Assembly: GCA_004295015.1 (NCBI GenBank)
Contig: SHNE01000010.1
Span: 62,001-126,000, forward strand
Direction: 5' to 3'
Length of the DNA stretch: 64,000 nt
DNA from: Bacteroidota bacterium
GTDB lineage: Bacteria; Bacteroidota; Bacteroidia; AKYH767-A; 2013-40CM-41-45
Position numbers and translations under genes: made by a program. The notes under the pieces are model-generated. The model saw nothing but the letters and a program-made list of their open reading frames with translations, had not been told where the DNA came from and searched no databases. Below, piece by piece: positions 1 to 64,000 of this stretch (within the stretch, counting starts at the first letter, position 1; the number at the start of each line of letters is the position of its first letter).

Positions 1-611
1 AGGCTTGTGAGGTAATTACGACTTTCAGGACCTAGATTACAAATCAAGTCAATTATAGAAAGGTTGGCCTTAAAACCATGACGATTTTCAAAAACCTGAT
101 AGTATCTTGGGAACACTTCGGTGCTTGTAATTTTTGGATGAAACAAGTTTCTGAAATCCTGAACTCCCGCCAGCTCTGCATATTCATCAGTCATATCAAC
201 CGAGAGCGGGAGTTTTAAAAGTTTAAAAATAAGTCGGAGACATTCTGTGTTAAAATTTAACAGATTCGTTTCGCCGGTGTTAAATAGTTTCACCAGATCC
301 TCTTTATAAAATTCAAAAAAGGGAGATTGCCCATAGGCTGAGGTGATGGATCGCCAGTGGGTTTTTTTCCATCCTTCCTCGTTTGCCATTGTAACTTCAT
401 CAATTGGACATTCTTTAAGATTATGGTGATGAATTGGAATCACAAGACTAAGAAGGCCATTTGCTCCGTAAATGTTACATCGATTCCGATAAGTTTGTTT
501 AATGAAATGCTCTTTCGATTCAATGATAACATTACCGGCACTAATGCATGATTTCAAATAGGAAATCGGAGGGAGGTAGGCAGTTGAGAGGAGAATTTTG
601 CCAAGTGCCAT
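1..611 (-). CDS. WbqC-family protein, 3' end cut by window edge
   Basis: I translated this minus-strand frame from an ATG at 609-611 to the window edge; it is open for about 203 residues without a stop. The start reads MALGKILLSTAYLPPISYL and the middle has the segment AYGQSPFFEFYKEDL, both typical of the WbqC-like family common in Bacteroidota. The end (SIIDLICNLGPESRNYL) is also family-like, so probably only a few C-terminal residues lie outside. The biochemical role of WbqC-like proteins is not established; some sit in polysaccharide loci. It starts 14 bases after the stop of the upstream lipoprotein gene on the same strand, so the two are probably co-transcribed. Confidence 0.85.
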   Translation of the reverse strand, partial: MALGKILLSTAYLPPISYLKSCISAGNVIIESKEHFIKQTYRNRCNIYGANGLLSLVIPIHHHNLKECPIDEVTMANEEGWKKTHWRSITSAYGQSPFFEFYKEDLVKLFNTGETNLLNFNTECLRLIFKLLKLPLSVDMTDEYAELAGVQDFRNLFHPKITSTEVFPRYYQVFENRHGFKANLSIIDLICNLGPESRNYLTS

Positions 612-625
612 TTCAAGCCAATTAA

Positions 626-2128
626 TTAACGACGTTCAAATGCACCCAAATCCGGAGCTGCACCTTGAGGACGTACATTTCCGTAAAAATCAAAATTCAG
701 AACCGGATCGGCAAGAAGTATGCTGCTAAGTCCTGCATCAATTGCCGGAGAAGAAAGGGAGTCCAATTCATAATTATTATTTTCGTAATCCCTGAAATAT
801 GGATTTGCATTACGAAGAATGGAGGTATAATTAGTCGGGTTAGATGTTGGAAATGACGGTTCAACTTTCAATATAGCATGATCAAAATGAAATTTAAACA
901 GTCCGGCAGCTGCATTTGGAAAAGAATCTAATGTAATTTCGTTATCAAGATTTCCATAGGCGATACAGTTTCCAAAATAAGCATCAAGTTGACGTACGTA
1001 TACCGCATTGCTGATAAAATAATTGTTCAAATAAATCAAAGGATCCTGTCGGTTACTGTTATTCCAAAAGTTGGCAAAAGTACATTGATAGAATTTATAA
1101 ACACCACCATAGAGCATCACCGCAGTTTGTCCACCACAATTTGCAAAGACACTATTATACGCTCTAATATCAGCTCCGTTGAGTGAAATTCCGGCGCCTG
1201 CCATATTTTTAATGATGGTATTCTCCAAACGGAGTGATGGCTGTCCTGCAGTGTAAAAACTGTCAACTCTAAGGCCGATGTTTCCATTTTTAATAATTGC
1301 ATTTTTAATCACTGAATTTTGCGAGCCTCTACCGGGAGCATTACTTGTTCCTAAAAGATTTGCAACAGTGAGGTTTGATAGCCATATCAAATCCCATTGT
1401 CCGGGAATGTCTTTATAAGCTTCACCCAATCTATCGCCTTGAATATTTACCGGCTCAGTTTGAGTTCCATTAATATTTAATGAACCGGAGGACAAGACCA
1501 CAATACCTGAGCCGGGATGAATATGTACCATTGCGCCGGCATTAATTGTCAAGGTGCATCCTGAGTCTACCAATGCATAGCCATACAAAACGTGCGGTTT
1601 GTCATTGGCCCAAATGTCATTGCAAGGAAGAATAAACAAAGTACGTGCGCCGCCGGAGTTGTTATTGGGACTATGAAAATACGCATCTTGACCCCAGGCA
1701 ACAAGATCTATATCCTGTAAATTTCCATTGGTTTCGAAAAGGATTGAGTCGGTAATAATCAATGGGGAACTTTGGTTATTAGGATCAACCGTAACTTCTA
1801 CAAATATAAAAATGCTGTCATTAGCACCAATTTCAATGTCATTAAACTCACGGCCCGGGATTCCATCAACATTGAGTCGGAAAGGAGAGGTGTTACCTGT
1901 AGCCAAACGTAAAGAGGAGATTTTAATACTTTTGTCTGCCGTATTATACACAGTAAATACCTCTGTGGAACTTCCAACAGTAGTAAATACGGTATCAAAG
2001 ACGATAGTATCCTGTGAAAAGTCTAACTTATGGTCAGCACCCGTCTCGAAGTCGTCTTTTTTACAAGCGCTTAAAAAGAGTATTGAAAGAGAAAGGAAGA
2101 GAGAAACCCGGATCAGAACTTTTTTCAT
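626..2128 (-). CDS. surface-type lipoprotein with right-handed beta-helix
   Basis: 500 residues. The N-terminus is a lipoprotein signal with lipobox LSAC, lipidated Cys22, followed by KKDD, a charged stretch resembling the export signal of surface-exposed Bacteroidota lipoproteins. Residues about 40-145 form an Ig-like region (DTVFTTVGSSTEVFTVYN) like the HYDIN/choice-of-anchor D type. Residues about 165-440 look like a parallel beta-helix, with repeated short hydrophobic/Asn/Gly turns (IKNAIIKNGNIGLRV, LENTIIKNMAGAGISL). The end, NVRPQGAAPDLGAFE, matches the choice-of-anchor Q motif. Function is unknown; polysaccharide binding or cleavage is possible for beta-helices but no catalytic residues can be assigned. 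It lies just upstream of the WbqC-like gene. Confidence 0.8.
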   Translation of the reverse strand: MKKVLIRVSLFLSLSILFLSACKKDDFETGADHKLDFSQDTIVFDTVFTTVGSSTEVFTVYNTADKSIKISSLRLATGNTSPFRLNVDGIPGREFNDIEIGANDSIFIFVEVTVDPNNQSSPLIITDSILFETNGNLQDIDLVAWGQDAYFHSPNNNSGGARTLFILPCNDIWANDKPHVLYGYALVDSGCTLTINAGAMVHIHPGSGIVVLSSGSLNINGTQTEPVNIQGDRLGEAYKDIPGQWDLIWLSNLTVANLLGTSNAPGRGSQNSVIKNAIIKNGNIGLRVDSFYTAGQPSLRLENTIIKNMAGAGISLNGADIRAYNSVFANCGGQTAVMLYGGVYKFYQCTFANFWNNSNRQDPLIYLNNYFISNAVYVRQLDAYFGNCIAYGNLDNEITLDSFPNAAAGLFKFHFDHAILKVEPSFPTSNPTNYTSILRNANPYFRDYENNNYELDSLSSPAIDAGLSSILLADPVLNFDFYGNVRPQGAAPDLGAFERR

Positions 2129-2257
2129 GGAGGGTAAAGATAGGGTATAATTTGATCGAAGAAAATGCTTGTTACCGGAAGGTTTTCGAATTAATTAAAC
2201 GTAGATAAATTGATGAAATTGTGTTTTTACAATTCCATGCAAGCTGATAGAGGCCAT

Positions 2258-2306
2258 AAAAAAAGCCGGGCAATTGTCTGTTGAGACAAACTTACCCGGC
2301 CTTTTT
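2258..2306 (-). terminator. intrinsic terminator after the T9SS gene
   Basis: Stem GCCGGG/CCCGGC encloses an inner TTGTCT/AGACAA hairpin. On the minus strand it is followed by a run of seven T. It lies 14 bases past the stop of the gene at 2320-3225. The plus side also has five T, so it may work in both directions. Confidence 0.85.
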
Positions 2307-2319
2307 CTAATTAATAAGC

Positions 2320-3225
2320 TTAGTTCTTGATAAAATTTCTTTTTGTTTTTTCACCTGCAAGTTCAAGCACGAAAGAGTAAGCCCCTGATGACAGGGAAGC
2401 AGCGCTAAAGCTTGCTTTTGTTTGTCCTTTGTTCACTGCAAAAGAAATTACGGATTGTCCTAGCGTGTTGTAAATTCGAACGATTCCATTTTCAGACAGA
2501 GGCTGAGCAAAGTCAATATTTAATCTGTCTGCCACCGGATTAGGGTAAACACTGAGTTCAAGACCTGCATCCACTTTTACTATAGCAGTTGGAAAGTCAA
2601 CTGAAAATGCGTCAATACCAATTGTAGTGCTATTGATACCGGCAGAACCTCCATCAGGTACGTTATACCTGAAAGCAATACGGCAATCAGTTGGCCCGCT
2701 TAGGCCACTAATGGTAGCTGAAAACTGACCCCAATAATCCTGAGGATAAGCTGCAGTATCCAATGAAAGTGTAGGGTTAACCTGCACTAACAATTCCGTA
2801 AAATCTCCAACAGAAGTATCCGTTGAACCTACGTTGAGTGTGTTCAGGATATTCAAACGGAGATCCAGTCTGTCCGGATAGGCGGCATTGTTATAGGATG
2901 AGGTGTAAAAACTAACCACATCACCATTTTTAAGATTGATCATAGGTGTGATCAACCAGTTGCTGATATTGCCGTTTGTTCCGGTTGAGTTAAAGCTGAC
3001 CTCTGCATAGGAGTCAACTGCGCCATTATAAGCTGACACTGCAAGGCCAGTTCCGTTATGCCAAACTTCTGTACCGACAGGTACACTGTTGTTTTGTGCA
3101 GTCCATCCACCTGAAGAGATGAGAGTAGCTACCGCATCGAAATTTTCTGAAAATAAATTTTGGGCATTCGCAGCGGTAAAGCTGAGGCAAGAGAATATTA
3201 CAATTAAGGTGTAGAGTTTTTTCAT
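2320..3225 (-). CDS. T9SS-exported protein, choice-of-anchor J domain
   Basis: 301 residues. A Sec signal peptide (cleavage probably after AANA, near residue 21) is followed by a domain beginning NLFSENFDAVATLISSGGWT, typical of the choice-of-anchor J / cleaved-adhesin family found in extracellular Bacteroidota proteins. Residues about 222-301 are a type A T9SS sorting domain: LSVYPNPVADRLNI, then GIVRIYNTLGQ, LSSGAYSFVLE and a basic end KRNFIKN. The product should cross the outer membrane through the T9SS and be attached or released. Ligand and role are unknown. It is monocistronic, with its own terminator. Confidence 0.88.
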   Translation of the reverse strand: MKKLYTLIVIFSCLSFTAANAQNLFSENFDAVATLISSGGWTAQNNSVPVGTEVWHNGTGLAVSAYNGAVDSYAEVSFNSTGTNGNISNWLITPMINLKNGDVVSFYTSSYNNAAYPDRLDLRLNILNTLNVGSTDTSVGDFTELLVQVNPTLSLDTAAYPQDYWGQFSATISGLSGPTDCRIAFRYNVPDGGSAGINSTTIGIDAFSVDFPTAIVKVDAGLELSVYPNPVADRLNIDFAQPLSENGIVRIYNTLGQSVISFAVNKGQTKASFSAASLSSGAYSFVLELAGEKTKRNFIKN

Positions 3226-3486
3226 TGGATTTGGTTTAGGTTGATTTGGTCATAAAAATACTAAAAAGAGCTTTCCAAAAGTCCGGGTCGCTTATTTTTA
3301 CAAAAACTATTGCCTTGATTTACATTCAAATAGAACCTGATGCCAGTGGGGTTGGGAAAACTTCAGAAAATGCGTAGCAAGCTGTATCAATCGCAGGTTG
3401 AATTGTTGCGATAGATAAATTATAAATGGGAGTTCTTGCGGAGAAATATGTACTCAGAAAATTGATTTAGTTTGTTAAACTACAAA

Positions 3487-5193
3487 TCATACTTCCGAAA
3501 ACATCTTCAGTTTTTCCTTTAGCAGTTTTAGTTCTTCTCTTGCATTGGCTAAATTACTTTCAACTTCTGCGAGCAATCCACCCATGTTTTTAGAATTTTG
3601 AAAGAAGCCTAAATTGTTTTCGTATTGGTTGATCGTCGACTGAAGTTTATTGATTTTATCTTTGATAAGATTTTGTTCCTTCTTCATTAAATTTCCCGAC
3701 TCATCTGAACGTGACAACATCTCCACATTGTTTCTGAATTTATGCATGTGGCGATCTTTGTTTTCCATCTTTACACCGTCATACTTAGCATCCAACGCTG
3801 TTTTAAATTTCTCCCAGATTTTCTGTTTTTCTTTGAAGGGAACGTGTGAAATGGACTTCCATTCCTCAGAAAATGCACGCAATGCCTGCAAGTCATCTTC
3901 AGTTTTACCCGAGAGTTCGAAGGCTTCAACACGTTTGACCAATTCCTGCTTCTTTTCCAGGTTGATCAATTGTTCAGCGTCGCGTGATTTAAATTGATCG
4001 CGTTTAGCATTGAAAAACTTATCGCAGGCATCTCTGAATTTCTTCCACAATTTATTTTCTTCCCATGGTTCAACATGTCCTGCGTCTTTCCAATCTTTTT
4101 GGAGATTGAGAATTTCTTTTGTGCTTTCGTCCCAATTTTCATGTTCAGCATTAGCGATAGCTTCTGCCTTTTCGATGATCGCCACTTTTTTTTCCTTATT
4201 ATCTTTTTGGGTCTTTTTTATTGCATTAAAGAACTCCCTCTTTTTACCGTAAAATGTATTCAAAGCAGCCCTGAACTCGTGCCAGATTTTATCGTTTTCC
4301 TTTTTAGGGCCATAACCAATTGTCTTCCATTCCTCAAAAATTCCATTGAGGGTGTCGGTCATTGTTTGCCACTGTTTTGGTTTGTCAAATTCTTCAGCGG
4401 CAATACCTTTTGCTCTTTCAAGCAAAGCTTGTTTCAAAACCAGGTTGCCGGCTTCTTCTTTTTGCCTTACCTGGTAGTGAACCCTGATTTTCTGGTAAAC
4501 CTGACCAATGAGTTCACGATATCTTTTTCTGAGTTCGTCAATGGTTTCAGGTGGAGTAGGACCCAGTTCGGACCATTCCATTCTGTACAGGCTAATCATC
4601 CTTTCGATTCCGTTGATAGACTCAATTTGAAGCAATGCTTCAATTTTCACCAGAAGTTGTTGGCGGTGTTCGAGGTTTCGTTTGAAATCAAGTTCACGTA
4701 AATCTTTACTCAACTTCATATTATAATAGAAGTTGTGTACGTGTCTATGATAAACACTTTGAATATTTTTGTATTCGCGGTTAGGGACGTTTCCTATCTC
4801 ATTCCATTTCGACTGTAGTTCGTTGAATTGAGAAAAGGCTTTACCGATATTTGTTTCTTCGGCGATTAATTTTTCAAGATCTGCTATGACCTGTTCTTTA
4901 GCCTTTATTCTGGACTGAACTTCGTCATTTTTCATTTTCTTCAGCATCTTTTCTCTGTCGTAGAGAATATGCAGAAGTTCATTGAACCTGTCATCGTGCG
5001 GATCTTTTGGAGCCGCAAAATCATCGGCATTTCCTCCTTCATTCATGAATGCCTGTAGTTGATTCTGCTGAATCTTTTCACATTCGCTGAGGTAGCTGTT
5101 TTTTAATTCATCCGCTTTGGAAAATACTTCTTCCTGAATGTTTTCTTTAACCAGTTCTTCTAATTTGGAAATTATTTCTTCCTTCATAACCAT
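3487..5193 (-). CDS. DUF349 repeat protein
   Basis: 568 residues, almost entirely charged alpha-helix, built of repeated DUF349 modules of about 70-75 residues. Each carries a W-x(5-7)-G/H core such as EWKTIGYGPKKENDKIWHEFR, KDWKDAGHVEPWEENKLWKKF and EWKSISHVPFKEKQKIWEKF. The last 60 residues look like a coiled coil. No signal peptide, so cytoplasmic. DUF349 proteins are widespread in Bacteroidota and have no firmly assigned reaction. Two in-frame ATGs (5193 and 5187) are both possible starts. It has no close same-strand neighbour and is probably transcribed alone. Confidence 0.88.
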   Translation of the reverse strand: MVMKEEIISKLEELVKENIQEEVFSKADELKNSYLSECEKIQQNQLQAFMNEGGNADDFAAPKDPHDDRFNELLHILYDREKMLKKMKNDEVQSRIKAKEQVIADLEKLIAEETNIGKAFSQFNELQSKWNEIGNVPNREYKNIQSVYHRHVHNFYYNMKLSKDLRELDFKRNLEHRQQLLVKIEALLQIESINGIERMISLYRMEWSELGPTPPETIDELRKRYRELIGQVYQKIRVHYQVRQKEEAGNLVLKQALLERAKGIAAEEFDKPKQWQTMTDTLNGIFEEWKTIGYGPKKENDKIWHEFRAALNTFYGKKREFFNAIKKTQKDNKEKKVAIIEKAEAIANAEHENWDESTKEILNLQKDWKDAGHVEPWEENKLWKKFRDACDKFFNAKRDQFKSRDAEQLINLEKKQELVKRVEAFELSGKTEDDLQALRAFSEEWKSISHVPFKEKQKIWEKFKTALDAKYDGVKMENKDRHMHKFRNNVEMLSRSDESGNLMKKEQNLIKDKINKLQSTINQYENNLGFFQNSKNMGGLLAEVESNLANAREELKLLKEKLKMFSEV

Positions 5194-5499
5194 CAGACAT
5201 TTTAATCGCCTTTTCTATTTAAGGGCGAATCCCAAAATTGTTATTTGTTTTGGTGGGGGTGCGTAATCCGGCCTTGATTAAGCCGAAATTTGAGACAACC
5301 AATATAGGACAGAAGCGCTAATTTGTCAAGTTTATCTATCAGGTTTTCATTAAATTTCAGGAGAAGTCGGGCAGGGCTTAAGATGGGCTTGATCTGAAAA
5401 TTGTTCGATTTTAAGTGGGACATTTCTGAAATATGAGTAACATTCAGAATATCAGTACTTTACCGGCAAGTCGAGGCAATAAGTTTTCACTAATTTTCT
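5194..5499. other. gene-free stretch between divergent DUF349 and L31 genes
   Basis: I see no RNA gene or convincing coding frame. A 60-codon minus frame (5241-5423) has no family likeness. The right end runs into the L31 promoter. A short inverted repeat TTCTGA/TCAGAA near 5430-5450 is the only other structure noticed. Confidence 0.5.
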
Positions 5500-5529
5500 T
5501 TGTAATAATGATAATAATGCATACATTTG
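5500..5529 (+). promoter_or_regulatory. Bacteroidota promoter of the L31 gene
   Basis: TTG (5500-5502), 19 bases, then TACATTTG (5522-5529), matching the -33 TTG / -7 TAnnTTTG pattern of the primary sigma factor in this phylum. The L31 ATG follows 22 bases downstream. Confidence 0.8.
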
Positions 5530-5551
5530 CCACCCTTAAAAGAATAAAAAA

Positions 5552-5815
5552 ATGAAGAAAGATATTCATCCGCAGAACTATCGCATGGTTGTTTTCAAAG
5601 ATATTTCATGTGATTACAGCTTTATTACACGCTCGACCGTTGATACGAAAGACACCATCACATGGACAGATGGCAAAGAATATCCATTGGTGAAGCTGGA
5701 GATCAGCCATATGTCTCATCCTTTTTACACAGGTAAGATGAAGCTTATCGATACAGCGGGTCGTGTTGACAAATTCCGTAACCGTTACGCTAAAAAACAA
5801 GAGGTTAAGAAGTAA
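5552..5815 (+). CDS. rpmE2: 50S ribosomal protein L31 type B
   Basis: 87 residues, the usual length for type B L31. It begins [17 protein letters not shown] and contains [21 protein letters not shown], the family signature. The zinc-binding cysteine set of type A L31 is absent (only one Cys, near residue 23), as expected for the zinc-independent form. It belongs to the large ribosomal subunit at the central protuberance. It has its own strong promoter and its own terminator, so it is a single-gene unit. Confidence 0.97.
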
Positions 5816-5838
5816 TTCATGCTTCTTTGATATTTATA

Positions 5839-5869
5839 AGTCTCCGTACTACACGGAGACTTTTTTTTT
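5839..5869 (+). terminator. intrinsic terminator after rpmE2
   Basis: Nine-pair stem AGTCTCCGT/ACGGAGACT with a 5-base loop followed by nine T, starting about 24 bases after the L31 stop. Confidence 0.95.
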
Positions 5870-5882
5870 GTCTAACATTGGT

Positions 5883-5890
5883 TAATTTTG
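5883..5890 (+). promoter_or_regulatory. -7 box upstream of the nucleotidyltransferase gene
   Basis: TAATTTTG fits TAnnTTTG and lies 16 bases before the ATG at 5907, just past the L31 terminator. No TTG at the ideal -33 spacing was found. Confidence 0.55.
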
Positions 5891-5906
5891 AAGACACAAT
5901 TCCAAC

Positions 5907-7100
5907 ATGATGAATATTATTTTATTTGATGACGAAGCAAGAGCCGGTTTATTACCTCTTACTTTCACGCGTCCGATTTCAGAGTTGAGGATCGGAATTC
6001 TTACAATAAGAGCAAAATGGCAAAAGTATATTGATGGCAATTATTCCTGGCTCACAGAGAAGTATCTGAGTGAAAAGTATCCGAAGAAAGTTGGCCCGAA
6101 AAATATATTTATCAATGGTTCAGTTTCCCCGAATCTCTTATTGAAAGATGCGATCCTTTCTCTTAAACCGGGAGAGCAATTAATGAAGTCAGGTCTTTTG
6201 CTTGCTGTTCATGCAGAAGGAAGTGCGGCGATGGACTATCAGTCTATGGCCGATTTTCCGCCATCGAAGGTGGTCGAATTCAAGGGAGACTTTATGCGTA
6301 TCCGTTATGCTTGGGATCTTTTTTCGATGAATGAAAAAGCTATTGCGGAGGATTTTCATTTGATCACTGCAGGCAGGAAGTCGCAGAGTATTTCGTCTAC
6401 GAATCGTGTTGTGAATGCGGCCAACATCTTTCTTGAAGAGGGTGCAAAAGCTGAATGTTCAATCTTCAACGCGGGTGCCGGGTTTATTTATCTTGACAGA
6501 GATAGTGAAGTAATGGAAGGAAGTATGGTCAGAGGCTCATTTTCACTGGGAGAGCATTCTCAGTTAAAGATGGGTGCAAAAATTTATGGAGCAACGACAA
6601 TTGGTCCGCATTGTAAAGTAGGAGGTGAGGTAAATAATTCCGTGATAGCAGGCTATTCCAATAAAGCACATGATGGATTTCTTGGAAATTCAGTGTTGGG
6701 CGAATGGTGCAACCTTGGCGCAGATAGCAATAACTCCAATTTGAAGAACAATTATTCATTAGTTAAAGTCTGGAGTTTTGAAGAGGAGAGTTATATTAAT
6801 TCAGGATTGCAATTTTGCGGATTAATCATGGGTGACCATTCGAAATGCAGTATTAATACCATGTTTAATACAGGAACAGTTGTAGGCGTTAGTGCCAACA
6901 TCTTCGGAAATGGTTTTCCTCAAAAATATATTCCTTCCTTCTCCTGGGGTGGCTCAGAAGGGTTTTCAACTTACCGTCTCGAAGAAGCTACAGAGGTTGC
7001 CCAAAGAGTATTTGAGAGACGCAGTGAGAAGTTTGATGATGTCGAACAAAGAATTTTTCGTCATCTGTTTGATTCTACAACTATTCATAGAGCCTGGTAA
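5907..7100 (+). CDS. GlmU-family sugar nucleotidyltransferase
   Basis: 397 residues. The N-terminus (MNIILFDDEARAGLLPLTFTRPISELRIG) is the start of the NTP_transf_4 type nucleotidyltransferase-like domain. Residues about 185-350 show hexapeptide-like repeats (GSMVRGSFSLGEHSQLKMGAKIYG and similar) of a left-handed beta-helix, the same fold order as GlmU. Bacteroidota homologues are often labelled glucose-1-phosphate thymidylyltransferase or GlmU family, but the substrate is not proven. The classical N-terminal GxGTRMxP loop is not visible, so activity as a normal sugar-1-phosphate nucleotidyltransferase is uncertain. Second ATG at 5910. Neighbouring L31 is typical context in this phylum. Confidence 0.82.
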   Translation: MMNIILFDDEARAGLLPLTFTRPISELRIGILTIRAKWQKYIDGNYSWLTEKYLSEKYPKKVGPKNIFINGSVSPNLLLKDAILSLKPGEQLMKSGLLLAVHAEGSAAMDYQSMADFPPSKVVEFKGDFMRIRYAWDLFSMNEKAIAEDFHLITAGRKSQSISSTNRVVNAANIFLEEGAKAECSIFNAGAGFIYLDRDSEVMEGSMVRGSFSLGEHSQLKMGAKIYGATTIGPHCKVGGEVNNSVIAGYSNKAHDGFLGNSVLGEWCNLGADSNNSNLKNNYSLVKVWSFEEESYINSGLQFCGLIMGDHSKCSINTMFNTGTVVGVSANIFGNGFPQKYIPSFSWGGSEGFSTYRLEEATEVAQRVFERRSEKFDDVEQRIFRHLFDSTTIHRAW

Positions 7101-7182
7101 ATAATCCTGTTGTGATTTCGTTCTGATTCTTACGATCAATCAATTGTTTAATACTTATACTTATACTTAGATTCCAAATACC

Positions 7183-7740
7183 ATGAATGAGTTAGCCGAT
7201 GTCCTGATGTATTTTGTGCCCGCAATGCTGGTAATGATCGGTATGTTTGTATTAGTCAAGAAATTTATAAATGCACAGAGTGCTGAGGTGAAAAATTTCC
7301 TTGAGCGGGATTTAAAAATGAAGATGTCTGAGGAGAAGAATAATCGTTCACGCGAATCACAGCCATTGAAATTGCAGGCTTATGAGAGACTGATACTTTT
7401 TCTTGAACGAATTTCGCCCAATAGTATTTTGCTTAGAGTAAACAGGGCAGGCATGTCTGCTGCTCAGTTGCACTCCGATTTGTTGGCTACAGTCAGGGCC
7501 GAGTATGAACATAATTTATCACAGCAACTTTATGTTTCTGAGCAGGCCTGGGAGGAAGTGCAGTCTGCCAAAGAAACGATGATTAAACTTTTCCATCTCT
7601 CGTTTAAACTTGCCGGCAACAATGCAAGCGGAATGCAAATGAGTAGTCAGATTTTTGAACAGGTTCTGAAGTTGGAAAGCACTCCTACACAACAAGCCAT
7701 TGATTTTATTAAAGCTGAAGCCCGTCAAATGTTGGAATAG
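7183..7740 (+). CDS. small membrane-anchored protein (DUF7935-like)
   Basis: 185 residues. One N-terminal membrane segment at about residues 7-25 (VLMYFVPAMLVMIGMFVLVKKF), then a cytoplasmic helical domain with a run of charged residues and the segment LQAYERLILFLERISPNSILLRV, which I recognise as a conserved Bacteroidota family of unknown function. It sits 46 bases upstream of the mutase gene on the same strand and 82 bases after the nucleotidyltransferase gene, so it may be part of one transcript. A triple TTATAC hexamer repeat lies just upstream of its start (around 7155-7172). Confidence 0.7.
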   Translation: MNELADVLMYFVPAMLVMIGMFVLVKKFINAQSAEVKNFLERDLKMKMSEEKNNRSRESQPLKLQAYERLILFLERISPNSILLRVNRAGMSAAQLHSDLLATVRAEYEHNLSQQLYVSEQAWEEVQSAKETMIKLFHLSFKLAGNNASGMQMSSQIFEQVLKLESTPTQQAIDFIKAEARQMLE

Positions 7741-7786
7741 TTTCACAGATTTTGATTGATTTCAACCATCCCATAGCCACGATCGC

Positions 7787-9352
7787 ATGAAGAAAGAAAC
7801 CAGTGAAGAGAAGAAATTTATAACTGACAGCGGAATTGAAATTGCGAGGGTGTATACGGAGCATGCTACGAGCAAAGAACAGCCGGGTGAGTTCCCGTTT
7901 ACAAGAGGTGTTCAGTCTGATATGTACCGTAGCCGATTGTGGACGATGAGGCAGTATGCCGGATTTTCTACCGCTGAAGAATCGAATAAAAGATACCATT
8001 ATCTGCTTGCACAAGGAACTACAGGACTATCCGTAGCATTTGACCTTCCTACACAGATAGGATTTGATTCTGATCACGAATTATCGGAAGGTGAAGTGGG
8101 TAAAGCCGGAGTTGCTATTGACAGTCTTAAGGACATGGAAGTTTTGTTTGATGGGATTAGTTTAGAAACGATAACCACATCCATGACCATCAATTCCACG
8201 GCTTCCATTCTTTTAGCCTTGTATGTAGCATTGGCTAAAAAGCAAGGAGCCGACTTAAAGAAGATAAGTGGAACGATTCAGAATGATATACTGAAGGAGT
8301 ATGCGGCAAGAGGTACTTATATCTATCCGCCACAACCCAGCATGCGGATCATCACAGATATTTTTGAATATTGCAGCAAGGAAGTGCCACGCTGGAATAC
8401 AATTTCCATTTCAGGATATCATATTCGTGAGGCAGGATCTACTGCTGCTCAGGAATTAGCTTTTACACTTGCAAATGGTAAAGCGTATGTAAGAGCAGCA
8501 CTGGAAAAAGGACTGGATATAAATGTTTTCGGAAAGCGTTTGTCGTTCTTTTTCAATGCTCACAATAATTTATTTCAGGAGGTCGCCAAATTCAGAGCTG
8601 CACGACGAATGTGGGCCTCTATTATGAAAGATTTGGGAGCGACAGAAGATCGTGCTATGATGTTACGGTTCCACACTCAAACGGGTGGGTCTACACTAAC
8701 AGCTCAGCAGCCAATGAACAATATTATGCGTGTGACCTTACAGGCTTTATCTGCTGTCTTAGGCGGAACTCAATCTTTACATACTAATGGATACGATGAA
8801 GCATTAAGTTTGCCAACTGAGGAAGCTGCCAGAATCGCCTTGAGAACACAGCAAATCATAGGCTATGAAAGTGGGGTAACTGATACTGTAGACCCATTGG
8901 CAGGATCATTTTTTGTTGAGAGTCTGACTGATGAATTAGAGAAAAAGTCATGGGAATATATTAATAAGATAGAAGCCATGGGTGGCTCAGTGAAGGCCAT
9001 TGAAGCAGGATACATTCAAAATGAGATTGCAGGAGCATCTTATCGCTATCAGCAAGACGTACAGAATTCCGGGAAAATACTTGTTGGTGTAAATCAGTTT
9101 GAAATGGAAGAGAAGGTATTCGATAAAGTTTTTTCTGTAGACGATTCGATCAGACAAGTTCAGATTGAAAAAATCAAAACATTAAAAGCACAACGTGATA
9201 ATGCTGCTGTTAAAAATTGTCTGGCTAAGATAGAACAAGATGCCAACAATGGAACGAATCTTATGCCGGGAATAATTTCCGCTGTAGAAAACTATGCAAC
9301 CTTAGGTGAGATTTCGGATGTAATGAGAAAGGTTTTCGGAGAATACCGGTAA
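7787..9352 (+). CDS. methylmalonyl-CoA mutase catalytic chain (no B12 domain)
   Basis: 521 residues covering only the substrate-binding TIM-barrel part of acyl-CoA mutases; the cobalamin domain (about 130-200 residues, DxHxxG) is missing, so it must pair with a separate B12 subunit not in this window. Key residues that separate methylmalonyl-CoA mutase from isobutyryl-type mutases appear conserved: Tyr57 in RQYAGFST and Arg175 in KEYAARGTY, with Gln165 in GTIQND. The offset of 32 to the Propionibacterium enzyme numbering (Tyr89, Arg207) is constant. The reaction would be reversible conversion of succinyl-CoA and methylmalonyl-CoA in propionate or odd-chain metabolism. It faces the ftsB-like gene convergently. 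Confidence 0.88.
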
Positions 9353-9384
9353 TAAATTCGTAAGATTGAGCAGTAAATACCGAA

Positions 9385-9705
9385 TTAACTTTTTGTGGAG
9401 AGAATCACGAAGATTTCCTCGTTGTCACGCTTCATCAGGTATCTTTCTCTTGCATATTTCTCAAGATTAGCGCGGTTCGTACGAAGTTCTATTAAATCTT
9501 CTTTGTTTCGGGTGATTTCCGTTTCGTAGAACTCCTTTTCCGATTGAAGTTTATGTAACTGAGACCGATAGGAGGCGGTTGTAATAAAATTATTCCTGTC
9601 AAAAAAGCTTAGCCACACAATAAAACCTAATGCGGTGATGAAATATTTATTTCTGCACTTACCGAGATAACTTAAAAATACAGGCTGCTTTTTCTTTTTC
9701 ATCAA
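9385..9705 (-). CDS. FtsB/DivIC-like septum formation protein
   Basis: 106 residues: basic N-terminus, one membrane helix at about residues 20-37 (YFITALGFIVWLSFFD), then a coiled coil (LHKLQSEKEFYETEITRNKE) and the signature ANLEKYARERYLMKRDNEE of the FtsB/DivIC family. It would sit in the inner membrane as part of the FtsL/FtsB/FtsQ divisome subcomplex. Two adjacent ATGs form the start. In many Bacteroidota this gene follows enolase; here no enolase is present next to it. Confidence 0.9.
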   Translation of the reverse strand: MMKKKKQPVFLSYLGKCRNKYFITALGFIVWLSFFDRNNFITTASYRSQLHKLQSEKEFYETEITRNKEDLIELRTNRANLEKYARERYLMKRDNEEIFVILSTKS

Positions 9706-10013
9706 TGAATTAAATTATCTGTCTGTTTAATTTTGTCAGCCTGAAATGTAAATTAAATTTGTAGTTTATCAAATGTAAGGCTTGTGTACGCAGATTTTTT
9801 AAGATGGTTTAGAGCATTGCAAAATTTATTCACCTGAATTTTAAATTCATGATCGCGTCCATAAAAAACGAGATTTATTTTTAAAACGTATGAACAGGCA
9901 AGCCATTGTCAGAAAGCGAAAGTCTTTTTCGGGATGAAGGCTAAATATTTGAATCTCAGGACCGCCGGGCCAGATTCTATAGGAATTTCAAGGATGCGGC
10001 AAATGTCACTGTA
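9706..10013. promoter_or_regulatory. intergenic stretch with a likely ftsB promoter
   Basis: On the minus strand TTTG (9770-9773), 19 bases and TACATTTC (9743-9750) fit the Bacteroidota promoter with one mismatch in the -7 box, 38 bases before the ftsB-like start. The rest, up to the pruA stop, shows no gene. Confidence 0.5.
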
Positions 10014-11699
10014 TCAATGGACTTTGGATTTCAATCCGGTAGCTACTTTTCCGGCAAGGCCATTTGTTTTTTCAGGATTGAGAAATGGGTAGCGATAGTC
10101 GGTAGCAGGAACAAATGTTTCTTTTATGGTTCTTTGCGAAACCCAACGCAGTAAGTTTAGCATGGAGCCAGCTTTGTCGTTGGTTCCGGAAGCCCTGCCA
10201 CCACCAAAAGGCTGTTGCCCGACTACTGCACCTGTACATTTGTCGTTAATATAAAAATTACCTGCTGCGTTAACCAGTTTCTTAGTTGCCAGGTCAATGG
10301 CATAGCGATCCCGGGAGAAAATAGAACCTGTCAATGCGTAAACCCCGGTTGAATCAACCAGATCAAGCGTTTTCGAAAACTTAGCATCTTCATATACATA
10401 GATAGTGAGTACAGGCCCGAATAACTCTTCGCACATGGTCACGTATTTTGGATCCTTTGCCCTGATGACCGTCGGGCTGATGAAATAGCCTTTCGATTTA
10501 TTGTAAGTACCACCAACGATTATTTCTGCATTCTTATCCTTCTTCGCATTATCGATATATGAGGCCAGTTTGTCAAAGGCCTTTTCATCAATGACAGCAT
10601 TAATAAAGTTGGATAAATCTTCTGTTGGTCCTATTTTAAAGGACTCAATATCCTTGATCAATCCTTTTTTAACTGCCGGCCACAGACTTGCAGGAATATA
10701 TGCTCTGGATGCGGCAGAACATTTTTGTCCCTGATACTCGAAAGCACCTCTGGAAAGTGCGGTGATTAAGGCTTGTACATCTGCCGTAGGATGAGCCATA
10801 ATGAAATCTTTACCACCGGTTTCTCCGACAATTCTCGGGTAAGACTTATACTTATGAATATTGTTACCTATTGTTTTCCAGACCTCCTGAAATACACCCG
10901 TTGAACCTGTAAAGTGTATACCTGCAAAACCCGGATGATTAAAAATTACCTCACCGGCAAGCGGACCGGAAACATAAACAAGATTTATTACACCGGGAGG
11001 TAATCCGGCTTCCATGAACACCTGCATTAAAATACTGGCAGAATAGATTTGAGTGTTAGCAGGTTTCCAAACAACTGTATTACCCATCATTGCAGGAGCA
11101 GTCGGAAGATTTCCGCTGATGGCTGTGAAATTAAATGGAGTGAGGGCAAAGACGAAACCTTCAAGGGGGCGATGCTCTACACGGTTATAAACTCCTTTTG
11201 ACGAAATGGGTTGTTGGTTATAGATTTCCCTCATGTACTGCACATTAAATCGAAGAAAGTCTATCATTTCGCAAGCCGCATCGATTTCGGCCTGGTAAAC
11301 ATTTTTACTTTGGCCTATCATCGTTGCTGCATTGATGGCAGCACGGTATGGACCGGCCAGAAGGTCAGCTGCTTTTAAAAATATAGAAGCCCGATGCTCC
11401 CATGAAAGACTCGCCCATTCTTTTTGTGCAGCGAGCGCAGATTTAATTGCAAGTTGAATATGAGATTTATCGCCTTGATGATAATTTGCAATGTGGTGTT
11501 TATGATCATGAGGAGGCGACATCTTTCCGATCTTTTTGGTTCGGATTTCTTTTCCTCCAATATACATAGGGATGTCACGCAGCTCGGCACGCATTTTTTT
11601 CAGAGTAGCTTTAATTTCTTCTCTTTCCGGACTCCCGGGAGCGTAATTCAAAACCGGTTCGTTGATTGCCGGAGCAACGTTGAAGATAGCGTTTGACAT
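10014..11699 (-). CDS. pruA: L-glutamate gamma-semialdehyde dehydrogenase
   Basis: 561 residues, aldehyde dehydrogenase superfamily. It oxidises L-glutamate 5-semialdehyde (from pyrroline-5-carboxylate) to glutamate with NAD+, the second step of proline breakdown. The catalytic cysteine lies in GQKCSAASR near residue 324 and the general-base glutamate in VGETGGKDF near residue 293; the NAD-binding part includes HFTGSTGVF. No proline dehydrogenase domain is fused, and the proline dehydrogenase gene is not nearby. It has its own promoter (11717-11724) and looks monocistronic. Confidence 0.95.
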   Translation of the reverse strand: MSNAIFNVAPAINEPVLNYAPGSPEREEIKATLKKMRAELRDIPMYIGGKEIRTKKIGKMSPPHDHKHHIANYHQGDKSHIQLAIKSALAAQKEWASLSWEHRASIFLKAADLLAGPYRAAINAATMIGQSKNVYQAEIDAACEMIDFLRFNVQYMREIYNQQPISSKGVYNRVEHRPLEGFVFALTPFNFTAISGNLPTAPAMMGNTVVWKPANTQIYSASILMQVFMEAGLPPGVINLVYVSGPLAGEVIFNHPGFAGIHFTGSTGVFQEVWKTIGNNIHKYKSYPRIVGETGGKDFIMAHPTADVQALITALSRGAFEYQGQKCSAASRAYIPASLWPAVKKGLIKDIESFKIGPTEDLSNFINAVIDEKAFDKLASYIDNAKKDKNAEIIVGGTYNKSKGYFISPTVIRAKDPKYVTMCEELFGPVLTIYVYEDAKFSKTLDLVDSTGVYALTGSIFSRDRYAIDLATKKLVNAAGNFYINDKCTGAVVGQQPFGGGRASGTNDKAGSMLNLLRWVSQRTIKETFVPATDYRYPFLNPEKTNGLAGKVATGLKSKVH

Positions 11700-11716
11700 A
11701 GGAATTTTAATTTGTG

Positions 11717-11724
11717 CAAAGGTA
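11717..11724 (-). promoter_or_regulatory. -7 box of pruA
   Basis: On the minus strand this reads TACCTTTG, a match to TAnnTTTG, 17 bases before the pruA ATG. The mRNA leader would be only about 10-12 bases. Confidence 0.7.
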
Positions 11725-12083
11725 CGAATTTATGCCTGTATGGATAAGCACTCCTGTCATGTTTAGAATTCTGTTGTTTTTTCAAGAAACAAATTTTTGA
11801 ATAGAAGTTCCAGTCGGCCTATATCTATTTGATATACAATAAAATACAATTATATTAATTTGCCGCTGAATTTTCTGAAAAAGGCCTGATAGAAAAAAGC
11901 TAAGTGATAATGTTGCTATGATCAGAAGTAGTACGAATGCATAAAAGCTGTTTTGTTTTTTAAGCTATGCAAGCATAAATCAATCCATGGAGTTAATGTT
12001 GATTTGATGTCATGCGTTAAATCTGATATTAAGTCGAAGGCCGGTCGTATGGCGATTGAATTTTTTTTCTAAATTAGCCCGAT
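11725..12083. other. gene-free stretch upstream of the LytTR regulator
   Basis: AT-rich region between divergent pruA and the LytTR regulator. No coding frame or RNA gene is recognisable. A weak -7-like TAAATTAG (near 12071) precedes the regulator start. Confidence 0.4.
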
Positions 12084-12812
12084 ATGATTAAAGCTTTGAT
12101 AGTTGAAGATGACCCAATGAGCGTAGAGCTATTGCGTGATTTTCTGGAAGATTCCAATTTGGATATTGCTGTAGTCGGTCACTGCGGGACTGTTGGTTCA
12201 GCCATCAATAAAATTAACAGGCTGAATCCTCAAATTGTTTTTTTGGACGTTGAGTTATCGGATGGTAGCGGCTTTGATGTATTAAAGGAAATTGAAACAA
12301 TCAATTTTGAGATAATAGTCATCACGTCGCACGATAAGTATGCAATGGAAGCTGTTAAGTATAGTGCTCTTGATTACCTGATCAAACCAATTAAATCAGG
12401 TGACCTGAATACTGCATTAAAAAAAATTCAAAGAAGGCTTGGTGTTAAGAGTCCTAAAGCATCTGTAAAGGTTCAGAATAAGCTGGCAAATAAAATTGCT
12501 GTGCCCACTTTCGAAGGACTGCTTTTCATACCTATTGAGGAAGTAATAAGAATTCAAAGTGACAGGAATTATACAGATTTTTATTTAACGGCCAAGCGAA
12601 AAGTGGTGGTGACCAGGTCACTCAAAAATTATGAAGAGCTCCTGGGAGAATTTGGATTTATCAGGATTCATCATAGCCATATGATCAACATGAATCACCT
12701 TGTAAAGTATATCAAGGGGGTAGGAGGATATGTGATCATGAGTGATCAAAGCAAGGTGGATGTGTCCAGGCGAAAAAAGGAAGATTTTATGGAACAGCTT
12801 TCAAAAGCCTGA
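12084..12812 (+). CDS. LytTR-family response regulator
   Basis: 242 residues. Receiver domain at about 2-120 with acidic pocket Glu8-Asp9-Asp10, phosphoacceptor Asp55 (IVFLDVEL), Thr/Ser switch region (ITSHDKY) and Lys in LIKPI. The LytTR DNA-binding domain spans about 145-240 (EEVIRIQSDRNYTDFYL, FIRIHHSHMINM). Such regulators usually pair with a LytS/YehU-type histidine kinase; none is encoded nearby, so its kinase lies elsewhere. Two exact 12-base direct repeats follow the stop codon directly. Confidence 0.93.
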   Translation: MIKALIVEDDPMSVELLRDFLEDSNLDIAVVGHCGTVGSAINKINRLNPQIVFLDVELSDGSGFDVLKEIETINFEIIVITSHDKYAMEAVKYSALDYLIKPIKSGDLNTALKKIQRRLGVKSPKASVKVQNKLANKIAVPTFEGLLFIPIEEVIRIQSDRNYTDFYLTAKRKVVVTRSLKNYEELLGEFGFIRIHHSHMINMNHLVKYIKGVGGYVIMSDQSKVDVSRRKKEDFMEQLSKA

Positions 12813-12816
12813 TATT

Positions 12817-12849
12817 ACCACTTATCAAGAATTTTCGACCACTTATCAA
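12817..12849. repeat. two exact 12-base direct repeats, period 21
   Basis: ACCACTTATCAA occurs at 12817-12828 and 12838-12849, with a third partial TATCAA at 12853-12858. The 21-base period is two helical turns, the spacing used by LytTR-domain proteins on direct repeats, but the sequence does not match the published LytTR half-site well. Confidence 0.5.
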
Positions 12850-13037
12850 ATTTATCAACCGGCTGCAAGGTCTTGCTCAGATGATTCCGGGCTCTTGATC
12901 ATTTTTGCTCAACCATATTACATTTCAGAGCTGTAAAATTTTGATTTTTACATAAACACTTGAAATGTGAAGCAATGATGCCGGGTCGCAGCGGCAATCA
13001 AAGGTCCGGAGCTTTGTTAAAAATTCTGGAATTGGTT

Positions 13038-13074
13038 TACGCCGGTGTTTAATAACACCGGCGTATTTTTTTTT
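13038..13074 (+). terminator. strong intrinsic terminator
   Basis: Twelve-pair perfect stem TACGCCGGTGTT/AACACCGGCGTA with a four-base loop and nine T. It lies 225 bases after the LytTR regulator stop and points rightwards. Confidence 0.93.
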
Positions 13075-13110
13075 AATAGTAAAAAGCAAATGAAATTTCG
13101 CGATGGAAAA

Positions 13111-13608
13111 TTAGGTCATACGGATAATAAAAATTCCGATTAACAATGCGATTACTATAATGACGAGGAAAACATTAAAGAAGCGTTGGGTTCCGAGATT
13201 CTTTTTGAGCGAATAGTGTCCCAATATATTATTGGTAAGCAAGGCAAGCCGATGAAATGCATTTTCATTTTTAACCACATAATCATAGGCACCGTATTTC
13301 ATAGTGTTTGCAGCCACCTCAGCTTTTTCCTGTCCTGACAAAAATATTACCGGTACTTCAGGAAAGCGCTCTTTGATTTTTTTTAATACCTGCATTCCGT
13401 TCATGGCTGCCGGATCGAATGAATCAAGATGGTAGTCGAGAACGATCAGGTCCGGAGCTTCATACATGGCTTCCAATGCTTGCTCACCGCTTGAAAAAGA
13501 GATGAGCGTTGAAGATGGATATTTATCCTGAAAAAAATCCCTGAGCATTTCAGACATATTCGGATCATCATCAATCAGGGTAACCTTTATGCTATGAGAA
13601 GTATACAT
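13111..13608 (-). CDS. single receiver domain with C-terminal membrane anchor
   Basis: 165 residues. Receiver at about 8-130 with Asp13-Asp14-Asp15 pocket, phosphoacceptor Asp58 (LIVLDYHL), switch Ser (IFLSGQ) and Lys in YVVKNEN. There is no output domain; instead residues about 143-162 form one hydrophobic helix (FFNVFLVIIVIALLIGIFII) followed by RMT. This predicts a cytoplasmic receiver held on the inner membrane by a tail anchor. No kinase is adjacent. It lies 96 bases downstream of the helicase-nuclease gene on the same strand, with a palindrome in the gap, so it may have its own regulated promoter. Confidence 0.88.
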   Translation of the reverse strand: MYTSHSIKVTLIDDDPNMSEMLRDFFQDKYPSSTLISFSSGEQALEAMYEAPDLIVLDYHLDSFDPAAMNGMQVLKKIKERFPEVPVIFLSGQEKAEVAANTMKYGAYDYVVKNENAFHRLALLTNNILGHYSLKKNLGTQRFFNVFLVIIVIALLIGIFIIRMT

Positions 13609-13643
13609 AGAAATGCTTTCGATTTATATCGATGGTTTAAGTA

Positions 13644-13668
13644 CAAAGATGCGAATTTCCCGGGAAAT
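13644..13668 (-). promoter_or_regulatory. 14-base palindrome beside a weak -7 box
   Basis: Perfect palindrome ATTTCCCGGGAAAT at 13655-13668. On the minus strand a -7-like CATCTTTG (13644-13651, one mismatch) follows directly, so the palindrome would sit in the promoter spacer of the receiver gene. A second half-site TTTCCCG lies at 13679-13685. Likely an operator, by inference. Confidence 0.5.
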
Positions 13669-13704
13669 CTGACAGCATTTTCCCGAATTGAATTAAATGA
13701 GCAT

Positions 13705-16700
13705 TTATACTTCAATAACTTGCTTTGTACTAAGATACACCAAATAACTCTTCACATTCGGATAGGCCATTTCCCTGAGAACGGTGGCGTATTTTTGGAT
13801 TTGGTCTATGTGTGACTTGTTTTCTTTACCTGTTTTAAAATCAATGACCATGGTTTTATCTTTTGCAAAGAGAACCCGGTCGGGTCTCAGGCTTTCTCCT
13901 CCCGGCAACATGATTTCCTGTTCATTTTTCACATCCCATTCCTTAGAGAAGAATGTTTTCATTTCGGGCAAATTGAGAACGGAAGTAATTTCCCGGAGTA
14001 AATTTTCTTTTTCATTTTCGGGCATCATTCCTTCAAAAATAATTTTCTCCACTGCATTTTCAATATCATCGTTAAACTTTATCTCAGAAAGAACCCGATG
14101 TATGAGGATACCATAATTAATTTTTTCATGGATTTTCTCGCCTGTAACTTTCAACAAATCAGCGGCCCTGGAACTAATTCCGATCTTTTCCTGCCATCGA
14201 TTGATGGTATAAATCTTTAACTTTTCAGAGATTATAGTATTTGATTGCTTCTGCTGTTCAAATTTCAGAGCGGCATCACCACGTTCGTAGACATCATCGA
14301 CTATAGTGCATGAATTAGCTTCAAGGGTTTTAACCAGCAATGAGGATACCGAATTCATGTCATTGCCAGAACTGTTGGGTGAATAGATAAAAAGTTGTTC
14401 TTCTGCTCTGGTGAAAGCCACGTACAACATATTCAGATTGTCTATAAGCGTTTGCATTACTTCCTCCTGATATGACGCACTAAAATAGGTTTCCAGTAAA
14501 CGGTTTGAATTCAGCAGTGCAACACGTCTCATTTCCGCATAGGGTTCTTCAGAAGCATAGCCCCAAAACAGATCATTTGCACGGGGAAGTATTTTCCAAT
14601 CGGCAAAAGGCATTATCACCACAGGAAATTGAAGGCCTTTTGACTTGTGTATGGTCATGATCCGAATGGCATCTTCGTTTTCCGGAATCATCACAGAACA
14701 ATTTTTAACTGTATTACTGGTGTTCCACCATTCGAGAAATCCATCAAGGCTGCTGTTGTTACTGCTGGTATATTCAAGAACTAAATCCTGGAACCGTTGA
14801 ATGTACGCATCAGGCTTTTCATTGAATTCAAAAATTCTGATGAGTTGTTCGCATAAATCATATACAGGCAGTTTGCTGAGATATGAAATGTTTCCGCTGA
14901 AATTTTCGGGTAGAGATTTATTGAAAAGGGTCTCCTCTAAACCTTCAGTGTCGAACAAGGTGCCTGGTTTTGGCTTCGCAGACTTATTTTTAACCTTCAG
15001 GTGATCACTAAAATAGGCGTGCAAGTCATCCTGCTGAATCTGTTTAATGTATTTGTTGTAATAATATATAACTTCTGTTCTTGCGATAGTATTTTCAGTA
15101 TCCGACAAGAAGCGCATTACATTTACAAGAAAGCGAATGCGGGGAGCGGATGCGATCAGGAGGGAATCCGGGGAAATAATCTGACTGATTCCATTTTCGA
15201 GTAAGAACTGAGCCACTTCGTTACCTTCAATATTTCTGCGCACCAGAATCGCAATATCACGATACGAATAATTTTGTTTCAGCAATGATTGAATATTCTC
15301 CAATGTTTTTTTCAAGGCATTTTCCTTCCAGCCCGTTTCTTCTTCTTCCTCTGTTTCTTCTGTTTTTTTTTCCAGAAATGTTATTTTTACATAACCTTGT
15401 TTGTTGTTTTTATCGGCAACCTTTTGAACCAGTTCATCCGAGTAGGCCAGATCCAACAAAGGGTGTCCATCAGGGTGTACATGTTGACGGATCACTTCGG
15501 GTAATATTTTAAAAAAGGAGTTGTTGAAATCAACCACATCGTGTCTGGACCTAAAGTTCATCGCCAGAATTTCCTCCTGATATAGTTCTTTAAAGTGATT
15601 CAAGTCTTCCAGGATGTGGATGAGCAATAAATTCATATTACCGCCACGCCAACGATAAATGCTTTGTTTGGCATCACCTACAACCAATGCCATATTTCCG
15701 GAGCCCAGTGTGTTATTGATCAGGGGAAGCAGATTCTTCCATTGATAAAAGGAGGTGTCCTGAAATTCGTCTATTAACAAATGCTTGAAACGGTTCCCGG
15801 ATTTTTCATAAATGAATGGTGCATCCTGGCCGGTAATTATTTGGCTTAACATTTTCGGAGTATCTGCCAGAAGAATAACGTTGTTCTCATTTCTGTACTC
15901 ACTGAATTTTTTAAGGATGTCGTTTGCAATACCAAACATATAAATTCGTCTCAATGCCTCGGCCGCACTCAGGTATTTTGTAAACTCACTTACAAAAAAG
16001 TCGTTTGCTTCTTTCAAGCATTGACCAAGTCCGGCTTCAACTGCATTTGAGATTTGGCCTTTTAATTTTGAAGCCTTTGTGAACCATTTGTCCGGATCCT
16101 CTAAAGCAGCAAGTGCTCTGGATTTAATCCGGAAATCATCAGGGGAGAAGGCTTCCCTTAAGTTGGAAAGATTGCCCATTACCCCCTTGGTTCCATAAGA
16201 AAAATCTTCTACGGATAATCCTGCCTCCTGCATAAGCCTGAAGGCTTTGTTCCCGTACTCCTTCATTTTTTGTTCAAAGCTTTTTCTGATAGTTTGCAGC
16301 TCCTTGTAGATTTCCCGAATTCTTTCTCTGCTTAAGGCAGGTGAATCTTCATAATGATCCTTGAATAGTTCCTGCGCAACAGTCGTAATATCTGATTCTA
16401 CATTCCAGCCTTTATCTTCATCCAGCTTTTGAAAAATGAGTGCGGCTAACCATTCCGTTAGTTCTTTATCAGAGCCCACTTCCTTCAGCAACTTGTCAGT
16501 AACTTCAAGAATAGCATCATCTAATCCAATTTCAACTTCCAGTCTGAGAGGTAAGTGCATTTCACGCGCCAGTGCACGAAGAATACGTTGAAAAAAACTA
16601 TCAATTGTACTGACAGAAAATGATGCATAGTTATGCAGAATTAATTTTAGGGCTTTGTCAGCCTGCTTGTCGATTTTGGTGTCAGGTAATTCTGCTGAAA

Positions 16701-16917
16701 GCACTTCTTGTAATGAGCCACCGGAATTTTTACTTAAGGAGACGAGGGCTTCAACAATCCTGCTTTTCATTTCAGCTGCAGCCTTGTTTGTAAAAGTAAT
16801 TGCCAGGATGTGCTGATAATCATCCGGGTTTTTAAGAACAAGCCGGAGATATTCCTTGACCAGTGTGAAAGTTTTCCCTGAGCCGGCAGAGGATTTGTAA
16901 ATTTTAAGGGAGTTCAT
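13705..16917 (-). CDS. AddA/RecB-like UvrD-family helicase-nuclease
   Basis: 1070 residues. Superfamily 1A helicase: Walker A SSAGSGKTF (residues 9-17), Walker B/motif II LLIDEFQDTS near 380, a motif like VVGDAKQSIYRWRGG, and later motifs IRIMTIHKSKGLQFPVV and LYVAFTRAEEQLF. The C-terminus carries the RecB-type nuclease motif (RPDRVL near 1012, VIDFKTGK near 1027, then Q..KYA). It should unwind and resect double-strand breaks as in AddAB/RecBCD. The usual PD-(D/E)XK partner (AddB-like) is not in this window. Lies 59 bases downstream of ispE on the same strand. Confidence 0.92.
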   Translation of the reverse strand: MNSLKIYKSSAGSGKTFTLVKEYLRLVLKNPDDYQHILAITFTNKAAAEMKSRIVEALVSLSKNSGGSLQEVLSAELPDTKIDKQADKALKLILHNYASFSVSTIDSFFQRILRALAREMHLPLRLEVEIGLDDAILEVTDKLLKEVGSDKELTEWLAALIFQKLDEDKGWNVESDITTVAQELFKDHYEDSPALSRERIREIYKELQTIRKSFEQKMKEYGNKAFRLMQEAGLSVEDFSYGTKGVMGNLSNLREAFSPDDFRIKSRALAALEDPDKWFTKASKLKGQISNAVEAGLGQCLKEANDFFVSEFTKYLSAAEALRRIYMFGIANDILKKFSEYRNENNVILLADTPKMLSQIITGQDAPFIYEKSGNRFKHLLIDEFQDTSFYQWKNLLPLINNTLGSGNMALVVGDAKQSIYRWRGGNMNLLLIHILEDLNHFKELYQEEILAMNFRSRHDVVDFNNSFFKILPEVIRQHVHPDGHPLLDLAYSDELVQKVADKNNKQGYVKITFLEKKTEETEEEEETGWKENALKKTLENIQSLLKQNYSYRDIAILVRRNIEGNEVAQFLLENGISQIISPDSLLIASAPRIRFLVNVMRFLSDTENTIARTEVIYYYNKYIKQIQQDDLHAYFSDHLKVKNKSAKPKPGTLFDTEGLEETLFNKSLPENFSGNISYLSKLPVYDLCEQLIRIFEFNEKPDAYIQRFQDLVLEYTSSNNSSLDGFLEWWNTSNTVKNCSVMIPENEDAIRIMTIHKSKGLQFPVVIMPFADWKILPRANDLFWGYASEEPYAEMRRVALLNSNRLLETYFSASYQEEVMQTLIDNLNMLYVAFTRAEEQLFIYSPNSSGNDMNSVSSLLVKTLEANSCTIVDDVYERGDAALKFEQQKQSNTIISEKLKIYTINRWQEKIGISSRAADLLKVTGEKIHEKINYGILIHRVLSEIKFNDDIENAVEKIIFEGMMPENEKENLLREITSVLNLPEMKTFFSKEWDVKNEQEIMLPGGESLRPDRVLFAKDKTMVIDFKTGKENKSHIDQIQKYATVLREMAYPNVKSYLVYLSTKQVIEV

Positions 16918-16976
16918 ATGAAAATTTTGGCTGAATAAAATATCGGTGATAAATATTCAGAAAGTAAAATAAATAA

Positions 16977-17795
16977 TTACAGGTAACCCTGCCAGACAGT
17001 ACAGCTTCGAAAGTAGGCACTGAGGTTCTTTTCATTGCTGAAAATTCCGTAGACTGACGATCCGCTGCCACTCATGGAGGCATAGAGTGCACCGAGTTTA
17101 TACATTTTATTTTTAATGTTCTTTATTCCGGGGTGTTTTTCAAAAATAGTATGCTCAAAATCATTCACTACAAAGTCTTTCCATTCTGATATAGGCCTTT
17201 GAATTTGTTCACTCAGATCAAATTTTGGTTTTGACGGCTTAACTGAAGCATATGCTTCCGCAGTGCTGATGTGAGCTCTGGGCTTAACGATAACGATGAA
17301 ATAATTTTTTAGCTTTAGACTAATGGGTTTAAGGATTTCTCCCTTGCCTGTTGCCATCATAGGTTTGTTGCGAATGAAGAAAGAACAATCACTGCCAATT
17401 GAAGCAGCGATTGATTCAAGCTCCTCTTCACTTGCACCTAATTTAAAAATTTTATTGAGCAGCATCAAGGTACTTGCTGCGTCAGAAGAACCGCCGCCGA
17501 GTCCGGCACCGATAGGCAGCACTTTGTGCAAGTGCATTTTTACACTTGGTATATTAAATTTTTCAGATAGCAGCTGATAGGCTCTCAGGCAAAGATTTTT
17601 ATCCTTTGGACCGAATAGTCTCAGGCCGGTGGATCGGAAATCTACTGTATTTGATTCTTGTGCCCCCGGAACAATTTCCAGAATATCTGCCCATTGAATC
17701 GGATAAAAAACTGTTTCGATAGAGTGGAAGCCATCACTTCGTTTTGAAATAATGTTCAGGCCGATATTTATTTTACATGCAGGAAAAGTAATCAT
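16977..17795 (-). CDS. ispE: 4-diphosphocytidyl-2-C-methyl-D-erythritol kinase
   Basis: 272 residues, GHMP kinase. It phosphorylates CDP-methylerythritol in the MEP route to isopentenyl diphosphate. The N-terminal motif FPACKINIGLNI holds catalytic Lys8, the ATP loop PIGAGLGGGSSDAAS spans 94-108, and the catalytic Asp is in GSDCSFF (Asp136). The third GHMP motif is ASMSGSGSSVYGIF near the C-terminus. Located between accA and the helicase gene on the same strand with gaps of 72 and 59 bases, possibly one transcript. Confidence 0.95.
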   Translation of the reverse strand: MITFPACKINIGLNIISKRSDGFHSIETVFYPIQWADILEIVPGAQESNTVDFRSTGLRLFGPKDKNLCLRAYQLLSEKFNIPSVKMHLHKVLPIGAGLGGGSSDAASTLMLLNKIFKLGASEEELESIAASIGSDCSFFIRNKPMMATGKGEILKPISLKLKNYFIVIVKPRAHISTAEAYASVKPSKPKFDLSEQIQRPISEWKDFVVNDFEHTIFEKHPGIKNIKNKMYKLGALYASMSGSGSSVYGIFSNEKNLSAYFRSCTVWQGYL

Positions 17796-17867
17796 GGCCT
17801 GGCCAGTACAAAAAATGTATTTATAATTGGGTACCCGGTTCGTGATAAATTCTTTTGAAACAGAAAT

Positions 17868-18824
17868 TTATCCTTCTACTACAACTCCCATAGAACTGAA
17901 TTTATTGATTCTGTTTATGACTAATTGTTTCCTGTCGATTTTGAGTAATTGATTTAGATGATTTTTTATCTCCTTCTTCACAATCTTGTACATCTCCTCC
18001 GGAAAAGTATGAGCACCGCCAATAGGTTCACGGATTATTCCATCTATTAATTTCTGACTGAGCATATCTTCGGCAGTAAGTTTCAAAACCTCTGCAGCTT
18101 TTTCTTTGAAGTCCCAACTTCTCCAGAGTATGGAAGAGCAGGATTCAGGTGAGATTACAGAATACCATGTGTTTTCAAGCATGAGAACCTTATCACCAAT
18201 TCCAATTCCTAAGGCACCACCGGAAGCTCCTTCACCAATGATGATACAAATAACCGGAACCTTCAGCTTAGCCATTTCAAATAGATTACGGGCTATTGCT
18301 TCACCTTGCCCGCGTTCTTCGGCTTCAAGTCCGGGGAATGCACCCGGAGTATCAATTAATGTTACTACAGGTTTGTCGAATTTTTCCGCAAGCTTCATCA
18401 ATCGCAAGGCTTTGCGATATCCTTCCGGATTTGCCATTCCAAAATTTCTGAACTGTCTTTGCTTGGTACTTGTTCCTTTTTGTTGACCGATGAGCATGAC
18501 AGTTTGCCCGGAGATTGAACCGAATCCTCCAATGATGGCTTTATCATCTTTTACGGTTCTGTCGCCAAAGAGCTCCACAAAGTTTTTTTCTGTGAGAGCT
18601 TCAATATAAGAGAGAGTATATGGGCGATCAGGATGCCGGGATAACTGAACTCTTTGCCAAGGGCTGAGGTTCGAATATATCTTTTTTCTTGTCTCTTCAA
18701 GGCGTAATTCTAACTGACGTACTGCTACGCTCACATCAACCTTACTCTTCTCTCCAATGAGCTTTTGCTTTTCAATCTGGTCCAGCAAGTCGGCAATAGG
18801 TTTCTCAAATTCCAGGAAATTCAT
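17868..18824 (-). CDS. accA: acetyl-CoA carboxylase carboxyltransferase alpha subunit
   Basis: 318 residues, the usual length. Begins [19 protein letters not shown] and contains the alpha-subunit signatures [48 protein letters not shown] and the oxyanion-hole segment [15 protein letters not shown]. With AccD it transfers the carboxyl group from biotin to acetyl-CoA to give malonyl-CoA, the first step of fatty-acid synthesis. It is first in the minus-strand run accA-ispE-helicase. Confidence 0.97.
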
Positions 18825-18958
18825 TTGCAGAATGATTATGGTTGCAAGATAACAAATCCCCCAAATTTCAATTTTTTATAATTGAATTAATAGACTTTCC
18901 GGGACAAAGAAGCCCGCTGTTATTACGAATTTGTTCCTCAGTATCAGGCGGATGCGAC

Positions 18959-20278
18959 TCATTTATTGTACAAAATCTGAACGCTTACAACAGAATCCGG
19001 AAGGGTGTACATTTTTTTTTCAAGCAGTGTAGAGGCGTCCAATACTCTTACCGTATTCCGCTCGGATATGAAGAATTCATTATAGACCTGATCATACAGG
19101 ATGGCTTGAGCAGAATTGCTCTGGATTTGAGCGAATTGGTTTTGAATTGCTCTGTATATCCATATCCCTTGATCGGTACATAAGTAAAAAATATGCGCCG
19201 ATAATTCATAGACGGAATGTATTTTCATTGTTCCGAAAGAGCGAAGAGGGAAGGTCCTATTGAACTGCCTGTTAAATGTTTCCACGACAGCATTCCCTGA
19301 GGAGTGACCGAAGAGGTATAGTTCATCCTGTGAACGGTAGAACATTTTCATGATTTTCATGTCAATGGGAAATTCTTGACGAATCACACCGCTGGGATAA
19401 AAAAATGTTCCAAGTCTAAGCTCCTGTTGAGCTATATAATAGAGTTCTGCAAAAAAATATTGGTCGGTCAGAAAACTTGCACCGGGCCTGAAGTAACCCT
19501 GCTGTTGAATGGAGAATTTTTGTAAACCATTCGGGTCAAAGGCTTTAATATTGCCATCATTGTAAGAAATAAAGTTGAGGTCATTCTGTGACTGAAGGTA
19601 TTCAAAGCAAGGACTGGCAATTGGACAAAGTCCGGAGATGGAATTAAACAGGCTGCCATTTTCCGCATCGATTATTGAATAATCACCGGATGATCTCCCC
19701 AGGATATTTAATTTTTTACTTCTGGAGTTGATAGAGCAGTTAATGTAATCGCCACTTACTGAAGAAAATGCTGAATGGTTGAGGGCGGAATCAAGTGAAT
19801 AAACATTTACTGAGGAAGAAGGGGTGCAGAGCGCTAAAACCTTTAATCGTTCTAAAGGGATAGCATTTATTTGAATTTCAACTGCTTTTCGTGATGTGTT
19901 TTCGCCATCGGAGGCATAAATACTAAGAAGGTAATTTCCACTATCAAGAAAAATATTGCTGATAGGGTATAAGAGATTGATATAAAAGCGGTTGTTCTGT
20001 GGATGATAAACAAGAGATGGGCTTACTGAGACCTGGTTTTGATCCAGTAGTTGTATGGAAACCTGTGTCAATTTATTGTCGTCGGAAACCTTGGCTTCAA
20101 GAAAAATGGAGTCACTCGCCTGAATGCTTAAAAGTGATGCAGGCTGAAGTATTTCAATTAATGGTTCTTGCCTGTCTTCTTTTTTGCAGTTATATAAAAC
20201 AGAAGACATTATAAAAAAGGCCAGAATCTTGAATGCATACCTGAAGTATGATCTGCCATTTTCCTGAATATATTTCAT
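18959..20278 (-). CDS. lipoprotein of unknown function, Ig-like plus propeller-like region
   Basis: About 439 residues from the ATG at 20278; an upstream TTG (20293) in frame is less likely. A hydrophobic segment ends in lipobox VLYNC followed by KKED, resembling a surface-lipoprotein export signal. Residues about 40-130 look like an Ig-like domain (IEILQPASLLSIQASDSIFLEAKVSDD). The rest has short repeated beta segments (VYSLDSALNHSAF, SYNDGNIKAFDP, FDRQFNRTFPL) suggesting a divergent beta-propeller. No catalytic motif or family was recognised. It lies 134 bases upstream of accA. Confidence 0.75.
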   Translation of the reverse strand: MKYIQENGRSYFRYAFKILAFFIMSSVLYNCKKEDRQEPLIEILQPASLLSIQASDSIFLEAKVSDDNKLTQVSIQLLDQNQVSVSPSLVYHPQNNRFYINLLYPISNIFLDSGNYLLSIYASDGENTSRKAVEIQINAIPLERLKVLALCTPSSSVNVYSLDSALNHSAFSSVSGDYINCSINSRSKKLNILGRSSGDYSIIDAENGSLFNSISGLCPIASPCFEYLQSQNDLNFISYNDGNIKAFDPNGLQKFSIQQQGYFRPGASFLTDQYFFAELYYIAQQELRLGTFFYPSGVIRQEFPIDMKIMKMFYRSQDELYLFGHSSGNAVVETFNRQFNRTFPLRSFGTMKIHSVYELSAHIFYLCTDQGIWIYRAIQNQFAQIQSNSAQAILYDQVYNEFFISERNTVRVLDASTLLEKKMYTLPDSVVSVQILYNK

Positions 20279-20498
20279 AGTCGTAAAATACAAATTTTAA
20301 TCATTTGGTATGAACCTATTTAGCCTCGAATGTCGGTGATCAGTCATGAATGCAGATCTGAAATTTAGAGCCTTAAATTTAAAGAGGCATAATATTTATT
20401 TATGAACAAGCTTTTCGAAAGACATTGATTTAATTAGCTTCGCATCCCTTTCTAAAAATTTATTTAGTGAAGGGATGAGTTTTACACTTCGCAATAAG

Positions 20499-20506
20499 TA
20501 TATTTG
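20499..20506 (+). promoter_or_regulatory. -7 box of dnaB, giving a nearly leaderless mRNA
   Basis: TATATTTG matches TAnnTTTG and ends six bases before ATG 20513. It overlaps the alternative TTG start at 20504, which argues that translation begins at the ATG. Confidence 0.7.
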
Positions 20507-20512
20507 AATACG

Positions 20513-22066
20513 ATGTCAGAATCTGGAAAGAGCGGAAATCCCGGAGAAGCAATTGCAAGGAAGATTGTAAGTGGCAAGCCTGCTTTCAATACTTTGCAGT
20601 CACAACAATTCGGGAAACTGCCTCCACAGGCTTTAGATTTGGAAGAAGCCGTTTTGGGGGCCTTGCTTCTTGAGAAAGATGCCTTGACATCTGTCATTGA
20701 CATTCTTACTGCTGAAGCATTTTACCGTGATGCGCATAAATTAATTTTTCTGGCTATCCGTCGTCTATTTGATCGATCGGAACCGATAGACATTCTCACA
20801 GTGACGAATGAATTGAAGAAAAGCGGGGAATTGGATATTGTCGGTGGTCCGTTTTTCATAACTCAATTAACAAATCGCGTAGCATCTGCTTCAAATATTG
20901 AATACCATTCAAGGATCATACTTCAGAAGCATATTCAGCGGGAACTTATCCGTATTTCATCCGAAACAATACGTGATGCTTATGAAGACACCAGTGATGT
21001 CTTCCATTTGCTGGATCGCGCAGAAAAGAATTTGTTTGATGTAGCACAAGGAAATATACGCCGGAATTATCAGGCCATGAGTACGATGGTAAGCGAGGCT
21101 CACAAGCAAATTGAAGCAGCACGATTACATACCAGTGGTATATCAGGTGTTCAGTCAGGGTTTACCGGATTAGACAGAATTACTTCCGGCTGGCAAAAGT
21201 CAGATTTGATCATTATTGCCGCACGTCCCGGTATGGGAAAAACCGCTCTTGTTCTTTCATTAACAAGAAATGCCGCTATCAGTTTTGAACGTCCTGTAGC
21301 CGTGTTTTCGCTTGAGATGTCTTCAGTACAGCTCGTGCAAAGAATGATTTCATCGGAGACAGCCATTCCTTCAGATAAATTAAGGAAAGGTGATCTGGAT
21401 AAAGCAGAGTGGAACAACCTGTTTTCATTGACAGTAAAGCTTTCTGCTGCGCCGATTTATATTGACGATACTCCCGCCTTGTCGATTTTCGATCTTCGTT
21501 CAAAGTGTCGTCGTTTAAAAGCTCAGCACAATGTTGAGTTGATCATCATAGATTACCTGCAGCTAATGCGTGCAGAGGTTGATACTAAGTCAGGAAACAG
21601 AGAGCAGGAGATCAGTATGATTTCCCGTTCATTGAAGGCCATTGCCAAGGAATTGAATGTTCCGATTATTGCACTTTCTCAGTTGAGTCGTGCCGTTGAA
21701 ACGCGCGGATCATCCAAACGACCACAGTTGAGTGACCTTCGTGAATCAGGGGCGATTGAACAGGATGCCGATATGGTACTCTTTATTTATCGTCCTGAAT
21801 ATTACGGCCTGGAATTCGATGAAAACAATATGTCCACCAAGGGAATTGCCGAGCTGATTATCGCCAAGCACAGAAATGGTGCATTGGATACGGTTAAACT
21901 CAAGTTTATCAATCACCTTGCTAAATTTACTGATCTGGAAGATTCAGGAATGGGTGAGGCTCCGAGCGGAAGTGTGATGGATTATCAAAGTAACCGACTC
22001 ATCGTAGGGTCAAGAATGAATGAAATGAAAGACTCCGGCGATTCAGGTGAGGATGCACCTTTTTAA
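20513..22066 (+). CDS. dnaB: replicative DNA helicase DnaB
   Basis: 517 residues from the ATG at 20513; an in-frame TTG at 20504 lies inside the -7 box and is rejected. The N-terminal DnaB domain begins near PPQALDLEEAVLGALLLEKDALTSV. The C-terminal RecA-like ATPase has Walker A ARPGMGKTA, Walker B LIIIDYLQLM, and the arginine-finger region LSQLSRAVETR and SDLRESGAIEQDADMV. It is the hexameric helicase at the replication fork. No intein is present. The end (GDSGEDAPF) is acidic. Convergent with the ABC transporter gene. Confidence 0.97.
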   Translation: MSESGKSGNPGEAIARKIVSGKPAFNTLQSQQFGKLPPQALDLEEAVLGALLLEKDALTSVIDILTAEAFYRDAHKLIFLAIRRLFDRSEPIDILTVTNELKKSGELDIVGGPFFITQLTNRVASASNIEYHSRIILQKHIQRELIRISSETIRDAYEDTSDVFHLLDRAEKNLFDVAQGNIRRNYQAMSTMVSEAHKQIEAARLHTSGISGVQSGFTGLDRITSGWQKSDLIIIAARPGMGKTALVLSLTRNAAISFERPVAVFSLEMSSVQLVQRMISSETAIPSDKLRKGDLDKAEWNNLFSLTVKLSAAPIYIDDTPALSIFDLRSKCRRLKAQHNVELIIIDYLQLMRAEVDTKSGNREQEISMISRSLKAIAKELNVPIIALSQLSRAVETRGSSKRPQLSDLRESGAIEQDADMVLFIYRPEYYGLEFDENNMSTKGIAELIIAKHRNGALDTVKLKFINHLAKFTDLEDSGMGEAPSGSVMDYQSNRLIVGSRMNEMKDSGDSGEDAPF

Positions 22067-22094
22067 ATTAGTTTAATTTGCTTCCTGCATTAAG

Positions 22095-23912
22095 TCAGGC
22101 TACAGGTAAATCACCGGTTTTTTCTTCTTCCAGCAATTGCTTTTCATAAAGTTCGGCGTAAACTCCTTTTGCGTTGATGAGAGATTGATGATCTCCTTGT
22201 TCAATTATTTTTCCATGGTCAAGAACAATGATCTGATCCGCATGCTTTACTGTTGAAACACGATGACTGATAAAAATAGAGCTTCGGTTTTTCATGAGCT
22301 CTTTTAAGTTTGTCAGAATTTTTTCTTCAGTTCGGGTATCAACAGCGCTGAGGCAATCATCGAATAAAAGCAGTGCAGGTTTTTTGATGATGGCACGGGC
22401 AATAGACACACGTTGCTTTTGTCCGCCTGAAAGCGTAATTCCCCGCTCTCCCAACTGTGTCTGAAAAGCCTTTGGAAATTCGACGATATTATCATAGATA
22501 TCGGCTTCTTTGGCTGCCAATTCCACCTTTTCCTTTCTTTCATTTTGAGGGAGAGAATCACTCAAGCCGAAAGCTATATTGTTTTCGATTGTGTCACTGA
22601 AGAGAAACATGTCCTGTGGAACAAACCCTATTTGTTTTCTTAGTGAGGTAAGATTCCATGATTGTATGGGTTTCTTGTCGACCAGAATTTCCCCTGAACT
22701 TGAATCCATCATTCTAAGAATCAGATTTGCCAGTGTAGACTTTCCTGAACCGGTTCTTCCCAGAATTGCCAGGGAAGATCCCTGTTGGAGAGAGAATGAA
22801 ATGTTATCGATTGCCTTAATGCCCGAATCTTCATAGACAAAACTTACATTTTTAAATTCTATATTTCCATTTAAGATAGATTCTTCAGAACTTCCGGAAA
22901 GAATTTCAGGTTCCAAATGGAGGAATTCGTTTATCCTTTCCTGAGAAGCTGCAGCCCTTTGAATGATAGATGTTACCCATCCGAGTGAAGCAACAGGCCA
23001 GGTGAGCAGGTTTACATAAATAATAAACTCGGCAATATTTCCCGGTGTTGCCCTACCTGCAATCACTTCTTGTCCACCTATGAAAACCGTCAACAAAGTA
23101 CTAAGTCCGACAAGCAGCAACATTAAGGGAAAGAACATAGAGTTCACACGAACAAGTTTCATGTTTCGATCCTTGTAATCTTCGCTTTCAACTTCAAATC
23201 GATTTGATGTTGTTTTTTCCTTCACGAAGGATTTTAAAATTCTTATTCCGCTAAAAGCTTCCTGAACAAATGTGCTCAAGTGACTTTGTTGTTCCTGAAT
23301 TTCCTCACTTCGTTTGTTCATAATATTACTCACGAAATAAATCGAAACAGATAAGAGAGGTAAGGGAGCCAATACGAACAGGGTCAATTTCACATTCACC
23401 GAAAGCATGGTTATCATTATGAGTACAAAAAGAATGAAGAGGTTTATACTGTACATGAGTGCCGGGCCAAGGTACATTCTCACTCTGCTCACGTCTTCAC
23501 TTATTCTGTTCATCAGGTCGCCTGTGTTATTTCTCCGGTAAAAAGACATTGACAGACGTTGATACTGATTGAAAATTTCATTCTTCAAATCAAATTCTAT
23601 TCTTCTTGAAATCACGATTATGGTTTGTCTCATAAGAAACATGAGTATTCCCCTTAGTATGGCGACGGCAATGATGGCAATAAAAAATATGAAAATTTGG
23701 TAGCTGATGGTGTCTATTATTTTCGCTTTTGCTGCTTCGTCACTTAGATCCTGAATCTCTTCGATGACCAAAACCACCTCATCCAGAGACTTTTGCACCA
23801 CCTGAGCCGGGTATATTGCCCCGAAATTCTGGGCAATGACAAAGAGGGTTCCTAAAAGGAGGAGCCATTTATACTTCAAAAAGTACTTATTAAGGTGAGT
23901 TAATGATTTCAT
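22095..23912 (-). CDS. ABC exporter with fused membrane and ATPase domains
   Basis: About 605 residues from the ATG at 23912. Residues about 15-320 form six membrane helices of the type I exporter fold. The ATPase domain has Walker A GRTGSGKST, Q-loop VPQDMFLFSD, signature LSGGQKQR, Walker B ALLLFDD and H-loop FISHR. The position after Walker B Asp, normally catalytic Glu, is Asp (FDDCLSAVD), as in MdlA-like exporters. Bacterial homologues export lipids, drugs or peptides; the substrate cannot be told from the sequence. As a half-transporter it must dimerise. Confidence 0.9.
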   Translation of the reverse strand: MKSLTHLNKYFLKYKWLLLLGTLFVIAQNFGAIYPAQVVQKSLDEVVLVIEEIQDLSDEAAKAKIIDTISYQIFIFFIAIIAVAILRGILMFLMRQTIIVISRRIEFDLKNEIFNQYQRLSMSFYRRNNTGDLMNRISEDVSRVRMYLGPALMYSINLFILFVLIMITMLSVNVKLTLFVLAPLPLLSVSIYFVSNIMNKRSEEIQEQQSHLSTFVQEAFSGIRILKSFVKEKTTSNRFEVESEDYKDRNMKLVRVNSMFFPLMLLLVGLSTLLTVFIGGQEVIAGRATPGNIAEFIIYVNLLTWPVASLGWVTSIIQRAAASQERINEFLHLEPEILSGSSEESILNGNIEFKNVSFVYEDSGIKAIDNISFSLQQGSSLAILGRTGSGKSTLANLILRMMDSSSGEILVDKKPIQSWNLTSLRKQIGFVPQDMFLFSDTIENNIAFGLSDSLPQNERKEKVELAAKEADIYDNIVEFPKAFQTQLGERGITLSGGQKQRVSIARAIIKKPALLLFDDCLSAVDTRTEEKILTNLKELMKNRSSIFISHRVSTVKHADQIIVLDHGKIIEQGDHQSLINAKGVYAELYEKQLLEEEKTGDLPVA

Positions 23913-23933
23913 AATCAATGCAAAAGGAGCCTG

Positions 23934-23964
23934 TTTGTTGCAACAGAAAATAACTTTATCTTTG
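23934..23964 (+). promoter_or_regulatory. promoter of the leucine dehydrogenase-type gene
   Basis: TTTG, a spacer of 19 bases, then TATCTTTG (23957-23964). A full match to the -33/-7 pattern, with a leader of about 45 bases before the ATG at 24013. Confidence 0.75.
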
Positions 23965-24012
23965 GCGGTCTGCCGTTATTTAAGACGGTAAATTTAAACA
24001 AAGCTCAATAAC

Positions 24013-25113
24013 ATGATAGAAGTGAAAGATGTAAAAAAGAAGAAATCCAATGATAATTCGGTATTTGGGAATTCTTCTTTTGCGGAGCATGAGCAAGTAA
24101 TGTTTTGTTACGATAAAGCAACAGGATTAAAAGCAATTATCGCTATTCATGATACTACTTTAGGACCTGCACTCGGAGGTACAAGGATGTGGGCTTACCA
24201 GTCCGAGGCCGACGCGCTCACAGATGTTCTCCGCTTAAGCAGAGGAATGACATATAAGGCAGCAATCAGTGGCTTAGGTCTTGGCGGAGGTAAAGCTGTA
24301 ATATTCGGTGATGCCAAAACAGACAAGACGCCTGAAATGTTTCGTCGCTATGGTCAGTTCATTGAATCATTAAACGGTAAGTATATTACTGCTGAGGATG
24401 TAGGTACTTCAACTTCTGATATGGTTGCTGTTCGTGATTCTACGAAATATGTAACCGGTCTACCTGAAACGATGGGTGGTGGTGGTGATCCCTCACCTGT
24501 TACGGCCTATGGGGTTTTCATGGGAATGAAAGCAGCTACCAAAGAGTGTTGGGGATCTGACAGTTTAGCCGGAAAGAAAATTGCCATACAAGGAGTAGGG
24601 CATGTTGGTGAAAATCTTGTACGTCTTGTTTCCGAAGAAGGAGCTAAGGTTTTTATTACTGATATTAATCAGGAACATCTCCTTTCTATTTCACAAAAAT
24701 ATGCAGCTGAGATCGTTCCTCTTGAAGGAATTTATGATTTGAACGTAGACATCTATGCACCTTGTGCCTTGGGTGCAACATTGAATACTGCCAACATAAA
24801 GAGATTGAAATGTAAGGTAATTGCAGGAGCTGCAAATAACCAAATGGCTGATGAGAGTATTCATGGTAAATTGGTTTCTGACAAGGGTATTCTTTATGCT
24901 CCCGATTTTCTGATCAATGCCGGTGGATTGATAAATGTGTATTCTGAATTAAAAGGATACGACAGAACCGAGGCGCTCGAGCAGGCAAAAAAGATCTATG
25001 ATACCACGCTGGAGATTTTCAAGATGGCTAAAGAAGAAGGTATTACTCCGGGAGAAGCAGCGAGAAAGATTGCCGAACTGCGTATCGCAGCGGCAAGAAC
25101 AGTAGGTGCATAA
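24013..25113 (+). CDS. leucine/phenylalanine/valine-type amino acid dehydrogenase
   Basis: 366 residues. Glu/Leu/Phe/Val dehydrogenase family: substrate-binding part with TTLGPALGGTRMW, MTYKAAISGLGLGGGKAVI (catalytic lysines) and ITAEDVGTS; NAD-binding Rossmann part with IQGVGHVGENLV. It would interconvert branched-chain amino acids and 2-oxo acids with release of ammonia, linking to branched-chain fatty-acid precursors. Length and motifs fit leucine dehydrogenase best, though valine or phenylalanine cannot be excluded. nusB follows after about 75 bases on the same strand. Confidence 0.93.
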   Translation: MIEVKDVKKKKSNDNSVFGNSSFAEHEQVMFCYDKATGLKAIIAIHDTTLGPALGGTRMWAYQSEADALTDVLRLSRGMTYKAAISGLGLGGGKAVIFGDAKTDKTPEMFRRYGQFIESLNGKYITAEDVGTSTSDMVAVRDSTKYVTGLPETMGGGGDPSPVTAYGVFMGMKAATKECWGSDSLAGKKIAIQGVGHVGENLVRLVSEEGAKVFITDINQEHLLSISQKYAAEIVPLEGIYDLNVDIYAPCALGATLNTANIKRLKCKVIAGAANNQMADESIHGKLVSDKGILYAPDFLINAGGLINVYSELKGYDRTEALEQAKKIYDTTLEIFKMAKEEGITPGEAARKIAELRIAAARTVGA

Positions 25114-25187
25114 TATTTTTTAAGTCAGATTACATTTCGTTTGAACAAAGACGTTCTTACTATTATACATTATTGAATTTTGATGAT

Positions 25188-26120
25188 ATGCTAAGCAGAA
25201 GACAGCTCAGGATAAAAGTGTTGCAGAGTCTGTATGCATTTTTTCAGGGAAAGAAATCAGACCTGGCCGGTGCGGAGAGGGAATTATTCCGGAGTATAGA
25301 TAAAGTAAATGAGCTTTATATTTATTTGCTTTTGTTTCTTCAGGAACTTTCGGAAGCCGATCAGTTAGACGCCGGCGAGTTAGGGCAGAAATTTTATCCT
25401 AACAAGGATGAAGTTGAGGCCAAATACCGTTTGCATAGTTTGAAATTCAATGTTGCATTGGCTGCAAGCGATGAATTCAGGCAACAGGTGGCGCACTACC
25501 GTTTATCATGGCAGATTCACCAGGATATAATCAGGAAGATATATCTGGACATAAAAAAATCAGAGGAGTATCGTGGATTAATACGAGGAGAGAATGTTAA
25601 TGAGAAAGACTTTCTTGTTGAGTTGGTGAAAAAATACTTTTTGCAAGTCGAGACTTTGAGTCATCAACTTGAAGAGGAAAATATTTTTTGGCTTGATGAT
25701 CTGGATTTTATCTGTCATATCATTATTCGGATGATAAAAAGTTTCTACGATAGCGGAAATTTTGCATTATCTCCTCTCTATAAGGACGAAGAAGACGATA
25801 AGGAATTTGTAAAAACACTCTTTGCCAAGACTATCCTCAATAATCCCGAGTATGAAGTTGCAATTAGCGAGCGTACGAAGAATTGGGAAGTAGAAAGAAT
25901 CGCATTGATGGATATATTAATATTGAAGATGGCTTTGGCTGAACTTATACATTTTCCCAATATTCCTGTAAAGGTGAGTATCAATGAATATATAGATATT
26001 TCTAAAGAGTATAGTACGCCAAAAAGTAAACAATTTGTGAATGGCGTGATCGATAAATTGGCCATAGATTATAAAGATCAGGGAAAAATTGTGAAGACCG
26101 GCCGCGGACTTATCGGATAG
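25188..26120 (+). CDS. nusB: transcription antitermination factor NusB, long form
   Basis: 310 residues from ATG 25188 (MLSRRQLRIKVLQSLYAF), the usual Bacteroidota NusB start; a TTG at 25173 is also in frame. It is about twice the size of E. coli NusB. The canonical helical NusB core is in the second half (about 175-300: NWEVERIALMDILILKMALAEL, then PVKVSINEYIDISKEYSTPKSKQFVNGVIDKL), while the first half repeats the N-terminal helix and adds a family-specific insert. With NusE it binds boxA RNA and helps rRNA transcription. First of a run nusB-DUF1573-yajC. Confidence 0.93.
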   Translation: MLSRRQLRIKVLQSLYAFFQGKKSDLAGAERELFRSIDKVNELYIYLLLFLQELSEADQLDAGELGQKFYPNKDEVEAKYRLHSLKFNVALAASDEFRQQVAHYRLSWQIHQDIIRKIYLDIKKSEEYRGLIRGENVNEKDFLVELVKKYFLQVETLSHQLEEENIFWLDDLDFICHIIIRMIKSFYDSGNFALSPLYKDEEDDKEFVKTLFAKTILNNPEYEVAISERTKNWEVERIALMDILILKMALAELIHFPNIPVKVSINEYIDISKEYSTPKSKQFVNGVIDKLAIDYKDQGKIVKTGRGLIG

Positions 26121-26188
26121 TAGGATAAAGTTCTTCAAATAGCACATAAATCTTATCAACTCTACAATTAATCTGAACAATTACAACG

Positions 26189-26665
26189 ATGAAAAGAAAA
26201 GAAAGCTCCATCACGTTTCTGCTGATGATGTTTTTGTTTATTGCATGTAGTTCACCTCAGGAAAAACACCCGGGGGTTCCGGATGATGCAATTGACCCTG
26301 CTGTAATGGAAAACCCTGCTACGGCATCAGGTTCACAAAACGGTAAAGTACCTCAGTTTGAATTTCAGGATACCGTTCACGACTTTGGTAAAATCATAGA
26401 CGGAGAAAAAGTATCCTTCGCCTTCCGGTTTAAGAATGTGGGAAACGGAGATTTAATTATTCGTGCAGCAAATGGCAGCTGTGGTTGTACCGTTCCTGAG
26501 TGGCCAAAGGACCCGATCAAACCGGGTGGAACCGGAATAATCAATGTAACCTTTGACAGCGAAGGACGCGAAGGAATGCAACATAAATCAGTGACATTGA
26601 TATCCAATACAATTCCTAATACAAAGGAACTAAAGATTACTGCCGAGGTTCAAAAAGCGAAATAA
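26189..26665 (+). CDS. DUF1573 lipoprotein
   Basis: 158 residues. Lipoprotein signal with Cys20 (FIACSS). From about residue 50 a DUF1573 Ig-like domain: FEFQDTVHDFGKIIDGEKVSF, SCGCTVPEWPKDPIKPG and a C-terminal ITAEVQK strand. The Cys-Gly-Cys in the core is typical. DUF1573 proteins are abundant in Bacteroidota envelopes with unknown function. It lies 68 bases after nusB and 46 before yajC, a common gene order in this phylum. Confidence 0.93.
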   Translation: MKRKESSITFLLMMFLFIACSSPQEKHPGVPDDAIDPAVMENPATASGSQNGKVPQFEFQDTVHDFGKIIDGEKVSFAFRFKNVGNGDLIIRAANGSCGCTVPEWPKDPIKPGGTGIINVTFDSEGREGMQHKSVTLISNTIPNTKELKITAEVQKAK

Positions 26666-26711
26666 GCGGTCTTAAGTTTATTCAAATATATAACCAAATA
26701 AAAACCAAATC

Positions 26712-27038
26712 ATGTTATCAATTATTTTACAGGCAGCAGCTCCACAAGGCGGAGGTATGATGCAAATGGTATTTCTTGTCGCGATTATCGTAGTATTTTA
26801 TCTCTTCATGATTCGTCCTCAAATGAAGAAGCAAAAAACAGAACGTAATTTCAGAGAAACGCTGGAGAAAGGCGCTAAAGTTGTGACCATTGGTGGTCTT
26901 CATGGTAGAATTGTCGAAGTAAGCGACAGAACATTTCTGATCGAAGTGGATAGTAATGTAAAAGTTCGCGTGGAGAAATCTGCTATTTCCGCAGATGCAA
27001 CCAAGTCATTAGATCAACCACCGTCAACGGCAAAATAA
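26712..27038 (+). CDS. yajC: Sec translocon accessory protein YajC
   Basis: 108 residues: one membrane helix at about 15-36 (MVFLVAIIVVFYLFMIRPQMKKQK), with the family motif FYLFMIRPQ, then a cytoplasmic domain with KGAKVVTIGGLHGRIVEV. YajC associates with SecDF and SecYEG in the inner membrane. Third gene of the nusB run; a terminator follows 10 bases after the stop. Confidence 0.97.
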   Translation: MLSIILQAAAPQGGGMMQMVFLVAIIVVFYLFMIRPQMKKQKTERNFRETLEKGAKVVTIGGLHGRIVEVSDRTFLIEVDSNVKVRVEKSAISADATKSLDQPPSTAK

Positions 27039-27047
27039 ATGATTACA

Positions 27048-27076
27048 GGAACCGGTCCAGTACCGGTTCTTTTTTT
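27048..27076 (+). terminator. intrinsic terminator after yajC
   Basis: Stem GAACCGGT/ACCGGTTC, five-base loop, then seven T. It ends only 32 bases before the next coding start. Confidence 0.93.
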
Positions 27077-27108
27077 GTATTATTGGGATTGTACATAGAC
27101 ATCAGCTC

Positions 27109-28104
27109 TTGAAAGAGGAACAAAAATCTGTTATCCAGACCGAAAAACGCAAGCGTTTCCGGATGAGCCGGAGGCTATCGATTGTTCTGTTTTGTTTTTG
27201 TATTGCCACTGTATTTTGGCTTCTGATTGCTTTGTCCAGAGATTACCCGACGAAAGTCACCTTTCCGATAGAGTATACTAATCTGCCCGGAAAAAAAGTA
27301 ATTGTTAATGACCTGCCTGATTCTATTTCTTTGGATATACAGGCTACCGGATTTCGGATTATGGCTTATAGCTTTACCGAGAAGCGTAAAACCCTGGAGG
27401 TAGACGTAGCTGCCAGACTTTTGAGTGGTCGGATGATTCAAAGTGAAGTGATGGCCATGCCAACGAAAGTTTTCGCTTCTGATTTTAACAAACAGTTTGG
27501 TCCTGATGTAAAGATATTAGGCTATCAGCCGGATTCTATTGTCTTTTATTTTAGTGATCTGATCATGAAAAGATTCCCGGTAAAACTGGACCTGAATCTG
27601 CGATTTGACAAACAATATGACTATGCAGGTGATATTCAAATTCTACCTGATAGTGTGGATGTATCAGGCCCCCCTTCAATAGTAAATTCCCTAAGCTATA
27701 TTGAAACAGAGATTCTTCGTTTGGATGAGGTAAAATCATCCATCGATACCGATTTGAAATTAAAACAACAGAAAGTTCTTAGTTATAGTTCTAATAAAGT
27801 CAGACTCAAAGCTCCGGTTGAGAAATTTACCGAGGGCAGTGTCAGTGTTCGCATTCAGCCCTTGAATGTTCAGACCGGATTTTCTTTGAAAGCTTTTCCT
27901 GATAGGGTTCAGGTAAGATATATGGTAGCCTTAAGCCGTTTTAATGAAGTGAAGGATCATATGTTTGATGTTGTTATAAATGCAGATGGCTTGGAGCTTG
28001 AACGTCCTGAAAAATTATCAGTGGAGTTAGTCCGCTATCCCACTTTCCTTCGAAGACTAACTGTTGATCCTGAGAAAGTCGACTACATCCTTCGCAAACA
28101 ATGA
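27109..28104 (+). CDS. YbbR-like (CdaR-type) domain protein
   Basis: 331 residues from a TTG; an ATG at 27163 (MSRRLSIVLFC) is the alternative start. One membrane helix at about residues 24-43 (LSIVLFCFCIATVFWLLIAL) followed by extracytoplasmic repeats with the YbbR pattern, such as YPTKVTFPIEYTNLPGKKVI, LPDSISLDIQATG and YAGDIQILPDSVDVSGP. In Firmicutes YbbR/CdaR regulates the diadenylate cyclase CdaA; whether that holds here is unknown. Its stop overlaps the coaE start by four bases (ATGA), so the two are translationally coupled. Confidence 0.88.
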   Translation: MKEEQKSVIQTEKRKRFRMSRRLSIVLFCFCIATVFWLLIALSRDYPTKVTFPIEYTNLPGKKVIVNDLPDSISLDIQATGFRIMAYSFTEKRKTLEVDVAARLLSGRMIQSEVMAMPTKVFASDFNKQFGPDVKILGYQPDSIVFYFSDLIMKRFPVKLDLNLRFDKQYDYAGDIQILPDSVDVSGPPSIVNSLSYIETEILRLDEVKSSIDTDLKLKQQKVLSYSSNKVRLKAPVEKFTEGSVSVRIQPLNVQTGFSLKAFPDRVQVRYMVALSRFNEVKDHMFDVVINADGLELERPEKLSVELVRYPTFLRRLTVDPEKVDYILRKQ

Positions 28105-28718
28105 AAATTATTGGCATCACAGGAGGTATAGGCAGTGGAAAATCTGTCGTATGTGCTATTTTTAGAACGCTTGGCGTTCCGGTTTATGATGCTGATCAAG
28201 AAGCGAAAAAACTGTATGACAAGTATCCTGAATTACTCGAAAAAATTAAAACAGAAGTTTCTGATGAAGTTTTTGATAGAAATGGAAAGCTTGATAAGAA
28301 GAAGATGGCAGAGATCGTTTTTTCAGATACGGAGAAATTGAAATTATTAAATTCATTCGTTCATCCCGTTGTTAGGAAGGATTTTTTGAAATGGAGTTCC
28401 TTGCAAAGTGATCAGGCATATGTGCTCAAAGAAGCCGCAATCCTTTTTGAAAGTGGAGCATATAAAGACTGTGATCAGATTATCACGGTAGTTTCTCCTG
28501 TAGACTTACGTATTCAGCGGGTGAGGGAGAGAGATAGAAAATCACGGACTGATGTTGAGAAAATTATTGAGAACCAATGGAACGATCAGGAAAGGGTGAA
28601 GAAGTCAGATTTTATTATTACCAATGATGAGCAGGAAATGCTGATACCGCAGGTCCTTGCAATTCACGATCAGTTAATGAAGGAATATAAGAGAATACAA
28701 GAGAACAAAAAGGATTAA
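28101..28718 (+). CDS. coaE: dephospho-CoA kinase
   Basis: 205 residues. P-loop ITGGIGSGKSVV (residues 4-15), then VPVYDADQEAKKLYD and VLKEAAILFESGAYKDCDQIITV, standard for CoaE. It phosphorylates the 3' hydroxyl of dephospho-CoA, the last step of coenzyme A synthesis. Overlaps the YbbR-like gene by four bases and is followed after seven bases by the MBL-fold gene. Confidence 0.96.
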   Translation: MKIIGITGGIGSGKSVVCAIFRTLGVPVYDADQEAKKLYDKYPELLEKIKTEVSDEVFDRNGKLDKKKMAEIVFSDTEKLKLLNSFVHPVVRKDFLKWSSLQSDQAYVLKEAAILFESGAYKDCDQIITVVSPVDLRIQRVRERDRKSRTDVEKIIENQWNDQERVKKSDFIITNDEQEMLIPQVLAIHDQLMKEYKRIQENKKD

Positions 28719-28725
28719 TTGAATT

Positions 28726-29670
28726 ATGGTGGGAGTGAATAATTTTATTTCTTTAAGCAAAGCCGGATTGTATTGCATTCCCGGCGATTTTTATCTTGAT
28801 CCTAAAAGAATTGTCCAAACCGCTGTAATATCACATGCTCATGGTGATCATGCGGTTCCCAATAATGTAAATGTTTATTGTACAAAAGGAACCAGGGAGT
28901 TAATGGCTATGAGATATAATGCATCAGCCAGATCTGTTTTTCATCTGAAAGAGTATAGAGAGGCTTTTGATATTCGAGGTGTAAAAATCAGCTTTTATCC
29001 GGCCGGGCATATATTGGGGAGTGCGCAGATACTTCTAGAGTATAATTCTGAGCGATATTTATATACGGGCGATTTCAAATTGCAGGATGACAATAGTTGC
29101 GAAGCCTTTGAGTTTGTCGAATGTGATCATCTGATTACCGAAACGACTTTTGCTGACCCTACTTACGATCATCCTGAACCGATTGCAGAGATTCTTTCAT
29201 TGAATGAGTTCGATCAGAATGTGGTCATCGGCGCTTATGCAGTAGGGAAGGCGCAGCGAATTACAAAACTATTAGCCGATCATTGCCCTGACAAAATGGT
29301 ATTTGTCCACAATGGTGTTGCAGCTTTTCATCGTGTATATGAAGAGCATAGCAGGAGTTTGGGAGAGTGGATGCCATACCGCAGACAGGAATTTCTTGAC
29401 TCAAGGAATGCTGTGTATATTTTGCCTCCGGCACATTTTGCACGTTATTCAAGAAATAAGACTGTACTGAAAATTTTCGCTACCGGCTGGAAAAGATCCT
29501 ATTATTCCTGCGATCGTATCCTGCGAATCAGTGATCATGCAGATTGGAATGATGTTTTAACATTAGTCAGGAAAACAAAAACCAAGCAGGTTTACACAGT
29601 TCATGGTGACGGTTCTCATTTGATTCATCACCTGAAGGATAGTGGAATTGGAATTCGGAAACTTGCCTGA
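28726..29670 (+). CDS. MBL-fold exonuclease-like protein
   Basis: 314 residues. Metallo-beta-lactamase motif HAHGDH at 37-42 and further metal ligands in AGHILGSAQ and YTGDF; the start (SKAGLYCIPGDFYLDPKRIVQTAVISHAHGDH) strongly resembles the ligase-associated DNA exonuclease family. In other bacteria that family sits with an ATP-dependent ligase and the Lhr helicase; here it stands alone after coaE. A nuclease role on DNA or RNA ends is likely but unproven. Confidence 0.85.
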   Translation: MVGVNNFISLSKAGLYCIPGDFYLDPKRIVQTAVISHAHGDHAVPNNVNVYCTKGTRELMAMRYNASARSVFHLKEYREAFDIRGVKISFYPAGHILGSAQILLEYNSERYLYTGDFKLQDDNSCEAFEFVECDHLITETTFADPTYDHPEPIAEILSLNEFDQNVVIGAYAVGKAQRITKLLADHCPDKMVFVHNGVAAFHRVYEEHSRSLGEWMPYRRQEFLDSRNAVYILPPAHFARYSRNKTVLKIFATGWKRSYYSCDRILRISDHADWNDVLTLVRKTKTKQVYTVHGDGSHLIHHLKDSGIGIRKLA

Positions 29671-29736
29671 TACCTTAAAGCAATCAATTCTTCGGAATTT
29701 TTTTGAGCTATCGTTTTTCTTACTATATTTAGTAAA

Positions 29737-31242
29737 ATGAAAATTCTATCAGCAGAACAAATTCGGCAAGTAGACCGATTTACGATTGAACATGATAAAA
29801 TCTCCTCTCATGATTTGATGGAACGGGCTGCAGGCGCATGTTGTGATTGGATTGAGTGTTATATTCAAAAGGACAAACCAATTTGGATTTTCTGCGGACC
29901 GGGCAACAATGGAGGAGATGGATTGGCCATTGCAAGAATACTTTTCAAATCGGCATATACCGTCAAAGTATATTTAACGGGTGTTTTTAAAAACAGGTCA
30001 GACGATTTTCTGAAAAATCTGGCGCTGCTAAATGAAATTGATTCTACTTTAATAAATGAACTTGTTTCCGAGAATGATTTCCCTTTCATTCCTGAGAATG
30101 TCCTCCTGGTAGATGCATTATTTGGAACAGGTTTATCAAAACCAATCGAAGGATTAACATCGAAATTGATTTCATATTTGAACGAATCTCCCGCGGAAAT
30201 AATAGCTATCGATTTGCCAAGCGGATTGTTTGCCGATAAGTTACCGGAACCCGATCAGGTAATCATTAAAGCTTCACATACGCTCAGTTTCCAGTTGCCA
30301 AAGTTTAGTTTCCTTTTTCCATCCGCTGAACAATTTGTCGGTGAATGGCACATACTTAAAATTGGATTGAACCAACACTTTATTGATGGCTTGAGTTCTG
30401 ACATGAATTTTCTGACTATAAAGGATATTCAATCATTGATTGTTCCCAGAACCAGATTTTCTCACAAAGGTACTTATGGACATGCTCTGCTCATCAGTGG
30501 CAGCAAAGGTAAAATGGGAGCCGCTGTTATGGCATCAAGAGCCTGTTTACGTAGTGGATCGGGCTTGCTGACAGTTCATGTTCCGGCATGTGGATCGGAG
30601 ATTTTACAAATCTCTGTTCCGGAAGCAATGGTACGGGCTGATAGAAATGAAGAATCCATAAGTGAAGTAGGAGAGATATCGAATTACAGTGCAATTGGCA
30701 TTGGACCCGGTACCGGAACCGGTGAAGATTTTATTAAAGTACTCGAATCGCTGCTGAAGAATGCTACTTGTCCACTGATTCTTGATGCAGATGCCCTCAA
30801 CAGTTTGGCACAAAAGACAGAACTATTGGATCTCTTACCTTCTAATTCAATACTAACACCACATGTAAAGGAATTTGAACGGTTAAGTGGAATTTCAAAA
30901 AGTGATACTGAGCGCCACGAAAAACAAATTGCCTTCAGCAAAAAGTATAATGTTATTGTGATTTTGAAAGGGGCAAATTCTTGTATTACATATCCGGATG
31001 GAAAGATTTATTTTAATTCCACAGGAAATTCCGGAATGGCAAAAGGGGGAAGTGGAGATGTGTTGACAGGAATACTGCTGGGCTTAGTATCTCAGGGCTA
31101 TTCATCCCTGGATTCATCCTGTATTGGTGTATTTCTACATGGTTTAGCAGGTGATATCGCAAAAGAAAAGCATACTGAGTACGCGATGACTGCAATGGAT
31201 TTGGTGGAGAGTATGGGGGAGGCTTTTAGAAAAATGATTTGA
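29737..31242 (+). CDS. nnr: bifunctional NAD(P)HX epimerase/dehydratase
   Basis: 501 residues. N-terminal YjeF_N epimerase domain (about 1-215; FCGPGNNGGDGLAIARIL, VDALFGTGLSKPIEG) fused to a C-terminal ADP-dependent dehydratase domain of the ribokinase fold (about 230-495; SHKGTYGHALLISGSKGKMGAAVMA, GIGPGTGTG, NSGMAKGGSGDVLTGILLGL). It repairs hydrated, inactive NADH and NADPH. An inverted repeat TTACTA/TAGTAA lies just before the ATG, overlapping a -7-like TATATTTA. Confidence 0.95.
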   Translation: MKILSAEQIRQVDRFTIEHDKISSHDLMERAAGACCDWIECYIQKDKPIWIFCGPGNNGGDGLAIARILFKSAYTVKVYLTGVFKNRSDDFLKNLALLNEIDSTLINELVSENDFPFIPENVLLVDALFGTGLSKPIEGLTSKLISYLNESPAEIIAIDLPSGLFADKLPEPDQVIIKASHTLSFQLPKFSFLFPSAEQFVGEWHILKIGLNQHFIDGLSSDMNFLTIKDIQSLIVPRTRFSHKGTYGHALLISGSKGKMGAAVMASRACLRSGSGLLTVHVPACGSEILQISVPEAMVRADRNEESISEVGEISNYSAIGIGPGTGTGEDFIKVLESLLKNATCPLILDADALNSLAQKTELLDLLPSNSILTPHVKEFERLSGISKSDTERHEKQIAFSKKYNVIVILKGANSCITYPDGKIYFNSTGNSGMAKGGSGDVLTGILLGLVSQGYSSLDSSCIGVFLHGLAGDIAKEKHTEYAMTAMDLVESMGEAFRKMI

Positions 31243-31445
31243 GTATGTGAACTGTTTAGTAGTGCCGCAGCGCAGAAATTCTTTTATTGTTTGAACGGGG
31301 ATTTGTGGTATGAACAGGATTTATTGGAACCTGGGAATTCCGGTATCATAATCCTTTATGCTCAAAATTTTTTTTTATTGGAACTTGATCCTAAAGTTTC
31401 AGAAAACTTCTGATAAATATTTCTCAATAATCCAAGTCCAGATAA

Positions 31446-32060
31446 TTATTCCGGCAAAACACCTTTTCCTTCTCGAATGAGAATTGGGGCTTGTCCGGTG
31501 CAATCAATGACTGTAGAAGGCTCCAGTGAACCCGGACCGCCATCAATAACCAAATCAACCTGTTCGCCGAGTGTGGCTTCAATCTCTTCCGGATCTGAAA
31601 GGTAGTCGAGATATTCATCGTCGTTATGTACGGATGTTACCATGAGTGGATTTCCCAGTTCAAGGATCAGTCTTTTCGTGATCGCATTATCAGGTACGCG
31701 GATTCCTATAGTTTTTTTATTTGACTTGAAGATTGCGGGTACTTTACTGTTTGCATTTAAGATATAGGTAAAGGGACCCGGCAAAGTATTTTTCATCAAA
31801 CGAAAAATTTCATTACTGAAAGGCTTGGTGAAATCTGAAATATTACTTAAGTCTGAACATGCAAAGGAGAAATTTGCTTTCTCAAGTTTTATTTTTCTGA
31901 AACGACAGATTTTATCTATAGCATCATTGTTATAGATGTCACAGACAAGCGCATAGACAGTGTCTGTTGGAATAATGATAATGCCACCCTCCTTCAAAGT
32001 CTTCACCGCCTTATCAATGAACTTGTCATTGATGTTATCAGGATATATTTTCAGGATCAT
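31446..32060 (-). CDS. tsaC: L-threonylcarbamoyladenylate synthase
   Basis: About 204 residues from ATG 32060; a TTG at 32087 would overlap the fsa stop. YrdC/Sua5 fold: KTLKEGGIIIIPTDTVYALVCD, FRKIKLEKANFSFACSDL, LPGPFTYIL, TIGIRVPDNAI, and the end QVDLVIDGGPGSLEPSTVIDC. It makes threonylcarbamoyl-AMP for the t6A37 modification of tRNAs. Short form without the Sua5 C-terminal domain. Lies 23 bases downstream of fsa in the same direction. Confidence 0.94.
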   Translation of the reverse strand: MILKIYPDNINDKFIDKAVKTLKEGGIIIIPTDTVYALVCDIYNNDAIDKICRFRKIKLEKANFSFACSDLSNISDFTKPFSNEIFRLMKNTLPGPFTYILNANSKVPAIFKSNKKTIGIRVPDNAITKRLILELGNPLMVTSVHNDDEYLDYLSDPEEIEATLGEQVDLVIDGGPGSLEPSTVIDCTGQAPILIREGKGVLPE

Positions 32061-32083
32061 GGTGTAAAGGAGGAACCCTTTTT

Positions 32084-32758
32084 TCAAAATTTATTTGAAG
32101 CAGGCTCTGTAAACTTTTTAGCGTCAGCCAAAAACTTCGCCAATCCGCTATCAGTCAAAGGATGCTTCAGAAGATCAAGGATTGCAGAGAGGGGACAGGT
32201 AGCCACATCAGCACCGGCTTCCGCACAACGAACGATGTGCAAAGGGCTGCGAATAGAAGCTGCAAGTACCTGAGTTTTGAAATCATACATGGAATAAATA
32301 TGTACAATTTGATGGATGAGGTCGATGCCGTCTTGATTGATATCATCAAGGCGTCCCAGAAACGGAGAAACATAAGTAGCTCCGGCTTTTGCGGCAAGAA
32401 GAGCCTGTCCTGCGGAAAATACGAGTGTGCAATTGGTCTTGATACCTTTATTGGAGAAATACCTGAGGGCTTTCACCCCTTCACGAATCATCGGAACCTT
32501 AACAACAATTTGTTTATGCAGGGATGCAAGCATTTCACCTTCATCAACTATACCGTTATAATCAGTTGAGATCACTTCGGCACTTACATCGCCACTTACT
32601 ATTTCACATATTTTCACATAGTGCTTAAGGATATTATCGTGTCCGGTAATTCCTTCTTTCGCCATAAGTGAAGGGTTGGTGGTTACTCCATCCAACACTC
32701 CGAGGTCTTCAGCTTCTTTAATCTGGTCAAGGTTTGCGGTGTCAACGAAAAATTTCAT
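32084..32758 (-). CDS. fsa: fructose-6-phosphate aldolase / transaldolase-like
   Basis: 224 residues, small transaldolase family: [29 protein letters not shown], Schiff-base Lys87 in VVKVPM, and [21 protein letters not shown]. Members act as transaldolase or fructose-6-phosphate aldolase; the two activities cannot be told apart here (NCBI-type names: fsa or tal). The gene starts the minus-strand pair fsa-tsaC. Confidence 0.93.
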
Positions 32759-32860
32759 GGCGAGCTAAGATTTATTATTGTTCTTAAATTGATTGGAATC
32801 TTAAATTGTGTAAATATTACCATTTGTTTGGCTCAATTTTAAGCCATAATAAAATAAAAA

Positions 32861-32959
32861 ACGGGTAAGCTGACTATATCGCACCGCTCAACCATTTATC
32901 CTTGCTCCGTTCCCGGCCTGGGGAGGTTCATAGGAGCTGGTCGTATAGGACTTACCCGT
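32861..32959 (-). ncRNA. ffs: signal recognition particle RNA, small bacterial type
   Basis: About 99 nt. The ends pair perfectly (ACGGGTAAG with CTTACCCGT). On the minus strand the apical part reads CCG-GGAA-CGG, a GNRA tetraloop, flanked by CAGG on the 5' side and AGCA on the 3' side, which is the conserved domain IV symmetric loop that binds Ffh. A -7 box TACTTTTG stands three bases upstream of the 5' end. It works with Ffh/FtsY in co-translational targeting to the inner membrane. Confidence 0.92.
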
Positions 32960-32962
32960 ATG

Positions 32963-32970
32963 CAAAAGTA
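32963..32970 (-). promoter_or_regulatory. -7 box of the SRP RNA gene
   Basis: TACTTTTG on the minus strand, three bases before the first base of the terminal stem, so transcription should start at or within about two bases of the mature 5' end. Confidence 0.75.
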
Positions 32971-33098
32971 AGAATACAAGCTTACATATGAAAATAAATC
33001 ATGTTTATATTGTTAAAAACTAGGTTTTGAGAGGGTAGGATTTCTTTTTGTCACCTCATGGAATTCATGTAGGTTTGCAAGAAAGCATAAAAAGAACT

Positions 33099-33632
33099 AT
33101 GGAAAACCCTCGTACTCAGACCAAACTGGCCATGACATATGGTACTTATTACGGCCTTGCCGGTGTTGTTTCTTTTATGATCTTTTACTTTATGGGGACT
33201 GACATTCAATCCCGTGTACCTCAGTATGTTGGATACCTGATTATGGTTTTATTTATTGTCCTGGGTATTAAAGCCTATCGTGATGAAGATTTAGGAGGCT
33301 ATATATCTTATGGAAAATCCTTGGGAACAGGAACCTTGATTGCCCTTTTTGGAGGAATAATTTCCGGGGCCTTCACCGTAGTATTTTTCACATGGATTGC
33401 TCCTGATATGATGGACAATATTATTGCTGCCAGTCAGGAACAGATGCTTGAAGATGGGATGGATGAAAAAAGCATGGAGATGGCATTGGAGTACACACGT
33501 AAATTTATGACGCCAATTTGGTTGTTTATCTTTTCCATTCTTGGATCTGCATTTATGGGACTTTTGTTCTCCCTGATAATTTCTGTTTTCATGAAGAAAG
33601 ATCAAAGTCCCTTTCAATCAAACATTGGTTAA
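33099..33632 (+). CDS. DUF4199 membrane protein
   Basis: 177 residues from ATG 33099 (MENPRTQTKLAMTYG); a TTG at 33048 would add 17 unlikely residues. Four hydrophobic helices, with the conserved layout TYGTYYGLAGVVSFMIFYFM, LIMVLFIVLGIKAYRD, GYISYGKSLGTGTLIALFGG and a last helix FIFSILGSAFMGLLFSLIIS, typical of DUF4199. Function unknown. It leads directly (nine bases) into the glycosyltransferase gene, a common pairing in Bacteroidota. Confidence 0.92.
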   Translation: MENPRTQTKLAMTYGTYYGLAGVVSFMIFYFMGTDIQSRVPQYVGYLIMVLFIVLGIKAYRDEDLGGYISYGKSLGTGTLIALFGGIISGAFTVVFFTWIAPDMMDNIIAASQEQMLEDGMDEKSMEMALEYTRKFMTPIWLFIFSILGSAFMGLLFSLIISVFMKKDQSPFQSNIG

Positions 33633-33641
33633 ATCGCATCT

Positions 33642-34604
33642 GTGAATATCTCTGTTGTTATACCGGTATTTAATGAAGAGGAATCTATTCCGGAATTGAC
33701 GGAGTGGATTGTTCGTGTGATGAAGGCAAACGCATTTAGCTTTGAAGTCATTTTTGTGGATGATGGCAGTAAGGACGATTCATGGAAGATCATTTCAAAA
33801 GAATCTTCTAACAATTCTTCCATTAAAGGAATTCGTATGCGTCGCAATTATGGAAAATCCGCTGCCTTGCACGAGGGTTTTGCTGTTGCGAAAGGAGGTG
33901 TAGTTATCACCATGGATTCCGATTTACAGGATAGTCCTGATGAAATACCAGGCTTGTACAAAATGATTGTTGAGGAGAGGTTTGATCTTGTATCAGGATG
34001 GAAGAAGAAGCGTTATGATCCAATTAGTAAAACGATTCCAACCAAATTATTTAATTGGACAACCCGCAAGATGTCCGGGATTAAAAACTTGCATGATTTT
34101 AATTGTGGATTGAAGGCTTACAAGCAAGAAGTCATCAAAAATATTGAAGTGTACGGCGAAATGCATCGTTATATTCCTGTCTTGGCTAAATGGGCAGGCT
34201 TTACGAAAATCGGTGAAAAGGTTGTTGAGCATAGGGCCAGAAAATACGGCGTCACAAAATTCGGACTGGAACGATTTGTAAATGGTTTCCTAGATTTATT
34301 ATCCATCACCTTTGTATCACGTTTTGGAAAGAGACCTATGCATTTGTTCGGCCTCCTGGGTTCCTTGATGTTTATTCTGGGATTCATGGCCGCGTTATAC
34401 TTAGGACTCAGCAAACTGTATAGCGTGTATTATAATCTTCCTGCACGGTTGATTACAGACCGACCTTCTTTTTATCTTTCCTTGACATGTATGATCATTG
34501 GTACACAAATGTTTCTTGCCGGTTTTATCGGGGAGATGATTTCCCGATCAGCTGTCGATCGAAATAAATATGTGATAGGAGAGAAATTAAACATCGAGGA
34601 ATAA
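33642..34604 (+). CDS. family 2 glycosyltransferase with two membrane helices
   Basis: 320 residues, GTG start. GT-A fold: VVIPVFNEEESIPEL, FVDDGSKDDSW, the metal motif region MDSDLQDSPDEIP and NCGLKAYK. Two C-terminal membrane helices at about 231-255 and 272-300, the plan of polyprenyl-phosphate sugar transferases (DPM1/GtrB/ArnC type). It probably moves a sugar from a nucleotide donor to undecaprenyl phosphate at the inner face of the inner membrane. Nine bases after the DUF4199 gene, 42 before the next glycosyltransferase. Confidence 0.93.
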   Translation: MNISVVIPVFNEEESIPELTEWIVRVMKANAFSFEVIFVDDGSKDDSWKIISKESSNNSSIKGIRMRRNYGKSAALHEGFAVAKGGVVITMDSDLQDSPDEIPGLYKMIVEERFDLVSGWKKKRYDPISKTIPTKLFNWTTRKMSGIKNLHDFNCGLKAYKQEVIKNIEVYGEMHRYIPVLAKWAGFTKIGEKVVEHRARKYGVTKFGLERFVNGFLDLLSITFVSRFGKRPMHLFGLLGSLMFILGFMAALYLGLSKLYSVYYNLPARLITDRPSFYLSLTCMIIGTQMFLAGFIGEMISRSAVDRNKYVIGEKLNIEE

Positions 34605-34646
34605 TTATTTCGCCCCGAAGATGCTTATCAGAAAAAATATCATTCA

Positions 34647-35777
34647 TTGAAAGTTGTCATTATCGGACCCGCCCATCCACTCCGTGGTGGAATAGCGGAT
34701 TTTAATGAAGCTCTTTGTACGGGTTTTCTTGATGCCGGTATTCAGGCTGTATTATATTCCTTTTCATTTCAATATCCCTCCTTTTTATTCCCCGGCACTT
34801 CCCAATTCACCACAGATAAGGCACCCGGGCATTTGGATATTCATACCAGCATTCATTCCCTGAACCCGCTTTCCTGGAGAGTGACTGCCAAGAAAATAAT
34901 AGCCGAGAAACCGGATTTTGTTTTGGTGAGGTATTGGCTACCATTTATGGCTCCTGCCTTAGGAACCATTTGCAGGATGATACGCAAGAAAGGGATCAAA
35001 GTAATTGCTATTACTGATAATGTTATACCTCACGAGAAACGAATAGGAGATAAGCAGCTGACACAATACTTTCTCAGGTCTTGTGATGGCTTTGTTGTAA
35101 TGTCGAAGTCGGTTATGGAAGAAGTAAAATCTTTTATTCCGAAAGCAAATGCAATTTTTCTGCCACACCCGGTTTATAATATTTTTGGCGAAGCCCTTTC
35201 CAAAGAAGAAGCCAGACGAAAATATTCTTTAAGCTCAACAGAAAAAGTAATTTTATTCTTTGGATTTATTCGTGCCTACAAGGGATTGGATCTTCTTATT
35301 GAGGCAATGGCTGATGAGCGTCTTAAACAGATGGGTGTTAAACTTATCGTAGCCGGTGAATTTTATGATGATCCCAAAATGTACAAGGAATTAGTATCCG
35401 GATTCAAACTGAATGATCGTGTGCTCTTTCATTCTTCCTACATTCCGAAGGAAGAGGTTAAGTACTATTTCTGTGCAAGCGATATGGTTGTACAACCCTA
35501 TAGAAGTGCTACACAAAGTGGCATAACACAAATAGCGTATCATTTTGAGAGGCCAATGCTTGTTACACGGGTTGGGGGATTGCCGGAAATTGTACAGGAT
35601 GGGATAGTTGGTTATGTTACGGGGATCAATCCACTTTCGATAGCTGATGCTGTTGTGAATTTTTATAAACTAAATAAGGAAGAAGAATTTTCCCGGAATG
35701 TCCGATCAGAGAAGGAAAGATTTACATGGAAATCCTTTATCAAAGGAATATTAAAAATGTATGATGAAATCACTTAA
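34647..35777 (+). CDS. family 4 glycosyltransferase
   Basis: 376 residues, TTG start (MKVVIIGPAHPLRGGIADF). GT-B fold: N-terminal PLRGGIADFNEALC, C-terminal VILFFGFIRAYKGLDLLIEAM, LIVAGEF, FCASDMVVQPYRSATQSGI and the GT4 EX7E-like segment. Donor and acceptor sugars are unknown; envelope or exopolysaccharide assembly is likely from context. Its last 17 bases overlap the start of the DUF5686 gene, so translation is coupled. Confidence 0.92.
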   Translation: MKVVIIGPAHPLRGGIADFNEALCTGFLDAGIQAVLYSFSFQYPSFLFPGTSQFTTDKAPGHLDIHTSIHSLNPLSWRVTAKKIIAEKPDFVLVRYWLPFMAPALGTICRMIRKKGIKVIAITDNVIPHEKRIGDKQLTQYFLRSCDGFVVMSKSVMEEVKSFIPKANAIFLPHPVYNIFGEALSKEEARRKYSLSSTEKVILFFGFIRAYKGLDLLIEAMADERLKQMGVKLIVAGEFYDDPKMYKELVSGFKLNDRVLFHSSYIPKEEVKYYFCASDMVVQPYRSATQSGITQIAYHFERPMLVTRVGGLPEIVQDGIVGYVTGINPLSIADAVVNFYKLNKEEEFSRNVRSEKERFTWKSFIKGILKMYDEIT

Positions 35778-38235
35778 GTTTTTATTACTGTTTGTTTTTG
35801 TTTTTGGAAATTTTTCTGTCTCTAAAGCTGTCTCCGTTCAGCTTAGTGGAACCGTGACTGAATTAAATGGTGATCCGATACCATTTGCCAGTATTTATAT
35901 AGAAGGAAGTACCAGAGGTACGACGGCAAATATAGAAGGTAAATATTTGTTGGAATTAACACCCGGAGAATATAAAATTGTTTTTCGTTTTATTGGATTT
36001 AAGATGAAGTCTGAAAACGTAAGCATTGGGAAAGTGCCGGTCACCCTCAATGTAACGATGCTTCCTGAATCCTATCAATTGGCAGAAGTAAAAATCGTAG
36101 CCGGAGCTGAAGATCCTGCTTATGCTATAATTCGTAATGCACAAAAAAAGAGGAAGGATTATTTAAGAGAAGTAGAAGAGTATCAGTGCAATTCATATGT
36201 TAAGTCAACGCAAAAATTATTATCCTATCCAAAGAAATTATTTGGCCAGAAAATTGAGATAGATCAATTTGTCGACACAATTACGAATATATTTTACCTG
36301 AGTGAATCAGTTTCCAATTTCTCATTTCGTCAGCCTGATCACGTAAAGGAAGAAATGATTTCATCAACGGTTAGCGGTGATCCCAAAGCCTATAGTTTTA
36401 ATCAGGCTTCCGATATGTTACTTGATTGCTATGAGAATCTCGTGCAAATCGGTAATCTTACACCCCGAGGAATTGTTTCACCTATCTCCGGGTCAGCACT
36501 TTTTTACTATGATTATAAGCTGGAAGGGACATTTTTTGAGAATGGGGTGATGATTAATAAAATCAAGCTTATACCGAAAAGGAAGAACGATCCTGTTTTC
36601 AATGGTGACATATTTATTATGGATGATAGTTGGCGAATCCACAGTTTGGATCTTATGATAAGCAAAGACCAGCAAATTCAGGTTATCGACACCTTTCGAA
36701 TCAAGCAGAATTATATTTCAGTCGATAAGGAGAAGTGGATGTTATTCAATACTCAGTATGCATACCATTTTAACATTCTTGGATTTAACGGTAGTGGTAT
36801 TGTGCTTGGAATTTTTAGTCAATATAACCTGAACCCCGATTTCCCTAAAGGATATTTCGATGGGCAGGTGCTAAAGGTTAATAAGGAATCCAATAAGAGA
36901 GACAGCAGCTATTGGGCTGAGAGTCGCCCGGTTCCATTGACTCCGGACGAAAAGACTGATTATACCCGTAAGGACAGCTCCCGTGTAGTTTTCGAATCAA
37001 AACAGTATTTAGATTCCATGGATAAGCTTTCCAATAAGTTTAAGATTGCAAATATTTTCAACGGATATAAGCATACCAATTCCTATCAAAATAAATTCTA
37101 TTCAATATCTTCCTTCATTCAAAATTTGCAATTTAATACCGTTGAAGGCTGGAATACGATGATTGATTACACTTATAGAAAGGAATGGGAAGATCCAATG
37201 GTTCGCTCATTTATGCTTAAGCCAAGTGTGCGATATGGATTTTCGAATACACATTGGAACGGAAAAGTGGAGACAGCTTATCACTATAATTCTGATCGGG
37301 CATCGGTTTTAAAAATTGAAGGAGGCAGTGATGTTGCGCAGTTCAACGCTAATAATCCAATTAGTCCGATCTTAAATTCTATGTATTCATTATTGGCCAG
37401 AAAGAATTATATGAAGATCTATGAAAAACGATATGGCAGAATTGAACATGAATCAGAATTATTTAACGGTTTGAAGCTTGGGCTTGCAAGTGAGTATGCT
37501 GATCGAATACCTCTTCGGAATACAAGCACTTATGCAATAGCGAGTACAGGCGATCGAGTATATACTTCTAATGTACCACTCTTTCCACAAAATGATGAGT
37601 TGCATTTTCAACGAAATGAATCCTTTAGCATTGAAATTAAATTTAGAGTACGTTTTCGTCAGAAATATATAGACAGGCCTGAGGGTAAATACATTTTGGG
37701 TTCCAAGTATCCTCAATTGCAGTTCAGCTATCTGAAGGCAATCCCGGTCTTCGGTTCTGAAGCAGAGTATGATTTGTTGAAAGCATCAGTTTCCGATAAT
37801 TTCAGAGTGGGATTATTAGGTCGATTGAGTTACCAGGCTTCCGTTGGGAGTTTTGTAAGGAAAGAAAATCTTTATTTCATGGATGCGTATCATTTTAATG
37901 GCAATAAAACCTGGTTCACGTCATTTCGTCTGACTGAATTTAGAAATTTGGACTATTATCAATGGAGCACCACAGCCACTTTTTTGGAAGGTCATGCTGA
38001 ACAGAATTTTGGAGGATTTCTCTTGAATAAAATTCCGCTTATCAGAAAATTGAAATTACAGGAAGTGGCCGGGATACATTATTTCCATACTGAAAGGGCA
38101 GGACATTATACAGAGTTGACTCTGGGTGTCGAAAAGCTCAATTTCATTCGTGTTGAGGTATATACATCCTTTGCAGAAGGAAAGAGAGGCAGCTTTGGCA
38201 TCGTGATCGGCTTAAGGCGAAGTATTGGTCTTTAA
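35761..38235 (+). CDS. DUF5686 outer-membrane-type protein with carboxypeptidase-like domain
   Basis: 824 residues. Signal peptide (about 1-24), then a carboxypeptidase-regulatory-like Ig domain (about 27-105; VQLSGTVTELNGDPIPFASIYIEG), then a DUF5686 region. The second half alternates hydrophobic and polar residues in strands (FMLKPSVRYGFSNTHWNGKV, YPQLQFSYLKAIPVFG) and ends in a strand GSFGIVIGLRRSIGL, which fits a beta-barrel. Related proteins occur with TonB-dependent systems but this one has no plug domain. Two adjacent ATGs at the start; the ORF overlaps the upstream glycosyltransferase. Confidence 0.88.
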   Translation: MMKSLKFLLLFVFVFGNFSVSKAVSVQLSGTVTELNGDPIPFASIYIEGSTRGTTANIEGKYLLELTPGEYKIVFRFIGFKMKSENVSIGKVPVTLNVTMLPESYQLAEVKIVAGAEDPAYAIIRNAQKKRKDYLREVEEYQCNSYVKSTQKLLSYPKKLFGQKIEIDQFVDTITNIFYLSESVSNFSFRQPDHVKEEMISSTVSGDPKAYSFNQASDMLLDCYENLVQIGNLTPRGIVSPISGSALFYYDYKLEGTFFENGVMINKIKLIPKRKNDPVFNGDIFIMDDSWRIHSLDLMISKDQQIQVIDTFRIKQNYISVDKEKWMLFNTQYAYHFNILGFNGSGIVLGIFSQYNLNPDFPKGYFDGQVLKVNKESNKRDSSYWAESRPVPLTPDEKTDYTRKDSSRVVFESKQYLDSMDKLSNKFKIANIFNGYKHTNSYQNKFYSISSFIQNLQFNTVEGWNTMIDYTYRKEWEDPMVRSFMLKPSVRYGFSNTHWNGKVETAYHYNSDRASVLKIEGGSDVAQFNANNPISPILNSMYSLLARKNYMKIYEKRYGRIEHESELFNGLKLGLASEYADRIPLRNTSTYAIASTGDRVYTSNVPLFPQNDELHFQRNESFSIEIKFRVRFRQKYIDRPEGKYILGSKYPQLQFSYLKAIPVFGSEAEYDLLKASVSDNFRVGLLGRLSYQASVGSFVRKENLYFMDAYHFNGNKTWFTSFRLTEFRNLDYYQWSTTATFLEGHAEQNFGGFLLNKIPLIRKLKLQEVAGIHYFHTERAGHYTELTLGVEKLNFIRVEVYTSFAEGKRGSFGIVIGLRRSIGL

Positions 38236-38250
38236 AGAGAAAAATTATTC

Positions 38251-38258
38251 TATTTTTG
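38251..38258 (+). promoter_or_regulatory. -7 box of the cysteine-cluster gene
   Basis: TATTTTTG fits TAnnTTTG; 57 bases before ATG 38316. A TTG about 23 bases upstream (38225-38227) is a possible -33 element. Confidence 0.55.
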
Positions 38259-38315
38259 CCAACGCTAACAAGCCGGTAATTCTCAATTGCCTTTACTTAA
38301 TATTCTAACACAGCT

Positions 38316-38873
38316 ATGTCGACCAAAACAGTAAAAATAAAAGAGCCAATAAAATACCTCCGATCAACCAACAGAAAGAAAGGTAAGAAATATACGACCT
38401 TTTTGCGTGGCTTAATGATTCGTAAGGTTCGTGGAATGGATACCCTGGCAGCTGAATTAAATAAGGAAGCTTTTAAGAAGATAGATTGTTTGGACTGTGC
38501 CAATTGTTGCAAGACAATGTCTCCCACTTATACCAAAGTGGATGTGAAACGCATTTCGAAACATGTTGGGATGACATACAATGAGTACTTTGATAAGTAT
38601 TTGTATAAAGACGAAACAGGAGACATCATGAATAAAAAAACTCCTTGTCAGTTTTTAAAGAAAGATAACAAATGTGCCATTTACCCTGTTCGTCCGAAAG
38701 ACTGCAGCGGATTCCCTCATACTCAACTGAAGGATTTTAAATTATTCATCACAGGTACCCACAAGCAAAATATCGAGTATTGTCCAATTACGTTGAACAT
38801 TGTTGAGAGAATGCACGAAATTATTATTGAAAAGGGAAAAACAAATTTGACAGCTAAGGACGCGAAGAGTTAA
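38316..38873 (+). CDS. YkgJ-family cysteine-cluster protein
   Basis: 185 residues. Cysteines in the YkgJ pattern: Cys58, Cys61, Cys64, Cys65 (CLDCANCC), then Cys111, Cys120, Cys130 (CQFLKKDNKCAIYPVRPKDC) and Cys156. The family (formerly UPF0153) is thought to bind zinc or an iron-sulphur cluster; its function is not known. The N-terminal 45 residues are very basic. Has its own promoter and faces the sortilin-like gene. Confidence 0.92.
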   Translation: MSTKTVKIKEPIKYLRSTNRKKGKKYTTFLRGLMIRKVRGMDTLAAELNKEAFKKIDCLDCANCCKTMSPTYTKVDVKRISKHVGMTYNEYFDKYLYKDETGDIMNKKTPCQFLKKDNKCAIYPVRPKDCSGFPHTQLKDFKLFITGTHKQNIEYCPITLNIVERMHEIIIEKGKTNLTAKDAKS

Positions 38874-38915
38874 TTTTGCTTTCTGTTTATATCTACAGTA
38901 TCCCTTAAAGCCACA

Positions 38916-41441
38916 TTAGTGTTTCACAAATTTTCTTGTCAGGCTCTGAGATTCTGATTCGGCCCGGATAAAATAGCATCCTGGTTTAAATGAACTAATG
39001 TTAATTTGTCCCTGATCGCTATTTTGAGAAATCTCATCGAACAATAATTTTCCTGCCATATCATATATTTTAATGTCAACAGGATTAGAAGCAGAAAGAG
39101 TATATCGCAGGATTTCACTTCCCGGATTATTAATGATTTTCAGTTCAAGTTGGTTCTTCGCAGGAGAAGGGGTGATTCCGACAGATAGACCGGTAGCATC
39201 ATTTTTATAAACTCCATTACCGTGAGTAAATGCAAGGATTGTTTGATCAGCATAAGAGTAGGCTAAATCAAAAACCATTACCGCATCGGGCAGTCCGAGA
39301 TTCATTGCGTCCCAATTTAGGCCGGCATCAGCAGATACGAAAACGCCAAGGTCACTGCCTGCATAAATAGTATCAGGGTGCATCAGATCGTGCATGATGC
39401 AATGGAAGGGGATATCCGGCAATGCTGTGCTGATATCTGTCCAAGTCTGACCTGAGTTTGTTGACTTGAATAAATGTCCGCTGCCAAATCCTGAGAAGGC
39501 TACATACACAATACGGCTGTCTCTGGGGTCAATGGCAATGTCTCTAGGATAACGGTTAGGTAAACCTGCCGACACATTTGTAAACGTGTTTCCACCGTCA
39601 CCGCTTACTTGCACACTCATGGGTCTGCTGTTAGCCGGGGCTGTACAAATATATAAGGAGTCTGAATAAGTCCATGAAATGGCAATACTCAAGGCTACAT
39701 TGCCTCCATCCAACAAGCTGTTTTGTGGTGTTGTCCAGCTATCTCCTTTGTCATCGCTTCTGAAAAGGCTATCTGCGGCAGCGTATAATACATTCGGATT
39801 TGAGTTGCTTAATGCAAATGGGGCTATGAAGGCTACGTTATTTACCCCTGAAGAAGATGCAGAGTGGTTTAGGATAGGATTGAAGCTAAAGCCTCCATCT
39901 ACAGATTTATTAATATTCATATACTGTGAGGAACCATAAGCGAAGTCTGTGTTTGTCGGGTCAATTGCATTGAATGAACCATCACCGCCTATCACCGGCA
40001 ACCACGATTGCGCTCCCAAATATCTGATCGTGTAGTTGTCCTGTAATCCGGAGAGAATCATGCTTGCATCAAGTTTTGCCACGGAACCGATGTATGATTG
40101 TGAAGTGATATACCCGTTGGTGCAGGGAAAAAATGTATCGCCAAAATCATAACTACGATATAAGCCTCCGTCAGTGAGTATGTAGATACTACTGGGATTT
40201 AAGGGGTTTGAAACGATATCATGTATGTCGGGGTGAACATCATAGGTGTTTGGAAGGATGGAAGGAAAATTTCCGTGCTGATCAGATCTGAAGAGATAAA
40301 CGCCGCCGAAAAGTACTTTGCTTGAATCATCATCTTTCATACACAATCCTTTGGCATACCAGCCTTGATAGGAAACGATTTCAGTGAGACCTGTGTTTGT
40401 GCTCCAGGTAGTTCCTCTGTTATTACTTGAATATATTCCAACCGTGCTGAACAAATCTGCAACCAATGCAATTAATGAATTATGGTTCTGCTTGTTCATT
40501 GCCAGCGTGATCCTTCCCGTGTTTGTTGGAAGAGGTAATCCTGAATTTATTCTATTCCAGCTTGTACCTGCATTGGTTGAACGGTAAATTCCGGGGTTCG
40601 GACTGGAAACATTGCCGACACCTGCATAAACATAGCTTGTGTCTATAGGATCGAGCAGGATATCCATAACCATTAATTCATTGAGAACCCTTGTCCAGTT
40701 GGCTCCGGCATCGTTGGTTTTATAAACGCCTTCTGTTGTAGCAGCATATACAACAGAAGGATTGAGCGGGTTGATTTGTAAATCCCAGATGCCCCTAACC
40801 TGTTGATATTGCCAATCCAAACTCGGATTCCAGGTGGTACCCCCATCAATAGATTTTAATATACCTATCCCAACACTGCCCCTGGTTGGCCTTTCAACTA
40901 AACCGTTGACAGATGAGCCATACGAATGCATCTCACCGGTACCTATATACATAACGTTAGTATTAAGAGGGTCAATGGCAATACTGCTGATACCCAAAAC
41001 AGGAAATCCGGTGGGTATAAAAACCCATGCGTTGCTACCCAGTCCGCCTGTGGTCGATTTCCACAAACCGCCTGAAGCTGATCCAAGCCAAATGGTGTTT
41101 GTGTCTGCCGGGTCAAAGGCCATTGCCAGCGTTCTGCCACCAATATCATCGGGACCCAGGTTGTACCATGGAGAAACTGCCGAGCTTAGTCTGGAGCTCT
41201 TCTGTTTAAAGTTTTCTTTATAAAAATTAAAAGCATTTGTATAGGCAGCCGGAGGAATGTCCTGTTCCGGAAAAGCCCTGCTGTTATTGATAAATTGCAT
41301 TGATTCCCAGGCACCGCTAAACTGCCCGGAAGAAGTTTTGTGCGTTTTGACTGTAGGATTCTCTTGCTCTTGACTCCAAAAATAGGATGCGACAAGCAAG
41401 ATGCAAAGCATAATAGAGCCGAGAAATAGTTTTTTATTCAT
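38916..41441 (-). CDS. T9SS-exported sortilin/BNR-repeat protein
   Basis: 841 residues. Sec signal (about 1-22), then repeats of the VPS10/sortilin or BNR/Asp-box type across about 70-750: KSTTGGLGSNAW, KSIDGGTTW, KTNDAGANW, RSTNAGTSWNRINSGLP, RSDDKGDSW, KSTNSGQTW, VSADAGLNWDAMNLGLP, each next to an IDPLNTNVMY-like strand. This predicts a large extracellular beta-propeller pair. The last 80 residues are a type A T9SS domain (KIYDMAGKLLFDE, FKPGCYFIRAES, RKFVKH). Such proteins bind or cleave glycans or are adhesins; the exact role is unknown. Confidence 0.92.
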   Translation of the reverse strand: MNKKLFLGSIMLCILLVASYFWSQEQENPTVKTHKTSSGQFSGAWESMQFINNSRAFPEQDIPPAAYTNAFNFYKENFKQKSSRLSSAVSPWYNLGPDDIGGRTLAMAFDPADTNTIWLGSASGGLWKSTTGGLGSNAWVFIPTGFPVLGISSIAIDPLNTNVMYIGTGEMHSYGSSVNGLVERPTRGSVGIGILKSIDGGTTWNPSLDWQYQQVRGIWDLQINPLNPSVVYAATTEGVYKTNDAGANWTRVLNELMVMDILLDPIDTSYVYAGVGNVSSPNPGIYRSTNAGTSWNRINSGLPLPTNTGRITLAMNKQNHNSLIALVADLFSTVGIYSSNNRGTTWSTNTGLTEIVSYQGWYAKGLCMKDDDSSKVLFGGVYLFRSDQHGNFPSILPNTYDVHPDIHDIVSNPLNPSSIYILTDGGLYRSYDFGDTFFPCTNGYITSQSYIGSVAKLDASMILSGLQDNYTIRYLGAQSWLPVIGGDGSFNAIDPTNTDFAYGSSQYMNINKSVDGGFSFNPILNHSASSSGVNNVAFIAPFALSNSNPNVLYAAADSLFRSDDKGDSWTTPQNSLLDGGNVALSIAISWTYSDSLYICTAPANSRPMSVQVSGDGGNTFTNVSAGLPNRYPRDIAIDPRDSRIVYVAFSGFGSGHLFKSTNSGQTWTDISTALPDIPFHCIMHDLMHPDTIYAGSDLGVFVSADAGLNWDAMNLGLPDAVMVFDLAYSYADQTILAFTHGNGVYKNDATGLSVGITPSPAKNQLELKIINNPGSEILRYTLSASNPVDIKIYDMAGKLLFDEISQNSDQGQINISSFKPGCYFIRAESESQSLTRKFVKH

Positions 41442-41455
41442 TTTAGTTCTTTGAT

Positions 41456-41463
41456 CAAATATA
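41456..41463 (-). promoter_or_regulatory. -7 box of the sortilin-like gene
   Basis: TATATTTG on the minus strand, 14 bases before the ATG at 41441. Leader of about 8-10 bases. Confidence 0.7.
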
Positions 41464-41663
41464 CTGCTTTGTTTCTTTCAATGTGAAAAGCTGTAAAGCT
41501 GAGAGGCACCGGTTTGTTAAGCCGGCTACGCTAAAAAATGAATTACTAGCCTTGTTTTTAATTGTATTCCTGAGTGATTTGTATTAATTTGCAGAATATT
41601 CCAATTGCAATCGGAATTCCTTCTTGTTAGGGAAATTATTCCGGTGCATTAAGATCAGACATT

Positions 41664-42086
41664 ATGAAGTTTAGACTACTTACAGCGATCTTATTTATTC
41701 CATTTTTGGGCATTGCTCAGGATGAGAATTCAAAACCGGAGACTGTTAAAGCGGGATTTGGAGTTAGTGTAGTCCAGGTACAGCCGGAATTCCCGGGTGG
41801 GACCGACAGTCTGCAAAGTTTTTTAAAGAGCAATTTACGGTATCCGGATTCTGCTAAATATAACCGGATACAAGGCAGGGTTTATATCGGTTTTCTTGTA
41901 GACAAGAAAGGAAAAATCAAGGAGGCAAAGGTATTGAACGGGGTGAATGAATTATTGGATAATGAAGCATTGAGGGTGGTAAAAATGATGCCTGACTGGA
42001 AGCCCGGGACGGCAGGAGGAAGTCCTACCAGCGTTCAATATATATTACCGGTAGACTTTATTGTACCGAAAGACAATCAGAATTAG
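41664..42086 (+). CDS. exported TonB C-terminal-domain protein
   Basis: 140 residues. A cleavable Sec signal (FLGIAQ, about 1-18) replaces the membrane anchor and proline-rich linker of true TonB. The remainder is a TonB C-terminal fold: QPEFPGGTDSLQSFLKSNLRYP, GRVYIGFLVDKKGKIKEAKVLNGV, LDNEALRVVKMMPDWKPG. It should be a soluble periplasmic protein and cannot itself couple to ExbB/ExbD. Bacteroidota have many such TonB-domain proteins of unknown role. It is divergent from the sortilin-like gene. Confidence 0.92.
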   Translation: MKFRLLTAILFIPFLGIAQDENSKPETVKAGFGVSVVQVQPEFPGGTDSLQSFLKSNLRYPDSAKYNRIQGRVYIGFLVDKKGKIKEAKVLNGVNELLDNEALRVVKMMPDWKPGTAGGSPTSVQYILPVDFIVPKDNQN

Positions 42087-42182
42087 AACAACTTTATTTT
42101 AGCTTTTCGACTTTAAAATTTCATCAATGATTTTTTGAAAGAATCAGATAAAAATATTTAAGCCTTCAAATTCGATTTTGCT

Positions 42183-42878
42183 TTATTCACAAACGAATTT
42201 GTATCCAACTCCTCTTACGGAGAAAAAGTATTTAGGGTCTTTAGGATCAGTTTCAAAATATTTCCTGAAGGCAAGAATAAAATTATCCACTGTACGGGTA
42301 GATGGATAGATATCATATCCCCAAACGGTTTCTAAAATTTGTTCACGGGAAACCACTTCGTTCTTTCTTTCAATCAGTAGTTTAAGTAAAGCGATCTCTT
42401 TTTTCGTGAGTCGGATTTTCGCTTTATCCTTTCCAATAATTTCATAGGTAAGAAAATTTACCTCATTGTCCTTAAATTTAAAGATATCGTTGATTTCCTT
42501 TTTCTCGTCCTGGCTAAGGCTTCGTTTTACAAGTACGTTCACACGGAGCAGGAATTCTTCGAGGTTGAACGGCTTTGTCATGTAATCATCAGCGCCACGC
42601 TTTAAGCCAAGAATTTTATCTTCACTTGCATTTTTTGCAGAAAGGAATAAGATTGGCACGCTGGAATTGTGCAAACGAATGGCCTCGCAAACAGCATAGC
42701 CATCCATTTCCGGAAGCATGACATCGAGAACAACCATGTTGAAGCGTTCCTGTTTAAAAATTTTTACCGCTTCCGTTCCTGTACCTGCAGCAACAACTTT
42801 GTAGCCCTCCAGTTCAAGATTGAGTTTGATGGCTTCCTGTAAGTGTTCTTCATCTTCGACAAGCAGAATGCGTACCAT
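42183..42878 (-). CDS. OmpR-family response regulator
   Basis: 231 residues from ATG 42878 (MVRILLVEDEEH). An in-frame ATG at 42938 is rejected because a -7 promoter box lies inside that extension. Receiver at about 2-118 with Glu8-Asp9, phosphoacceptor Asp52 (VVLDVMLPEMDG) and Lys in MTKPF. Winged helix at about 135-230 (RLTKKEIALLKLLIERKNEVVSREQILETVWG, YFFSVRGVGYKFV). No sensor kinase is adjacent. Confidence 0.93.
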   Translation of the reverse strand: MVRILLVEDEEHLQEAIKLNLELEGYKVVAAGTGTEAVKIFKQERFNMVVLDVMLPEMDGYAVCEAIRLHNSSVPILFLSAKNASEDKILGLKRGADDYMTKPFNLEEFLLRVNVLVKRSLSQDEKKEINDIFKFKDNEVNFLTYEIIGKDKAKIRLTKKEIALLKLLIERKNEVVSREQILETVWGYDIYPSTRTVDNFILAFRKYFETDPKDPKYFFSVRGVGYKFVCE

Positions 42879-42925
42879 AGGAGAATATAAATTTGGATTG
42901 TAATTTATTTTGGCTCGTTCCTGAA

Positions 42926-42933
42926 CAAATATA
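42926..42933 (-). promoter_or_regulatory. -7 box of the OmpR-type regulator
   Basis: TATATTTG on the minus strand, 47 bases before ATG 42878. Lies inside the coding extension that would start at 42938. Confidence 0.65.
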
Positions 42934-43085
42934 GACATGATCGTATGGTTTTAGATGTTAAGCCCTGTTAATTTTATGAAAAATTAGATGAATTTATAAT
43001 CTTATTTGTCAGGCTTAAGCAAGATTTTCCGCTTCGAAGATTGAAAGTCCTTATAAATTCGGGAAAATTCGTACTAATTAAAATG

Positions 43086-43093
43086 TACCTTTG
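43086..43093 (+). promoter_or_regulatory. -7 box of mqnE, deciding the start
   Basis: TACCTTTG, 16 bases before ATG 43110. The longer frame from 43041 would begin upstream of this promoter, so 43110 is the better start. Confidence 0.7.
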
Positions 43094-43109
43094 TGGCAAT
43101 TCCAGATCT

Positions 43110-44261
43110 ATGAGAACAGGTGACCTTACATTTATAACAGAGGATAAATCCTTGCCTGATGAATTGTTGGAAATTGCCAATAAGGTCATCAGGTCAGAAC
43201 GGATTAGTGTTAACGAGGGCTTAGTATTATACCGTCAGGGTGAGCTTGGATTTCTGGGGGCTCTTGCCAACTTAGTAAGAGAGCGAAAGAATGGAAATAA
43301 AACTTTTTTCAATCGCAATTTTCATATAGAGCCAACCAATATATGTGTATTCAGTTGTAACTTTTGTTCTTATTCACGCTTGCTGAAAAATAAGGAAGAA
43401 GGCTGGGAGCTAAGTGCTTCAGAAATCCTTGAGAAAGTTAAATCATACGATGGACAAGCGGTTACGGAGGTACACATTGTCGGAGGAGTTCATCCCAAAA
43501 TGGATCTTTACTATTTTGCCGACATACTGAAGCAGATAAAAGCACATCGACCGGACTTGCACATCAAAGGTTTCACTGCCGTTGAATTGCATTATATGTT
43601 TCGTAAAGCGAAGCTAAGCATGGAAGATGGAATGAAATTTATTCATGAAGCCGGTCTTGACTCATTGCCCGGAGGAGGTGCTGAAATTTTTGATGAGGAA
43701 ATCCGAAATGTTATTTGCCATGATAAATGCAGCTCCGGAGAATGGCTTGAGATTCATCGAATAGCACATTCATTAGGGATGCACAGTAATGCAACCATGC
43801 TTTATGGCCACATAGAAAATTATTCTCATCGCATCGATCACATGGATCGGCTACGTAAGATGCAGGATGATACCGGAGGGTTCAATACATTCATCCCGCT
43901 TAAATTCCGGAATGGTGACAATGATATGTCACATGTGCCTGAAGTGAGTGTAGTGGAAGACCTGAAAAATTATGCAGTAGCCAGAATTTTCCTTGATAAT
44001 TTCAATCATGTAAAGGCTTACTGGCCTATGATTGGTCGCAGTACTGCACAGCTTTCGATGGCCTTTGGTGTTGATGATCTTGATGGAACCATCGATGATA
44101 CCACAAAAATTTATTCAATGGCAGGTGCTGAAGAACAAAATCCAAGTTTGACTACGGCACAACTGGTGGAACTCATCAGACAAGGCGGACGTGAGCCGGT
44201 TGAAAGGGACACTCTGTACAATGTGGTTAATGATTACCCGGAAAGTATTGCTGCCCTTTAA
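43110..44261 (+). CDS. mqnE: aminofutalosine synthase MqnE
   Basis: 383 residues from ATG 43110. Radical SAM enzyme with the CxxxCxxC cluster motif in CVFSCNFCSYSR, preceded by NRNFHIEPTNI, and MqnE signatures HIVGGVHPKMD, SLPGGGAEIFDEEIR, TMLYGHIE and FIPLKFRNGDNDMSH. It adds the SAM-derived adenosyl radical to the chorismate-derived enolpyruvyl benzoate to form aminofutalosine, the committed early part of the futalosine route to menaquinone. Partners mqnA, mqnC and mqnD are not in this window. Convergent with rluD. Confidence 0.96.
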   Translation: MRTGDLTFITEDKSLPDELLEIANKVIRSERISVNEGLVLYRQGELGFLGALANLVRERKNGNKTFFNRNFHIEPTNICVFSCNFCSYSRLLKNKEEGWELSASEILEKVKSYDGQAVTEVHIVGGVHPKMDLYYFADILKQIKAHRPDLHIKGFTAVELHYMFRKAKLSMEDGMKFIHEAGLDSLPGGGAEIFDEEIRNVICHDKCSSGEWLEIHRIAHSLGMHSNATMLYGHIENYSHRIDHMDRLRKMQDDTGGFNTFIPLKFRNGDNDMSHVPEVSVVEDLKNYAVARIFLDNFNHVKAYWPMIGRSTAQLSMAFGVDDLDGTIDDTTKIYSMAGAEEQNPSLTTAQLVELIRQGGREPVERDTLYNVVNDYPESIAAL

Positions 44262-44291
44262 TTGTTGCCTTAGCTGAAACGGGATTGTTTT

Positions 44292-45329
44292 TTAAACATC
44301 CTTCTGATATTTCACATAATGCCTCCACTTGTCCAAGGTCTCCTGAATATCAGAAGGTAGAGGGCATTCAAAATACATTTTCTCGCCTGTTCGTGGATGC
44401 AGGAAGCCTAATGTTTGGGCATGCAAGGCATGACGAGGCAAAATCTTGAAGCAGTTTTCAATGAACTGTTTGTATTTAGTAAAAGTCGTTCCTTTTAATA
44501 TACGATCACCACCATAGCTGTCATCATTAAAAATGGGATGGCCAATGTATTTCATGTGTACCCTGATTTGATGTGTCCTCCCTGTTTCGAGTTTGCATTC
44601 GACCAAAGTGATATAACCAAATCTTTCAATGACTTTATAATGGGTGACAGCATGTTTTCCGTGAGAAGCATCCGGGAAAACATCCATGATTTTTCGGTCT
44701 TTCAAATTTCTCCCAACGTGTCCGGTAATTGTCCCTTCATCTTCTTTAAAATCACCCCACACAAGTGCAATGTATTTCCGATCTATCGTGCGGTCAAAAA
44801 AAGCTTTGGCCAGAATGGTCATTGACTTTTCAGTTTTAGCTATGACGAGCAGACCTGACGTGTTTTTATCAATTCGGTGCACGAGTCCGGGACGCAGCAT
44901 GTTTTCATCACGGAATGGAAGTTTTCCAAAATGATAAACAAGAGCATTCATCAATGTTCCTGAATAATTCCCGTAGGCAGGATGTACTACCATTCCTGCT
45001 GCTTTATTGATGATAACAAGATCATCATCCTCATAAAATATTTCTATAGGTAAATCTTGCGGAATGAGTTCCGTCTCCCTTACAGGTTCAGGCAAAACCA
45101 TTTGGATTTGATCCAGAGGCTTAACTTTATAGCTAGACTTTGAAGCTTTTCCATTTACCAAAATACAGCCTGCCTCGCAAGCCTGTTGAATGCGGCTACG
45201 TGAAGTTTTTTCGAGTCTGTTCATCAGGTATTTGTCGAGGCGCGTCATTGCCTGACCTTTTTCGACTACCAAATTAAAATGCTCGTACAATTCATCCTGC
45301 TCGATGGGATCTATTTCTTCTTCAGTCAT
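44292..45329 (-). CDS. rluD: RluA-family 23S rRNA pseudouridine synthase
   Basis: 345 residues. S4 RNA-binding domain at about 28-85 (RLDKYLMNRLEKTSRSRIQQACEAG, VNGKASKSSYKV), then the pseudouridine synthase domain with catalytic Asp154 in HRIDKNTSGLLVIAKT and CKLETGRTHQIRVHMKYIGHPIFND. RluD (positions 1911/1915/1917 of 23S rRNA) is the closest bacterial relative, though RluA/RluC-type targets cannot be excluded. It lies downstream of the D-Ala ligase, PASTA and T9SS genes on the same strand; the ddl-PASTA-RluD order is common in Bacteroidota. Confidence 0.9.
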   Translation of the reverse strand: MTEEEIDPIEQDELYEHFNLVVEKGQAMTRLDKYLMNRLEKTSRSRIQQACEAGCILVNGKASKSSYKVKPLDQIQMVLPEPVRETELIPQDLPIEIFYEDDDLVIINKAAGMVVHPAYGNYSGTLMNALVYHFGKLPFRDENMLRPGLVHRIDKNTSGLLVIAKTEKSMTILAKAFFDRTIDRKYIALVWGDFKEDEGTITGHVGRNLKDRKIMDVFPDASHGKHAVTHYKVIERFGYITLVECKLETGRTHQIRVHMKYIGHPIFNDDSYGGDRILKGTTFTKYKQFIENCFKILPRHALHAQTLGFLHPRTGEKMYFECPLPSDIQETLDKWRHYVKYQKDV

Positions 45330-45402
45330 CAGGATGTGTTTGGTTAAATAATATATAAGCAGAAGTTTTTTTCAACTCCTGAGCTTGTTTATTGAAGTAC
45401 TT

Positions 45403-47283
45403 TTATCTCTCGATTAACAGCTTGCGAGTAGCAGTGGAACTGGATTTAATATTCCTGATTCTGATAAAGTATAATCCTGCTGAATAATCTTCCACATTAA
45501 CGCTTGTTGAATTTCTGAATTCTCCTTCTGCCAAAATTGAACCCGGGAGATCAATAATTTCAAAACTGAATAATTCATTAGAGGCTCCATCCGCTTGAAT
45601 CTTTACGAGTGATTTAGCAGGGTTAGGAAAAATGGAAAAGGATTGTATACCATCGTTGACTTCATCGACTGAGACCCAGGTACCGAGGGTATCTCCGAAA
45701 ATTGGACGAATCATCCAGGAGCCACGTACTTGTGTTTGATACCAGAATCCATCCACATGGTAAAACATTTTTGATCGTGAATCTGTATTTCTATCAAGAC
45801 CGACTCCATATAGAGTTTGCGGTTCATTTTGTATAATACCTACATATGCAGTGCCGGCAGGAACCGGAAGTAATACATCGAAGAGGTAAGTTGCGAATCC
45901 GTTTATGCTATCAACATTGGCCGGTTTCTGGTTGATCATCTTGTAGACAAGGTTATCGGAATTGCTTGTTACATCCACTGAATTCCAGTATGCCAGTTGA
46001 AAAAGTTTGGTGTGAACATTTAAGCCAACGGGATTAAAATAGATCTGAACTCCTCTGAGAGTATCTGCCATTTTCACATCAAACTTATAGGCGAGTTTAA
46101 CATCTGTGTTTCCAGTAATACCATAAGCAACCTCGGCCGAACCATCATCATAGGCATAGTAATTATGAAAGTACTGAGTATGATAACTGGTATCATTGTA
46201 TGCATTAGAATTAATGCCGGGTTGACTAAAGTATGTCTTGAGCAGGAAGCTCGTACTGTCTACGCCTAGATTTGTTGGAAAACTATAGCTTAGTGGCGTG
46301 CTATATTGAATATCGGTATTTGAAGCAGAACCCTGTGTACTGGGAGTAGAAGCAAATTCAATGGAGCCTTGTTCATTTAAAATTTCTGCCACATACGTAA
46401 TTGAAGTTCCACCATAATTTAAGTTCCTTACAGAGTCAATGATAGAAGGGATCATTGCCGCAGAGGGATTTGCCAGAGAGGCATAATGTTTATAAGGCAT
46501 TGCACTAAATTCGTTCAGCAGGGAAGGTTTGTTATTTATAAATGCATTATCACGGATCGAATCATTTGCAACGGTATTTTTATTGAGAATGACATAGTCG
46601 AGATGCCAGTGATCTCTGTTACCGTTGACAGTAGCTATGTTGTAAAAGCGGAATTGAAATCCTTTGTAAAGAAAAGTATCACCAAGAATTTGAATATTCA
46701 TTCTGGTAAAGGCGGTGTCAGCTTTTCCTTCCAAAGACCACATATGTATCCAGCTCCCGCTGCTGTCTTTGAATTGCAAAACCAGTGAATCAATGGTCTC
46801 CGGAATGTCACCCAATCCCTGAGGTTGATAAAGAAAACTTAACCACACGGTAGTGTTACCCTGCAAGCCACTAAGGTCAATCGGACGAGAGGTAAGATAA
46901 TCTGCGATGGCATCGGAGGAAGATAAACTGTCATGTGGCCTGCCTGCATAGTCCAGACCATCGAATGTGGCAACGCCTATGGTGAAAGGGCTATCAGCAA
47001 ATGTTGAATTGATAAAAACATCTCTGTCTTCCCAAAGACTATCGGTAGGGTAGATTCCTCTACGGGAAAAGTCGTCGATGAAAGGAAGAATAAGTGTATC
47101 GGATGCAGCTACCCGCTTTGCTCTTTCAGCCGGATTATTCTTTAAGTAGCTTTGAATAGTAGCATTTGTTCTAAGAGGAATTATCTGTTCTTGTGCAAAG
47201 AGACAAGCATTCATCATTAATAAAATCAGAATAGAAACCGAGCCAATTTTAATTTTGCAGCGCATTAATTTGATTATTTTCAT
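45403..47283 (-). CDS. T9SS-exported protein of unknown function
   Basis: 626 residues. Signal peptide ending near CLFAQ (about residue 30; a second Met at residue 8 is an alternative start). The body has galactose-binding/jelly-roll-like beta segments (IDLSGLQGNTTVWLSFLYQPQGLG, HWHLDYVILNKN, YAYDDGSAEVAYGITGN) that often occur in Bacteroidota extracellular proteins. Residues about 545-626 are a type A T9SS sorting domain (FSIFPNPAKSLVKI, FSFEIIDLPGSILAEGEF, YSAGLYFIRIRN, RKLLIER). Placed between the PASTA gene and rluD, interrupting the usual pair. Confidence 0.88.
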   Translation of the reverse strand: MKIIKLMRCKIKIGSVSILILLMMNACLFAQEQIIPLRTNATIQSYLKNNPAERAKRVAASDTLILPFIDDFSRRGIYPTDSLWEDRDVFINSTFADSPFTIGVATFDGLDYAGRPHDSLSSSDAIADYLTSRPIDLSGLQGNTTVWLSFLYQPQGLGDIPETIDSLVLQFKDSSGSWIHMWSLEGKADTAFTRMNIQILGDTFLYKGFQFRFYNIATVNGNRDHWHLDYVILNKNTVANDSIRDNAFINNKPSLLNEFSAMPYKHYASLANPSAAMIPSIIDSVRNLNYGGTSITYVAEILNEQGSIEFASTPSTQGSASNTDIQYSTPLSYSFPTNLGVDSTSFLLKTYFSQPGINSNAYNDTSYHTQYFHNYYAYDDGSAEVAYGITGNTDVKLAYKFDVKMADTLRGVQIYFNPVGLNVHTKLFQLAYWNSVDVTSNSDNLVYKMINQKPANVDSINGFATYLFDVLLPVPAGTAYVGIIQNEPQTLYGVGLDRNTDSRSKMFYHVDGFWYQTQVRGSWMIRPIFGDTLGTWVSVDEVNDGIQSFSIFPNPAKSLVKIQADGASNELFSFEIIDLPGSILAEGEFRNSTSVNVEDYSAGLYFIRIRNIKSSSTATRKLLIER

Positions 47284-47484
47284 ACAAAAGCGTATTCAGC
47301 TATGAATTATTGTAAAAGTAGGCATTATTTACAAGAATTCAGGAGTAGATTGTTAGCAGGGTTATAGTTTCGGACAAGTTCCTGAAAGTTGATTGAAATA
47401 TTCTCCTCTGACCTGATCGTTATTTTGATATTATTTTAAGCAGCCTTTAAAGGACCTTTTTCTCTTCCGGATAAGTGAAAATTC

Positions 47485-48243
47485 TTACCTGAGGTAAATG
47501 TCTATTGCATCGCCTTGATTCATGTTTGAACTTACTCCGGATTCAGGATCTTGTTTATAAATGAGAGCTTCTTCCTCATCCTTTGTGTTGGGATCAAAAA
47601 AGACTTCCCCAAGTATGAGGCCGGAGCCTTTCAGTACAAACATTGCTTCGCTTTTAGTCAAACCTATAAGCATTGGAACAGAAACTTCCGTCGTACCAAG
47701 TCCGTCACCCAGTACCAAATCTATTTTAGAACCTTTAAATATTTCCACTCCGGGTTTTATCGTGGAGCCTTTATAATGTTGCTCGAGTACAGCATTTTTT
47801 GCCAGATCAGGTTCATAGCTAAGTTGTCCGACCTTTAAGCCAAATGTCTGCAGAATTGCTTCAGCCTGTCTGTAAGAAACGTCAATTAGATTAGGCATTT
47901 TTACTTTAGGAGGAGAGGCGGAGTTAACGGTAAGGTAAATCGTACGTCCTTCCTTAACATTAGACTCCGGGGCGGGATCCTGTTCCAGAATAGTCCCACC
48001 TGGTTTAGAGCCATCGAAAAGCGAATCAACGACTTGAAACTTCAAACTTTTTTCAGCTAAAAAAGTATCAAGTTCGGCTAAATCCATTCCACGCAAATTT
48101 GGCACGGCTATACTTTCTCCATGATGTGTGATTTTTCCCATCCATGCATACACGAGATAAATCGATAGTATACAAAGCAGGAATGCGATAAGCACATTGA
48201 TGAAGAAAACTTTACTCTTTAAAAACTTAACTAAATTTGACAT
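47485..48243 (-). CDS. membrane-anchored PASTA-domain protein
   Basis: 252 residues. One membrane helix at about 12-32 (VFFINVLIAFLLCILSIYLVY), then three PASTA domains at about 38-105 (VPNLRGMDLAELDTFLAEKSL), 112-178 (MPNLIDVSYRQAEAILQTFGL) and 188-252 (VPMLIGLTKSEAMFVLKGSGL). In Gram-positives PASTA domains bind peptidoglycan stems on Ser/Thr kinases; here there is no kinase domain. The gene starts eight bases after the D-Ala-D-Ala ligase stop, so it is co-transcribed with a peptidoglycan precursor enzyme. Confidence 0.93.
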   Translation of the reverse strand: MSNLVKFLKSKVFFINVLIAFLLCILSIYLVYAWMGKITHHGESIAVPNLRGMDLAELDTFLAEKSLKFQVVDSLFDGSKPGGTILEQDPAPESNVKEGRTIYLTVNSASPPKVKMPNLIDVSYRQAEAILQTFGLKVGQLSYEPDLAKNAVLEQHYKGSTIKPGVEIFKGSKIDLVLGDGLGTTEVSVPMLIGLTKSEAMFVLKGSGLILGEVFFDPNTKDEEEALIYKQDPESGVSSNMNQGDAIDIYLR

Positions 48244-48251
48244 AGATACAA

Positions 48252-50960
48252 TTAGAGAGTGCCTGCAGGTTGTTTTTTCTTTTTAATCCCGTATTCCAGA
48301 ATTTTATCAATAAATTCATATGGTTTGTAACCTGCAATCGCACTTTGGTGAAAGATACATGTCGCAGGAGTCATTCCCGGAAGTGAATTTACTTCAATAA
48401 AAATCACTTCTACTTTTCCATTATTGAAGATGCGTACAAAGGCATCTATTCTGGCATAGCCTTCTATATTCAGGACTTCTGCAGCTTTTTTGAATTCAGC
48501 TTTGACAATGTCTGATATTCTCTGTCTTTCTTTGTCATCACTTGCGTAACGAGCCGGAGTGATATTTTGACCTTCTCCTGCAAGAAATTTTTCTTCTAAT
48601 GAAAGCACATCACCTTCAGACAAAGCTTCTGATGCTTCAAAGATTTCATAAACACGATGTCCTTCCTCATTCACTCGGGTTAATAGTCCTCCTGTTATTT
48701 CCAGAAAATGTGAGGCATCCTTTCTTTCAATCAATTCTTCAATAAGGAACTGCTGCTTTCGTGGAAATTCTTCTTTGATTTTGAGCTGCAGAAGGCTTGC
48801 TTCTGCTTCGCTCAAATCTTCCTGGTTACGAAAAATTAGTTCAGCAAATGCACAAAGTTCTTTCTCGTTTTTGATTTTTTTAACAGCACTGCTGCATCCG
48901 TCATCAACCGGCTTGGCAATAAGCGGGAAGGAAAAGTTTTTCAGAATCGATTTGACAAATGAATCTTTGTCAGAACTCCAATCTGTACTGTTGACCAATG
49001 CATGTCTTGCAATATGAAAACCATGTTGGAAGAGCTTTTCATTAGTCTCAAATTTATTGATCGTCATCCGTGACGATTCAATACCTGAACCATTATAAGG
49101 CAGGCCAACTGATTCGAGATTTAATTGTAGAGCACCGTCTTCTCCCGGACGACCATGTAATGCAATAAAGACAACATCAGAAATTTCTGCCAAATCATGA
49201 AAGCTCAGTTCGCGGGGTTCAAGTACATTATCAGCAGCCGTATATTTTTGTGTAATGCTTTCACATTCCTGCATGATGCTACTCACTATATTATGGACTG
49301 AGTAATTAAACACTTTTTCTTTTATGTCGTCCGCATTGTCTTTCAACATCAGATTCACCGGAATCTGAAAGAGTTTGAAATGATTAGCATCGCCTGTGAG
49401 AAATACAGGAATTGGTTCGTATTTGACCGAGGAAGAAAGTTTTTCATAGACATTTCTGCCACTTTCTACAGAGATGTGTCTTTCGGAAGAGTAGCCTCCC
49501 ATGATCACAGCTACACGGATACGACGGCTTGATTCTTTCCTTAGTGATATTAATCCTTTGTCCACTGTTTTAAGAAGAGATGGGAGTGAGAGCACATTTC
49601 CCATGTCGTTCATTCGTTCTGCCAATGAAGTCCGGAGAATAAAGGAAAGGAACTGCGATGGATTCAACCCGATCTCAGCAGCCTGATGAAAGAAAAAGGA
49701 TGAAGGCATCATGCCGGAAGTCGTATTCGGATCATTTAAAAATACCTTTCCTTCCGGGCTGATAAATCCGTCTATTCTTGCGTAAACATTGAATTGCAAA
49801 GAAAGAAACAGGCGTTCACATTCTTTTCTGATTTTCTGAATTTGCTCATCAGGTAAATGTATCGGTGTAATTTTTCTTGATAAACCGGGCAGGTACTTCG
49901 AGCGATAATCAAATAACTCTTTTCCTTTTCTTATTTCGGTAGGAGGCAAGGCCACAGGCGTTCCATCTTCCCTTCGAATGACAATGCAGGAAAATTCCTT
50001 TCCTTCAATAAATCCTTCTATAACAACTTCGGTCTCGGCATCGCATGCTTCCAATACCAGGTAACTTGTGTCATTGCTGAGAAAATGGTTTGCTTGTTTT
50101 AAAATTTGTTCCGGATGATAAAGCAATTCAGCTTTACCTTCATGGTGCAGAAGTAAGGGACAACCAATGCCATCGCGGATGTCGGTGATCTTTCTTATTT
50201 TTTCTACCTTTTCATCTTCATTCAACTTGCTCCAATCTGACGAAGAAAGCTTGTGAATAAAGAAAGCTTTATTCATTGCATCTTCAAACCGGGCCGGATT
50301 ACTCTCATGTAAAATTGTTATTCCTATGGAAGAACCCTGATGTGCGGATTTTACCACACATGGGAATCCAATTTCATTTTTTACCGTATTGTAAATTGTT
50401 GTTTGGTGGTTTTGGTTCAGCCATTCTGTTCTGTGAACAGATAAAAAGGAAGGAGTGGCGAAAGAATATTCCTTCATCAACTTTTTCTGTATGGCTTTAT
50501 TAATTCCTACGGAAGAAGAATAGATACCGGATCCTGAGTAAGGAATTCCAAGGAATTCCAGCATTCCCTGAACTCTGCCATCCTCACCGAATGGACCATG
50601 TAAACAAAGAAATGCGAAATCTATATGATCTCTTAATTTCTCAAGCGGAATTCTTTTTCCGGAATGTTCGAATAAACTTTCCTGTTCCTTGATGCTTAGC
50701 TTGCCAAGACTTTCCGCATAGACCTGAAATTCATTAACGGATTCAGGGAGAGCGGAGGAAGGAGGGTAAAAATCCCTGATACTTCCTTTGTAGATGTACT
50801 CCCAGTTGAGGAGAATAAAATTTCCGAAGCTGTCGACAAAAAGTGGAACAGCCTCAAACAAGGATTTGTTGAGATTGTCATATACAGTTCGGCCTCCTGC
50901 GAAAGAGATCTCTCTCTCTCTGGAATTTCCACCAAAAACAATACCTACACGAATTTTCAT
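48252..50960 (-). CDS. ddl: tandem D-alanine-D-alanine ligase-like fusion
   Basis: 902 residues from ATG 50960; a TTG at 50993 adds 11 residues. Residue numbers here count from that TTG. Two ATP-grasp ligase copies lie head to tail. Copy 1 (about 12-455): VGIVFGGNSREREIS, LHGPFGEDGR, Lys215 with Gly-rich GSSIG (220-224), and NDPN (420-423) where the usual metal-binding Glu is Asp421. Copy 2 (about 491-905): VAVIMGGYSSERHIS, LHGRPGEDG, Lys694 with an altered loop GCSSA (699-703), and standard EVN (867-869) with LPGMTPAT. A normal Ddl is 300-370 residues. Product would be D-Ala-D-Ala for peptidoglycan. PASTA gene follows eight bases downstream. Confidence 0.9.
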   Translation of the reverse strand: MKIRVGIVFGGNSREREISFAGGRTVYDNLNKSLFEAVPLFVDSFGNFILLNWEYIYKGSIRDFYPPSSALPESVNEFQVYAESLGKLSIKEQESLFEHSGKRIPLEKLRDHIDFAFLCLHGPFGEDGRVQGMLEFLGIPYSGSGIYSSSVGINKAIQKKLMKEYSFATPSFLSVHRTEWLNQNHQTTIYNTVKNEIGFPCVVKSAHQGSSIGITILHESNPARFEDAMNKAFFIHKLSSSDWSKLNEDEKVEKIRKITDIRDGIGCPLLLHHEGKAELLYHPEQILKQANHFLSNDTSYLVLEACDAETEVVIEGFIEGKEFSCIVIRREDGTPVALPPTEIRKGKELFDYRSKYLPGLSRKITPIHLPDEQIQKIRKECERLFLSLQFNVYARIDGFISPEGKVFLNDPNTTSGMMPSSFFFHQAAEIGLNPSQFLSFILRTSLAERMNDMGNVLSLPSLLKTVDKGLISLRKESSRRIRVAVIMGGYSSERHISVESGRNVYEKLSSSVKYEPIPVFLTGDANHFKLFQIPVNLMLKDNADDIKEKVFNYSVHNIVSSIMQECESITQKYTAADNVLEPRELSFHDLAEISDVVFIALHGRPGEDGALQLNLESVGLPYNGSGIESSRMTINKFETNEKLFQHGFHIARHALVNSTDWSSDKDSFVKSILKNFSFPLIAKPVDDGCSSAVKKIKNEKELCAFAELIFRNQEDLSEAEASLLQLKIKEEFPRKQQFLIEELIERKDASHFLEITGGLLTRVNEEGHRVYEIFEASEALSEGDVLSLEEKFLAGEGQNITPARYASDDKERQRISDIVKAEFKKAAEVLNIEGYARIDAFVRIFNNGKVEVIFIEVNSLPGMTPATCIFHQSAIAGYKPYEFIDKILEYGIKKKKQPAGTL

Positions 50961-51053
50961 ATTGTTAAACAGAAAAATAATTCTGTAGTGCAATTTACGG
51001 AATTAGGGCTTGTGAGAAGCCCATTTTTCTCTGACTTTTCAGGCCGGTTTGTT

Positions 51054-51061
51054 CAAAAGTA
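51054..51061 (-). promoter_or_regulatory. -7 box upstream of the ligase-PASTA run
   Basis: TACTTTTG on the minus strand, 93 bases before ATG 50960 and just after the stop of the peptidase gene. Marks a probable separate transcript for ddl and PASTA. Confidence 0.55.
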
Positions 51062-51068
51062 GGCAGCT

Positions 51069-53192
51069 TTAAGGCTTCATCCCGAGGTTATACATCAGGA
51101 ATGAAAAGTTGTCTGTTTGCTCATCAATTTGCTTGGCGACAGGTTTGCTTGATCCCAACGCTGTGGAGCTTGCATGCCCTGTGTTTATATCAATTCGAAT
51201 AAGTTGAGGATTTGGACCTTTGTATTTTTCCTGCAACGTTGCAATGAACTTGAATGAGTGTGCAGGTACAACACGGTCGTCATGGTCACCGGTTGTAACC
51301 AGAGTAGCAGGGTAATTCACCCCTTCCTTTAAATTATGCAAAGGGGAATAGCCGAGAAGATTTCGAAAATTAACTTCATCCTCACTTGATCCGTAATCAC
51401 CTTTCCAGGCCCATCCAATAGTGAAGGTGTGATAACGCAGCATATCCATAACGCCAACCACAGGCAGGGCTACTTTAAACAGATCAGGACGCTGAGTCAT
51501 GATAGCGCCTACAAGCAGTCCACCATTTGATCTGCCTTGCATGCCGAGTTTAGAGGGATTGGTATACTTTTCTTTGATCAGGTACTCAGCAGCTGCTATG
51601 AAATCATCGAAGACATTTTGCTTCTTGAGTTTTGTGCCGGCTTCATGCCACGCTTCACCATATTCACCACCGCCACGGATATTGGCCAGTGCGAATACTC
51701 CACCATTTTCTAAAAATACCAGTCGTTCAATTTTAAAGATTGGCGGTTGAGGCAAATTAAAACCGCCATAAGCATAGAGTAATGTCGGGTTATTGGCATC
51801 GAGGGTTATTCCTTTTTTGTGGACAATAAACATTGGAACCTTTGTGCCATCTTTGCTTGGATAAAAAACCTGCTTTGTCTCGTAATCATCACTCTTAAAA
51901 TCAAGGCTTGGTTTGAAATAAACTTTTTGTTCCTTGGTTTGAAGATTGAAACTGTAAATTGTTGATGGAGCAGTAAAAGTGGTTAAGGAATAAAACATCA
52001 GCTGATCTTTAACAGAGGAAGAAAGCTGATCAACGGTTCCCAGTGTTTCCAAAGGAACCTCCATAATAAATTGGCCTTTTCTGCTATAAAGTTTTAGCAC
52101 TGACTTTGCATCTTTCATGTATTTGGCAATAAGTACATTGTCGCCTGTGTAAACGGCTTCAAGGACATCTTCGCTTTGCGGAATAATTGTTTTCCATGGT
52201 ATTTCAGGACGAAGCGGATCCATCATGAGCAATTCATATTTAGGGGCGTTTTTGTTTGTCAGTATAAAAAGTTTAGAACTGTCATTTCCTATAACTGCAT
52301 ATTCATTTTCAAATCCTTCTACGATAGAGATGAAATCAGAATTAATATTACGAAGATCTTTTACTCTCAGATCATTTCCATGTGATCCTTCTGATCCGCT
52401 GATAATCAGATAACGCTCATCATCGGTGGTGCCGGCGACAAAGTTTCTGAGAGGGTTAGCAGTATCCTGATAGGTGAGAATATCGTACTTCTGCGGGTTG
52501 CCCACCGAATGATAATAGATTTTATGGAATTTGTTTTTGCCTTTCAACACATCCGATTCATCCGGAGCATCGTATCGGGAATAATAAAAGCCACTGCCTT
52601 TCCAAGCGATGCCTGAAAATTTCACCCATTCAATTTTGTCATTGGATTGAATGCCGGTGATGGTATTCATCACATTGATTTGTTGCCAGTCACTTCCGGC
52701 ACTTGAGCTTGAATAGGCCAGGTATCTTCCGTCAGCGGAAACGGATACGTTTGAAACATTCACAGTACCATCTGTCGATAATTTATTGGGATCTAAAAAG
52801 GGTTCAGGTTTTGATCCCGGTCCACTTCGAAGAATGTTCAGGACAAATTGATTTTGCAGACCGTCATTTGTGTGAACAAAATAATTATTCCCTGCTTTAA
52901 ATGGTACAGACCATTTTGGAAAATTCCACAATTGAGTAAGTCGACTTTTTATTTTATCCCGGAATGGAATTGTGGATAGATATTCCTCAGTGACTTTATT
53001 TTCTGCCTGAACAAATTTCAGTGTTGCCTCCGAATTATCATCCTCCAGCCATCTGTAGCGATCAGCTACTTTAGTTCCGAAATAGGTGTCGACCTGATCT
53101 ACTTTTTCTACCTTAGGGTATTGAAGAACCTGGGCAAAGGAACAATTTGCGACTAAAAGACCTGATAACAGGGAGAAAACGGCTTTTTTCAT
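51069..53192 (-). CDS. prolyl oligopeptidase family serine peptidase
   Basis: 707 residues, S9A family. Signal peptide (LVANCSFAQ, about 1-20). The propeller begins with YPKVEKVDQVDTYFGTKVADRYRWLEDDN, the standard S9A start, and the C-terminal alpha/beta-hydrolase has the nucleophile in GRSNGGLL (Ser near 553), Asp in GDHDDRVVPAHSF and His in NTGHAS. It should cleave short proline-containing peptides in the periplasm, since it carries a Sec signal and no T9SS domain. Transcribed alone or with the following ddl gene. Confidence 0.95.
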   Translation of the reverse strand: MKKAVFSLLSGLLVANCSFAQVLQYPKVEKVDQVDTYFGTKVADRYRWLEDDNSEATLKFVQAENKVTEEYLSTIPFRDKIKSRLTQLWNFPKWSVPFKAGNNYFVHTNDGLQNQFVLNILRSGPGSKPEPFLDPNKLSTDGTVNVSNVSVSADGRYLAYSSSSAGSDWQQINVMNTITGIQSNDKIEWVKFSGIAWKGSGFYYSRYDAPDESDVLKGKNKFHKIYYHSVGNPQKYDILTYQDTANPLRNFVAGTTDDERYLIISGSEGSHGNDLRVKDLRNINSDFISIVEGFENEYAVIGNDSSKLFILTNKNAPKYELLMMDPLRPEIPWKTIIPQSEDVLEAVYTGDNVLIAKYMKDAKSVLKLYSRKGQFIMEVPLETLGTVDQLSSSVKDQLMFYSLTTFTAPSTIYSFNLQTKEQKVYFKPSLDFKSDDYETKQVFYPSKDGTKVPMFIVHKKGITLDANNPTLLYAYGGFNLPQPPIFKIERLVFLENGGVFALANIRGGGEYGEAWHEAGTKLKKQNVFDDFIAAAEYLIKEKYTNPSKLGMQGRSNGGLLVGAIMTQRPDLFKVALPVVGVMDMLRYHTFTIGWAWKGDYGSSEDEVNFRNLLGYSPLHNLKEGVNYPATLVTTGDHDDRVVPAHSFKFIATLQEKYKGPNPQLIRIDINTGHASSTALGSSKPVAKQIDEQTDNFSFLMYNLGMKP

Positions 53193-53883
53193 GATTTTTG
53201 GTTAAGACTCGATTTTAAGATAGCGAAGCTAACAATACCCATGATTGAATCAAAAAAGATTCGAAATTTAACTAAAATTAAGGTTTTTATCGAATTTTTT
53301 TGACCTTGATTTTTGATAATGTATTCACATCTTCTTTTGGATCGTTCACCACCGAAAAACGAATATTGACAAAATTGTAAATTCAGCAAGGCCATATATG
53401 CTTAATTTTACGGCTGTTGAATAAGTTCTTTCATTTTGTAATTCTTGAAATTTTGATTTTAAATATTTCAAGCGCAGGTGCGAAATATCTGGTTATTGTG
53501 CGAATCCCCTCATTCCTCAAAGAAACTCCAGAACTTTTCGGTAACGGTTGGTTTGCAAGTCTCTTGTGTTTCCATACTTGATTTTTGATTGACCGTTACC
53601 ATCTTCCTGCCTTGATCATTTAATCTCAGGTTTTGTTTAGGTGAATATGTTCGAAACCCTTCCTTCCCCGGAAGGGTTTTGGCGTTTATAGGCATATACA
53701 ATAAGATGATTGATGGCCTCTGCCGGCCATTGCTGTATGGAGCATTGAGGACATGATTTCAAAACAAGCTCACCGTCGTTTGCCCAAAACATTGTGTCGC
53801 TTACCATTTAAAAATCACTTGAAGCCAATTAATCTTGTGAAAGCAACCGTCGCATGATATAATTGATAAACAAATCTTATATT
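53193..53883. other. gene-poor region with strong hairpins
   Basis: Contains a 10-pair perfect hairpin AAACCCTTCC/GGAAGGGTTT with six-base loop at 53654-53679. It also has a 9-base inverted repeat GGTAACGGT (53540-53548) / ACCGTTACC (53592-53600). No known RNA family was recognised. A short minus-strand frame overlaps both. Confidence 0.5.
53510..53695 (-). CDS. doubtful small ORF
   Basis: 61 codons from ATG 53695 (MPINAKTLPGKEGFRTYSPK to EKFWSFFEE). Hydrophilic, no motif, no recognised family. Two DNA inverted repeats fall inside the frame, which may mean the hairpins, not the frame, are the functional part. No promoter box seen upstream. Confidence 0.25.
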   Translation of the reverse strand: MPINAKTLPGKEGFRTYSPKQNLRLNDQGRKMVTVNQKSSMETQETCKPTVTEKFWSFFEE

Positions 53884-54072
53884 ATGTCATACTATGAATT
53901 TAATTCTGCGGGATTCACACCACGTGATGACAAGCAGGTCAATTTATTCGAGGATTTTAAAAAGTTCCGATCAATTTTTGGCACACCGCCAAAGATCGCT
54001 TACTTAAGATCACTGGCAAGAACACGACCATACACCAGGACAGTTTATCCTCCGGGTTGGAGATTCCAATAA
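53884..54072 (+). CDS. small basic protein, unknown
   Basis: 62 residues from ATG 53884 (MSYYEFNSAGFTPRDDKQVN); a TTG-type start at 53863 gives seven more. The C-terminal half is Arg/Tyr/Pro-rich (SLARTRPYTRTVYPPGWRFQ). No membrane segment or known family. Codon use looks ordinary for the window. It stands alone between the hairpin region and the giant gene, facing the latter's terminator. Confidence 0.45.
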   Translation: MSYYEFNSAGFTPRDDKQVNLFEDFKKFRSIFGTPPKIAYLRSLARTRPYTRTVYPPGWRFQ

Positions 54073-54083
54073 TCGACCGGCCA

Positions 54084-54120
54084 TAAAAAGAAAGGACCCC
54101 GGCTATGAACCGGGGCCTTT
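54084..54120 (-). terminator. intrinsic terminator of the giant gene
   Basis: Stem AAAGGCCCCGG/CCGGGGTCCTTT (one mismatch) with a seven-base loop. On the minus strand it is followed by a T-rich tail (TTTCTTTTT). Begins 34 bases after the giant gene's stop. Confidence 0.85.
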
Positions 54121-54154
54121 CCAAACACACCATGAAAAAGCAAACGCACTTTCT

Positions 54155-57100
54155 TTAATAGACAATACTTACGTGGCCTACCCACTCAGAGTACTTTCCA
54201 TCAATTCCAATACCTCTGATTTTGTAGACATAGGTATCTTGTTGACATTTTTCTCCATGGTAATATCCGTTCCAATTACCTTCCAGTCCTTCCCAATTAG
54301 TTAATAGTAATCCCCAACGGTCAAATATCCATACCTGAATGTTCGTCATATTTGTAAAATATGGTCTGAACAAATCATTATGACCATCACCATTCGGTGT
54401 AAAACAGTTTGGTGCAAAAAGAGTAGAGCGTGGTCTGATTTCTATGCGTCTCATGATTGTATCTCTGCAACCATAAGAGTTAACTGTGATCAGCTGTGCA
54501 GTATAGACACCTGTATCAGCAAATGTATGGACAGGATTCAAATCGGTGTATGTTGAAGTTCCATCACCAAAATTCCATACATAGGATGAATAATTTTGTG
54601 ATAAGTTGGTGAAATGAACAGTTGGATTTACGTCATCACCAATCAATGGATCAGCTGTAAAGTCGGCTACAGGTTGTGAGTAAACACGAACTGCAGCATT
54701 TTGAGTGTAACTTGCCTGGCATCCCATGTCAGTTACAACACTAAGACTGATATTGTAAATTCCTCCCTGTGTAAATGTATGCTGAGCATTTTCGTCTGTC
54801 GAAACTGCTCCATCACCAAAATTCCATAACCATCCGCTGATGGTTCCGCTGCTCACGACAGAATTACTCTGGAAACCGGCACTGATCGGTGCACATCCTT
54901 GAGCTCCTGCACTAAAACTTACGCTTGGGTTAGGATGTACGATGATATCAGCTGTGCTGCTATTCACACAACCCTGATCGGAAACCGCATTTAAACTAAC
55001 CGTATAGTTTCCGGGTGACGAATACAGGTGACTTGGATGTATTTGTGAGGCGGTAGCACCATCACCGAAATCCCAGGAATACGATTGAATGGCTCCGCTC
55101 AGGATAGAAGACTGGTTTGTAAATGTTGTATTTGAATTAAGGCAAACATTGTTTCCGGCAAATGTTACAGCAGGATTTGGATACACAATTAATCTTTTCA
55201 ATTGTGTATCAGAACATCCGAAACCGGAAGTGGCTGTGAGAGTTACATCATAAGTTCCGGGCTGACTAAAGTTAAAGGTGAGTGCGGAGTCTGTCGAAGT
55301 GAAGCCATTTCCCAGATCCCACAAATAGCTCACAGTGGTTCCTGTATTGTTTATGGTTGAATTGATAAACTGCACAGGGTTTCCTTCACAAACATTCGCA
55401 CTTTGAATTCTGGAAACAGGACGGTCGTAGATGGATACTGAGTCCTGGTATGGGCTGCTACAACCAAATGAGCTTGTGGTTGTAAGTGAAACATTATACT
55501 GTCCGGTTTGAGAATATAAATGAGTCGGATTACCTTCTGTTGAAGTGGTATTGTCACCAAAATTCCACATCCACGAAGTGATATGACCATCCTGAGAATA
55601 AGAGTTATCATCAAAACGTGTTAAGGCTCCATAGCAAACATCCGGTGCAGCAAACATCGTTGTCGGTGGTGTGTAGACTCTTGACATTCTTGTTGATTGA
55701 CTCTCACATCCGTTGACTGATGTTATGGTAAGTACAGTAGTGAATATTCCTGAACTTGTAAATGTATGTGTTGGATTCGCTTGTGTTGATTGTGATCCAT
55801 CACTGAAAGACCATAGGCTGGAGTATGAAATTCCACCCGATACACTTGACTGGTTAATGAATGAACTTCCATTTCCCAAACAAACATTCGAAGAAATAAA
55901 TGCAGCTGCCGGATTGGGAAATATATTCACGTTTGCTACGAAGCCGGCTGTACAACCCTGTGCAGAAGTAACAGTCAGACGTACGGGGTAGGACCCTTCG
56001 GTATTGTAGATGTGAACAGGCTCGTCAGAAGATGAACTTGTACCATCCCCGAAATCCCACAGCCAATTATTAATTACTCCACTGCTTATGCTGCTGGTGC
56101 TTAAAAATTCAACAGGAGATCCTGCACAAACATCAACTGCTGTAAAATTGGCTGATGGTTCCGGATAAATGATCAAGTCATGTTGTGTAGTATCCTTACA
56201 CCCACGATCTGAAGTGGCAATCAGATTTATCTGATAAGTCCCGTCAGACACATAAGTATGTGAAGGATTGGTTGAATTTGAGCTTGAGTTGTCACCAAAG
56301 TTCCAGTAGTAATTTGTAATGGAACCTGACGAAACTGATGAAAGGTTGTTGAATGCAACAGATGTATTTACGCAAGCCGGTGATGTTGAGAAATCAGAAG
56401 CAGGAATTGGATGTACTATAGCTAATCCATTCTTCATGGAAGTACAACCAAGGCTTGAAGTGATATTCAAGCTTACGATGTATGATCCATCCGATGTATA
56501 GGAATGAGCAGGATTTGAAGCTGAAGAGGTGTTTCCATCACCAAAATTCCAGCTATAGAATAAGATAGATCCTGATCCCGCAACAGAAGTATTGGTAAAC
56601 TGAATTGGCGTATTGGCACATTCATTTCCGTTACTGAAATTAGCTGTCGGCAATTTATGGATTTGAATGCTGCGTTGCGTTGAATCCACACAACCGCGAT
56701 CAGAAATTACAATCAGGCTTGTTTGATAGGTTCCATCGCCGGCATAAAGATGACTGGTTGAATTCCCTGTGCCTGAAGTAGCATCACCGAAATTCCAGTT
56801 CCATGTAGTAATGGTTCCGCTGCTTACCGTGGAAGCATCAGTAAATACAGAATTTATTCCGGCACAAACAGCCGGGCTGCTAAACGATGCAGTAGGGCGT
56901 GGATAAATGTCAATATTTCTTGATGCAGTTGTACTACATCCGCTTGCACTTGTAACGCTTAGTGTTACTGTGTATGTTCCGGATGCACTGTATGCATGAC
57001 TTGGCTGCTCCACATTGGAGAATGAGGTGTCACCAAAATCCCAGTTATAGCTTTGAATTGTGCCGGATGAAATTGACGAAAGATTGTTGAAGCTTATAGC

Positions 57101-60100
57101 GGTTCCTTCACATGCTGAAGAAGCTGTGAAATCTGTTACCGGATTTGGGTTGACATTAAGAATGTGCATCAAGGTTCCTGTGCAACCGTTCGCGTCAGTA
57201 ATTGTTACAGAATAATTTCCGGCTGTCGAAACAGAAATTGAGGAGGCTGTTGATCCGTTCGACCAACTATACGTACTTCCGGGATTTCCTGCCAGAAGTG
57301 TAGCACTTCCACCATCACAAATTGAACTCGTCACCGGAGTGGAATTGAGTGAGTTTCCTAATGTCACTGTGGAAGTTCCCATGGCAGGACAACCATTAGG
57401 GCTTGTAACAACAACAGTATAGATTCCTGAATCGCTAACATTTATTGATTGAGAGGTTTCACCTGTTGACCATGCAAAGGTTGACCCCGGATTTCCTGCA
57501 TCCAAAGTTGTACTAAAGCCGGGACAAATAAAAGTAGGCGACAAATTCACAACAGGGACAGGATTTACAGTTACAATCACTGTATCTCTTCTTACACAAC
57601 CACTTGCACTTGTTCCCGTAACAATATATGTAGTGTTTACCGAAGGACTTACATAAATAGTCGAAGTGGTAGCCGCACCCGGATTCCAGGAATATGCATT
57701 CGCTCCTGATGCAACCAGATCGGTTGTTGATCCTACACAGATAGCTTTATCCGGTCCTGCACTAACATTCGGGAGAGGATTTACAGTAACATTTGCAGTA
57801 TCGGTAGCCACACAACCATTAGCATCTGTTCCGGTGACGAAGTATGTTGTGTTGGATATTGGGTTGACAGATATAGAAGAAGTTGTATAACCACCGGGAC
57901 TCCAAACGTAACTAAGTGCACCTGATGCCGTCAGGGAAGCGGAAGAGCCGGTGCATAAGATCCTATCCGGTCCGGCTGAAACTGCAGGAAGATTGTTCAC
58001 AATCACATTCACCATGTCATTTGCCGTACAAGAATTGGCATCTGTAACTCTAACAGTATAGGTAGTATTGGATGAAGGACTTACTGTAATGTTTGATGCA
58101 GTTGTTCCTCCCGGACTCCATAGATAGCTGATACCACCGCTTGCAGTTAGACCGGCTGAATTACCATTACAAATTGTTTGATCTGCACCTGCATTGGCAA
58201 CTGGATTTGTATTTACAACAACCGGCTTCACAACTGTATCAGTACATCCGAAACCGGAAGTAGCGATGAATCTTACCGTATAGGTTCCTGCTGCAGCATA
58301 ACTGTGACTCGGCGAACTTTGATTTGAAGTATACGTGTCTCCAAAATCCCATGAGTAAGTTGTGATTGAACCTGTAGGTATCGTTGAACTGTTACCGAAA
58401 ACTGTAGCGGAACCTGCACAAACAGGTGCTGCATTGAAATCGGCAGTTGGCAGAGGATTGATGGTAATGGTTCTTGAAACAGTATTGGAACATCCACCTG
58501 CAGTTGTGACCGTAAGACTTACATTAAAGTTTCCGGAAGTTGCATATAAATGAGATGGATTTTGTGAGGAGGAGCTGGCTCCATCTCCAAAGTTCCATGC
58601 ATAGGTTGTTATAATCCCACCGGAAATTGTCGATGTATTTGTAAAAGCCAATGCTGATCCCTGGCAAGCTGAACCATTGCTGAAGTTTGCAACAGGAAGT
58701 GGATTAACGGTAACCGGATTAGTAATGGTATGACTGCAACCATCAGCACTGATAACCGTTAGTGTCACGTTATATGTCCCCGGTGTTGTATATATATGGG
58801 TAGGATTTTGAAGCGATGATGTTGCGGTATCACCAAAATCCCATGACCAGTCGATGATAATTCCGGATGAAATACTTGAAAGATCTGTAAACGATGTAAC
58901 GTTTCCTGCGCAGGCAGAATTGGTTGTGAAGTTTGCCACAGGAATTGGATTCACCACCGCATTGACGGATATCGATCCGGTGCATCCGGAATTATCATCT
59001 ACTTGTACGCCGTAAGTTCCGGATGAATAAACAGTAATGCTCTGACTTGTTTGTCCTGTGCTCCATAAATAGCTCATCCCCGGATACCCTGCATCAAGAA
59101 TTGCACTGTCACCCTGACAAAATGCAACGTCATCAAGGCTGATGTTAATGGCAGTTCCCATAGTTACATTTGAAGATGCCGTAGCAACACAACCAAATGA
59201 ACTTGTTACTGTCACGGTATATGTCCCGCCGGTAGAAATACTGATGGTTCTTGTCGTATCCCCGTTAGGCGTCCAAACATAAGAACTTGCATTGACTCCT
59301 GCGTCAAGCGTTAAGGTAGAACCGTTACACAAGAACATGTTCTGCAAGGTGAGTACCGGAGGATTGTGAACAATAACACGTACCGTATCTCTTCCGGAGC
59401 AACCGCTTCCGTTAGTAACAGTAACAATATAGGAAGTAGTACTTCCCGGGTTTACGGTAATGGATGAATTTGTACTTCCTCCGGGAGACCAACTATAAGT
59501 TCCGCCACCGCTTGCGGTCAGTGTTGCACCGGATCCTGCGCAAATATTCTGATCAGCACCTGCGACTGCAGTAGGAAGAGAATTTACGTTCACACGAACA
59601 ATGTCACTTGCTGTACAACCATTTGCATCGGTACCTACGACTGTATAATTTGTTGATGAAGTTGGATTGACTGTTATAGTACTGTTGGTTGAACCACCCG
59701 GGGTCCATGTGTATGAGTTTGCTCCACCGGCAGTAAGTGTAACTGCTGATCCGGAACAACTCGCCACATCAGGTCCGGCATTTACCGTAGGAAGAGGGAG
59801 TACCGCGACCCAGACCGTATCCCGGTTAATACAACCGTTTGCATTTCCAACGGTCACTACATAGGACGTAGAACTTCCGGGATTAACTGTTATAGAAGCA
59901 TTCGTTGATCCTCCCGGTATCCAGGTGTAATTTGTTCCGCCACTTGCTGTCAGCGTTACACTTGATCCGGAACAAATTGTTCTGTCCGCACCCGCATTTG
60001 CTACAGGAAGTGGATTGACAGTGACAAGCTGAACGACAGTATCCAGGCATCCATTAGCATTTCCTGCAATGAGTGTAACTGTATAGGACCCAACTGTACC

Positions 60101-61888
60101 ATAAGTATGAGTTGGGTTTTGGAGAGTAGATGTAGAACCATCACCAAAATTCCAATTCCATGAAGTAATGGTACCCGGAGGTGTGCTCTGATCTGTAAAG
60201 CTTACGGCTGATCCTACACATGTATTTCCATAGCTAAATGCAGCCACAGGAGGATTAGCAATAACTATTTGATGCACAACTGTGTCAAAACAACCCAGCG
60301 TATTCTCAATAATCAGGCTCACATTATATGTTCCTGCACCGGGAAAAAGATGACTTGGATTTTGTAGTGTTGACGAAGTTCCATCTCCAAAATTCCAGTT
60401 CCAGCTCCAGATAATTCCACCTGGTGTGGTAGACTGATCCGTAAAATTTACAGGAATATTAATACATGTAGTAGGAGAGTTAGTGAATTGAGCAACCGGA
60501 ATAAAGGGCATAGTTACAACAACAGTATCTGTCGCACTGCAAACACCATCATTTGCAGTAACCCAATAGGTGCCGGCACCAACAGTAATCCATTGTGAAG
60601 TGGAGCCATTGCTCCATAAATAAGTATAGCTGCCACTTCCGCCACTGGCATTTGCACTGAGTGTAGCAAAGTCACTGCATGCAATCTGTTCATCGGGACC
60701 GGCATTTACAGTTATTCCAATAACATTTACGGTGTAGGAGTAAATCTGACTTCCATAGTATGGACATGCATCATCTCTGACACGCACAGTAAAAATATTT
60801 GAACTACCGATATCGCTATTGCCTGGCGTCCAGCAAAAAGTTCCGGTAGGGCGCGGGTCAACATTGCTATTAAATGATGCCCCGGAAATTCCTCCATCCC
60901 AATTTACCTGAAGATTTTGACCTCCGTCAGGATCTAAAGAAAAGATGTCGAAGCAAGTTTCTTCATTGGCACAAACAGTTATCGAGAAGTCGTTTGTCCC
61001 ATTTATACCTGTCAAAGAAGGAAGATTGTTTGCGCAATTCATTACCGTCAGTTGCAAGTCACGTTCAACACTGCCAATTAACACACCGTTCCTGTATTCT
61101 TTAACGAGTACAGCCATTACGGTAACCTCAAGATTTTGCGGATTTAAACAGATATCTCCTGTTGCTGAATTAAAAGACGTAGCTGGAAGTGAGTTTAAGG
61201 GATTCGCTGCATTATAAGGAGCCATGTAACTTACATTGGCTACCGCTGTTTGCTTCGGCGTAATTAATTCATAAACCAATGAGTCTCCATCGGGATCATA
61301 AGCACCGTGATTAAAACAGTATTGTTGTCCTACACATAAAAATGGTACCGGCTTATTTGCAAATACAGGTGAACTGTTACACGGAGTAATAACATTGTTT
61401 AAAGTTGAATAGATATAGAATGTACTTGTTCCTGGATTATTAATAGTGGTAATGGCTGCATTTCTGCAACATAATGAATAACTAAAAACCCAGTCGGTAC
61501 ATTGTGCAGGCAAGGTGATGATCCCATCATAAACCCATTCCTGAATACCTGTGAATGATCCTCCATTACATGTAGTTACCGAACTTGAGCAGGCCGGAGT
61601 AACCTCCTGACCGGTTCCCGGACGCGGGTAGGTTGTAACACCAAGACTTTGTCCGCAACTTGCCGAGCTGATAGTTACGTAAGGACTTGCCGGGGCGGCG
61701 ATACCGATACAATCTCTGTAAAACGAAACAGTAATTTTGTAGGTATTTCCCCCAAGACATTCGTAGGTGAGGTCGGCTCCCATAGTATGACTGGCAGATG
61801 CCGGGCTTGTGAACAGCGCCGTCATAAAAAGGGCAAGAATAACCGTACACCTCAGTTGTAGTTTTTGTGTCATGTTAATTTGTTTCAA
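54155..61888 (-). CDS. giant PKD/Ig-repeat adhesin-like protein, gliding-motility-type T9SS domain
   Basis: 2577 residues. Signal peptide (about 1-32), an N-terminal domain found in Bacteroidota giant proteins (SHTMGADLTYECLGGNTYKI, about 33-390), then 27 beta-sandwich repeats. By my count 11 are Ig-like (C-x..AGPD..WSPGG.. type) and 16 are PKD (WNFGDG type). Order: 1 Ig, 2 PKD, 5 Ig, 3 PKD, 5 Ig, 11 PKD. The end (FAPNCFTPNGDGHNDLFRPY to GHVSIVY, about 2489-2577) is a gliding-motility-associated (CHU_C, T9SS type B) domain. 26 of 27 repeats have one Cys pair. Likely surface adhesin or matrix protein; a role in gliding is only inferred from the domain name. Confidence 0.95.
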   Translation of the reverse strand: MKQINMTQKLQLRCTVILALFMTALFTSPASASHTMGADLTYECLGGNTYKITVSFYRDCIGIAAPASPYVTISSASCGQSLGVTTYPRPGTGQEVTPACSSSVTTCNGGSFTGIQEWVYDGIITLPAQCTDWVFSYSLCCRNAAITTINNPGTSTFYIYSTLNNVITPCNSSPVFANKPVPFLCVGQQYCFNHGAYDPDGDSLVYELITPKQTAVANVSYMAPYNAANPLNSLPATSFNSATGDICLNPQNLEVTVMAVLVKEYRNGVLIGSVERDLQLTVMNCANNLPSLTGINGTNDFSITVCANEETCFDIFSLDPDGGQNLQVNWDGGISGASFNSNVDPRPTGTFCWTPGNSDIGSSNIFTVRVRDDACPYYGSQIYSYTVNVIGITVNAGPDEQIACSDFATLSANASGGSGSYTYLWSNGSTSQWITVGAGTYWVTANDGVCSATDTVVVTMPFIPVAQFTNSPTTCINIPVNFTDQSTTPGGIIWSWNWNFGDGTSSTLQNPSHLFPGAGTYNVSLIIENTLGCFDTVVHQIVIANPPVAAFSYGNTCVGSAVSFTDQSTPPGTITSWNWNFGDGSTSTLQNPTHTYGTVGSYTVTLIAGNANGCLDTVVQLVTVNPLPVANAGADRTICSGSSVTLTASGGTNYTWIPGGSTNASITVNPGSSTSYVVTVGNANGCINRDTVWVAVLPLPTVNAGPDVASCSGSAVTLTAGGANSYTWTPGGSTNSTITVNPTSSTNYTVVGTDANGCTASDIVRVNVNSLPTAVAGADQNICAGSGATLTASGGGTYSWSPGGSTNSSITVNPGSTTSYIVTVTNGSGCSGRDTVRVIVHNPPVLTLQNMFLCNGSTLTLDAGVNASSYVWTPNGDTTRTISISTGGTYTVTVTSSFGCVATASSNVTMGTAINISLDDVAFCQGDSAILDAGYPGMSYLWSTGQTSQSITVYSSGTYGVQVDDNSGCTGSISVNAVVNPIPVANFTTNSACAGNVTSFTDLSSISSGIIIDWSWDFGDTATSSLQNPTHIYTTPGTYNVTLTVISADGCSHTITNPVTVNPLPVANFSNGSACQGSALAFTNTSTISGGIITTYAWNFGDGASSSSQNPSHLYATSGNFNVSLTVTTAGGCSNTVSRTITINPLPTADFNAAPVCAGSATVFGNSSTIPTGSITTYSWDFGDTYTSNQSSPSHSYAAAGTYTVRFIATSGFGCTDTVVKPVVVNTNPVANAGADQTICNGNSAGLTASGGISYLWSPGGTTASNITVSPSSNTTYTVRVTDANSCTANDMVNVIVNNLPAVSAGPDRILCTGSSASLTASGALSYVWSPGGYTTSSISVNPISNTTYFVTGTDANGCVATDTANVTVNPLPNVSAGPDKAICVGSTTDLVASGANAYSWNPGAATTSTIYVSPSVNTTYIVTGTSASGCVRRDTVIVTVNPVPVVNLSPTFICPGFSTTLDAGNPGSTFAWSTGETSQSINVSDSGIYTVVVTSPNGCPAMGTSTVTLGNSLNSTPVTSSICDGGSATLLAGNPGSTYSWSNGSTASSISVSTAGNYSVTITDANGCTGTLMHILNVNPNPVTDFTASSACEGTAISFNNLSSISSGTIQSYNWDFGDTSFSNVEQPSHAYSASGTYTVTLSVTSASGCSTTASRNIDIYPRPTASFSSPAVCAGINSVFTDASTVSSGTITTWNWNFGDATSGTGNSTSHLYAGDGTYQTSLIVISDRGCVDSTQRSIQIHKLPTANFSNGNECANTPIQFTNTSVAGSGSILFYSWNFGDGNTSSASNPAHSYTSDGSYIVSLNITSSLGCTSMKNGLAIVHPIPASDFSTSPACVNTSVAFNNLSSVSSGSITNYYWNFGDNSSSNSTNPSHTYVSDGTYQINLIATSDRGCKDTTQHDLIIYPEPSANFTAVDVCAGSPVEFLSTSSISSGVINNWLWDFGDGTSSSSDEPVHIYNTEGSYPVRLTVTSAQGCTAGFVANVNIFPNPAAAFISSNVCLGNGSSFINQSSVSGGISYSSLWSFSDGSQSTQANPTHTFTSSGIFTTVLTITSVNGCESQSTRMSRVYTPPTTMFAAPDVCYGALTRFDDNSYSQDGHITSWMWNFGDNTTSTEGNPTHLYSQTGQYNVSLTTTSSFGCSSPYQDSVSIYDRPVSRIQSANVCEGNPVQFINSTINNTGTTVSYLWDLGNGFTSTDSALTFNFSQPGTYDVTLTATSGFGCSDTQLKRLIVYPNPAVTFAGNNVCLNSNTTFTNQSSILSGAIQSYSWDFGDGATASQIHPSHLYSSPGNYTVSLNAVSDQGCVNSSTADIIVHPNPSVSFSAGAQGCAPISAGFQSNSVVSSGTISGWLWNFGDGAVSTDENAQHTFTQGGIYNISLSVVTDMGCQASYTQNAAVRVYSQPVADFTADPLIGDDVNPTVHFTNLSQNYSSYVWNFGDGTSTYTDLNPVHTFADTGVYTAQLITVNSYGCRDTIMRRIEIRPRSTLFAPNCFTPNGDGHNDLFRPYFTNMTNIQVWIFDRWGLLLTNWEGLEGNWNGYYHGEKCQQDTYVYKIRGIGIDGKYSEWVGHVSIVY
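56402..58201 (-). repeat. super-repeat copy 2 in the giant gene
   Basis: Codes for residues 1230-1829: five Ig-like domains then three PKD domains, in the same order as copy 1. Register with copy 1 is 600-601 residues at eight checked landmark positions. Confidence 0.8.
58202..60007 (-). repeat. super-repeat copy 1 in the giant gene
   Basis: Codes for residues 628-1229: three AGAD/AGPD-type Ig domains, two LDAG-type Ig domains, three PKD domains. The two PKD domains before it (Trp498, Trp579) are also 600-601 residues ahead of their counterparts, suggesting a third, truncated unit. Confidence 0.8.
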
Positions 61889-62457
61889 AAAGAGACCTGA
61901 ATTGGACTGTTGATACTCTTTTATTAACTTCTATAAAACTACACCCCTGAGGAGGGAAAGAATTTTAATTAAGGTGAGTCAATACGTTTTGTAAGATTTT
62001 GACCTTTTCTATGACTCAATTTTTTAAGCATTGCCAAAAAGAGCTGCTAAGGCCTGATTTTATTTTTCGACGATGTCTGTTCGGAATAAAGGGATGAAAG
62101 GCCGGACACATGTTTGGTATCAATTTGGTCCAGTATGTGCTTTTAGTTCAATTTTCAACTTATTTTACAGTTTCAATCCCGATTCTATCAATTTTTTAAT
62201 ACATTTGCGCCTCAAAATCAGGGTTATTTCAGCTATTGAAAAGCCCGGATTTCAGACAATTTTTAGTGTCAGGATCTAACAATCAGTTGAAATGAATTTT
62301 GGAATTCCTCATTCCATTATGATTAGCTCAAGTCGAAATTCACTTAATTTGATGATCCTTTCTAAACCAGACTTCACTGTATCGATAATTTTGATCAAAT
62401 ACTTGCAAATTTCTTTATCGAGACTCTCCCTGTTTACTCCAAATAATTTCCGCACAT
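61889..62457. other. long intergenic region with an orphan -7 box
   Basis: Left part is the upstream region of the giant gene (only a weak TAGTTTTA box on the minus strand). A clean plus-strand TACATTTG at 62200-62207 lies about 250 bases before the TerC start, implying a long leader or a small RNA. No riboswitch consensus was recognised and the 68-codon frame at 62073-62279 has no family likeness. Confidence 0.45.
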
Positions 62458-63183
62458 ATGCTTCTTGAAATATTCTCTGCTGAAGGGATGATTGGCCTAG
62501 TTACTCTGATCATGCTTGAAATTGTATTGGGAATCGACAATATAATTTTCATAGCTATTCTTTGCAGTTACTTACCTCAAAAGGAGCAGGGACGCGCCAG
62601 AACAATCGGCTTAATGATGGCCATGGTGTTCAGGGTTCTGCTCTTATTGGGAATATCATGGCTTGTGCATCTTACCGATCCGCTTTTTTATCTCGGTATG
62701 CTTGCACCAAGTGGCAGGGATTTAATTCTGTTTGCCGGAGGTGTTTTCCTCGTGTATAAAACAGTCAGAGAGATTTATCATAAACTTCGATCTCATGATG
62801 AAAAGACCGGCAAGCCGATTGAAAAGAAGCTTACAGTCACTCAGGCAATAGTTCAAATTGCCATCATTGACATTATTTTCTCATTTGATTCTATTCTAAC
62901 TGCTGTCGGACTGAGTCGGGATCTTACTGTAATGATTACAGCCGTTGTAATCTCAATGATTGTTATGCTTTTATTCGCGCCTCATGTGAGTAACTTCATC
63001 AATAAATACCCAACGCTGAAAATGCTTGCATTGGCCTTCCTTGTTTGCATAGGAGGATTATTGATTATTGAGAGTTTCCATTTTCATATTGAGAAGAGCT
63101 ATATCTATTTTGCAATGGCTTTCTCATTGCTTGTAGAATTATTAAATATCAGGATGCGTAAATTGGATTTAAAACAAGAGTAA
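62458..63183 (+). CDS. TerC-family membrane protein
   Basis: 241 residues, about seven membrane helices. Conserved acidic motifs LEIVLGIDNIIFIAIL (about 20-36) and IIDIIFSFDSILTAVGL (about 137-153) are the TerC signature. TerC proteins are linked to metal-ion efflux (manganese in the Alx/MntP-type group), tellurite resistance and, in some bacteria, metallation of exported proteins; the ion here is unknown. A long leader may exist upstream. aroK follows after 36 bases. Confidence 0.93.
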   Translation: MLLEIFSAEGMIGLVTLIMLEIVLGIDNIIFIAILCSYLPQKEQGRARTIGLMMAMVFRVLLLLGISWLVHLTDPLFYLGMLAPSGRDLILFAGGVFLVYKTVREIYHKLRSHDEKTGKPIEKKLTVTQAIVQIAIIDIIFSFDSILTAVGLSRDLTVMITAVVISMIVMLLFAPHVSNFINKYPTLKMLALAFLVCIGGLLIIESFHFHIEKSYIYFAMAFSLLVELLNIRMRKLDLKQE

Positions 63184-63219
63184 GCTTTAGTTTTCTCGCC
63201 CTGATTTTATTTGAGCACC

Positions 63220-63723
63220 ATGATCATTTTTCTAACCGGATATATGGGAAGCGGTAAGTCTAAAACGGGCGAATTGCTTGCCCGTAAGCTAGGCTATGAT
63301 TTTTTAGATACCGATGAACTCATCGAAATGAGTCAAGGGAAGTCAATCAAAAGAATTTTTCAGGATTCTGGAGAAGAATATTTCCGACACATCGAAATGG
63401 AAACCTTGCATTCTTTAGGCGAAAAAAAAAATGTAGTAGTAGCCACAGGTGGAGGTCTTCCCTGTTTTTCTAATAATATGGAATGGATCAATGCTCATGG
63501 CATTTCCGTTTATTTTAAAGTTCCTGTTGCTATGCTCATTCAACGCCTTTTAAATGATCGGGGTGAAAGACCTTTATTGCAGAGTTTGACCGAAGCTGAG
63601 CTTGCAGAAAAGGTGAGAAAGCAAATGGAGTCAAGGGAGGAGTATTACCTGGCATCAAAAATAGTTTTCGATATTGCTCATCAGAATCTGAACGTTCTGA
63701 TCAGGGAAATATCCGCTTATTGA
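63220..63723 (+). CDS. aroK: shikimate kinase
   Basis: 167 residues from ATG 63220 (MIIFLTGYMGSGKSKTG); a TTG nine bases upstream is also in frame. P-loop GYMGSGKS, shikimate-binding DTDELIEMSQGKSIKRIFQDSGEEYFRHIE, GGG motif VVATGGGLP and lid RGERPLL. It phosphorylates shikimate in aromatic amino-acid and chorismate synthesis, which also feeds the MqnE route. Convergent with the phosphoribosyltransferase gene, six bases apart. Confidence 0.96.
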   Translation: MIIFLTGYMGSGKSKTGELLARKLGYDFLDTDELIEMSQGKSIKRIFQDSGEEYFRHIEMETLHSLGEKKNVVVATGGGLPCFSNNMEWINAHGISVYFKVPVAMLIQRLLNDRGERPLLQSLTEAELAEKVRKQMESREEYYLASKIVFDIAHQNLNVLIREISAY

Positions 63724-63729
63724 TACCCA

Positions 63730-64000
63730 TCAGGAAAGGATAGCCCTGGCTTTATCACTTTCAAATTTTACAGAAACATGCTCCTGCATTGTTGTGCTCA
63801 AGGTTAATCCTGAAAAATCAATAGCAATCGGAAAGCGTCTATGGTTTCTGTCAACCAGGACTACCGTTCTTACTTTTTTTATATCAGCATTAAGAAAAGG
63901 TTTTAGAGCATACATCATGGTTTTTCCGGAATTCAAAACATCGTCAACCAATACAATTACTTTCCCGTTTAATTCCTCCCTTCGCATCGAGATCACAATT
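63730..64000 (-). CDS. PyrR-like phosphoribosyltransferase, 5' end outside window
   Basis: About 90 C-terminal residues are visible and the frame is open to the right edge, so the start is missing. The PRPP-binding motif VIVLVDDVLNSGKTM and the following VRTVVLVDRNHRRFPIAIDFSGLTLSTTMQEHVSV match PyrR/uracil phosphoribosyltransferase-type proteins. In Bacteroidota such a gene next to shikimate kinase is common. Enzyme (PRPP plus base) versus regulatory role cannot be decided from the fragment. Confidence 0.85.
   Translation of the reverse strand, partial: IVISMRREELNGKVIVLVDDVLNSGKTMMYALKPFLNADIKKVRTVVLVDRNHRRFPIAIDFSGLTLSTTMQEHVSVKFESDKARAILS

Follow-up and report, generated by a model that had tools for sequence, protein, structure and literature searches.

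D-Ala-D-Ala ligase (Ddl), which is essential and is targeted by a drug (D-cycloserine), is usually regarded as a symmetric homodimer formed by the product of a single gene. What, then, do two diverged Ddl copies do when they are joined in one chain, and does either of them serve as a ligase by itself? We addressed this question for a gene in the window, i.e., the whole stretch of 64,000 nucleotides from a Bacteroidota genome that we analysed, and for its relatives in the Bacteroidota, the phylum that our genome survey of doubles covered.

Architecture, occurrence and neighbourhood of the double ligase gene

The gene, its two copies and the gene downstream of it are located as follows, with residues in all signatures numbered as in E. 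coli DdlB.

48252..50960, minus strand: double D-Ala-D-Ala ligase gene, 902 aa, ATG at 50960, stop at 48252.
49545..50960, minus strand: copy 1, residues 1-472, a Tyr-type Ddl with the canonical D-Ala pocket, Asp at Glu270 and Ser at Pro275.
48255..49544, minus strand: copy 2, residues 473-902, with the ATP/Mg residues kept and the D-Ala pocket altered (Cys150, Ala153, Phe216, Thr281, Cys282).
47485..48243, minus strand: membrane-anchored PASTA protein, 252 aa, three PASTA domains.

A preliminary description of the locus had recognised two ATP-grasp ligase copies in one ORF, and its ORF, strand and coordinates are right. The Ddl domains are doubled, as the 902-aa protein contains Dala_Dala_lig_N and Dala_Dala_lig_C twice each (Pfam; whole-protein E-values 5e-50 and 1e-55), and either half by itself passes the Pfam cut-offs for both Ddl domains. 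The whole protein scores 376.5 bits against TIGR01205, and copy 1 and copy 2 alone score 226.3 and 156.1 bits, respectively, both under the cut-off of 245.65 bits. The two copies are 26% identical to each other. An artefactual fusion can be ruled out since most relatives are also about 900 aa long. AlphaFold2 modelled the whole protein with a pLDDT of 85.3 and a pTM of 0.85, both omega loops being of low confidence, and each half is predicted to fold as a Ddl: the copy 1 model matches the Thermus thermophilus Ddl with a Z of 35.8 (rmsd 2.0 over 319 residues), and copy 2 modelled alone (pLDDT 84.1) matches LmDdl2, DdlA and VanA with Z values of 37.0, 36.9 and 36.0, respectively. As these three values are nearly tied, the specificity of copy 2 is not told by its structural neighbours.

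A search of the genome for a second, single-copy ddl had been proposed as a check, and by profile search the 902-aa ORF is the only Ddl: we found no other PF01820 (Ddl N-domain) ORF in the 99.98%-complete source genome, and a separate ddl among its other PF07478 matches is ruled out, as their ORFs do not have a Ddl N-domain. The source genome also harbors murF and alr; its two murF-like genes are located at G000:C1:65484-67859 and C18:63106-64347, one of them within an 834-aa MurF-Alr frame. Likewise, a second PF01820 ORF is absent from every double-carrying genome tested. Most of the 40 genomes nearest to the source encode full-length relatives with 57-71% identity, as do named members of Pontibacter, Hymenobacter, Rufibacter, Adhaeribacter and Rhodocytophaga. 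When 198 genomes were drawn from the whole phylum, most of the Ddls among the matches listed were single; besides the source genome, the double was found in three genomes (G111, G205 and G217) and a shortened form in another (G229), from an order in which most families typically carry the double. Two further sequences are worth recording. A contig titled Candidatus Saccharibacteria (L097) carries a Bacteroidota-type double Ddl with 59% identity and is probably mis-binned, and in the family of the source genome itself, one contig (G007:C236:1-2500, L208) carries a single DdlA-like ligase (373-aa frame) in place of the double; this ligase is placed close to E. coli DdlA in our tree and reflects either a replacement or a stray contig.

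The ligase gene was also described as tightly coupled to the PASTA gene, and the latter indeed starts 8 bases past the stop codon of the former. A PASTA gene lies downstream of the double in 51 of the 79 loci tested, and at one locus (L122:1462-5055) the double Ddl is in-frame with a transmembrane PASTA protein in a single ORF of 1197 aa; both observations support a functional link to the envelope. Elsewhere in the window, an ORF of 2577 aa on the minus strand (54155-61888) has a high content of PKD-like repeats and likely encodes a secreted giant protein.

Substitutions fixed in the two copies

We constructed a signature alignment of 98 double proteins spanning several families. The sites at issue are located as follows in the source protein.

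50322..50336, minus strand: copy 1 ATP loop GSSIG, residues 209-213.
49860..49928, minus strand: copy 1 omega loop with FDYRSKYLPG, residues 345-367; Tyr356 corresponds to DdlB Tyr216.
49725..49736, minus strand: copy 1 NDPN, residues 409-412; Asp410 corresponds to DdlB Glu270 and is invariant in the family.
48885..48899, minus strand: copy 2 ATP loop GCSSA, residues 688-692; Cys689 corresponds to DdlB Ser150 and is invariant.
48699..48740, minus strand: copy 2 lengthened loop from Glu741 (Glu180) to Glu754 (probable equivalent of Glu187).
48546..48614, minus strand: copy 2 omega loop, residues 783-805, LSLEEKFLAGxGQNITPARY, almost wholly invariant; Phe792 corresponds to DdlB Tyr216.
48357..48395, minus strand: copy 2 EVNSLPGMTPATC, residues 856-868; Glu270 and Asn272 kept, Ser281 replaced by Thr and Leu282 by Cys.

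The motifs listed in the preliminary description are all present (GSSIG, EGFIEGKEFS and NDPN in copy 1; GCSSA, EELIERKDASHF, EVN and LPGMT in copy 2), and its Asp421 is the Asp of NDPN, though this is residue 410 from the ATG, the number 421 being obtained by counting from an upstream TTG. In copy 1, Glu15, His63, Lys97, Ser150, Gly153, Glu180, Glu187, Lys215, Tyr216, Arg255, Asp257, Asn272 and Ser281 are invariant in 98/98 doubles, and Lys144 is found in 97/98. All 98 also have Asp in place of Glu270, Pro as residue 271 and Ser in place of Pro275, the last of which the earlier list for this copy overlooked, while it had the change of Glu270 right. In one protein (L123, from G205), a low-complexity insertion of about 25-30 residues lies in copy 1 just ahead of FLNDPNTTSGM, the double Ddl being otherwise intact.

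The invariant residues of copy 2 (98/98) are Glu15, His63, Lys97, Lys144, Glu180, Lys215, Arg255, Asp257, Glu270 and Asn272. Six replacements are equally constant, namely, Ser150 by Cys, Val152 by Ser, Gly153 by Ala, Tyr212 by Leu, Tyr216 by Phe and Ser281 by Thr, and Leu282 is replaced by Cys in 95/98 doubles. The changes of Gly153, Tyr216, Ser281 and Leu282 had gone unmentioned in the earlier list. As for the loss of the EKFIEGxEF segment from copy 2 that it contained, the segment is replaced as claimed; however, the equivalent of Glu187 is probably kept, as a loop longer by six residues is followed by the invariant Glu754, an assignment made less sure by this very insertion.

When tested for the canonical catalytic residues, copy 1 lacks only Glu270, having Asp instead, and copy 2 lacks Ser150, Tyr216 and Ser281. 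Since neither half is fully canonical, we class the double protein as a Ddl variant rather than a standard member. The earlier observation that the halves diverge at different catalytic elements extends beyond a single protein, as the divergence is conserved in 98/98 doubles. As a control, single Ddls of the Bacteroidota are canonical at Glu270, Ser150, Tyr216, Pro275 and Ser281 in 41/41 cases. Being invariant in 98 doubles and absent from all 41 singles, these substitutions are not due to chance, and at the sequence level the asymmetry between the copies is a fixed signature of the family.

Neither copy appears to be decaying. In Pontibacter pairs the dN/dS values are 0.051 for copy 1 and 0.050 for copy 2, both approximate as the synonymous divergence is near 1; the mean pairwise identity is 63% for copy 2 versus 60% for copy 1, and 121 of 428 columns are invariant in copy 2 versus 116 of 474 in copy 1. 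Judged by these values, purifying selection is equal on both halves, and a dN/dS of about 0.05 in both, with the higher identity in copy 2, rules out a decaying copy. Furthermore, copy 2 does not resemble a dead pseudoenzyme, since its catalytic, ATP and Mg residues are kept in 98/98 and the changes are concentrated at Ser150, Tyr216 and Ser281. The first two are conserved in Ddls that make D-Ala-D-Ala only, and replacing them gives DdlB a weak D-Ala-D-Lac activity (PMC7691350). In lactic acid bacteria, Phe versus Tyr at the Tyr216 site predicts depsipeptide versus dipeptide activity (PMC5996685), and by this rule copy 2 only is of the Phe type, with Phe in 98/98; the best Van models (NCBIfam) score far under their cut-offs. 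The preliminary suggestion that one half might use another substrate is thus partly favoured, to the extent that copy 2 alters both Ser150 and Tyr216.

The same changes could be read in another way, namely, that copy 2 is regulatory, binding ATP and D-Ala or D-Ala-D-Ala and tuning copy 1 while making no product. A changed Glu15-Ser150-Tyr216 pocket next to kept ATP residues, and a near-invariant omega loop, would be in agreement with such a role. However, Arg255, Lys215 and the two metal ligands are invariant as well, although a protein acting purely as a sensor could do without them, and we consider a regulatory copy 2 unlikely.

Origin, fission and loss of the halves

Our careful tree has three sides, each of them supported: the singles (99/86), copy 1 (100/97) and copy 2 (100/100). 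E. coli DdlA is grouped with the singles, and a wider quick tree including DdlB agrees. If the root is placed within the singles, this topology corresponds to a single duplication, after which truncation, fission and loss took place, with the caveats that the tree is unrooted and its branches are long. Separate ancestors for copy 1 and copy 2 are not favoured given the three-sided tree, and the long branches leave some doubt on this point.

Truncation is seen in three families (f15, f45 and f47), in 25 genomes of which copy 1 with a copy 2 remnant is the sole PF01820 ORF, about 560-660 aa long. The remnant fits the copy 2 N-domain model in 20 of the 22 proteins tested (E 2e-28 to 2e-5), the catalytic part being gone; a repeat of copy 1 is ruled out by these 20 matches, one remnant matching copy 1, more weakly. 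A copy 2 relocated elsewhere was not found in the copy-1-only genomes. Asp270 is present in 22/22 sequenced copy-1-only proteins, indicating that Asp at this site does not by itself abolish function. Residue 275 is Pro in all 22 (L150-L166, L187-L191), versus Ser in 98/98 doubles.

Fission is seen in family f62, with genome sizes of 0.7-2.7 Mb: 12 of 21 genomes carry two separate PF01820 genes, six carry the fused gene, one (G333) carries a single gene and two carry none. The 12 split-gene genomes are 0.7-1.9 Mb in size, mostly 0.7-1.2 Mb, and their halves are unlinked. In the eight f62 genomes for which both gene sequences were in hand (G267, G281, G308, G357, G362, G363, G365 and G366), one gene is of the copy 1 type and the other of the copy 2 type, the copy 2 frame of G365 being shortened. 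His63 is lost, to Tyr or Asn, in the split copy 1 of G281 (L182) and G267 (L184/L223), as if copy 1 were eroding in these two genomes while copy 2 stays intact. In G333 (L186), a 0.7-Mb draft that is 96% complete, the only Ddl is a copy 2, beside murF and alr; GSSYG replaces GCSSA there, so that Ser150 and Gly153 are present, and Phe216 and Thr281 are kept. No homologue of the D-2-hydroxyacid dehydrogenases (PF02826) was detected in G333 by profile, and therefore its copy 2 is more likely a maker of D-Ala-D-Ala than of D-Ala-D-Lac. PF02826, which is not specific to D-lactate, has matches in the source genome and in other free-living genomes. Partly from its placement, f62 is probably the family of Cardinium and Amoebophilus, both reported to be able to make peptidoglycan (PMC3486910).

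As far as gene content tells, the halves can hence be separated, either by fission into two genes or because one of them, be it copy 1 or copy 2, is lost. Such reciprocal loss might suggest simple redundancy, in which both halves make D-Ala-D-Ala, the active sites are merely doubled and the substitutions are near-neutral. However, invariance of Cys150, Ala153, Phe216, Thr281, Asp270 and Ser275 in 98/98 doubles over several families is not expected of neutral changes, and redundancy appears very improbable to us. The gene losses also bear in opposite directions on a regulatory copy 2: three families tolerate its loss, retaining only an N-domain remnant, but copy 2 is the sole Ddl of G333.

The obligate intramolecular dimer of impaired halves put forward in the preliminary description does not hold as written, given that copy 1 is the sole Ddl in 25 genomes, the halves are split in 12, and copy 2 stands alone in G333. 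In a modified form, each half would be too weak alone, and in double-carrying species the halves would have to associate, fused or not. The signatures fixed family-wide in both halves, the joint retention of the two genes in the 12 split-gene genomes and the relative placement of the halves, predicted with a pTM of 0.85, are consistent with such an obligate complementary pair. So is the more canonical state of the lone halves (Pro275 in 22/22 copy-1-only proteins; Ser150 and Gly153 in G333), which is the strongest point still in favour of coupling. Nevertheless, the halves need not be covalently joined, and there are genomes in which one or the other is the only Ddl. Moreover, when the dimer-interface residues listed for BpDdl (PMC6899670) are mapped by an offset of 7 to DdlB G74, V88 and A92, these sites are kept in copy 1 and are variable, often charged or polar, in copy 2, which makes a copy 1-copy 2 version of the standard dimer unlikely. 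We therefore regard the obligate pair as improbable, while a weaker mutual dependence is plausible from the more canonical residues of the lone halves. These residues were either restored or are simply ancestral, two possibilities that the tree does not separate.

Roles of the two halves and relation to known systems

Our preferred reading, which we hold to be about as probable as all others together, is that this sole Ddl arose by tandem duplication and fusion, copy 1 being a D-Ala-D-Ala ligase and copy 2 a ligase that is competent for ATP but whose D-alanine pocket is altered. A DdlA-like ligase would have been duplicated in tandem and fused within the Bacteroidota. Copy 1, with its full D-alanine pocket, would tolerate Asp as a metal ligand and most likely makes D-Ala-D-Ala for MurF. 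Copy 2 would have kept its ATP/Mg and catalytic residues, its acceptor pocket and omega loop being rebuilt; as the partner of copy 1, it would probably have a different or broader second substrate, or a lower rate. Catalytic activity of each half and a changed specificity of copy 2 are what the residues suggest, and the halves presumably associate when split. From the sole-Ddl status next to murF and alr, we infer the D-Ala-D-Ala role and the handing of the dipeptide to MurF. However, the catalytic part of copy 2 is lost in three families, so any special activity is dispensable there; the lone halves (Pro275; Ser150/Gly153) are not exact stand-ins for the halves of the source protein; and the evidence from G333 comes from one draft genome.

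We also put forward, more tentatively, that the chain contains two coupled ligases, with copy 1 making D-Ala-D-Ala, copy 2 making another D-Ala-D-X or controlling copy 1, and their residues co-adapting. Co-adaptation is suggested by the occurrence of a non-proline residue 275 in copy 1 and of Cys150 in copy 2 only where the partner is present.

The preliminary description knew of no account of the functional split, and in the open-access literature, which our search covered, we found no description of a bacterial double Ddl or of its asymmetry. A large part of the Bacteroidota relies on an asymmetric double Ddl, and the natural deletion series (fused, split, copy 1 only and one copy 2 only) makes the role of each half directly testable.

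Both halves share with single-chain Ddls (E. coli DdlA/DdlB; TIGR01205; PF01820 and PF07478) the two domains, the fold (Z 35-37) and nearly all catalytic residues; in contrast to these, the double has two diverged copies per chain with fixed Asp270/Ser275 and Cys150/Ala153/Phe216/Thr281. Copy 2 has the Phe at the Tyr216 site in common with the Phe-type D-Ala-D-Lac ligases (LmDdl2) and VanA, which are among its best structural matches, but it has Cys rather than Ala at Ser150 and another omega loop. Throughout plants, DDL reportedly consists of two putative DDL enzymes fused together (PMC9954125), and the moss Ddl has been reported as closest to homologues from the Fibrobacteres-Chlorobi-Bacteroidetes (PMC9434261). 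The bacterial double, compared here by architecture only, shares with the plant DDL (Arabidopsis, Physcomitrella) the fusion of two enzymes in one chain, and it may be informative about how the fused DDL of plant chloroplasts arose and what it does. CarB likewise consists of two ATP-grasp halves that arose by internal duplication and have different jobs, although its reaction and arrangement are unrelated (Foldseek match over both halves, rmsd 15.8). If the reading as two coupled ligases were true, the double Ddl would represent a CarB-like division of labour within an essential step of cell-wall synthesis, possibly passed on to plants.
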